A DNA stretch of 33,827 bases, taken from assembly GCA_017938485.1 (NCBI GenBank), contig JAGBBM010000085.1, positions 1 through 33,827 of the forward strand, in the 5' to 3' direction. The stretch is from Lachnospiraceae bacterium. Its GTDB lineage: Bacteria > Bacillota > Clostridia > Lachnospirales > Lachnospiraceae. Below the pieces are notes generated by a model. That model made no database searches. It worked only from the letters and a program-made list of their open reading frames with translations, and was not told the DNA's origin. Below are positions 1-33,827 of the stretch, piece after piece (position 1 is the stretch's first letter; each line of letters opens with the position of its first letter). A program made the position numbers and the translations under genes.

Positions 1-1
1 A

Positions 2-808
2 GGTCAGTTCAACATCAACAATCTTGAGTGGACAAAGTCAATTCTTTTAACAGCACAGGAGCTCAACTCACCTGTTATCTTAGGTGTTTCTGAGGGCGCT
101 GGTAAGTATATGTGTGGTTATAAGACAATCGTTGGTATGGTTAATGGTATGCTTGAGGAGCTTAACATTACAGTACCTGTTGCTCTTCACCTTGACCACG
201 GTAGCTATGATGGAGCTAAGGCTTGTATCGAGGCTGGCTTCTCATCAGTTATGTTCGATGGTTCACACTATCCAATCGAGGAGAATGTAGCAAAGACTAC
301 TGAGCTTGTTGCACTTTGCAATGAGAAGGGTATCTCTATCGAGGCAGAAGTTGGTTCAATCGGTGGTGAAGAAGACGGTGTTGTAGGTGCTGGTGAGTGT
401 GCAGATCCAGATGAGTGTAAGATGGTTGCAGATCTTGGTGTAACTATGCTTGCTGCTGGTATCGGTAACATCCATGGTAAGTATCCAGAGAACTGGGCTG
501 GTCTTAGCTTTGAGACTCTTGATGCTATTCAGCAGAAGACTGGTGATATGCCACTTGTTCTTCACGGTGGTACTGGTATCCCAGCTGATATGATTCAGAA
601 GGCAATTTCACTTGGTGTATCTAAGATTAACGTTAACACTGAGTGTCAGTTAGCATTCCAGGAAGCTACTAGAAAGTACATCGAGGCTGGTAAGGACCTT
701 GAAGGTAAGGGATTTGACCCACGTAAGCTTCTTGCTCCAGGTGCAGAGGCTATCAAGGCTACTGTTAAGGAGAAGATGGAACTCTTCGGATCAGTTGGTA
801 AGGCATAA
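2..808 (+). CDS. fba: Class II fructose-bisphosphate aldolase (5' truncated by window edge)
   Basis: This is the zinc-dependent aldolase of glycolysis and gluconeogenesis. It interconverts fructose-1,6-bisphosphate with dihydroxyacetone phosphate and glyceraldehyde-3-phosphate in the cytosol. The open frame runs from base 2 without a start codon. The first residues (GQFNINNLEW) match the segment that normally lies about 20 residues into the family, so only the extreme N-terminus is missing. Visible class II motifs are HLDHG (zinc ligand and catalytic region), EAEVGSIGG, a later IHGKYP (zinc His), LHGGTG and INVNTE (phosphate binding). Codon use is strongly biased to GGT and CTT, as expected of a highly expressed gene. 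An intrinsic terminator follows directly. The identification is secure; only the true start is unseen. Confidence 0.95.
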   Translation, partial: GQFNINNLEWTKSILLTAQELNSPVILGVSEGAGKYMCGYKTIVGMVNGMLEELNITVPVALHLDHGSYDGAKACIEAGFSSVMFDGSHYPIEENVAKTTELVALCNEKGISIEAEVGSIGGEEDGVVGAGECADPDECKMVADLGVTMLAAGIGNIHGKYPENWAGLSFETLDAIQQKTGDMPLVLHGGTGIPADMIQKAISLGVSKINVNTECQLAFQEATRKYIEAGKDLEGKGFDPRKLLAPGAEAIKATVKEKMELFGSVGKA

Positions 809-832
809 ATTATTCGCATAAATGATTAAAAC

Positions 833-876
833 CAGGTTGGTTTCGTGGATTATGGCGGGACCAACCTGATTTTTTT
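833..876 (+). terminator. Intrinsic terminator after aldolase
   Basis: A perfect 9-bp inverted repeat (CAGGTTGGT at 833-841 and ACCAACCTG at 860-868) is followed by a T-rich run ending at 876. It lies 25 bases after the aldolase stop codon, the classic Rho-independent arrangement. Confidence 0.9.
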
Positions 877-948
877 GATGTAATGCCTATTATTATTTTG
901 TATAAAATTCAAAGGAAACTTTGGTTTCAGAATAGGAGAATTAAAGTT

Positions 949-1593
949 ATGAGAATTTGGAGCTATTCACCTCAAGCACAAATTAAATATAGAAAAGGTA
1001 TTGTGGCAAGTATGTTTTGGGCAGTAGTTATACCGACTATTGCAGTTTTTGCTTGTAAGTGGGGTTATGAAACAGAAAAGATACCACTTGTGGCAATATT
1101 TTTTATAGCTCTTGTATGTATTGTGATGCCATTTCAGATAATTGGTTCTATGTTTAGTCAGATATCAAAGGAAAAACTAAAAAGTTTATATGTTTTTCTG
1201 CAGGATGAGTGGGGGAATATGTATTACATATATCTTTCCTCTGATGCATTTTTGGATGAAACGGGTCTTAGATCTTATCAGATGGATGGACTTCGCTATC
1301 ATAACTTTATATTTAAGATGATTCAAAATCACCAAAATAATAAAAATAAAGAAATTCTTCTTACAACGGTAAGAGATAATCATATGATAGAAAATCTGTA
1401 TCAGCAGGGCAGGTTGGAAAAAGTAGTAGTGTCTATACATAGAGTAGTTGATATAAAGAAGCAGGGTAATCACATATTGGTTACTTTCGATATAAAAAGT
1501 GGTGAAAGAATAAAGAAAAGGTATCTTACAATATATAAAGTCATAGACAATTTTGATGATTTATGTCAAAATCTCACTATGAAGATATGTTAA
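949..1593 (+). CDS. Unrecognised membrane protein with two N-terminal TM segments
   Basis: A 214-residue protein that I do not recognise. I chose the ATG at 949 because AGGAG lies at 934-938 with ten bases of spacing; an upstream ATG at 883 lacks a ribosome site. Two hydrophobic segments lie near residues 18-40 and 45-68. A soluble, basic domain of about 145 residues follows, in alternating strand-like segments (for example SLYVFLQDEWGNMYYIYL and ILVTFDIKSGERIKKRYL), and probably faces the cytosol. This would fit a membrane-anchored beta-rich or PH-like domain, but that is only an impression. It is followed after 33 bases by another small membrane protein and lies between the aldolase terminator and the Jet-like operon. 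Function unknown. Confidence 0.75.
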   Translation: MRIWSYSPQAQIKYRKGIVASMFWAVVIPTIAVFACKWGYETEKIPLVAIFFIALVCIVMPFQIIGSMFSQISKEKLKSLYVFLQDEWGNMYYIYLSSDAFLDETGLRSYQMDGLRYHNFIFKMIQNHQNNKNKEILLTTVRDNHMIENLYQQGRLEKVVVSIHRVVDIKKQGNHILVTFDIKSGERIKKRYLTIYKVIDNFDDLCQNLTMKIC

Positions 1594-1626
1594 CAGAATT
1601 ATAGATTTATGAAAGGTGGATATGTT

Positions 1627-1959
1627 ATGGAACAGAAAAAAAGTTCATTTCCAGTAATTAACTGTTTTGTTTCTCTTGGTCTTGCGGCTTTTGTGGCTTG
1701 GAGAACATATATTATATTTACAGGTAGTTACAAGTTGCTTTCTTACATATTATTTGCATTTTCCTTTGATTTGATTGCGGGAATTCAGGTTCTTCTCCTT
1801 GCACTTAGTATGGGAAAAAGAGACAGAAATCCAGAGTTGAATTATAAACCCTTGATAGGCTTTAATGTTTTTATGCTTGTGTTGTATGGATTATATCTTA
1901 TTGCCTTCCATATAGTACTTGCTATTGTGGTTTTAAAAACGATTGGCATTTTAAACTAA
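1627..1959 (+). CDS. Small unrecognised three-TM membrane protein
   Basis: A 110-residue, strongly hydrophobic protein. The ATG at 1627 is preferred over the in-frame ATG at 1609, because AGGTGG at 1614-1619 lies seven bases before it and overlaps the upstream option. About three membrane segments are visible: residues 10-28 (CFVSLGLAAFVAW), 35-60 (LLSYILFAFSFDLIAGIQVLLLAL) and 80-108 (IGFNVFMLVLYGLYLIAFHIVLAIVVL). They are joined by a short charged loop (GKRDRNPELN). It is probably cotranscribed with the preceding membrane gene. No catalytic motif is visible and I cannot assign a function. It lies just upstream of the hairpin leader of the Jet-like operon, and nothing in the sequence links it to that system. 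Confidence 0.7.
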   Translation: MEQKKSSFPVINCFVSLGLAAFVAWRTYIIFTGSYKLLSYILFAFSFDLIAGIQVLLLALSMGKRDRNPELNYKPLIGFNVFMLVLYGLYLIAFHIVLAIVVLKTIGILN

Positions 1960-1986
1960 AAAACCACAAAATATGACATGACTTGC

Positions 1987-2015
1987 TTGTAAAATTTCTT
2001 ATATTGTATTAAAAT
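1987..2015 (+). promoter_or_regulatory. Candidate sigma-A promoter of the Jet-like operon
   Basis: TTGTAA (1987-1992), a 17-base spacer and TAAAAT (2010-2015) resemble a vegetative promoter. An alternative reading is TTGCTT (1983-1988), 18 bases, TATTAA (2007-2012). Either puts the transcript start at about 2018-2022, at the first arm of the leader hairpin. The region is very AT-rich, so chance matches are likely. Confidence 0.4.
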
Positions 2016-2016
2016 T

Positions 2017-2090
2017 ATAGTAATTATGCGATGATGGGGGTAGTGTGCCCATTTGGCTACATTTTTGCATAATTACTATTTTTGTTTTTT
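2017..2090 (+). promoter_or_regulatory. Long hairpin plus U-tract in the jetA leader (terminator or attenuator)
   Basis: A perfect 13-bp inverted repeat (2017-2029 pairing with 2067-2079) closes a 37-base loop. A T-tract with a single G follows (2079-2090). The jetA ATG lies 18 bases further on, too close for another promoter. It may terminate the upstream two-gene transcript, or act as a conditional terminator for the Jet-like operon. Inside the loop, ATGGG (2034-2038) can pair with CCCAT (2048-2052), and GTAG (2040-2043) with CTAC (2057-2060). The second pairing crosses the first, so an H-type pseudoknot is possible. I do not recognise it as any known riboswitch. Confidence 0.6.
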
Positions 2091-2108
2091 ATGGTATAAG
2101 AGGGACTC

Positions 2109-3686
2109 ATGGCACTAAAACATGTAATGATTAATGACATAATTTCAGAGCATAACGCGAGGATGCATAACCTTAAAAAGTATTACCCATTTTTCGTGTT
2201 AAGTGAAACTACATTTTCCCAGTACAAAGAAGGAAGATATAGTTTTCTTGACATGGGTTATATCACTATGGCATCTTTGCGCTTTTTTATTAACGAGAAT
2301 AATTTCCATGAGAAAGATATTACCTATGAAGAGTATGAGTCCTTTTTGTCGGAATTACTGAAGAGAGATTTTGAACTAGATGAGTCAGCTGAGGAGGAAA
2401 AACAGCTAGTTCTTTATATATTTGACAAGCTTAAGAATGAGGGTAAGGCCTTTGAATTTAAGTTTTTTGACCCAGAGAAGAAGGGTAGCAGAGTTGCTAG
2501 AGTTAAGTTTATTGAAAGCAGAATTGAAAATGGTCAGGTGCTTTATACAATCACTGCTGAGGGCATAGAGTTTTATCTTGATACCAAGGAGATTAAGGAT
2601 GAGAGCAAGATTAATGTATCTCAGTTGCTTCTTGAAAAGATGATTAGCTCTAATAACTTTAAGGGTGGTATAGATGTAGTTAAGAGAATTAATTCTCAGG
2701 TTACGCAACTTATATTGGAAAAAGAACAGGTTTTAAAGCTTCTTAGCATAGATGTTTTTGAGGGTGCTAAGGCCTATGAGCAGTATATGGAGACCACAGC
2801 AAAGTGGTTTTCTGAAGAGCAGAAATTATTTGCAAAAAATAAGGCTCTTGTGGATAAGGCAATTGAGAAGGCCACCTTTGAAAAAAGTGAGGAGGGTAAG
2901 GCGGTTTCTCTTCGTTCAAAGGCTTTAGAGGAGATAAGTACTCTTGAGACAGAGCTTAAGAAAACAATATATAATCACAGTCAGCTTATTGCTGAAACTA
3001 TGGAGCTTCAGCAGCTTTCTGATAAGATTATAGCTCGTGCCAAGCTTAGAAAATTACGTCCTGTGTTTGACTTTAGACAGAGCCTCGTTGGACTTATGGA
3101 AAAGGATAGACCAGAGCTTATGGCAAGTGTGGTTATGCCACTGTTTGCTCCTCGTATAGATAAGACATTTTCTATGAAATCCATAGACAATATGCTCACT
3201 TTAAAAGCTGATGATAAGCTCAAGGGAGAGAAGGTTGAAAAGACAGTACTGGATATGGACTTTATGTACGAGGACGAGCTTCTTGATAAGTCCATAGGAG
3301 CTAACTTTGGAAGACTGTTCTATGAGCTTTTAGACCAGTTGAATAAGTGGAACAAGGTTAGCTTAAAAGAGTTAAATGGTATCTTAGAGATTAAGTTTGG
3401 TGAAGAAATCTTTGCCAACAGAGATTACTATGCATTTTTAGTGCATCTTGCAGGTAAGAGAGAGTACATCATGAAAAAAATGCTTGAAAAGCAAGAAACT
3501 CTCTTAGAAGAGATGGTAGTTGCTAATCTTTCGGAGGATGAAAAAGAAAGATTTGAAACTATGAGCTTTACCATAGAGTTTGGAGACGAAGAGGTTTTAC
3601 TTCAGTCTTATATTGAACCGGAAGATAAGGAAAAAGAAGAATTTAGAGTTACGGATATGATATTTGAAAGGAGGATGGGGAACTGA
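2109..3686 (+). CDS. jetA: JetA-like kleisin subunit of a MukBEF/Wadjet-type condensin
   Basis: A 525-residue protein resembling the Wadjet JetA family (MukF-like kleisin). In that family it bridges the heads of the SMC-like JetC dimer and docks JetB. Visible parts: an N-terminal helical/winged-helix-like region (residues 1-150), a helical middle with charged helices (200-330), a linker rich in D, E and K (about 360-400), and a C-terminal winged-helix-like segment (about 410-470, FYELLDQLNKWNKVSLKELN). No catalytic motif is expected or seen. It starts with ATG after AGAGGG. Its TGA overlaps the next ATG by one base (TGATG), so it is translationally coupled to jetB. Assignment rests on order, size and general sequence character; I recall similar proteins annotated as JetA family in Lachnospiraceae. 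The exact Wadjet subtype is uncertain. Confidence 0.72.
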   Translation: MALKHVMINDIISEHNARMHNLKKYYPFFVLSETTFSQYKEGRYSFLDMGYITMASLRFFINENNFHEKDITYEEYESFLSELLKRDFELDESAEEEKQLVLYIFDKLKNEGKAFEFKFFDPEKKGSRVARVKFIESRIENGQVLYTITAEGIEFYLDTKEIKDESKINVSQLLLEKMISSNNFKGGIDVVKRINSQVTQLILEKEQVLKLLSIDVFEGAKAYEQYMETTAKWFSEEQKLFAKNKALVDKAIEKATFEKSEEGKAVSLRSKALEEISTLETELKKTIYNHSQLIAETMELQQLSDKIIARAKLRKLRPVFDFRQSLVGLMEKDRPELMASVVMPLFAPRIDKTFSMKSIDNMLTLKADDKLKGEKVEKTVLDMDFMYEDELLDKSIGANFGRLFYELLDQLNKWNKVSLKELNGILEIKFGEEIFANRDYYAFLVHLAGKREYIMKKMLEKQETLLEEMVVANLSEDEKERFETMSFTIEFGDEEVLLQSYIEPEDKEKEEFRVTDMIFERRMGN

Positions 3687-4399
3687 TGGAAGGAAGAAGT
3701 TTAGATAAAGCATTAGATATATATTCAGCGCTTATTACAGGAAAAGATGTTTCCCGTTCTAACCCTGATACAAGAGATTTATACGAGGAATATTATTCTA
3801 ATTCGGCGGTTTATGATATCGTCACAAAGCTTATGAAGAAGCTTAATCTCAACATATATGAGTACAACGATTCTATTTATTTGACTGCCGGCGAAGGCAA
3901 TCGTGTATTTGGATACACAAACGATGATATGAAGCGTCAGCTTGGTCTTAGACTTAATAAGGAGCTTTATATGGTTTACTTTATCATGTATAATGCCCTT
4001 CTTTTGTTCTATCAGGATTCCGCTTCCTATCAGGTAAAAGAATATGTGAAATTAGAGGATATTATGGAGCAGGTAAATACATACCTTTCAGCTATTACCT
4101 CTGATTTGTCAGTTTATTCTATGGATGAGCTGGAGGAGGAAAGCTTTAAAACTATAGCTCTTCTCTGGGATGAGCTTCCAGTTGTAACCTCTGATGACAA
4201 GGAAAAGAACAGAGCATCAAGAGCGTCAAAGACAGGTTACGTTAAGCTTACATTTAATTTCCTTGCAGAGCAAAAATTATTTGTTTCAGTTGAGGACAGA
4301 TACTATCCTACAGATAGATTTAAAGCTATTGTGGAGAACTACTTTGAAGAATATAAGGGTAGAATTTACAAGGCTTTAGGAGGTGAAGCTGATGCCTAG
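3686..4399 (+). CDS. jetB: JetB-like (MukE-like) accessory subunit
   Basis: A 237-residue acidic protein between the kleisin-like and SMC-like genes. This is the position and size of JetB/MukE/MksE, which form winged-helix dimers that bind the kleisin and DNA. Helix-rich segments (SALITGKDVSR, VYDIVTKLMKKLNLNIYEY) are followed by a strand-type wing (SIYLTAGEGN). A second possible winged helix lies near the C-terminus (TGYVKLTFNFLAEQKLFVS then RYYPTDRFKAIVENYF). The ATG overlaps the jetA stop by one base, with AAAGGAGG upstream inside jetA. Its own TAG overlaps the ATG of the SMC gene (ATGCCTAG). No enzymatic motif is visible. The name comes from context and fold-like pattern, not from a diagnostic motif. 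Confidence 0.65.
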   Translation: MEGRSLDKALDIYSALITGKDVSRSNPDTRDLYEEYYSNSAVYDIVTKLMKKLNLNIYEYNDSIYLTAGEGNRVFGYTNDDMKRQLGLRLNKELYMVYFIMYNALLLFYQDSASYQVKEYVKLEDIMEQVNTYLSAITSDLSVYSMDELEEESFKTIALLWDELPVVTSDDKEKNRASRASKTGYVKLTFNFLAEQKLFVSVEDRYYPTDRFKAIVENYFEEYKGRIYKALGGEADA

Positions 4400-7300
4400 T
4401 ATAAACAGAATTAGAGTTAATAATGTAAAATATAATTTCGGCACTCAGTTTTACGATGACTTTACTATGAGAATGTACGGAAAAAACACTCTCTATGACC
4501 TTGCTAACGGTGGTGGTAAGAGTGTGCTTATGCTTCTTCTTATGCAGAATATGATTCCAAACTGTACTTTGGATGAGAAGCAGCCTATAGAGAAGCTTTT
4601 TAGAACCGGTAACAATAATACTACAATTCATTCTCTTGTGGAATGGAAGCTGGATGAGGCAGATTCAAAGGAGGGTTACAGATATGTAACCACTGGTTTT
4701 TGTGCAAGGAAAGCCAAGGATGCAGAGGGAGAGGCCGAAGCAAACAAGGATGTGGCATCTGTAGAATATTTTAATTATTGCATTTTCTACAGAGAATTTA
4801 ATAAAAATGATATAGTCAATCTTCCTCTTGCTAAGGACGGGGAAAGAATCACTTTCCAAGGACTTAGAAGTTACCTTAAAGACTTAGAGCATAGAGATAT
4901 GAGTCTTTCGGTAAAGGTTTTTGACAGAAAAGGCGAATATCAAAGATTCATAAGTGGATTTGGTATTCACGAGAGTCAGTGGGAGATTATTCGTGGCATC
5001 AACAAGACTGAGGGCCATGTAAGAACTTATTTTGAGAATAACTATAAGACTACCAGAAAGGTAGTTGAGGATCTTCTTATTGAGGAGATTATTGAAAAAG
5101 CATTTATGGTAAAGACAGAGCGTGATGATGAGGGCTCTGATTCTATGGCTAAGATGCTTATGGATATTAAGGAGCAGCTTACTGTACTTGCAAAGAAGAA
5201 AAAGGATATCTCTGCTTATGACCATCAGATAGAGCTTATTAGTGTACTCTCTGATAAGGTTGCTTCCTTTATGGATTTATATGAGGAACAGACTAAGCTT
5301 TCCAAACTTATTGCAGATATATGCGTTACAGGAGAGTATTTTGCCAGTCGAGATGAGGAAAAGATGGCTGAGCTTAAAAATGCTAGCGACGAAAAACGTT
5401 TGGAGAAAAATAAGCAAAGGGAGCGTATAGAGTGTCTCAAGGTCTCAAGAGATAAGAGACAGTTAGAGGAGTTAAAGGCTAAGGAAGAGCTTCTTCTTGA
5501 TAAGCTTTCAAAAGAGAAGGCAAGACTATTGGAACTTGAGAAGGATCTTAATTTCAAAGAAAGCGTTAACGAATATCTGGACTACATAGAAGACAGGAAA
5601 AAGTATCAGCAGTATGACACCATGATAAAGACAATGATGTCAGACTCCAGATTTGATGAGAGGCTTCTTTATACCTATGTATATAACATCAAAAACAGAA
5701 TGGATGTTGTGATGACCAATATAAGAGGTCAGATAGAAGAGATAGAAACAAAACTTAGTGAGGCAAGACACAAGAAAGAATACAACGAAAAGCTTTTACA
5801 GGAAGCAAGGGTTTCTCATGCAGTAGCTGTAAATGCCAAGAAGATGGCCGATGAGGAGATAGTTACATTAAGTGAGAAGTTATCTAAGATTAGGATGTCT
5901 ATGAATGACATTAAATTTACCAAGGTGGAAGAACAGTTGTCTGAGCTTGCCACTGTGTGTGAGAAGGCTAAAGATAAGCTTACTGAGTGTGAGAGTATAA
6001 TTGCAGATAACAAGAATCTCATAAATGAGGAAAGCCTTAATTTGTCTATTTTGACTGCAAAGGAATCAGACAACAACAAGCTTATAAGTAGTCTTATGGA
6101 AAGGGAAATGGAGTTTAAGGATGTTTCCGAAAAGCTTAGTAGTATTAAGACTGTTTATGGTGCGGAACAGATAGAAGAGTTAATTAAGTTAATCTCTGAT
6201 AGAATTACGAAGGCTGTTATTGAAAGCGGTGAGTTAAAGAAAAATATTGATGTGTCTAACAAGAAGATTGAACGCCTTAAAGAGGGCAGAATCATAGATG
6301 TGTCAAAGGGTGTATCAAAGGTTATCGAGTATATTGAAACCAGACACGGACTTACTGCTATGAGTGGTATGGATTATCTTTCTGCGTTTGATAGGGCAAG
6401 ACAGCTTGAGATATTGGAGGTTAATCCAGAGCTTCCTTATGGAGTTGTTGTAAAGGATTACGATACTGTTAAGGATGACCCTAATATATTGAGCGTAGAT
6501 ACAAGTGATGTGTCTGTTAACATTTTTGATATGGCTAGCATCGATGAGAAGGCACTTTATTATGGTGAAAATGCATTTTCTATTCATTCAGCTCCAGATT
6601 ATCTTACCGCAGAAGATACTATGGAAAAGCTTATAGAAAAAGAGCTTAACAATTGCGAAGAATATAAGCAACAGCTAGAACTTAAGGAAGAGATGCTGAC
6701 TGCCTACAAAGAGGATCAGGAGTTTGTTTTAAGAATAGCTGATGGAGAACTTATTAATGCAGGTGAGCGCTTAGCTAAGGCAAAGGAAACTGCTGAAAAG
6801 CTTGCTAAGGATATTGAGGAATGTAAAACAAAGCTTAAGAATTATAAGGGTAATATTGCCAATTGGCAGGAGATTCGTACTGAGACAGAAGAAAAGTATG
6901 AAAAGGCAGTTCAGGATACCAATAAGCTTTATACAATCAGTGAGCTTTCTTCTGTAATTGGTAAGCAAGAGGATGTATCAAAAGATAGTGCCGTGCAGAT
7001 TGAAAGACTTGAAGAAAGAATCAGAGAGCTTACTAACGAGTTTAATTATGGCGAAACTAATTTTGCAGAGGAAGAGTCAAGGTTAAAATCCTTGGAGAAA
7101 AAGCTTTATGATATGTCTCATGAATGGGACAACAATTATAAGTCCTATTATAATCCAGATGAGGATTTTGAAGTTTTAACCTGTGATGAAGACGAGCTTA
7201 AAGCAAGATTTAGAGCTATGCTTTTGGCAGGAAGTGAGGATGCTAAGGCCATAGAAGACAAGCGAACTCTTATGGATACTATAAGAGTTTCTATGGATAG

Positions 7301-8795
7301 AACCATCAAGAATATCGAAAAACGTGGTGTGAGTGTTGAAAAATTAGAAGACTTGTACTACAGAAATCTTCTTTACATTGCAGATGAAGAGCTTATTTCA
7401 TCCTGCCAAAAATCTATAGATGAGGTTAAGAGTCAGATAGATTCTTATGAAAATATGCGAAAGAAGCAGACCTCTGCTATAGATAGATTATCCGGTAGTA
7501 TTGACTATGCTATTCGTAACATTGAGGATGCCTTTGGTGCATATGTAGATGTGGAGGCAAGTCTTTCGGAGATAGTATCTAATCTTGAAAATGGTGAAGC
7601 CTTGCTTAAGCGTCTTGGTGAGGAGGCAGCTTCCTGTGAGGAAGAGTACAAGAAATATGTAAAACAACAGAGCTATATGATTGACTTATATAAGGACGTA
7701 AAGAGAATTGTTACGACTAATGATATAAGTCTTGAGGGCGCTAATCCAATCATGGAGGATAAGGATAAGTTAAGAGAGCTGTTCGAGACAAATCTTATTA
7801 GATATGACAAGAGCAATAAGAGTCTGGATAAGGCAAAGAATGAATTGCTTAAGTTCAAGGGTAATACTGCTTCAACTTTAGACCAGATGGAGGTTTATGA
7901 GCTTGCCAATACCATAAGAGAGGATGTAGTTATTCCAAATGATTACACTGAGGCAAATCTTCTTATGGATAATCTAAAGACTATAGTTGATTATATTCGT
8001 CTTGAGAAAGAGAGAATTGCAAAGAGTCTTGTGGATATGGAAACTATTAAGGCGAACTTTGAGGAGCAGTGTCTCCAAAGATGTCTTGATGTAAAAACTG
8101 AGCTTGATAAGCTTCCTAAGTTGTCTAGAATTATGGCTGACGGAGAGGCTATTCAGATGGTTGGACTTACTGTTCCTTACGTGAAGGATGAGTTCCTTAA
8201 ACAGCGTATGTCCGATTACATAGATAGGATAGTTGCTCAGGCAGATGATTACGATAGCGATAAGGAACGAATTAAGTTTATTCGAAATAGTCTTGCACTT
8301 AAGAAACTGTTTGGTGTTATAGTTACAGATATGAATGGAATTAAACTCAATCTTTATAAGAGGGAGCGTATAAAGGAACAGAGCCGTTATCTTAGATACG
8401 AGGAGGCAGTTGGAAGTACAGGACAGTCTCAGGGTATATATATACAGTTTTTGGTTTCTATCATCAATTATATTTCAGGCATGTATCAGACTGGAAATGA
8501 AGATATACGAACAAAGACTATATTTATAGATAATCCATTTGGTGCAGCAAAAGATGTGTATATATGGGAACCTATATTTGCACTTCTTAAAGCAAACAAT
8601 GTACAGCTTATAGTACCAGCAAGAGGAGCTACACCAGCCATTACAGGTAGATTTGACGTGAACTATATCTTAGGTCAGCAGATGTCTTCTGGTAAGCAGC
8701 TTACAGTTGTAACTGACTTCACTAGCAAGGTAGACCAGGAGGAGTTAGAATATCAGGATTTAGAGTACGAGCAAGTAAGCTTCGACTTTATATAA
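4392..8795 (+). CDS. jetC: JetC-like SMC/MukB-type coiled-coil ATPase
   Basis: A 1467-residue SMC-type ATPase, larger than a typical JetC. The ATG at 4392 has AGGAGGTG at 4378-4385; an in-frame GTG at 4383 overlaps this site and is less likely. Domains in order: N-terminal head with a P-loop (LANGGGKS, K43) lacking the usual first Gly; long coiled coil (about 230-620); a globular hinge-like middle (about 630-745, including PELPYGVVVKDYD); returning coiled coil (about 745-1290); C-terminal head with a signature-like GSTGQSQ (1341-1347) and Walker B IFIDNPFG (D1380). Canonical ATPases have Glu after the Walker B Asp, whereas here it is Asn1381. By family knowledge it should dimerise, bind ATP and extrude DNA loops with JetA/JetB. 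The C-terminus ends QVSFDFI. No JetD nuclease gene lies next to it. Confidence 0.8.
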   Translation: MPSINRIRVNNVKYNFGTQFYDDFTMRMYGKNTLYDLANGGGKSVLMLLLMQNMIPNCTLDEKQPIEKLFRTGNNNTTIHSLVEWKLDEADSKEGYRYVTTGFCARKAKDAEGEAEANKDVASVEYFNYCIFYREFNKNDIVNLPLAKDGERITFQGLRSYLKDLEHRDMSLSVKVFDRKGEYQRFISGFGIHESQWEIIRGINKTEGHVRTYFENNYKTTRKVVEDLLIEEIIEKAFMVKTERDDEGSDSMAKMLMDIKEQLTVLAKKKKDISAYDHQIELISVLSDKVASFMDLYEEQTKLSKLIADICVTGEYFASRDEEKMAELKNASDEKRLEKNKQRERIECLKVSRDKRQLEELKAKEELLLDKLSKEKARLLELEKDLNFKESVNEYLDYIEDRKKYQQYDTMIKTMMSDSRFDERLLYTYVYNIKNRMDVVMTNIRGQIEEIETKLSEARHKKEYNEKLLQEARVSHAVAVNAKKMADEEIVTLSEKLSKIRMSMNDIKFTKVEEQLSELATVCEKAKDKLTECESIIADNKNLINEESLNLSILTAKESDNNKLISSLMEREMEFKDVSEKLSSIKTVYGAEQIEELIKLISDRITKAVIESGELKKNIDVSNKKIERLKEGRIIDVSKGVSKVIEYIETRHGLTAMSGMDYLSAFDRARQLEILEVNPELPYGVVVKDYDTVKDDPNILSVDTSDVSVNIFDMASIDEKALYYGENAFSIHSAPDYLTAEDTMEKLIEKELNNCEEYKQQLELKEEMLTAYKEDQEFVLRIADGELINAGERLAKAKETAEKLAKDIEECKTKLKNYKGNIANWQEIRTETEEKYEKAVQDTNKLYTISELSSVIGKQEDVSKDSAVQIERLEERIRELTNEFNYGETNFAEEESRLKSLEKKLYDMSHEWDNNYKSYYNPDEDFEVLTCDEDELKARFRAMLLAGSEDAKAIEDKRTLMDTIRVSMDRTIKNIEKRGVSVEKLEDLYYRNLLYIADEELISSCQKSIDEVKSQIDSYENMRKKQTSAIDRLSGSIDYAIRNIEDAFGAYVDVEASLSEIVSNLENGEALLKRLGEEAASCEEEYKKYVKQQSYMIDLYKDVKRIVTTNDISLEGANPIMEDKDKLRELFETNLIRYDKSNKSLDKAKNELLKFKGNTASTLDQMEVYELANTIREDVVIPNDYTEANLLMDNLKTIVDYIRLEKERIAKSLVDMETIKANFEEQCLQRCLDVKTELDKLPKLSRIMADGEAIQMVGLTVPYVKDEFLKQRMSDYIDRIVAQADDYDSDKERIKFIRNSLALKKLFGVIVTDMNGIKLNLYKRERIKEQSRYLRYEEAVGSTGQSQGIYIQFLVSIINYISGMYQTGNEDIRTKTIFIDNPFGAAKDVYIWEPIFALLKANNVQLIVPARGATPAITGRFDVNYILGQQMSSGKQLTVVTDFTSKVDQEELEYQDLEYEQVSFDFI

Positions 8796-8808
8796 GAGAG
8801 GTGGAATT

Positions 8809-9690
8809 ATGCATTATAAAGAGGTTAAAGCAATTCTATCCCCTCAAAATGGAATGAATTTGTATAGGGGTTGTACCCATGGATGTATATATTGTGATTC
8901 TAGAAGTAAATGCTATCGAATGAATCACGACTTTGAGGACGTGGAGATAAAGCTTAAGGCGGATGAACTGTTAGAACATACCTTAAAGCGTAAACGTACA
9001 AAGAGTATGATATCCACAGGCTCTATGACTGATCCATACATTCCTTTAGAGGAAGAATTAAAGCTTACAAGAAGATGTATCAATCAGATAGAGAGATTTG
9101 ATTTTGGACTTGTTATTCAGACTAAGTCAAATCTTATCTTAAGGGATATTGATATATTAGAAAAAATTAATAAAAAGACAAAATGTGTAGTTGCCACTAC
9201 TCTCACAACCTACGATGAGGAACTCTGTAAGGTTATCGAACCAAATGTAAGCACTACAAAGGAAAGATTTGAGATGCTTATGGCGATGAAGGAAAGAGGA
9301 ATTCCAACTATAGTTTGGCTATCTCCATTTCTTCCCTTTATCAATGATACAGAGGAAAATCTTAGAGGTCTTATGGATTACTGCATCAAGGCAGGAGTAT
9401 ATGGTATAATCAATTTCGGTATTGGACTTACTCTTCGAGAGGGAAACAGAGAATATTTTTATGAGCAGTTAGATAGAAAATTCCCAGGCCTAAAAGAAAA
9501 GTACATAGAGACCTATGGAAATGCATATGAGGTTGTAAGCTCAAATAATGATTACCTTATGCAGATTTTTAAAGAACTATGTGAAGAACATGGTATCCAA
9601 TATGACAGAGAAGAATTATTTAGGTATATGAGGGAGTATAAGAATAAGACTCTAGGAACCCAGATGTCCTTGTTTGATTTTTTTGAGTAG
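8809..9690 (+). CDS. SPL-family radical SAM protein with C-terminal clamp-binding-like motif
   Basis: A 293-residue member of the spore-photoproduct-lyase-like radical SAM family. The cluster motif is C22-THG-C26-IY-C29 (CxxxCxxC), which binds the 4Fe-4S cluster that cleaves S-adenosylmethionine. It is followed by the TGSMTDPYIPLE and VIQTKSNLILRD segments typical of this family. Canonical members reverse UV photoproducts in DNA, but many relatives have unknown substrates, so the reaction is not fixed by sequence. The last residues read QMSLFDFFE; QMSLF (285-289) closely matches the bacterial beta-sliding-clamp binding pentapeptide (QL[S/D]LF). The gene starts 13 bases after jetC, with AGAGGTGG before it and no terminator between, so it should be the fourth gene of the operon, where jetD is expected. 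It appears intact. Confidence 0.85.
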   Translation: MHYKEVKAILSPQNGMNLYRGCTHGCIYCDSRSKCYRMNHDFEDVEIKLKADELLEHTLKRKRTKSMISTGSMTDPYIPLEEELKLTRRCINQIERFDFGLVIQTKSNLILRDIDILEKINKKTKCVVATTLTTYDEELCKVIEPNVSTTKERFEMLMAMKERGIPTIVWLSPFLPFINDTEENLRGLMDYCIKAGVYGIINFGIGLTLREGNREYFYEQLDRKFPGLKEKYIETYGNAYEVVSSNNDYLMQIFKELCEEHGIQYDREELFRYMREYKNKTLGTQMSLFDFFE

Positions 9691-9701
9691 TGTGCTATAC
9701 T
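9674..9701 (+). promoter_or_regulatory. Extended -10 promoter for the zinc-ribbon/malic enzyme operon
   Basis: TTGATT (9674-9679), a 16-base spacer and TATACT (9696-9701), with TG at 9693-9694 forming an extended -10 element. It overlaps the last codons of the radical SAM gene and would start transcription about 35 bases before the zinc-ribbon ATG. No terminator is seen between the genes, so read-through is also possible. Confidence 0.55.
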
Positions 9702-9744
9702 TTATGGTATTAGTATGTAATTAAGTTAAAAGGAGACTTTTATT

Positions 9745-10173
9745 ATGATATGTCCTATATGTAATGAAAATATTGATGACGGTATAAAGTATTGTACTAG
9801 CTGTGGCGCGGAAGTTGCTGCATTTGCAGGTGTTACACCAGATAAAATTATAGTTAATCAGACTCCTGAGCAGCAGCAAGAGATGGGTGACGATAGTGTG
9901 ACTCAGCTTATACCGGAAAACTATATGACAGCTGAGGGTGACGACAGTGTGACTCAGCTTATACCAGAGAATTATATGACAGCAAAAGGTGATGACAGCG
10001 CTACTATGTTGTTAGATCCTCTTGATGGTAAGATGCCTGTGAATACTCAGATAACATACCAACAGAATATACCAGTAAACAATCCAGCGAAAAAAAGCAA
10101 TGCGTTGCCTTTTTTTGTTATTGGTGGTTTGGTTCTTCTTGGTATCATTGCATTGGCAATATTATTTATTTAA
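9745..10173 (+). CDS. Zinc-ribbon protein with tandem 17-residue repeats and C-terminal TM anchor
   Basis: A 142-residue protein. The N-terminus is a treble-clef-like zinc ribbon with two CxxC knuckles (CPIC at residues 3-6 and CTSCG about 13 residues later). Two and a half tandem repeats follow (GDDSVTQLIPENYMTAE, residues 48-64 and 65-81, then GDDSATMLLDP). A polar linker leads to one C-terminal hydrophobic helix (about 120-142), so it should be tail-anchored with the zinc ribbon in the cytosol. Each repeat has an acidic-Ser/Thr core (DDSVTQL) that could be a phosphorylation or docking site; this is speculation. AAGGAG precedes the ATG. It is the first gene of a compact run with a membrane protein, a small coiled-coil protein and malic enzyme. 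Function unknown. Confidence 0.85.
   Translation: MICPICNENIDDGIKYCTSCGAEVAAFAGVTPDKIIVNQTPEQQQEMGDDSVTQLIPENYMTAEGDDSVTQLIPENYMTAKGDDSATMLLDPLDGKMPVNTQITYQQNIPVNNPAKKSNALPFFVIGGLVLLGIIALAILFI
9886..10020 (+). repeat. In-frame 51-bp tandem repeats in the zinc-ribbon gene
   Basis: Two 51-bp units (9886-9936 and 9937-9987) differ mostly at third codon positions. A partial, diverged third unit covers 9988-10020. The first two peptide units are identical in 16 of 17 residues, while the DNA differs at several synonymous sites. This suggests selection on the peptide, not a very recent duplication. Confidence 0.9.
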
Positions 10174-10190
10174 ATTAAGGAGTACATATT

Positions 10191-10811
10191 ATGAGTAAGA
10201 AAAAGTCAGGAAATAATATACAAAAAAAGACTACCACACCTAAGAAACAAGAGATAAAATATGAAGCACAGCCAGATGTGCAACTTACACCTTACACTCT
10301 TATAGCAATGCTTGCTATTGCAGTTTCTGGTGGTGTGACTGCTATAGCAGGTGCTTTACTTGGTAATCCGTTTTTTCATTGGTTGGATACAATATATAGA
10401 AATGAAACAAATGAAACCATGATAGAAGTATTGGCTATAACTCTTTTTCAAGATGCAGGAGTAGATGGTAAGATAAAAGTACTGCTTGTTTTATCTGTTG
10501 TTCTTGTGGGTATTGCTGCTGTTGTATCCCTGGTAGACATGATAAGAGCTATGGCTCCAGAGAAAAAACCTATGCCAATTTTAGCCTGGGTGGCACTTGC
10601 ATTTTCCGTTGTATCTGTTATCTTGTTTGCTGTTGGAACAAAGGTTATGTATGATAACAGTTCCTTTGCAAACTTCAAAATAGGATTTAATTTTAATATT
10701 TATACAGGTGTAGCTATAGCACATTTGGTAAATTTAGTATTTATGGTGACTAATATCATTGGAAACTATAAAGGTCTTAAAAGATTTGAAAAAGATGGTA
10801 AGGCATATTAG
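10191..10811 (+). CDS. Unrecognised four-TM membrane protein with Lys-rich N-terminus
   Basis: A 206-residue protein I do not recognise. A lysine-rich N-terminal tail (residues 1-25, about ten Lys) precedes four hydrophobic segments: about 36-60 (LIAMLAIAVSGGVTAIAGALL), 98-122 (VLLVLSVVLVGIAAVVSLVDM), 128-150 (PILAWVALAFSVVSVILFAVG) and 172-194. An extracytoplasmic loop (FFHWLDTIYRNETNET) lies between the first two, and the C-terminus is short and basic. AAGGAG precedes the ATG. The gene lies 17 bases after the zinc-ribbon anchor protein and 14 bases before the small coiled-coil gene, so the three are likely cotranscribed. The mixture suggests a small membrane-associated assembly, but no reaction can be proposed. 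Confidence 0.8.
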   Translation: MSKKKSGNNIQKKTTTPKKQEIKYEAQPDVQLTPYTLIAMLAIAVSGGVTAIAGALLGNPFFHWLDTIYRNETNETMIEVLAITLFQDAGVDGKIKVLLVLSVVLVGIAAVVSLVDMIRAMAPEKKPMPILAWVALAFSVVSVILFAVGTKVMYDNSSFANFKIGFNFNIYTGVAIAHLVNLVFMVTNIIGNYKGLKRFEKDGKAY

Positions 10812-10825
10812 AGAGGAGAGACATT

Positions 10826-11092
10826 ATGGCATTTGCAGATTTTGTGAAAACAGTAAAAAATGAGACTGGTGATGCTATTGAGATAACTAAACTTAAGGCA
10901 AAGATTAGTAAAGAAAAAACTAATGTGAAAGATTGTTATGAAAAGATTGGTGAGTTAGTATATAGAGAGTACGCTAAGACTCATGTAGCAGATGAATCCT
11001 TGATGGAATATATGACTAAGATAGATGCTTCAAGGGAACAGATAAGAATTTACAATGATGAGATATCAAAAGTTAAGATGAGTGATAAGTAG
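10826..11092 (+). CDS. Small helical coiled-coil protein related to zinc-ribbon stress-type proteins
   Basis: An 88-residue, almost entirely helical protein rich in Lys and Glu. It starts MAFADFVKTVKNETGDAIEITKLKAKISKE and ends in a second helix (KIDASREQIRIYNDEISKVK). From memory, clostridial proteins with this N-terminus usually continue into a C-terminal CxxC zinc ribbon; this one stops before it. A separate zinc ribbon is encoded two genes upstream, in the first gene of the operon, so the domain may have been relocated. GGAGAG precedes the ATG, and malic enzyme begins 11 bases downstream. No catalytic residues are seen; a scaffolding role is the safest guess. Confidence 0.75.
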   Translation: MAFADFVKTVKNETGDAIEITKLKAKISKEKTNVKDCYEKIGELVYREYAKTHVADESLMEYMTKIDASREQIRIYNDEISKVKMSDK

Positions 11093-11103
11093 AGGATTTC
11101 GTA

Positions 11104-12273
11104 ATGAATTTCAATGAACTAAGCTTAAAGATGCACGAAGAAAATAGAGGCAAGGTAGAGGTTGTTTCTAAAGTTAAAATTAAGGATAGAAATGATTTGA
11201 GTACAGCATACACCCCAGGTGTTGCGGAGCCTTGTAGGAAAATTAGAGATAATAAGGATGATGTGTACAAGTATACATGTAAGTCCAATATGGTGGCAGT
11301 GGTATCAGATGGTACAGCGGTTCTTGGTCTTGGAGATATTGGGCCGGAAGCAGCTATTCCAGTTATGGAGGGAAAGGCTATTCTTTTCAAAGAATTTGCT
11401 GGAGTGGATGCATTTCCTATATGCCTTGATACAAAAGATGTGGATGAGATTGTGGAGACTGTAAAACGTATAGCTCCAGTTTTCGGTGGAATCAATTTAG
11501 AGGATATCTCTGCACCAAGATGCTTTGAGGTGGAAAGACGCCTTAAAGAGGAATTAGACATACCTGTATTTCATGATGATCAACATGGTACTGCTATTGT
11601 TGTTTCAGCGGGACTTATCAATGCGTTAAAACTTGTAGGAAAACCTTTTAATGAGGCAAGTGTAGTTATAAACGGAGCTGGTTCAGCGGGTATATCCATA
11701 TGTAAGCTGTTGTTGCAGCTCGGCATTGGAAATGCGGTTTTAGTGGATAAAAATGGTGCTCTTTGCCCAGGAGAGGACTGGATGAATGAGGCTCAAGCTG
11801 ATATGGCAAAGATTACTAATAAGAAGCGCGAGAAGGGTTCGTTGGTTGACATAATTAAGGGCAAAGATGTTTTTGTGGGAGTTTCTGCTCCAAATATTGT
11901 TACAGCTGATATGGTTGCATCTATGGCAAAGGATCCTATTGTTTTTGCTATGGCTAATCCAACACCTGAGATTATGCCTGAGGAGGCAAAAAAGGGTGGA
12001 GTAAGAGTTATGGCAACGGGCCGTTCAGACTATCCAAATCAGATTAATAATGTTCTTGTTTTTCCTGGGATTTTTAGAGGTGCTCTCGATGCGAGAGCCA
12101 CAGGAATTACTGAGGAGATGAAAATAGCTGCTGCAAAGGCTATTGCATCTATTGTAACAGATGAAGAATTAAATGAAGAATACATTATCCCAGGAGCTTT
12201 TGATGAGAGGGTTGCAAAAGTTGTTGCAAAAGCTGTGGCTGATGAGGCAGTCCGCCTTGGGATAACCAGATAG
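11104..12273 (+). CDS. NAD(P)-dependent malic enzyme (oxaloacetate-decarboxylating)
   Basis: A 389-residue malic enzyme of the short bacterial class. It oxidatively decarboxylates L-malate to pyruvate and CO2 with reduction of NAD or NADP, joining C4 acid metabolism to pyruvate. Visible motifs: YTPGVAEPCRKI (N-terminal substrate region with catalytic Tyr), LGLGDIGPEAAIPVMEGKA, GINLEDISAPRCFEVE and DIPVFHDDQHGTAIV (metal ligands D and E plus catalytic Lys region), a Rossmann turn GAGSAGISI, and MANPTPEIMPEEA. The length is normal and the frame intact. AGAGGA lies 12 bases before the ATG. It is the last gene before a strong terminator, and follows the coiled-coil gene by 11 bases, so it probably shares the upstream promoter. 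Coenzyme preference cannot be read safely. Confidence 0.95.
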   Translation: MNFNELSLKMHEENRGKVEVVSKVKIKDRNDLSTAYTPGVAEPCRKIRDNKDDVYKYTCKSNMVAVVSDGTAVLGLGDIGPEAAIPVMEGKAILFKEFAGVDAFPICLDTKDVDEIVETVKRIAPVFGGINLEDISAPRCFEVERRLKEELDIPVFHDDQHGTAIVVSAGLINALKLVGKPFNEASVVINGAGSAGISICKLLLQLGIGNAVLVDKNGALCPGEDWMNEAQADMAKITNKKREKGSLVDIIKGKDVFVGVSAPNIVTADMVASMAKDPIVFAMANPTPEIMPEEAKKGGVRVMATGRSDYPNQINNVLVFPGIFRGALDARATGITEEMKIAAAKAIASIVTDEELNEEYIIPGAFDERVAKVVAKAVADEAVRLGITR

Positions 12274-12282
12274 AAAAAAGAA

Positions 12283-12317
12283 AATCCTGAGGAACTTTAG
12301 TTCCTTAGGATTATTTT
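12283..12317 (+). terminator. Intrinsic terminator between malic enzyme and moxR
   Basis: AATCCTGAGGAAC (12283-12295) pairs with GTTCCTTAGGATT (12300-12312) as a 13-bp stem with one G-U pair and a 4-base loop, followed by ATTTT. The MoxR ribosome site begins four bases later, so the hairpin could also attenuate entry into the next operon. Confidence 0.85.
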
Positions 12318-12333
12318 AAAAGGAGGTAGCAAA

Positions 12334-13260
12334 ATGCAGAACAAGATAGCTAGTGTTCAGGCGGAAGTTAACAAAGTAATAAAGGGTAAGAGTCATATTG
12401 TTTCAAAAGTTCTTGCGGCCATTATTGCAGGGGGACATATTCTTATGGAGGATATCCCTGGCGTGGGAAAAACAACCCTCGCCACAACTTTTGCAAAATC
12501 TATGTCTCTTGATTATAAAAGAGTACAGTTTACTCCTGACGTTTTGCCAAGTGATATATTGGGATTTTCTATGTACAATTCGGGAACGAAGGAATTTGAA
12601 TATAAAGAGGGAGCAGTTTTCTGTAATCTTTTCCTTGCAGATGAGATTAATAGAACCTCGCCTAAAACTCAGTCCGCATTGCTAGAGGTAATGGAGGAGG
12701 GTACTGCCACTGTTGATGGCGTGACTAGAAAGCTTCCTAATCCATTTATTGTAATAGCAACTGAAAATCCTTATGGTTCATCAGGAACCCAGATGCTTCC
12801 AGAGTCCCAGCTTGATAGATTTATGGTGTGTCTTTCTATGGGGTATCCAAGTCACAGTGATGCAGTTGAGATATTAAAGGGTAATGCATCAAGACCACTT
12901 GAGTCTGTGGAGGCAATTATATCTGTGGAAGAGCTTGTGGCACTTAGAGCAAAGGCTAATGACTTATATGTACATGATGAGATATATGAGTATATTGTCA
13001 ATATAGTTGAGGCAACAAGAAGTATGGAGATTTTCTCTATGGGTGCAAGTCCAAGAGGTACCATAGCAATTCTTAAGATGGCAAAAGCTTTGGCAGTTAT
13101 AGAAGGTAGAGATTTTGTTACAGCTAAGGATGTACAGAGTGTAGCTAAGGACACCTTGGGTCACAGAGTTAAACTCAGCGCGAGAGGAAAAGCGCAAGGA
13201 ATCACAGTTGAGCAGGCTATATATATGGTTTTACAGAATGTGCCAGCTCCTAGAAATTAA
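12334..13260 (+). CDS. MoxR-family AAA+ ATPase
   Basis: A 308-residue MoxR-type AAA+ ATPase. Members act as chaperone-like ATPases that mature or regulate partner protein complexes. The Walker A sits in GHILMEDIPGVGKTTLA (K46, T47). Next come the MoxR-typical RVQFTPDVLPSDILG, Walker B FLADEINR (D103, E104), SALLEVMEE, IATENPYGSSGTQMLPESQLDRFM (sensor 1 and arginine finger region) and a C-terminal helical lid with GASPRGTIAI (sensor 2). Length is normal. AGGAGG at 12321-12326 has ideal spacing to the ATG. It is followed by a DUF58 protein and a membrane transglutaminase, the widely conserved trio. No promoter of its own is evident between the terminator hairpin and its ribosome site. Confidence 0.95.
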   Translation: MQNKIASVQAEVNKVIKGKSHIVSKVLAAIIAGGHILMEDIPGVGKTTLATTFAKSMSLDYKRVQFTPDVLPSDILGFSMYNSGTKEFEYKEGAVFCNLFLADEINRTSPKTQSALLEVMEEGTATVDGVTRKLPNPFIVIATENPYGSSGTQMLPESQLDRFMVCLSMGYPSHSDAVEILKGNASRPLESVEAIISVEELVALRAKANDLYVHDEIYEYIVNIVEATRSMEIFSMGASPRGTIAILKMAKALAVIEGRDFVTAKDVQSVAKDTLGHRVKLSARGKAQGITVEQAIYMVLQNVPAPRN

Positions 13261-13270
13261 GGGAAGATAT

Positions 13271-14314
13271 ATGGAAAATACTTTTAGGTTAATTGGATAT
13301 GGACTCCTTTTTTTGCTGGATGTATTGCTGTACTATTTCTTGCACAGTCATTTTACATTTATTGTTATGATTCTTATGATTGTGGCACCTATTGTATCGT
13401 TGATTAGTGCCATTATATTGAAAAAATATGTGACAGTGGAAGTGACCAATCAAGATAAGACTAGCAGATATGGAAAGCAGAACGAGGAAGCATTCTTTCT
13501 CATAAAAATACATAATCCTACACCTTTTGTTGCATTGGATGTGAAGATGACAGTTACGGTTTCTAACACCTTCTTCAAGACCGAGGGAACAAAAACTTTT
13601 GTTGTGCCTATATATGCCCTTAAGGGTTATACCCTAGAACTACCTATGTTACCAAATCTTTGTGGCATAGTTTCTGTTAAAGTCACCTCTCTTAAGATTA
13701 AGGATTTAATGGGCTTTAAATTCTTTAATAAAAAAATGGAAGCAGAGCATGAACTTATAATTATTCCTGAGGAAATATCAGATTCTATGGAAGAGTTACC
13801 TGGTTTGGAACAGGGTATGCTTGAGAGTGAAGAAAGCACAAAAAGAGGTAATGACTTTTCAGATGTTCAGGAGATTAGAGAATATATTCCAGGGGATAAG
13901 CTTATGAGTATTCACTGGAAACTGTCTGCCAAAAGAGACATACTTATGGTTAAAGATAGAGTTAGTATGTCTGATAAACAGTTGGTTATATTGCCGGAGT
14001 TATGTGGGGCCAACAATTTTTTGCTAGAACAGATAGTAGTTACAACTTACTCAGTTATTGCTAAGCTTATTAAAGACAAAACTACAGTGAGACTTATGTA
14101 CTGGAGTAGCAAAAGATATGAGTATGAAGACATAAGGTTAGATTACATAGAGGATGTAAATGACGCATTTGCCAAAATGTTCTATGAGGATACTTATGCA
14201 AGCTATGATGAGGCTTCCTCATATATGGCAAATGTGCATCCTGAGATGAAAGCATATGTACACGTAACTGCAGATGCTGGTAGAGTAACTGTAAATGTAA
14301 GGGAGAATGGTTAG
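13271..14314 (+). CDS. DUF58 domain membrane protein
   Basis: A 347-residue DUF58 protein. I chose the ATG at 13271, ten bases after the moxR stop and with AGGGAAG just before it; an ATG at 13208 lies inside moxR and is not preceded by a good site. Two membrane helices (about residues 5-24 and 28-50) lead to a beta-rich domain, then the DUF58 signature near residue 200 (EIREYIPGDKLMSIHWKLSAKRDILMVKD) and a vWA-like C-terminal portion (QLVILPELCG). Family members are paired with MoxR ATPases and are thought to be their membrane partners. The gene shares one base with the next (TTAGTG), so translation is coupled to the transglutaminase. Confidence 0.92.
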   Translation: MENTFRLIGYGLLFLLDVLLYYFLHSHFTFIVMILMIVAPIVSLISAIILKKYVTVEVTNQDKTSRYGKQNEEAFFLIKIHNPTPFVALDVKMTVTVSNTFFKTEGTKTFVVPIYALKGYTLELPMLPNLCGIVSVKVTSLKIKDLMGFKFFNKKMEAEHELIIIPEEISDSMEELPGLEQGMLESEESTKRGNDFSDVQEIREYIPGDKLMSIHWKLSAKRDILMVKDRVSMSDKQLVILPELCGANNFLLEQIVVTTYSVIAKLIKDKTTVRLMYWSSKRYEYEDIRLDYIEDVNDAFAKMFYEDTYASYDEASSYMANVHPEMKAYVHVTADAGRVTVNVRENG

Positions 14315-16638
14315 TGGCTACTAAAAGAAAACAAGAGCCAATTGAATATATAACTCTGTGTGAGGGTGTTACTTTAAGTCCTTCCTTTTTTGAAAAGAAA
14401 GAAAATCGACTTTTAACACTTCTTCTAAAGGGTTTTATTGTATATCTTTTATCTATGGGTAGTATAGGTTTTTACTTATCTGCTATTGATGTTAAGGAAT
14501 ACAATGAGGTGTTGTGTCATCTGGTAATTGGTGGCATGGCTATTTTGTGTGCATTTTTATATTACAGATTATTTGTTGAGAATACTGGGTATTTGATTCT
14601 GTTTGCGTTGTTTGGTTTAGCAGTGTATCAATTCAGAATTTATATTAACAGTGGATTTTATGCATTGGTTAACATAACTACAGATAGAGCATCTCAATAT
14701 TTTAACGTAGATATTCAAAGACTTTACACAGAACAGATTGAAAACCGATATGTGACCATTACCTTTGTGTGCCTTTTTATAGGTGTAGTTTTGGATGTAT
14801 TACTAAATGTATATATATCTAGACGTATGCAATATGTGAATTCAATATTTTTTATAATGGGTCTTAATCTCATCCCTCTTTATCTTACTGAAGAACCGGA
14901 TATGCGATATGTAATTATGATGCTTGCCGGTGTGGTAATGGCGTATATTTTTAAGTCCAGTAAACATTATAGTCCACAGGTAAATGTAAAGAGAGATGAT
15001 AGGGTTTTTGCCCATAAGGGAAGAAAAAAGAAAAAGAACAGAGAAATATCCTATGTATATGATATAAAAGCACTTGTTCAGGCTGGTATTTTCGGAACTA
15101 TTTTTACAATATGTGTTGTTCTGGCAGTCAGTGCCTTTAAGCCAAAGGATTCATTTAATGTAGGTTATCAAGGTAACAAGTACAAGGAACTTACTATGGC
15201 TGCTGTAAGCACCTTACTTATGGATGGTTGGGATGGATTGTATCGAGATAGAGAAGATGTAGGTGGCATACATGGCGGAAAATTAGGAGATGTATCCACA
15301 GTAAGACTTGATTATGAAACAGATTTAGTGGTGCAGATGACACCATATACCTATGATAGAATTTTCCTCAAATCCTTTACAGGAATTGAATATGTGCCAT
15401 ATGCCAACAGATGGACCAGTATGGCCGACCTTACTCTTTATGATGCCAGTGCCACTCCTGAGGCGGATGCGTTAAAGGATTATTACGAAGGGAAGGGAAA
15501 AGGCTCCTCAAAGGGAGTTATGACCATAAATCCAATAGGCGTCAATGATTTTTACTATCCATATTATACGGAAAATACTCAGATAGAGGGTGTTACATAC
15601 ACTGTAGAGTTTTATCCAAGATTAGATGAAAATGAATCGGTTATTGTACTTTCGGATTATGGGTCAGAGCCATATACAGAGCTTGATTTGTATGTTCCTC
15701 CGGAAAATGAAAAGGCTATAAAGGAGCTTTGCAAGTCAATTGAATGGAGTTCCTCAGATGAAGGTAAAGTTTATGACCTGCAAGCCTATTTTCAGGAAAA
15801 TATACCATATACTATAAGGCCTGGAAAAACTCCTAAAAATGAGGATTTTGTTAATTATTTCCTTATGGATAACAGAAAAGGATATTGTACACATTACGCA
15901 TCGACAGCAGTTTTAGTATTTAGGTATATGGGAATACCTGCTAGATATGTAGAGGGTTATGCTGTAGATTATAATCAGTTTGAAAATGCAGAATTGGTTG
16001 AAGGAACAAAATATGAGGATTATTACAAAGGCTATTCCGAGGTAGGTGAGACAGCTTTGCTTCAGCTAAATGTAACAGACGCAGACGCTCATGCCTGGGT
16101 GGAGATATATATTACAGGCAAAGGCTGGATACCAGTGGAGGTTACACCATCGGGAGAAACCGAAGAAGTTGTTGATTTCTGGGAAATGTTTGATGAGGTA
16201 ATGGGAGACCAAGAAACTGAAGGCGGCGATATAGGCGGAGGAAATATTGTAAACTTTAAGGTGCCGAACAAACTCATAAAATCAGTGTGTTATACCGTAG
16301 CAGGAATTGTGGTAGCCTTATTGCTTATGTTATTAGCCCTTAAGGGAGTAAAAGTCTTAAAAGTGTATGTTAGATATGCAAAGGCTGGAATTAATGATAA
16401 GCTTATATTAAAATATTCAATCTATTGTAAGAAGATGGGCAAGAAAGATAGGGCGTTCAAAGAAAAAATTAATTATGATGAACAGATTGAATATCTGGCA
16501 ACTAAGTATGGATGCCAAGGAGAACAAAAAATAATAGCAATACTAGAAAAAGCAGGTTTTTCTAATATTGCTATAGATGAGGCTGATTATGAGATGGTAA
16601 TGGAATGGTTACCATCATACAGTAAAACAAGTAGTTAA
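14314..16638 (+). CDS. Polytopic membrane transglutaminase-like protein
   Basis: A 774-residue protein starting with GTG at 14314, overlapping the DUF58 stop by one base, with GGGAG upstream. About six membrane helices occupy residues 30-215. A basic cytosolic stretch (KGRKKKKNRE) and a seventh helix (about 252-275) follow, then a large external domain. Its transglutaminase core shows Cys525 (RKGYCTHYAS), a His at 593 (DAHAWVEIY) and WIPVEVTPSG where the third catalytic residue is expected; this resembles the TgpA-like class. A final helix (about 650-675) leads to a cytosolic tail. Such proteins may act as cross-linkers or proteases at the cell surface. It ends the moxR operon and overlaps the convergent gene by four bases. 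Confidence 0.93.
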   Translation: MATKRKQEPIEYITLCEGVTLSPSFFEKKENRLLTLLLKGFIVYLLSMGSIGFYLSAIDVKEYNEVLCHLVIGGMAILCAFLYYRLFVENTGYLILFALFGLAVYQFRIYINSGFYALVNITTDRASQYFNVDIQRLYTEQIENRYVTITFVCLFIGVVLDVLLNVYISRRMQYVNSIFFIMGLNLIPLYLTEEPDMRYVIMMLAGVVMAYIFKSSKHYSPQVNVKRDDRVFAHKGRKKKKNREISYVYDIKALVQAGIFGTIFTICVVLAVSAFKPKDSFNVGYQGNKYKELTMAAVSTLLMDGWDGLYRDREDVGGIHGGKLGDVSTVRLDYETDLVVQMTPYTYDRIFLKSFTGIEYVPYANRWTSMADLTLYDASATPEADALKDYYEGKGKGSSKGVMTINPIGVNDFYYPYYTENTQIEGVTYTVEFYPRLDENESVIVLSDYGSEPYTELDLYVPPENEKAIKELCKSIEWSSSDEGKVYDLQAYFQENIPYTIRPGKTPKNEDFVNYFLMDNRKGYCTHYASTAVLVFRYMGIPARYVEGYAVDYNQFENAELVEGTKYEDYYKGYSEVGETALLQLNVTDADAHAWVEIYITGKGWIPVEVTPSGETEEVVDFWEMFDEVMGDQETEGGDIGGGNIVNFKVPNKLIKSVCYTVAGIVVALLLMLLALKGVKVLKVYVRYAKAGINDKLILKYSIYCKKMGKKDRAFKEKINYDEQIEYLATKYGCQGEQKIIAILEKAGFSNIAIDEADYEMVMEWLPSYSKTSS

Positions 16639-17447
16639 TTTATAACAGGAATGAGTCCAATACCGTGACTTGTTCCTGTTTTATATTGGAACACATAGAG
16701 GTCTTGTGCTTCGGTGAAGTTTTCCGAGACGGATATTTGGTATATGCTGTCAAAGGTTGCATTGTTCATATTTATATCCGGGCAAACGGACTCAATATTA
16801 TATGATGATGGAAAAGACACATCATTTAATTTAATGTTGTCACAAAGAAGACTTTCTATATTTTTGTCAGTGTATGCATAGAATATATCTTTTAACTTTG
16901 TGATATTATGGTTTGTTGTTTCGGCACTTATGATAATTCCATCCTCTGTCATAGCTATTTTGTGAGTGGCGGAATTATCGTATTTAGTAAAGGTTATTAC
17001 CCACAGATAGGCAGTGTAAGTGTTGAAAGAAGAATCTGTGTATCTGTATACCTTGCTAGACCATGAGTACCAGTTATTATAATTTGAAAATAGAGATTCC
17101 GGATATACCCCTAGGTCATAATACTTGTTGATTTGTGCAGTTGCCAAATTGACCGCATCGATTTCGGATAAAAAGGCTTCGCTTGTGGAACATTCGGTAT
17201 AATTGCTAGCCCATTTTCCTGATATAAGATTAAGCTTATCAAGTGAAGATAATTTTTCTGAGTTGTTTCTTGCCATAACGGTATTAGAAGATAGGTAGTA
17301 TTCTTCAGGTGCAAAGCTTACCACGGATATTTGGGAGTCAGCTTTTTTGTCCAAAAGATAACCGGGAAGAATAAAACTGGCAACCACCACAAGAGTAGCT
17401 AAAAACATAAAAAATAGGAGTGATATATTTGATTTTTTTGCTGACAT
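16635..17447 (-). CDS. Membrane-anchored extracellular protein encoded with a two-component system
   Basis: A 270-residue protein I do not recognise by name. A short basic N-terminus (MSAKKSN) and one hydrophobic helix (about residues 8-32) anchor an external domain rich in Asn, Ser and Tyr. The domain contains alternating strands such as AYLWVITFTKYDNSATHKIA and EDGIIISAETT, reminiscent of PepSY/YycI-type sensor-associated domains (inference). AAGGAGGT lies inside the kinase gene, and the ATG follows the kinase stop after two bases, so the two are coupled. Auxiliary proteins in this position commonly modulate the kinase. The stop codon overlaps that of the opposing transglutaminase gene. Confidence 0.8.
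   Translation of the reverse strand: MSAKKSNISLLFFMFLATLVVVASFILPGYLLDKKADSQISVVSFAPEEYYLSSNTVMARNNSEKLSSLDKLNLISGKWASNYTECSTSEAFLSEIDAVNLATAQINKYYDLGVYPESLFSNYNNWYSWSSKVYRYTDSSFNTYTAYLWVITFTKYDNSATHKIAMTEDGIIISAETTNHNITKLKDIFYAYTDKNIESLLCDNIKLNDVSFPSSYNIESVCPDINMNNATFDSIYQISVSENFTEAQDLYVFQYKTGTSHGIGLIPVIN
16644..16690 (+). terminator. Terminator of the moxR operon, inside the convergent gene
   Basis: A 14-bp stem including two G-U pairs (16644-16657 with 16667-16680) has a 9-base loop. It begins six bases after the transglutaminase stop and is followed by TTATATTGG. On the opposite strand it lies within the last codons of the convergent gene. The flanks are AT-rich on both sides, but the U-run is better on the plus strand. 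Confidence 0.6.
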
Positions 17448-17449
17448 AA

Positions 17450-18862
17450 TTAATCAACCTCCTTTTTCTCGGGTGGATTTAGGGGAAGAACAACAGATAT
17501 AGTTGTGCCCTCTCCAAAGGTGCTAGTTATAAGAAGCTCGCCGTTATGGGCTTTTATAATTTGCTGTGCAAGGGAAAGCCCAAGGCCTGCACCGCCTTCT
17601 TTTCTGGAACGGGATTTATTTACCATATAGAATTCATCGCATATTTTTTCGAGATGTTCCTTGCTTATTCCAATTCCAAAGTCTTGAATAGTAAAAATAT
17701 ATGAGTCATCCTGTAGCGCTCCTTTTAAGATAACCTTGTCCTCTTTTTGGGATGCTTTTCTGCCGTTATCCAAAAGGTTAATTAGTGCGGAAGTGAGCAA
17801 GTCTTTGTCACCATAGACAGTTTGTGAGTCTACAGTGATTTCCAGTGAAATCTTTGCTTTTTCATATGCGGGTTTCACACTTTCGCTTATGGCATACGCA
17901 AGACTTTTTGTATTTATTGCTTCGAAGGAAACTTGATGATGCTTTGTGTAAATAAATTCAAAAAGCTTCATGGACATAGCCTCCAGTCGCTTTCCTTCAT
18001 TAAATATGTAGGATGCAGCCATAATTTGTTCTTCACGTGGAAGATTAAGTGAACGTATCGTATCTGAATAGCCTATGATGGAAGTCATAGGTGTTTTTAT
18101 TTCGTGGGTAAAATCTGCCACAAATTGCTCCTGACGGGTTACCATATTCTGCAATTCTTCAATATGGTTTGATACAGCGGAAGCCATGTTGTTGTAAGTG
18201 TAGGCCAGTTCTCCTACCTCATCTGAAGAAGTGATATGAGCACGGGCATCGTAATCTCCCTTCGAGAAGCTTTCTGAAACCTTCGAAAGCTTTTCGAGTG
18301 GTCTGGTGAGGAGAAAGCTTATAAGGTACATAAACAAAGAGCATACAAAAAGCACAATTATAAGAAGAACTATGTAATGTCTTTTTTGATTTTCCATAAG
18401 TTCATATACAGAGGTAATGTCTCTCTTGTTGATTATGTTTAGATTCTTTCCCAGTACCTCATTACATGAGGATGCATATATGTATTTTCTGCCATCTTCC
18501 TCAACAATAATATAATTTTTTCTTCCAAATTCAGCGTTTTCCCATAGAGAAGAAGGGCAGGAGGTCTCGGCGTTGGAAAATAGCTCTTTTCCGCCATAAA
18601 CGATATATATGGAGGTTTCGTTTACATACATACTGGATGTAACCTTTTCGCCCACAGTTGCCAAATTGGAAGAGAGATTATCATAGCCTAAGGATTCGTA
18701 TTCAATTACTGATTGGATAAGATTGTTTTCTTCTATGGATATTTTAATCTGGGAATTAAGTGCTAGATTAAAATTTTTATGAATCATAAAAAAGCCTAGG
18801 GTGCCTATTCCTATAGATAAAACAATCATATTAATGAGAAGAACTTTGTATCTGAATTTCAT
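17450..18862 (-). CDS. Sensor histidine kinase
   Basis: A 470-residue membrane histidine kinase. TM1 is at about residues 7-27 and TM2 at about 162-186, enclosing an external sensor domain of about 135 residues with two Cys (102 and 133). HAMP follows (about 187-240), then a HisKA domain with the phospho-accepting His253 (DFTHEIKTPMTSIIGYS). The HATPase has an N box (INLLDNGRKAS, 361-371), G1 (DFGIGI, 394-399) and G2 (GGAGLGLSLA). All catalytic motifs are intact. The start is an ATG three bases after the stop of the response regulator. It probably autophosphorylates in response to an envelope signal and passes phosphate to the adjacent regulator. The ligand cannot be read from sequence. Confidence 0.95.
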   Translation of the reverse strand: MKFRYKVLLINMIVLSIGIGTLGFFMIHKNFNLALNSQIKISIEENNLIQSVIEYESLGYDNLSSNLATVGEKVTSSMYVNETSIYIVYGGKELFSNAETSCPSSLWENAEFGRKNYIIVEEDGRKYIYASSCNEVLGKNLNIINKRDITSVYELMENQKRHYIVLLIIVLFVCSLFMYLISFLLTRPLEKLSKVSESFSKGDYDARAHITSSDEVGELAYTYNNMASAVSNHIEELQNMVTRQEQFVADFTHEIKTPMTSIIGYSDTIRSLNLPREEQIMAASYIFNEGKRLEAMSMKLFEFIYTKHHQVSFEAINTKSLAYAISESVKPAYEKAKISLEITVDSQTVYGDKDLLTSALINLLDNGRKASQKEDKVILKGALQDDSYIFTIQDFGIGISKEHLEKICDEFYMVNKSRSRKEGGAGLGLSLAQQIIKAHNGELLITSTFGEGTTISVVLPLNPPEKKEVD

Positions 18863-18865
18863 AGG

Positions 18866-19522
18866 TTACTCACTTTCTAATCTATAGCCTACTTTGTAAA
18901 TTGCTTTGAGTTTCTTTTGTAAACCAGTTTTTTTCCTTAGACGTTGTACGTGCAAATCAAGAGTACGGGTGTCACCATAATAATCACATTCCCATATGGA
19001 TTCGTAGATGCGTTCTCTAAAGAGTGTAATATTTACATTTCTTACCAGCATGACTAGAAGCTCGAATTCTTTTGGTGTAAGTTCCAATACTACCTCACCT
19101 TTCTTTACTTGCTTTTTATCAAGATTGATTTCTAAATCATCAAAGGTAAGGATGGAAGTGGTTTTGTTGTACCGCCTTAGAACTACATTTATTCTGGCAA
19201 GAAGTTCTACAACCTCAAAGGGTTTCACGATATAATCCTCAGCACCTAGGGTAAGCCCTTTGACTCTGTCATCCAAAGAAGCTTTAGCTGTTATAAATAT
19301 AACAGGTGTGTTGGTAGGTTTTATATATTCTAATAGTTCATATCCATCTATATTGGGGAGCATAATATCAAGCAATATAAGGTCATATACATTTTTTTCT
19401 AGTAGGTTGGCAGCGGAAAGACCATCTGTTGCACAGGTGCAGTCATAACCAGCAGCGGAAAGATTTATCTTTATAAGATTTGATATGGCCTCTTCATCTT
19501 CTACAATCAGTATCTTTATCAA
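18866..19522 (-). CDS. OmpR/PhoB-family response regulator (TTG start)
   Basis: A 218-residue regulator. The start is probably TTG at 19522, because AAGGAGG (19530-19536, minus strand) lies seven bases before it and the receiver domain begins at once (MIKILIVEDEE). A longer frame to the ATG at 19555 would place the ribosome site inside the gene. The receiver (1-115) shows the acidic pocket EDE (8-10), phospho-acceptor Asp52 (LLDIMLP), Thr in FITAKAS and Lys100 (VKPFE). The winged-helix DNA-binding domain (about 122-218) has ELTPKEFELL, and TRTLDLHVQRLRKK as recognition helix. It is first in the operon with the kinase and the anchored protein. Three 11-bp repeats upstream (19592-19624) are a likely binding site. 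Confidence 0.95.
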   Translation of the reverse strand: MIKILIVEDEEAISNLIKINLSAAGYDCTCATDGLSAANLLEKNVYDLILLDIMLPNIDGYELLEYIKPTNTPVIFITAKASLDDRVKGLTLGAEDYIVKPFEVVELLARINVVLRRYNKTTSILTFDDLEINLDKKQVKKGEVVLELTPKEFELLVMLVRNVNITLFRERIYESIWECDYYGDTRTLDLHVQRLRKKTGLQKKLKAIYKVGYRLESE

Positions 19523-19591
19523 AATTCTTCCTCCTTCCATCAAATATAACAACATGGTTAAATTATATACTATTTCACTATAAAATTATAT

Positions 19592-19624
19592 ATCAAAATT
19601 GTATCCAAATTGCATCAAAATCAC
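19592..19624. promoter_or_regulatory. Three tandem 11-bp repeats, candidate response-regulator operator
   Basis: ATCAAAATTGT (19592-19602), ATCCAAATTGC (19603-19613) and ATCAAAATCAC (19614-19624) are contiguous, with an exact 11-base period. One helical turn is the usual spacing of OmpR/PhoB-type half-sites. They lie between the regulator operon (minus strand; a TATAAT at 19585-19590 directly abuts them) and the flippase promoter (plus strand). Confidence 0.6.
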
Positions 19625-19643
19625 CTAAATGGGCATAAAATTC

Positions 19644-19672
19644 TTTACTTTGCAAAATACTCATAGTAAAAT
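19644..19672 (+). promoter_or_regulatory. Candidate promoter of the flippase gene
   Basis: TTTACT (19644-19649), a 17-base spacer and TAAAAT (19667-19672). The predicted start at about 19679 leaves a leader of about 32 bases before the chosen ATG. The 11-bp repeats end 19 bases upstream of the -35 element. Confidence 0.5.
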
Positions 19673-19710
19673 GAAATTTGTGGAATTTTTGTATGGTAAG
19701 GAGACATGGT

Positions 19711-21291
19711 ATGGCTACCAGTAGAGTTGAAAATGCATCCAGAAATGTAGTATTTGGTATGCTGCTTAAAGGATATCAGGTATTGATGCCTTTTCTTATG
19801 CGTACAGTTATGCTGTACTATATGGGAACTGAATATCTGGGCTTAAACAGTTTGTTCGGCTCTATACTATGGATATTAAATTTAGCAGAGCTGGGTGTTG
19901 GTTCTGCTATGGTTTACAGTATGTATCAGCCAATTATAGATGAGGACACAGAACAGATATGTGCCTTGCTTAAGTTGTATAGAACATATTACAGAGTCAT
20001 AGGTCTTGTAATTGCAGTGGTAGGAACTGCCATAAGCCCGTTGGTTCCAAGTCTTATAAAAAAGGATTCCTATGATGTGGGTATTGCTCTTGAGATTATT
20101 CTTCCGGGAAGTGTGGGAAATGGTATACCAGATGATATTAATATATATGTAGTATATTGGTTGAATCTTCTTTGTACAGTTCTTTCATATTGGTTATTTG
20201 CCTATAAGAATAGTCTTATTATGGCACACCAAAGAAATGATGTGATTAGTAAGGTTACACTTGCTACTAATACATTCCAGTATTTTGCTCAGTTTGCGGT
20301 TATAATTTTCCTTGGGGATTATTATGTATATCTCATAACAGCTATAGTAACTCAGGTTATAACCAATATAGTAACTGCTATATGTGCTAGCAAGATGTAC
20401 CCTGATTATAAGCCGCAGGGCAAGATGAAAAAGGAACATGCAGCAAAGATTAATCAAAGAATTAAAGACTTGTTTACTATGAAACTTGGAAATGCCATAG
20501 TTTCATCGGCGGATTCCATAGTGGTGTCTAAGTTCCTTGGACTTACTATGGTTGCCATATATAATAATTACTTCTATATATTAACTGCGGTTTGGAATAT
20601 AGGAAGAGTTATGCTTTCTTCATGTACCGCTGGCATAGGTAACAGCTTGCTTATGGAATCAAAGGAAAAGAATTATATTGATATGAAGAAGTTCACATTT
20701 ATCATGGCATGGATTTGCGGATTTTGTAGTGCTTGTCTTTTGTGCCTTTTTCAGCCTTTTATGAAGCTTTGGGCAGGAGAGGATTTGACTCTTGGATTTA
20801 GTGCAGTTATAGCCTTTGTGTTATATTTTGCGGTAGAGCAGATTAATCAAGTTTTTATAACCTACAAGGATGCAGCTGGTATATGGCACGAGGATAGATT
20901 TAGACCACTTATTACTGCCCTTGCCAATCTTTTCTTAAGTATATTACTTGCACAGTGGTGGGGAATATACGGCGTTGTCTTGGCTACAGTTATATCGGAA
21001 GTGGTTATAAGTATGCCTTGGATACTTCACAATATATTTAGTACAATGTTCAAACGCAGTATGAAAGAATATGTACTTAGACTTTTTGTGTATGCAGCGG
21101 TTATAGCGATAGTGTCAGCTCTTACATTCTTCATTACAAGTGTTATTCCGGATGGGAATATAGGCTTACTTTTGGTAAAGGGAATTGCGGCAGCTATTGT
21201 TAGCAATTTATTATTCTTTGTAGCTTATTTTAAGACAAAGGAATTTGCTCAAGTTAAAGAAATAGTGTTTAGAATATTAAAAAGGGGTTAA
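19711..21291 (+). CDS. MOP-superfamily (Wzx/MATE-like) polysaccharide flippase
   Basis: A 526-residue polytopic protein with about 12 to 14 hydrophobic helices, of the oligosaccharide-flippase type that moves lipid-linked sugars across the membrane. Typical features are the N-terminal SRNVVFGMLLKGYQVLMPFLMRTVMLYYMGTEYLGLNSLFGSIL and a long pattern of paired helices with short basic loops. The ATG at 19711 is chosen because AAGGAG (19698-19703) lies seven bases before it; in-frame ATGs at 19678 and 19693 lack such a site. No glycosyltransferase gene lies nearby, which is unusual for a capsule-type flippase. It is divergent from the two-component operon across a shared regulatory region, so it may be a target of that system. 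Substrate unknown. Confidence 0.9.
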   Translation: MATSRVENASRNVVFGMLLKGYQVLMPFLMRTVMLYYMGTEYLGLNSLFGSILWILNLAELGVGSAMVYSMYQPIIDEDTEQICALLKLYRTYYRVIGLVIAVVGTAISPLVPSLIKKDSYDVGIALEIILPGSVGNGIPDDINIYVVYWLNLLCTVLSYWLFAYKNSLIMAHQRNDVISKVTLATNTFQYFAQFAVIIFLGDYYVYLITAIVTQVITNIVTAICASKMYPDYKPQGKMKKEHAAKINQRIKDLFTMKLGNAIVSSADSIVVSKFLGLTMVAIYNNYFYILTAVWNIGRVMLSSCTAGIGNSLLMESKEKNYIDMKKFTFIMAWICGFCSACLLCLFQPFMKLWAGEDLTLGFSAVIAFVLYFAVEQINQVFITYKDAAGIWHEDRFRPLITALANLFLSILLAQWWGIYGVVLATVISEVVISMPWILHNIFSTMFKRSMKEYVLRLFVYAAVIAIVSALTFFITSVIPDGNIGLLLVKGIAAAIVSNLLFFVAYFKTKEFAQVKEIVFRILKRG

Positions 21292-21315
21292 TTTTTTAAA
21301 AATTAACCCTTTTTT
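21280..21315 (+). terminator. Intrinsic terminator overlapping the flippase stop codon
   Basis: GGGTTAATTTTT (21285-21296) pairs perfectly with AAAAATTAACCC (21298-21309), flanked by A-run and T-run arms and followed by TTTTTT. The TAA stop (21289-21291) lies within the stem. Confidence 0.9.
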
Positions 21316-21377
21316 GATGCAAAAATGATGCTTTTATGTTTTATGATAGTTTGTAAGATATGAAAGGAGGCATTTTT

Positions 21378-22766
21378 ATGAAGAAAAAATTAGTGATTAT
21401 GGGATTTTTGATAGTGTCATTAACATTATCTGGTTGTGACAACAAAGACAAGGGTTCAGATATAAAGGAGAAAGTTGAAGAGGTAGAAAATACTCAGGTT
21501 GAGGAGGAAGTAACGGAGGAGGCTTTACCGGAGACTGTGGAATATACCATATCCAATGAAAAGGGTGATTCCAAGATAAAAGTATCTGCCACTGTTGAGG
21601 CAGAAACCTTAAACGGACTTGCCGTTTTAAATGTTAAACCAAAGGAATTTACAGGAGAGTATGTAGAAAATATCGCAAAGAAATTTTTTGACAATGGTGA
21701 GTATGAAGTGTATAAGTCTTTATTTGCCTGTAACCAAGAAGAATTAGAGGAACATAAGGTATATTATCAGCAGTTGATGGATGAGAATGAGGGAGTGGAT
21801 TTCTATACGTTGTTTTACCATGCATCAGGTATAGATACCAGAGTGCCACCATCAAGTCAGATTGTAGCCATAGAGATGTATCAGGAAGGTTATGAGGATT
21901 TGTCTGACTTATATGAGACAGATGGTATATTGTATTCTATGACGTATGAATATTACACCGCAACAAGTGTACCTATAAGAGGAGATTATGGTGGTGAACC
22001 TTGGACTATGGGAGCCGTATCATTGCAAGGAAATAATTATTGCAATTCTGAGGTGAGGGCTATCAATATTCAACCTGCATACAGCAAGACTTGTATATTG
22101 GATTATGTAGGCTTAGATGATATGAATAGTAGTTTATATGGAGGAGCTAATAGACTTGATATAGAAATGGCAAAAGAAGAGGCAAATGAAATTGTAGCAA
22201 AACTTGGCTTTGAGGATATGGAAGTACTACATACAGTTCAAGCTTGTGTGGAAAGTTCGGAAAATTCTATAGGGGTATTGGATGGATATTGCTTTATATA
22301 TGGAAAGGATATGGGGGAGCTTGGCGCAAAATATTGGAACGGCGGATTAACTGTAATAGGAGAATTGGGGATAGATGAAGGGGCACCCCAGCCCTATGTG
22401 TATGTGACAGTTACAAGTAGTGGAATTGAGAATATATCAATTGGTATGGAATATGAGGTGATAGAAGAATTATCAGACAATACAGACATTTTGTCCTTTG
22501 AACAAGTTGATGCAATTGCCCAAAAACATTTTCAGGAATTGGTAAATGAACATAAGTGTAGTCAGGATATTTCTTCTATAGAACTTGGATATGTGTATGT
22601 GCGTTATGACACTGAAAATTATGCAGTGGTACCTGCTTGGATTTACTATGAGGGACAAGATGGTTATGATGGGAAAACATATGCTTTTAGAGCTTTTAAC
22701 GCCATAGATGGAAGTGTGATAGAAACATATACAAATTATGGTCACAATAATGTGGAAGGATTATAA
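21378..22766 (+). CDS. Secreted lipoprotein, paralogue 1
   Basis: A 462-residue lipoprotein. AAGGAGG lies nine bases before the ATG at 21378, which is preferred over the ATG at 21360. The signal peptide is MKKKLVIMGFLIVSLTLSGC, with a lipobox LSGC, followed by an acidic low-complexity linker. The mature part shares blocks with the next gene: DYVGLDD..GGAN, a GFEDMEVLHT segment, MDGYCFI, YVYVTVTSSGIENI and a C-terminal PAWIYYEG...NAIDGSVI. The last block resembles PepSY/YycI-type strands (inference). It is probably the first gene of the operon that ends with the ABC exporter at 31911. Function unknown; a substrate-binding or envelope-sensing partner of the exporter is plausible. Confidence 0.88.
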   Translation: MKKKLVIMGFLIVSLTLSGCDNKDKGSDIKEKVEEVENTQVEEEVTEEALPETVEYTISNEKGDSKIKVSATVEAETLNGLAVLNVKPKEFTGEYVENIAKKFFDNGEYEVYKSLFACNQEELEEHKVYYQQLMDENEGVDFYTLFYHASGIDTRVPPSSQIVAIEMYQEGYEDLSDLYETDGILYSMTYEYYTATSVPIRGDYGGEPWTMGAVSLQGNNYCNSEVRAINIQPAYSKTCILDYVGLDDMNSSLYGGANRLDIEMAKEEANEIVAKLGFEDMEVLHTVQACVESSENSIGVLDGYCFIYGKDMGELGAKYWNGGLTVIGELGIDEGAPQPYVYVTVTSSGIENISIGMEYEVIEELSDNTDILSFEQVDAIAQKHFQELVNEHKCSQDISSIELGYVYVRYDTENYAVVPAWIYYEGQDGYDGKTYAFRAFNAIDGSVIETYTNYGHNNVEGL

Positions 22767-22816
22767 AACAGTTTATTTTTTTCTTTGGATAGTATACTAT
22801 GAAAGAGGGTAATTTT

Positions 22817-24238
22817 ATGAAGAAAGTTACATATATATTGCTTGTGACAAGTTTGATGCTTTTCCTTGCCGGGTGTAAAAAAGAACAAGCAACAGATATA
22901 AAAGAACAGGTGGATAATATTGATGCAAGTGAGGAAGAAGTAGAAAAAATAGAGGTTCCTGAACATGTAAAATATGAGGTTACAGGAAATGAAACTTCAA
23001 ACCATCTTACTGTAGATGCGGATATAATCCTACCAGAAAGTAACAATTTGCCGGTTTATTCTATGGAGGCCTTAGAGCTTTCTGATGAGTTTATAAAAGG
23101 GTATGCAGATAAATTATTTGATAATGGCGAATACAGGATAATTAAGCCATATGAGATATGTACTCTTGAAGAGCTTGAAGAGGAGATACAATACTGTGAT
23201 GATAAAATTGTAGAGTATGGAATTGATTGGGAGAATATGTACGAATATTCTATAAGCCATATGACTCCCACTGCTATGTGGATATCAAGCGTTATGTATG
23301 AGCAAAGCGAGATGACAGAGTGTATTGATATAGCTAAGAATAATGAGTTATATATTTATGAAGATGGGCAGGTTATATATTGGAACGAGGCAAATGGCGG
23401 AGGGAAATTTGGACAGGGAAAACTAATTGGAACTGTTGATGGTGAAGACTGGCATATGGGATACTATTATAGGGATGCCACAAGCGATAATCCTTTTTCC
23501 TCCTTTCTTGTTAGTATGACTCCTGTAGTAAAAAAAGAAGGGTACATCATGGATTATGTAGGCATGGACCCAACCAATGATTCTATAAATGGGGGAGCCA
23601 ATATATTAGATGTAGATAAGGCAGAAACAGATGCAAGAGTATTCCTCTCCCGAATTGGATTTGATGATATGGAAGTAATCGGGACTTTACAGGTTGTAAA
23701 ATCACTGAATCCTACAGATGTATATAGTTATGAGCCTAAGATGGATGGTTACTGTTTTATTATGACACCTAGTTACAAAGATGCAAGTCCTTTATACTGG
23801 GTTAATAGGACGGCACAGTCAAATATGGTTACTGTGGCCGGAGAAGAAAAGGGATATGAACAGTTTTATGTTTATATAACGGTAACAAGTGAGGGTGTTC
23901 ACCAAGTTGCATTTAATCAGCCATATAATATAAAAGAAGAATTATCAAGTGATACTACGCTCCTTGATTTTGACACTATAGATGATATTGCCCAGGAGTA
24001 TATGATAGGAGTTTTAGATAGTGACAATTATATTGGAGATGTAAAAAGGATAGAACTTAGCTATGCAACAGTGGGATATGATGATGGCTCCATTGCCATG
24101 GTGCCAGTTTGGTTTTACTATGCATCTTACCAGGATATAAATGGAGAGGCGGTTCCGTATTTTGGCATAAATGCCATAGATGGAAGCTTGATTTTCTGCC
24201 TCAATGTATTTAAAAGTGGTCCAACTTGGATTTATTAA
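22817..24238 (+). CDS. Secreted lipoprotein, paralogue 2
   Basis: A 473-residue paralogue of the preceding gene. The ATG at 22817 follows AGAGGG and is preferred over the ATG at 22799. The signal peptide ends in the lipobox LAGC (MKKVTYILLVTSLMLFLAGC), then an acidic linker. Shared blocks include YIMDYVGMDPTNDSINGGANILD, GFDDMEVIGT, MDGYCFIM, FYVYITVTSEGV and PVWFYYASYQ...GINAIDGSLI. Identity outside these blocks is low, so the duplication is old. It lies 50 bases after paralogue 1 and 14 bases before the first fusion adaptor, which supports one transcription unit. Confidence 0.88.
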   Translation: MKKVTYILLVTSLMLFLAGCKKEQATDIKEQVDNIDASEEEVEKIEVPEHVKYEVTGNETSNHLTVDADIILPESNNLPVYSMEALELSDEFIKGYADKLFDNGEYRIIKPYEICTLEELEEEIQYCDDKIVEYGIDWENMYEYSISHMTPTAMWISSVMYEQSEMTECIDIAKNNELYIYEDGQVIYWNEANGGGKFGQGKLIGTVDGEDWHMGYYYRDATSDNPFSSFLVSMTPVVKKEGYIMDYVGMDPTNDSINGGANILDVDKAETDARVFLSRIGFDDMEVIGTLQVVKSLNPTDVYSYEPKMDGYCFIMTPSYKDASPLYWVNRTAQSNMVTVAGEEKGYEQFYVYITVTSEGVHQVAFNQPYNIKEELSSDTTLLDFDTIDDIAQEYMIGVLDSDNYIGDVKRIELSYATVGYDDGSIAMVPVWFYYASYQDINGEAVPYFGINAIDGSLIFCLNVFKSGPTWIY

Positions 24239-24252
24239 TTTTGGAGGATAAT

Positions 24253-25245
24253 ATGAGAAAAAAAGGGTTAATATCACTATTATTTATAATGCCATTTTGC
24301 CTACTTGGCTGTGGTAAAAAAGCTTCTTCTGAGGAGGCTATAGTTTATATAAATGAATATAAGAAGATGGAGTATGAAACCGTAGCTGTGGAAAGAGGCG
24401 ATATTACCCCTACTCTTACTCTTCAGGTTGAGTCAGATACTTTTGAGAGGAAAAATTATTATCCCCCTATGGATGAGATGGAAGTGGACAAGGTGTATGT
24501 AAAAGAGGGAGATATGGTTGAAGCTGGTGATGTGATGATAACTTTTAAGTCTGGAGATATATCTGAGCAGATAAAAAGTTACCAGGATCGTGTAAAAGAG
24601 AATCAATTACTTATTGACCATTACACTAATCTTATGACTATTGATTCAACTCTGGATTACACAGCAGATATAGACATGCTCAAGGAAGATATGGGTGTTT
24701 ACAATTTATATATACAGGAACTTAATGCAAAACTTGAAAGTTACAATGTGGTAGCGTCTGGAACTGGAACAGTGACTATGGTGTCTGATTTGTTGGCTTA
24801 CGGAACAGTTAATATGTCTGACAACATTCTTACTATTATTTATGGTACAGGAGACTATTATGCAACTACAACCGAAGATTTTGATTTTCAGGTAGGAGAG
24901 GTATATATTGCTACATATGCTTTGGCACAGTATAACTTAGAGCTTGTTGATGTGGAAGAACTTGAGGAAGATGGAAGCAAGGAAAAAAGATTGCATTTTA
25001 CCATGGCGATGGAAGGCATTACTGGCGTTGAGAAGATGAATATGGTCATCGAAAAGCCAGTTATGAATAATGTGCTGTATCTGCCAAAGGAAGCTATATT
25101 TGATGTCGATGATGTCCACTATGTATATGTGTTAGATGAGAATGGATATAGAAAAGCTATAGAGATTGAAGTGGGACAAAATGTTGATGGTTTGGTTATC
25201 GTAGAAAAAGGTTTAAATGAGGGAGACAAGGTGGTGATTAACTAA
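24253..25245 (+). CDS. Lipoprotein membrane-fusion adaptor (MacA/HlyD-like)
   Basis: A 330-residue adaptor with a lipoprotein signal (MRKKGLISLLFIMPFCLLGC, Cys20). GGAGGA precedes the ATG at 24253. A barrel-sandwich (lipoyl-like) half-motif, VDKVYVKEGDMVEAGDVMITFKSGD, is followed by a helical hairpin (SEQIKSYQDRVKENQLLIDHYTNL) and the returning half (VVASGTGTVTMVSDLLAYGTVN). A beta-barrel and membrane-proximal domain follow (VLYLPKEAIFDVDDVHYVYVLDENGY). The hairpin is short, as in Gram-positive adaptors that have no outer-membrane partner. It should link the FtsX-type permease to extracellular substrates. Its stop overlaps the next ATG by one base (TAATG). Confidence 0.88.
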   Translation: MRKKGLISLLFIMPFCLLGCGKKASSEEAIVYINEYKKMEYETVAVERGDITPTLTLQVESDTFERKNYYPPMDEMEVDKVYVKEGDMVEAGDVMITFKSGDISEQIKSYQDRVKENQLLIDHYTNLMTIDSTLDYTADIDMLKEDMGVYNLYIQELNAKLESYNVVASGTGTVTMVSDLLAYGTVNMSDNILTIIYGTGDYYATTTEDFDFQVGEVYIATYALAQYNLELVDVEELEEDGSKEKRLHFTMAMEGITGVEKMNMVIEKPVMNNVLYLPKEAIFDVDDVHYVYVLDENGYRKAIEIEVGQNVDGLVIVEKGLNEGDKVVIN

Positions 25246-27515
25246 TGAAAAAAAGAAGAATACTTGCTTTAATTTCATATAGTTTAATATTTAGTATATT
25301 TCTCACAGGCTGTGGGAAGACCGTGCTGGATGAACCAGAACTTGTGGAACCTATAGCAGTAAACGAGTCCTATAGACCAGTTGCCTATGGAGATATAGGA
25401 GAAGTAATTATAGAAAATGGAGTAGTAGTACCGAGAGATTATTGCCATTTTTGGACTGTGTCCACAGCAGTGGCAGAGGTGAAAGTGGAAATGGGAGAGT
25501 ATGTTGAAAAAGGACAGGTGTTGGCTGTTGCAAATATTCAAAATGTTTCTGAAAATATACTAGCCATAAAGAATCAGATTTCCTTGGAAACAAATCTTGC
25601 CACCATACAAGATGAAAAATACGAATATGATAAAAAGGAATTAGAATATAAATTACAGGGTTGCAAGGATTTGCTTGATGCAGAAGGTGAACAAAATGTA
25701 ACTACTCAGTTGGCTGTGCTTGAGGAAAATCATAATTATGATGTTTTGCTTAGAGATTACAAGATAAAGTCTTTAAATGAGTCACTAAACAAGCAGGAAG
25801 AACTTATGCAGGATAGTAATTTAGTGGCAAATCACAGTGGTTATGTTACGTACATAAAGGATTTATCTATGTCAGATGTAACCCAGATAGGTGAAAATGT
25901 GGTTATCATCTCAGACTATGAAGATAGCTATATAGAGATAAGTGAAGTAACCATAGATGAAAAGTATCCGGAAAAGTATCCTATTCATTACACTGTGTCA
26001 AAGGGTGAAAAGTGTGAACTTGAGGAATATGAATATTTGGCAGACGAATTGATGGTATCTCAGAGTCGTTCTCTTTATCCTGAACTTAGAATGAAGTATG
26101 TGAATTTAGAGTCTTCCCCTGAGATTGGAAGTATTGTTCCTGTATTTTTTATGGAAGATGTAACTGAGAATGTTTTGGTTGTTGGTAACGATTCTTTGTA
26201 TCAGGATAGCCAAGGTGACTTTGTGTATGTGAAGACAGATGGTGGAAAAGAAGTTCGATATGTTGAACTTGGAAATAAGGATAAAAACTATACAGAGGTT
26301 TTATCTGGATTAGAAGAGGGAGAACTTGTCTACTATTCTTCTGAGGCTATGCTTCCAGCTGTACCTGAAGAATATGTTGTAGAATATACGGATTACAAGA
26401 TTGAAACCACAACGAAAAATTACAAAATAGTAAATACCGAAAGCAAAAAATCTTTTTCGGAATATGAAGGCGTGGTAAATAACGTGTATGTTGAAGCAGG
26501 GGATGATGTTGAGTCGGGAGACTTGCTTTATACTGTTGAAACCAACGAGGGTAATGCTTATCTCACTGAGTTAAGAAATAATATTTCGGCTTTTGAGGAA
26601 AATCATAAGGCTATGGTTGCTTATTTCGACGAGGAGATAGCGAAAAAAGAGCAGGAAATGGAAGAGGCATTTCTTGCGGCTAGTAAACCACCAGAAGAAA
26701 CTATAGCAACAGATACCGATGCGGAACCAGAAAAGATAGAACCATATCTTTATGAGCAGCTTAGTTGTCAGTTGGAAAAACTTAAGTTAGAAAAAAAGGT
26801 GGAAGAATTAAACTACATATACCAGATTGGTATTATGAAAGAGGAGTATAACAAAGTTAGCAATAACAATAATGGCAATGGAATAGTAAATGTATATGCT
26901 CCTATATCAGGAAAGGTATCAATACTTAATGTCAGAGCTGGAAAGAATATAAAAGCAGGAGATTACGCATATACAATAGCAACACCATCTTCAAATAGAG
27001 TGGAAATTGTATCGGATAAGGACTTGCGAATTAATCAAAAAATTACCTTTGTTAATTCTTCTGGAAAAGAGTATGAGGGTAAGGTAATAGGTACCAATCA
27101 AGGTAGTGGTAATAAAAAAATATATTTTACCCATATAAATGATAAGGTGTTTATCACTGAGAATGCAGAGAATTATTCTGGTGGCGCGTACTACGTACAT
27201 GTAGAAAATGAAAACTTCTATAATGAAGATGGTTCATTTACAGCCATTTTCCCTAGGGAGATTATTTACGATACAGTAGTGTTACCGAATGGTATGGTGT
27301 ATAGTGAGATTTCAGCGAATAAGCTTACCGTTAGATATTATGTGTGGAAAAAGGTAGATGACGTAATCGAGAAACACTATGTTCAGTATTACGGAGGCAT
27401 AGATGCAAATGCTGACACTGTTCCAGAAAATATGGCAGATGATTGCGTTATAAGTGGAATATATGCAGGCGATATTCTTATTAGAGAAAAGCAGGCAGAT
27501 GATACGGAGGAATAG
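25245..27515 (+). CDS. Double-length lipoprotein fusion adaptor
   Basis: A 756-residue lipoprotein adaptor, more than twice the usual length. The signal peptide ends at Cys23 (IFLTGC). Two adaptor units can be seen in series. Unit 1 (about 45-340) has the lipoyl half-motif VAEVKVEMGEYVEKGQVLAVAN, a helical hairpin, and the return VANHSGYVTYIKDLSMSD. Unit 2 (about 385-700) has VVNNVYVEAGDDVESGDLLYTVET, a long helical pair of about 110 residues with a Pro-rich tip (SKPPEETIATDTDAEPEK), and the return VYAPISGKVSILNVRAGKNIKAGD. The start overlaps the stop of the first adaptor. No frameshift is present. The arrangement suggests two adaptor layers or a covalent dimer around one permease. Confidence 0.85.
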   Translation: MKKRRILALISYSLIFSIFLTGCGKTVLDEPELVEPIAVNESYRPVAYGDIGEVIIENGVVVPRDYCHFWTVSTAVAEVKVEMGEYVEKGQVLAVANIQNVSENILAIKNQISLETNLATIQDEKYEYDKKELEYKLQGCKDLLDAEGEQNVTTQLAVLEENHNYDVLLRDYKIKSLNESLNKQEELMQDSNLVANHSGYVTYIKDLSMSDVTQIGENVVIISDYEDSYIEISEVTIDEKYPEKYPIHYTVSKGEKCELEEYEYLADELMVSQSRSLYPELRMKYVNLESSPEIGSIVPVFFMEDVTENVLVVGNDSLYQDSQGDFVYVKTDGGKEVRYVELGNKDKNYTEVLSGLEEGELVYYSSEAMLPAVPEEYVVEYTDYKIETTTKNYKIVNTESKKSFSEYEGVVNNVYVEAGDDVESGDLLYTVETNEGNAYLTELRNNISAFEENHKAMVAYFDEEIAKKEQEMEEAFLAASKPPEETIATDTDAEPEKIEPYLYEQLSCQLEKLKLEKKVEELNYIYQIGIMKEEYNKVSNNNNGNGIVNVYAPISGKVSILNVRAGKNIKAGDYAYTIATPSSNRVEIVSDKDLRINQKITFVNSSGKEYEGKVIGTNQGSGNKKIYFTHINDKVFITENAENYSGGAYYVHVENENFYNEDGSFTAIFPREIIYDTVVLPNGMVYSEISANKLTVRYYVWKKVDDVIEKHYVQYYGGIDANADTVPENMADDCVISGIYAGDILIREKQADDTEE

Positions 27516-27517
27516 AC

Positions 27518-30334
27518 ATGCTTAATACGGTTATTAAAAAAATAAAAAATAAAAAATGGCTTACTGTATGTCTGCTTTTAGGATTAGCTTTTTTGGTGGC
27601 TGCTTTTTGCTGTCAGCCAATGTTTAAAGAAGGTTCTATGAACATGCTCCTTAAGAATAGCTTTGATAATTATATTGAGGAGAATAATCAGTATCCCACA
27701 GTTATAGGAAGAAGTGGTGCTTATTCAAAGGAGAATTGTAGTGATATTTCAGTTGCGAAAGATAGCATAGATTCTTATATTGCCTTATGGGATGAATATT
27801 TAGGTGAAATTGATGTTAGTGATCGTCAGACTATATTTGAATTTGAGAAAGAAAGTAGTCAGGGAGGATATGGAAGTAAAGGAAATTATCTTAGCATAAC
27901 TTATATTCCAGAGATGACTTCACATATAGAGATTGTGAAAGGTGAGGATTTTGATACCTATCAGGGAATGGATGGATATTATCCTTGTATTATATCTGAA
28001 AAAGTTATGGATGAGTATGGTCTTATTGCTGGAGAAACCTTGAATTTTGTCAGCTGGGAGGATTCTAAAGGCAACACTTTGAAATTAGTTATTGCTGGAA
28101 TTTTTAAAGAATCTGACAGTACAGATTTATTCTGGTATGTGGAGCCAAATGAACTTTCAGAGAATGTGTTTGTCAGCGCTGAAACCTTTGACTACATAAT
28201 GGCAAATTATGAGTATGATAGTATATATTATAATCACTATACTCTTTTGGATTACACAGATATAAATTCTCATAATATCGATGATATTCAATATTATTTA
28301 AATGAATTTATTGGGGCAGATGGTAACTTCACAGCAAGTTTTATGAATATTATTGAAATGTATCAACAGGAAAAGAAAACCGTTGATGTTCTCCTTTGGG
28401 TTTTAGAGCTTCCGATTCTTGGAATGGTATTAGCTTTTATTTATATGGTATCAAAACAAATTGTTGAGACGGAAAAAAATGAGATATCTATGTTTAAAAG
28501 CCGAGGTTTGAGTAAAAAGAATATTGTATTGATGTATGGAGTTCAATCAGGAATTTTAGCATTACTTAGTTTGTTTGTGGGTATTCCAATGGGATATATG
28601 CTTTGTAAGATGGCTGCAGGAACGACGGATTTTCTTACATTTTCCTTTAATAATACTGAAGAATATAAGTTTGCTCCAATTATGATTTTATATGGACTTA
28701 TAGCAGCTTTGGTTGGAGTGATATTTATTCTTGTTCCGGTTGTTTTTGCTACAAGGATGTCTATTGTTGAATTTAAGTCTATGAATGTGACAAATAAGCC
28801 CCCGGTATGGAAGAAATGCTTTTTTGATGTAATCCTCCTCGGGATATCAATCTACTTGTTGTATAGCTTTAATCAGGACAAGGATAGTATAAGGCAGAAA
28901 GCAATTGAAGGAAGCAAGATGGATCCTATGATATTCTTAAATTCCCTTTTGTTTATTATAGGTTTGGGATTGGTAGTTTTAAGACTCACCCATTATCTTG
29001 TTAAACTTATATACGTTATAGGAAGAAAAAAATGGAAACCAGCTGTGTATGCATCTTTTCTTCAGATAATAAGAACCACATCAAGACAGGGATTTATATC
29101 AGTTTTTCTTATACTTACAGTTGCTCTCGGACTTTTTAATGCAAATACGGCAAGAACCATTAATCGAAATAATGAGGAACGTATAGAGTATGAAGTTGGT
29201 ACGGATGCTCTTATACAAGAACATTGGGATAAAAAGATATACATAATTAGCAAGACAGAAAATGATTACGACTTTATTGAACCAGATTATAACAGATATG
29301 ATGCGTTGGTACAGGATGGTCTTTGCGAAAGTATAACAAGAGTTATAAAAGATGATAAAGCGACAGTTTATTTTGGCAATTCAAAATTAGAAAATTGTGT
29401 TATGTTACGAGGAATTAACACAAAGGAGTTTGGTGAGACAGCTAAGCTAAAAGATGAATTAAATGGAGATACGCACTGGTTTAACTATCTAAACAGTGTT
29501 GCATTAAATCCAAATGGTGTCATAATATCTAGCAGTTTAGCTGAGGAGCTTGAGGTAGGTATAGGTGATAGAATCAGATGCTCTAGAAAAAGGGTTGTAC
29601 CTAATTCTGGTGACGATGTTAGAGGCTCTATGACTATGGAGGTGTGTGCCATAGTTGACAATTGGCCAGGCTACGACAGATACTACTATCAGGATGGAGA
29701 ACTTAAAGAAAACTATCTTGTGGTGGCTAACTATGCTATCGTTGCAAAGGTATACAGAATTTCACCTTATGAGATATGGATGAATTTAAGTGAAGGGGTT
29801 TCTATTGATGACGTTTACGCATACCTGGAGGAAAAGAATATAAATATGGAATATTCTGTTTCGGTAGAAGAAGATATTTTAACCATGAAGAATACTCCAT
29901 TAATTCAGATTACAAATGGTATGTTTACTATGAGCTTTATAATTGCTCTTGTACTTTGTGCTGTAGGTTTCCTTATATACTGGATATCCTCCATAAGACA
30001 GAGAGAATTACTCTTTGGTGTATATCGAGCTATGGGCATGGAGGTTAAGGATGTAAATAAAATGCTTATAAATGAGCATATATTTAGTACATTCTTATCT
30101 GTTTTAGCCGGTGGTGGTGTAGGTATTCTTTCTACATTTTTATTTGTTCGTTTGTTTGGAATAGTTTATTTGCCGGAGAAACATAACCTGGATATAAATA
30201 TATATTTTGAGCTTGGAGATATTGTTAAGTTAGCTGTGGTAATTGCAGTAATGATATTGGTGTGCATAGTTGTGCTTAGAAAACTGATAAAATCATTAAA
30301 TATTACACAGGCTCTTAAACTGGGGGAGGAATAG
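27518..30334 (+). CDS. FtsX/MacB-type ABC permease, large
   Basis: A 938-residue permease with about ten membrane helices. An N-terminal helix (about 14-36) precedes a large external domain. Three FtsX-type helices follow (about 288-405, including LGMVLAFIYMVSKQIVETEKNEISMFKSRG, a typical coupling segment). Further helices occur around 430-560, then a second external domain, and a last three-helix FtsX unit (about 805-925, with RQRELLFGVYRAMGMEVKD). It has the duplicated layout seen in Gram-positive MacB-like exporters. It starts two bases after the double adaptor and is followed by two ATPase genes. It most likely extrudes lipids, peptides or lipoproteins using the cognate ATPases. The substrate is unknown. 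Confidence 0.92.
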   Translation: MLNTVIKKIKNKKWLTVCLLLGLAFLVAAFCCQPMFKEGSMNMLLKNSFDNYIEENNQYPTVIGRSGAYSKENCSDISVAKDSIDSYIALWDEYLGEIDVSDRQTIFEFEKESSQGGYGSKGNYLSITYIPEMTSHIEIVKGEDFDTYQGMDGYYPCIISEKVMDEYGLIAGETLNFVSWEDSKGNTLKLVIAGIFKESDSTDLFWYVEPNELSENVFVSAETFDYIMANYEYDSIYYNHYTLLDYTDINSHNIDDIQYYLNEFIGADGNFTASFMNIIEMYQQEKKTVDVLLWVLELPILGMVLAFIYMVSKQIVETEKNEISMFKSRGLSKKNIVLMYGVQSGILALLSLFVGIPMGYMLCKMAAGTTDFLTFSFNNTEEYKFAPIMILYGLIAALVGVIFILVPVVFATRMSIVEFKSMNVTNKPPVWKKCFFDVILLGISIYLLYSFNQDKDSIRQKAIEGSKMDPMIFLNSLLFIIGLGLVVLRLTHYLVKLIYVIGRKKWKPAVYASFLQIIRTTSRQGFISVFLILTVALGLFNANTARTINRNNEERIEYEVGTDALIQEHWDKKIYIISKTENDYDFIEPDYNRYDALVQDGLCESITRVIKDDKATVYFGNSKLENCVMLRGINTKEFGETAKLKDELNGDTHWFNYLNSVALNPNGVIISSSLAEELEVGIGDRIRCSRKRVVPNSGDDVRGSMTMEVCAIVDNWPGYDRYYYQDGELKENYLVVANYAIVAKVYRISPYEIWMNLSEGVSIDDVYAYLEEKNINMEYSVSVEEDILTMKNTPLIQITNGMFTMSFIIALVLCAVGFLIYWISSIRQRELLFGVYRAMGMEVKDVNKMLINEHIFSTFLSVLAGGGVGILSTFLFVRLFGIVYLPEKHNLDINIYFELGDIVKLAVVIAVMILVCIVVLRKLIKSLNITQALKLGEE

Positions 30335-30335
30335 T

Positions 30336-31016
30336 ATGGACAATATACTGGTTGGAAAAGATATAGTCAGATGCTTTAAAACTGGAGAAGGGGAAGACTT
30401 TTATGCAGTAAAAGGTGTTAATATTGAGATACCAAGAAAGAAATTAGTCATGTTAAAAGGTAGGTCTGGAAGCGGAAAAACAACACTCCTTAATATATTG
30501 AGTTCTCTAGATGAGGCAACCTCTGGTGAAGTGATTTTTGATGGAAAAAATATAAGTGGGCTAAAAGACAAAGAAAAAGAATTAATTAGACGAAAAGAAA
30601 TTGGATTTGTATTTCAGTCAGTTGCCCTTATTCCTATTATGAACGCATACGAAAATGTAGATTTTGCCATGAGGCTTGCTGAGTGCGAGGGCCAATACGA
30701 TGACAGAATTAAGCATATGCTATCTCTTGTTAACATGAAAGAAAGAATGTTACATATGCCAGCTCAGATGTCAGGTGGTGAACAACAAAGAATAGCCATA
30801 GCAAGAGCAGTTGCCCATAAACCAAAGATAGTTTTTGCGGATGAGCCAACAGGTGCACTTGACACTGACACAGGTCTTAGGGTTATGAATCTGTTTAAGG
30901 GACTTATTGAAAAGGAAAATATAACCATATTAATGACTACACATGATCCAAATCTTATGGATATGGCTGATTTGGTGTATGAGATGGAGGATGGTGAGAT
31001 AATTGACAGATATTAA
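30336..31016 (+). CDS. ABC transporter ATPase 1 (MacB/LolD-type)
   Basis: A 226-residue nucleotide-binding protein with all ABC motifs: Walker A GRSGSGKTT (42-50), a Q-loop (FVFQSVALIPIMNAYENV), signature MSGGEQQR, Walker B IVFADEPTGALD with catalytic Glu, and a switch His (MTTHDPN). This is the LolD/MacB/FtsE-like class that pairs with FtsX-type permeases. The ATG is one base after the permease stop. Its last codons overlap the TTG start of the second ATPase by 14 bases. A second full ATPase in the operon suggests the two may form a heterodimer. Confidence 0.95.
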   Translation: MDNILVGKDIVRCFKTGEGEDFYAVKGVNIEIPRKKLVMLKGRSGSGKTTLLNILSSLDEATSGEVIFDGKNISGLKDKEKELIRRKEIGFVFQSVALIPIMNAYENVDFAMRLAECEGQYDDRIKHMLSLVNMKERMLHMPAQMSGGEQQRIAIARAVAHKPKIVFADEPTGALDTDTGLRVMNLFKGLIEKENITILMTTHDPNLMDMADLVYEMEDGEIIDRY

Positions 31017-31911
31017 AGATGAAGAAGTTTTAATAAGCTGTGACGGGCTTGTTAAAATCTTTAAAACCGAAGATGTGGAAGTTATGGCCTTGCAGGGGTT
31101 AGACTTGGAGATAAAAAAGGGTGAGCTTATGTCTGTCATAGGTAAGAGTGGAAGCGGAAAAAGTACCCTTATGAATATAATTGGTGGTTTGGAAAAACCT
31201 TCGGCAGGAAAGATACTGGTAAATGGAATATGTCTTTCTGATATGACGGAAAAGGAAATGGTATCTTATCGAAAGAAAACAGTAGGCTTCGTGTGGCAAA
31301 AAAGTGGAAGGAACCTTTTGCCATATCTTAGCTCCTTGGAAAACGTTGAGTCTGCTATGTCTTTTATGGGTATAAAAAAGAAAGAAAAAAGAAAGAGAGC
31401 ATTGGACTTGCTTGAAATGGTTGGAATGAGTCATAAGAAAGATTCTTATCCAAGTCAAATGTCAGGTGGTGAACAACAAAGAGTTGCTATCGCAGTGGCT
31501 CTTGCCAATGAACCAGATATTCTTCTTGCAGATGAACCTACAGGTGCAGTAGATACAAAGACCTCCAATATGATACAGGATTTATTTAGATATCTTAATA
31601 AAGAACTTGGAATAACCATTATTATAGTTACTCATGACATTAAACTGGCTGCAAAAGTTGATAGGGTTGTTATGATATCTGATGGCAAGATTAGTACTGA
31701 GAAAATTATGAAGGCTCAATACAAGGAACGTATCGAAAGCTTGTCCGATGAAGAGCTTTTTCTTGATGCCCATGAGGAGTATTCTGTGCTTGATAAGGCG
31801 GGCAGAGTACAGCTTAATGATGATATGCTTGAAGCTGCAGGTATAGATTCCAATAAGGTTAAGATTAAGGTGGAGGATGGAAAAGTAATTATCACAGCGG
31901 AAAACTCGTAA
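31003..31911 (+). CDS. ABC transporter ATPase 2 with AbrB-like C-terminal tail
   Basis: A 302-residue ATPase. No good ATG is in frame near the N-terminus, so TTG at 31003 is the likely start, with GGAGG at 30986-30990 and GGTGAG closer in. Motifs: Walker A GKSGSGKST, a Q-loop (FVWQKSGRNLLPYLSSLENV), signature MSGGEQQR, Walker B ILLADEPTGAVD and H-loop VTHD. About 75 residues follow the core. The last 39 (about 264-302, starting DKAGRVQLNDDMLEAAGI) resemble the swapped-hairpin AbrB/MazE fold, with the GRVQLNDDML and DGKVIITA edges. A tail like this may give dimerisation or regulation. It probably acts with ATPase 1 on the large permease. Confidence 0.92.
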   Translation: MTDIKDEEVLISCDGLVKIFKTEDVEVMALQGLDLEIKKGELMSVIGKSGSGKSTLMNIIGGLEKPSAGKILVNGICLSDMTEKEMVSYRKKTVGFVWQKSGRNLLPYLSSLENVESAMSFMGIKKKEKRKRALDLLEMVGMSHKKDSYPSQMSGGEQQRVAIAVALANEPDILLADEPTGAVDTKTSNMIQDLFRYLNKELGITIIIVTHDIKLAAKVDRVVMISDGKISTEKIMKAQYKERIESLSDEELFLDAHEEYSVLDKAGRVQLNDDMLEAAGIDSNKVKIKVEDGKVIITAENS

Positions 31912-31925
31912 AAACTTAGGTTTTT
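31910..31925 (+). terminator. Weak hairpin after the exporter operon
   Basis: AAAAAC (31910-31915) and GTTTTT (31920-31925) form a 6-bp, AT-rich hairpin with the stop codon in its first arm. It could terminate the exporter transcript, but the stem is weak. Confidence 0.3.
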
Positions 31926-31936
31926 GCTAAAATATT

Positions 31937-31965
31937 TTGCAAAAGCTACCGATATGATATATAAT
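31937..31965 (+). promoter_or_regulatory. Promoter of the FliD-C-like gene, with overlapping palindrome
   Basis: TTGCAA (31937-31942), a 17-base spacer and consensus TATAAT (31960-31965). Bases 31922-31944 form a near-palindrome (TTTTGC...GCAAAA around AAAATATTTT) that overlaps the -35 element and could be an operator. The predicted leader of about 57 bases contains a CTAG/CTAG inverted repeat followed by TTTTGTTTT. Confidence 0.65.
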
Positions 31966-32028
31966 AAATTAAGGAACTAGGTGGTTGACAAGGATGTCTA
32001 GGTTTTGTTTTATCAAGGAGTGATAATT

Positions 32029-32754
32029 ATGAGTTTTAATATTAATGGAGATACCTCCAATTATATGAACAATTTCTTTTCGGGATTCAATTCCAATAAT
32101 AATGTTGGTGGAAGCACCAATTTCCTTTCAGATTGGTACTCTGTTCAAAATGGAAGCTACTACAAGGTTGCAAAGAAGTATTATGCTCAGGAAAATGCTG
32201 ATGCGAAGGAAGAAACATCAGCTACTGATGATAAGCAACTTGAACTTGCAAAGGAGTCAGCTGAAGCATCAGTTAAGGCCATTAATACTCTTATGGACGA
32301 CAGTTTATATGAGAAGGTAAAAAAGACTGATGAGAAAGGCAATACTACATACGATTATGACAAGGATGCTATTCTAGATAATGTTAAGAGTTTTGTAGAA
32401 AAGTATAATGGTTTGATTGAGAACACTGGTAAGTTGGAGGATACATCAACTCTTAAGAGTGGTGTTAGATTGGTTAATCAGACTGAGGTATATGAAGGCG
32501 CCCTGGCAAAGGTGGGTATTACTATTAGAGAAGATAATACCTTGGAGATTGATGAGGATGCATTTGGAAAAGCTAATATGTCAGATGTTAAGTCTTTATT
32601 TACAGGAAGTGTATCCTTTGCAAAGAATATGCAGACAAAATTTCTTCAGATATATAGCAATGCTTCACACAGTACCGATATTACTAATTCACTGTATAAT
32701 TCAACAGGAAATTATCAAAAAAGTGTTGCCAATATGTTTGACAGTGTGTTATAA
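32029..32754 (+). CDS. FliD C-terminal-like protein, Asn-rich N-terminus
   Basis: A 241-residue protein without a Sec signal peptide. AAGGAG lies before the ATG at 32029, and an in-frame ATG at 32005 is less likely. The N-terminus is rich in Asn, Ser and Gly (NYMNNFFSGFNSNNNVGG). A helical region follows (LELAKESAEASVKAINTLMD), and then a C-terminal block resembling the FliD filament-cap family: VKSFVEKYNGLIEN, LAKVGITIREDNTLEIDEDAF, VKSLFTGSVSFAKN and a final helix. That resemblance is by eye. It has its own strong promoter and a terminator follows, so it is monocistronic. It could be an exported filament-like protein or an unrelated helical cytosolic protein. No flagellar genes are nearby. 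Confidence 0.8.
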   Translation: MSFNINGDTSNYMNNFFSGFNSNNNVGGSTNFLSDWYSVQNGSYYKVAKKYYAQENADAKEETSATDDKQLELAKESAEASVKAINTLMDDSLYEKVKKTDEKGNTTYDYDKDAILDNVKSFVEKYNGLIENTGKLEDTSTLKSGVRLVNQTEVYEGALAKVGITIREDNTLEIDEDAFGKANMSDVKSLFTGSVSFAKNMQTKFLQIYSNASHSTDITNSLYNSTGNYQKSVANMFDSVL

Positions 32755-32793
32755 TTATCAAACAATCTCCCCAAGATTGTATATAAGAATGAG

Positions 32794-32831
32794 GAAGGTT
32801 CGCAGCTTGTCTGTGGGCCTTCTGCTTTTTT
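32794..32831 (+). terminator. Intrinsic terminator after the FliD-C-like gene
   Basis: GAAGGTTCGCAG (32794-32805) pairs with CTGTGGGCCTTC (32811-32822) as a 12-bp stem with three G-U pairs and a five-base loop, followed by TGC and six T. A smaller hairpin, ACAATCT/AGATTGT (32762-32768 and 32774-32780), precedes it without a T-run. Confidence 0.85.
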
Positions 32832-32858
32832 AAAGATTAGTACATGTAAAGGACTATT

Positions 32859-33599
32859 ATGGCAAATATAAGATTAGACAAGTATTTGGCTGATGCAGGC
32901 ATTGGTACCAGAAGCCAGGTTAAGGAAATTTTAAAAAAGAATAGAGTATATGTAAATGATGCGGTTGCGAAAAAGGGCGACATTAAAATAGATACAGATA
33001 TTGATGTGGTTGCCTTAGATGGAAAGGCTATTGGTTATCAGGAATATGAATATTTCATGTTAAATAAACCCCAGGGAGTGGTATCCGCAACAAAGGACCC
33101 TAGGGATAAAACAGTAGTTGAATTGATAACAGAGAACAAAAGAAGAGATTTATTTCCTGTGGGAAGGCTTGATAAAGATACAGAGGGATTGCTTATTATA
33201 ACCAATGACGGTAAACTTGCAAACAACCTACTAGCGCCAGGCAAGCATGTAGATAAGAAATATTATGTTGAAGTGTCAGGTAATGTAACAGAGGAAACGG
33301 TGGAATATTTTAAAACTGGCATAGATATAGGAGATGAGGAAATGACCCTTCCTGCCAAATTGGAGATACTTAACGTGGATGGGGTAGGAGAAAATGCCAC
33401 ATCAGCTTGCAATATAACTATAATGGAAGGAAGATACCATCAGATAAAACGTATGTTTAAAGCTTGTGGTATGGAGGTTTTATTTTTGAAGAGACTTTCT
33501 ATGGGTCCAGTTAGCTTAGACGAGGATTTACCATTAGGAGGATATAGAAAACTCACAGAAGAAGAGATAAAAAGCTTAAAGGAGGTACACAAGATATGA
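32859..33599 (+). CDS. RsuA/RluB-family rRNA pseudouridine synthase
   Basis: A 246-residue enzyme that isomerises uridine to pseudouridine in ribosomal RNA. An S4 RNA-binding domain occupies residues 1-60 (RLDKYLADAGIGTRSQVKEILKKNRVYVN). The catalytic domain follows, with the family motif GRLDKDTEGLL around catalytic Asp105, LNKPQGVVSATKD before it, and the C-terminal motif EGRYHQIKRMFKACG. The length fits the RsuA/RluB group. Whether it acts on 16S or 23S rRNA cannot be settled from sequence alone. Its stop overlaps the next ATG (ATGA), so it is coupled to the unknown gene at the window edge. Confidence 0.95.
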   Translation: MANIRLDKYLADAGIGTRSQVKEILKKNRVYVNDAVAKKGDIKIDTDIDVVALDGKAIGYQEYEYFMLNKPQGVVSATKDPRDKTVVELITENKRRDLFPVGRLDKDTEGLLIITNDGKLANNLLAPGKHVDKKYYVEVSGNVTEETVEYFKTGIDIGDEEMTLPAKLEILNVDGVGENATSACNITIMEGRYHQIKRMFKACGMEVLFLKRLSMGPVSLDEDLPLGGYRKLTEEEIKSLKEVHKI

Positions 33600-33827
33600 G
33601 TCAAACAGAAGAGTTAAAAAAAGCTTTAGATGAATTACATAAGTGGACCTTAAAGATATGCGAAAATGCAGGTTTACCATCTGCAGAAGGAGAAAAACTT
33701 TGGACGGATATACAAAGTTACCCAGGCCTTTTACAGGAGTATGCCTATTACCATGATACAGGAGATTTTTTGTGCCAGTACAAGATAGAGGGATTTACTG
33801 TGGCTGATATACTTATATGGCAGATGG
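33596..33827 (+). CDS. Unknown protein, 3' truncated by window edge
   Basis: The frame opens with ATG at 33596, overlapping the pseudouridine synthase stop, with GGAGGT at 33581-33586, and continues open to the last base (77 codons seen). The peptide begins MSQTEELKKALDELHKWTLK and contains an LPSAEGEKLWTDIQSYPGLLQEY helix, then DFLCQYKIEGFTVADILIWQM. No signal peptide or membrane segment is seen in this part. I do not recognise the family. It is too short to assign a function. Confidence 0.8.
   Translation, partial: MSQTEELKKALDELHKWTLKICENAGLPSAEGEKLWTDIQSYPGLLQEYAYYHDTGDFLCQYKIEGFTVADILIWQM

Follow-up and report, generated by a model that had tools for sequence, protein, structure and literature searches.

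What is a Wadjet motor used for in a genome that lacks its nuclease? Wadjet is a machine that loops DNA and is usually described as an anti-plasmid system; JetD is its Toprim nuclease. The question is raised by an operon in a stretch of 33,827 nucleotides, here called the window, which is a whole contig of a MAG of the Lachnospiraceae, a gut bacterial family; the genome is 87.6% complete. A preliminary description of this DNA had recognized a kleisin-, MukE- and SMC-like trio in Wadjet order, followed by a radical SAM gene, and no jetD.

The trio is encoded on the forward strand by jetA (2109..3686), a kleisin-like subunit of the JetA3 type with 525 aa (PADLOC PDLC00560, 713 bits), jetB (3686..4399), a MukE/KITE-like JetB3 subunit of 237 aa (PADLOC PDLC00571, 352 bits; Pfam PF19539, DUF6063, 8.5e-49), and jetC (4383..8795), an SMC-like ATPase of the JetC3 type (PADLOC PDLC00581, 1807 bits, with the match beginning at residue 4). 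The open reading frames and their order are thus as first described, and the three subunits belong to the type III families. The sequence makes it more likely that jetC starts at the ATG at 4392, which is preceded by AGGAGGT. The ATPase motifs of JetC are intact, i.e. the Walker A motif NGGGKS (4506..4523), which is identical in the JetD-bearing relatives L065 and L118, the ABC signature region STGQSQG (8415..8435), and the Walker B motif IFIDNPFG (8520..8543), all on the forward strand. Thirteen bp behind jetC, on the same strand, the frame at 8809..9690 encodes a radical SAM protein of 293 aa (Pfam PF04055, 4.6e-14) with the CxxxCxxC motif CTHGCIYC at 8872..8895, which confirms the position and the superfamily initially assigned to it. 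Promoter-like and terminator-like sites around the operon are as numerous as in shuffled sequences.

The absence of a JetD-like gene, first noticed for the window, extends to its own genome, where the Pfam model JetD_C gave no match at E up to 1 and a profile of 20 type III JetDs gave none at E up to 0.001. Homologous operons are also consistently devoid of jetD, as the synteny check suggested at the outset revealed: in 397 sampled genomes of the family, 50 loci of the same JetA clade were obtained and JetD was found in none of them, with 1.2 kb or more ahead of jetA visible in 48 and the upstream side unseen in two (G027, which is JetD negative genome-wide, and G569, locus L243). A JetD remnant beside jetABC was discarded, given that the best candidate among 90 JetD-free stretches reached 13.5 bits with an E of 0.046 (L151). 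The JetB alignment, inspected by eye, shows no clear loss of a JetD-docking motif. In all 24 JetD-bearing type III loci jetD lies directly upstream of jetA; therefore, the radical SAM gene, being downstream, does not sit in the place of JetD.

The nearest JetD-bearing Wadjet type III relatives are in G039 and G341. A single JetD-free clade was not rejected (p-AU 0.57, on a thinned set of 35 rows), and the tree is compatible with one loss of JetD near the root of a Lachnospiraceae lineage. In one tree, three JetD-free rows fall outside a JetD-bearing pair, and a second loss or a regain would then be needed. The JetC tree was made without rows L034, L075 and L079, and the JetB labels are limited by length because JetA contaminated the early iterative JetB profile through a fused ORF (L146).

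The manner in which the operon is inherited bears on its use. JetA is present in 36 of the 37 genomes of the window's genus, to which Eubacterium sp. MSJ-21 (L069) belongs; each of the 36 has a single match (E up to 1e-5), and the one genome without it is a 64%-complete MAG. jetABC is near-fixed in two genera; its loci on the chromosome are stable, one of them being the site behind recR. Across the family the JetD-free clade is patchy (50/397 genomes, 40/334 genera), and in the order as a whole 52 of 392 genomes have JetB3 (PF19539). In seven close pairs the dN/dS of the operon is 0-0.10, denoting strong purifying selection. The distances of JetC and JetA follow those of ScpB, a marker encoded far off (r=0.80 and r=0.79, respectively; p=0.0002, n=16), and the operon is co-inherited with it. 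JetA had no match among plasmids, phages and viral contigs; carriage by such elements was dismissed, JetC matching one plasmid only weakly, with 26% identity over 21%. The operon had been taken for a resident one, free of mobile elements, and its near-fixation in the genus, its agreement with ScpB and the absence of JetA from plasmids, phages and viral contigs bear this out.

The explanation that we favor, and that we hold to be moderately probable, is that a Wadjet type III motor minus JetD has been kept as a resident, second condensin similar to MukBEF/MksBEF, to which the radical SAM gene was added later in a sub-clade. The JetD-free jetABC would probably serve housekeeping rather than defence, a function that we infer from the loss of JetD, the location of the operon and its inheritance. 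After losing JetD near the root of a Lachnospiraceae lineage, JetABC would have persisted as a nuclease-free SMC complex, in which JetC dimers would hydrolyse ATP while JetA and JetB would close the ring, and which would extrude or tether loops of chromosomal DNA in replication, repair or segregation and would not cut them; loop extrusion and a chromosomal function are predicted from the ATPase motifs together with the inheritance.

The complex shares the JetA3/B3/C3 families and the A-B-C order with Wadjet type III (JetABCD), and it differs from it in the loss of JetD and in being near-fixed in the genus and co-inherited instead of sporadic. MksBEF and MukBEF are also three-part kleisin/KITE/SMC complexes with no nuclease, and JetABC is alike by gene content only (see the review PMC10586767 on MksBEF). 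The Pfam models of MukB, MukE and MukF matched none of JetA, JetB and JetC, for which the only Pfam match was PF19539 in JetB; a JetA profile compared with solved condensins gave coiled-coil or chance matches and was set aside. Unlike MksBEF/MukBEF, the Lachnospiraceae operon comes from the type III lineage, consists of different sequence families, and is sited either next to recR or ahead of a radical SAM gene. The JetD-free jetABC is best read as a parallel to the origin from Wadjet that has been proposed for MksBEF. A replacement of Smc-ScpAB by JetABC was discarded, since ScpB, the marker searched, is kept in 19 of 20 genomes (none was found in G034).

JetABC could still act in defence against plasmids or phages: a nuclease might be provided in trans, or invading circles might be silenced or trapped instead of being cut. 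The subunits remain clear JetA3/B3/C3 proteins, their presence in the family is patchy, and a JetD_C protein is encoded elsewhere in 4 of the 37 genus genomes (E up to 0.01), a strong type III JetD being found in only one of the 37 (G012), in a separate second operon. However, no JetD_C protein was detected at that threshold in the other 33, and near-fixation along with co-inheritance with a chromosomal marker is unlike the sporadic occurrence of JetB3 across the order, so that we consider defence unlikely. The patchiness and the four genomes with JetD_C proteins also speak against a resident condensin, and so do the missing Pfam matches to MukB, MukE and MukF, the tree with three outlying JetD-free rows, and a JetB in which no docking motif was seen to be lost.

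If the motor has been kept without JetD, the part played by the radical SAM gene has to be considered separately. It had been put forward as a substitute for JetD, and as a general one it fails: among the 47 JetD-free loci that can be read downstream of jetC, it adjoins jetC in only 5 (four genera, the window's included), which makes it, given its absence there from the other 42, a clade-specific addition. The linkage has a single origin on the tree. Within the genus it is constant, since in 31 loci the gene is always on the strand of jetC, at 9-30 bp from it in 28, and in four more genomes the linkage was found on other contigs (35/35 assessable genomes in total). The expected synteny with jetABC thus holds for four genera, this one among them, and not for the remaining loci. 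Orthologues with 56-63% identity exist elsewhere in the family, in genomes with or without jetABC, and never adjoin it. In L237, jetABC lies in the same FBA-mae setting and the radical SAM gene is absent.

The label of spore photoproduct lyase was correct as to the radical SAM superfamily and CxxxCxxC, which both proteins have in common, and loose, by the models, as to the family. TIGR04070, the model for the lyase, is not among the matches of the window protein up to E 10 (HMMER filters drop most weak matches), and of 14 aligned homologues it matches one, with an E of 6e-4. The best NCBIfam models are NF033668 and NF038135 (rSAM_PA0069 and rSAM_Rv2578c), with about 147 bits each, below both cut-offs of 360 (NF033668) and 430 bits. 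The protein is of the PA0069/Rv2578c kind, from which it departs by these scores, by its linkage to jetC and by a C-terminal tail of its own (MREYKNKT..., 9628..9687, forward strand), recognized by comparison with homologues. Against solved lyases, the only PDB sequence match of the radical SAM profile at E up to 1 was a chance one and was rejected.

In the model put forward in the preliminary description, JetABC would search the chromosome for DNA lesions or modified bases and bring the radical SAM enzyme to them. Such a role would agree with the close same-strand linkage in the genus, with a dN/dS of 0.019-0.065 for the radical SAM gene in seven pairs, and with a CxxxCxxC motif that is intact in 37 of the 39 linked copies where it is visible. 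Nevertheless, the other two copies have lost two or three of the Fe-S cysteines, which argues against an obligatory lesion chemistry, no DNA-repair model is among the NCBIfam matches of the window protein, and most JetD-free operons, L237 among them, do without the gene, whose orthologues also occur unlinked and without jetABC; we regard this role as very improbable. A passenger gene, settled once behind jetC and kept by descent with no functional tie, would account for the single origin, the separate orthologues and the condition of L237. It is compatible with a resident condensin, and we hold it possible, if doubtful. Against it, the close co-directional spacing is maintained throughout the genus while the genes between the radical SAM gene and malic enzyme vary, and the tail signature Y-x-N-[KN] is found in 39/39 linked rows with a visible C-terminus vs 0/4 of the unlinked ones counted (the homologue alignment excludes L161 and L162). 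In G033, the linked gene coexists with a paralogue that is unlinked and has no such tail. Furthermore, the two cysteine-less copies remain open frames and keep their tail, and this survival, together with a tail restricted to linked copies, hints at a structural role. Within the condensin explanation, the radical SAM protein, co-directional and closely spaced with jetC, may be an accessory subunit that would have joined later in one sub-clade, sometimes without an Fe-S cluster.

In other JetD-free loci a different neighbor is found. In 15 genera jetABC lies behind recR (dnaX-ybaB-recR); recR is upstream in 21 of the 50 JetA-clade loci and in all 18 JetA-bearing genomes of genus g55. RecR is a Toprim protein by Pfam, and it lies on the side of jetA that JetD occupies in type III operons. 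From this it could be imagined that the effector slot of JetABC is refilled by lineage once JetD is dropped, by a radical SAM subunit bound via its tail and sometimes with no need of Fe-S in the window's clade, and by RecR as a partner that would tie the motor to gap repair in the sister clade; we think this distinctly unlikely. A large TPR-like protein encoded behind jetC was discounted as a dedicated partner, as its family is present in 45 of 46 genomes whether or not they carry JetABC. In 5 of 23 loci fetched from genomes without a JetABC match, recR directly precedes the TPR-like gene.

Among the titles listed in the open-licence PMC literature, preprints excluded, none deals with a JetD-free type III JetABC or with a radical SAM protein as partner for Wadjet, and none with a recR-jetABC linkage, the last of these being weak evidence. 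If the favored explanation is true, these operons would add a further, well-sampled example of a defence SMC complex that became resident, and the close JetD-bearing and JetD-free relatives would make the proposed transition from Wadjet to MksBEF testable. The cysteine-less radical SAM homologues would offer a clean genetic handle on the role of the add-on protein. For the gut Lachnospiraceae, counts of JetA, JetB and JetC alone may report plasmid defence where there is no nuclease.

The window is the entire contig C63 of a MAG of 2.43 Mb (completeness 87.6%), and carries in head-to-tail order jetA (2109-3686), jetB (3686-4399), jetC (4383-8795) and a radical SAM gene (8809-9690). PADLOC assigned the first three to Wadjet type III with 713, 352 and 1807 bits, in agreement with the preliminary description of a jetABC operon in Wadjet order. 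The gene behind jetC is indeed a radical SAM gene (PF04055 match), but its ascription to the SPL family is loose, given that the nearest models to its product are rSAM_PA0069 and rSAM_Rv2578c, both with scores far under the cut-offs. With the JetD-free Lachnospiraceae proteins, the PADLOC profiles PDLC00560, PDLC00571 and PDLC00581 give a much closer fit than the remaining type III profiles, and for this reason may have been built largely from this group; the JetA of the JetD-bearing genome G039 also fits PDLC00560 (648 bits). Elsewhere in the window, two neighbouring ORFs (21360-24238), by eye paralogous and lipoprotein-like, lie ahead of an efflux-like gene set.

For comparison, 41 type III loci outside the genus (L065 and L115-L154) were fetched, and an iterated profile found JetD3 in 24 of them, always (24/24) directly upstream of jetA; PADLOC assigned JetD3 to both JetDs submitted. 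In view of this position in the relatives, the absence of JetD was checked on both flanks of jetABC and genome-wide. Neither Pfam JetD_C nor a profile made from 20 JetD3 proteins gave a match in the window genome (87.6% complete), so that the lack of JetD first noticed in the window holds for the whole assembly. Six-frame fragments of 90 JetD-free stretches, including the window, contained no JetD remnant above 13.5 bits, and five JetD-bearing loci used as positive controls scored 264-424 bits. One JetD-bearing type III locus (L146 3546-5753, genome G114) has JetA and JetB fused in a single 735-aa ORF.

At family level, the JetA profile matched 50/397 genomes (40/334 genera), mostly MAGs as are the other genomes compared, and all 50 loci were inspected (12 from earlier sets and 38 newly fetched). 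JetD3 was found at none of these 50 homologous operons, in support of the absence noted in the preliminary description. In 48 of them the upstream flank of jetA is in view over 1.2 kb or more; this side is unseen in G569 (L243) and out of view in G027, yet the whole genome of the latter is negative for JetD. In JetC trees, built from the two ATPase ends of the protein only, these loci group with two JetD-bearing ones, G039 and G341. Three JetD-free rows fall outside the G039/G341 pair in one of these trees, a placement that would mean more than one loss of JetD or a regain; in a later 35-row tree a single JetD-free clade was not rejected (p-AU 0.57). JetD is also missing at more distant type III loci (L127 and L147-L151), and a type III JetC tree including distant loci needs at least 5 changes of JetD state. 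Loci L147-L151 (families f2 and f22) form a second, distant jetABC type III set with no JetD at the locus, whose copies in G071 and G158 have common chromosomal neighbours.

The prevalence of jetABC within genera was assessed for g1 and g55. JetA was found as a single match (E up to 1e-5) in 36/37 genomes of the window's genus, the exception being G030, which is 64% complete. JetD_C matched four of the 37 (G012, G025, G029 and G036). G012 alone gave a strong match to the JetD3 profile (295 bits), and its JetD is part of a second jetD-A-B-C operon (L261) beside the resident jetABC; this jetD is cut by the contig end, and the accompanying divergent JetA lies outside the 36/37 count. In the other three the JetD3 profile gave 21-30 bits over the C-terminal part, and we take their JetD_C proteins to be other JetD kinds. 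JetA, JetB, JetC and the radical SAM gene show dN/dS values of 0-0.10 in seven close pairs. Their protein distances follow those of ScpB (Mantel r of 0.79, 0.68, 0.80 and 0.63, respectively; p 0.0002, 16 genomes), which is encoded on a different contig or, in G006, a genome in one contig, ~520 kb off; the genus pattern is one of co-inheritance, unlike that of JetB3 across the order (52/392 genomes, 32/173 genera). ScpB itself is kept in 19/20 genomes.

Two chromosomal settings were observed. In the first, seen at 21/50 loci from 15 genera, jetA is preceded by recR, and recR in turn by ybaB and, on contigs that extend far enough, by dnaX (gene identities were checked with Pfam on one set). In genus g55, JetA is present in 18/22 genomes (12/13 of those of good quality), all 18 with recR upstream. 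The recR gene was co-directional in 24/24 loci and at most 150 bp from jetA in 18/24; other ORFs intervene in L115, L224 and L241. In 5/23 fetched loci of genomes without a JetABC match, recR is directly followed by a TPR-like gene, so that the position taken by jetABC in other genomes is here without it. With unlabelled rows set aside, the recR linkage requires one origin on the tree (SH-aLRT 98); six rows lacking recR are nested within the recR group and reflect a later loss or move. A large protein encoded behind jetC at many loci (L116 10297-13386 and relatives) has by eye a TPR-like start, an acidic middle and an AAA-like end; that it is specific to JetABC was rejected, its family occurring in 45/46 genomes searched.

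In the second setting, that of the window's clade, jetABC is flanked by genes for fructose-bisphosphate aldolase and a malic enzyme. The radical SAM gene occurs in 36/37 genus genomes, and adjoins jetC on the same strand in all 31 stretches showing both, with gaps of 9-143 bp (≤30 bp in 28/31); four further genomes (G012, G017, G018 and G026) have the same linkage, jetC is off the contig end in G002, and G030 has neither gene. As a general partner of jetABC across operons the gene was not supported: 47/50 family loci show what follows jetC (hidden in L123, L246 and L253), and 42 of these 47 have no radical SAM gene there, the remaining five (G000, G027, G475, G549 and G575) representing 4 genera. 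Locus L237 (G502) shares this aldolase/malic-enzyme environment but lacks the radical SAM gene. With unlabelled rows set aside, the linkage of the radical SAM gene to jetC also requires one origin (SH-aLRT 100).

Among 24 other family genomes searched for orthologues of the radical SAM protein, six gave 56-63% identity (three with jetABC, on another contig, and three without) and three 41-42%. The jetC-linked proteins form one group (SH-aLRT 95), in a tree where L258 and L240 have long branches. In the following counts, linked copies include that of G002. The CxxxCxxC motif is kept in 37/39 linked copies with the motif region visible; all three cysteines are lost in G018 (L262; open frame of 292 aa, starting right behind the jetC stop) and the first two in G575 (L258; 293 aa). 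Both are diverged, with dN of 0.33-0.71 to relatives and dS near or past saturation. G017, counted among the 37, has a frame break near the gene start (L314 3444-3715), perhaps an assembly error; one frame shows CxxxCxxC. All 39 linked rows whose C-terminus can be seen carry the tail pattern Y-x-N-[KN], as against 0/4 unlinked rows, and by eye it is missing from the further aligned unlinked rows too; in G033 the linked copy is accompanied by an unlinked paralogue that lacks the tail. The most plausible role for the protein is that of a clade-specific accessory, be it an enzyme, a subunit or a passenger.

JetC shares its Walker A, signature and Walker B motifs with the JetD-bearing relatives L065 and L118. 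Where the search pattern matched (several rows did not), Walker B of type III JetC reads DNPFG or DNPFA (8520-8543 in the window), and its Asn is common to JetD-bearing and JetD-free proteins; the catalytic Glu is the usual residue of SMC ATPases at this position.

The JetABC lineage thus described lacks the nuclease, evolves under purifying selection, is co-inherited and occupies chromosomal homes. The same route has been proposed for MksBEF of Pseudomonas aeruginosa, whose origin by loss of JetD is offered in a review (PMC10586767). On balance, we favour the reading that a Wadjet motor free of JetD has been kept in these bacteria as a resident second condensin, in which JetABC would hydrolyse ATP and would extrude or tether chromosomal DNA.
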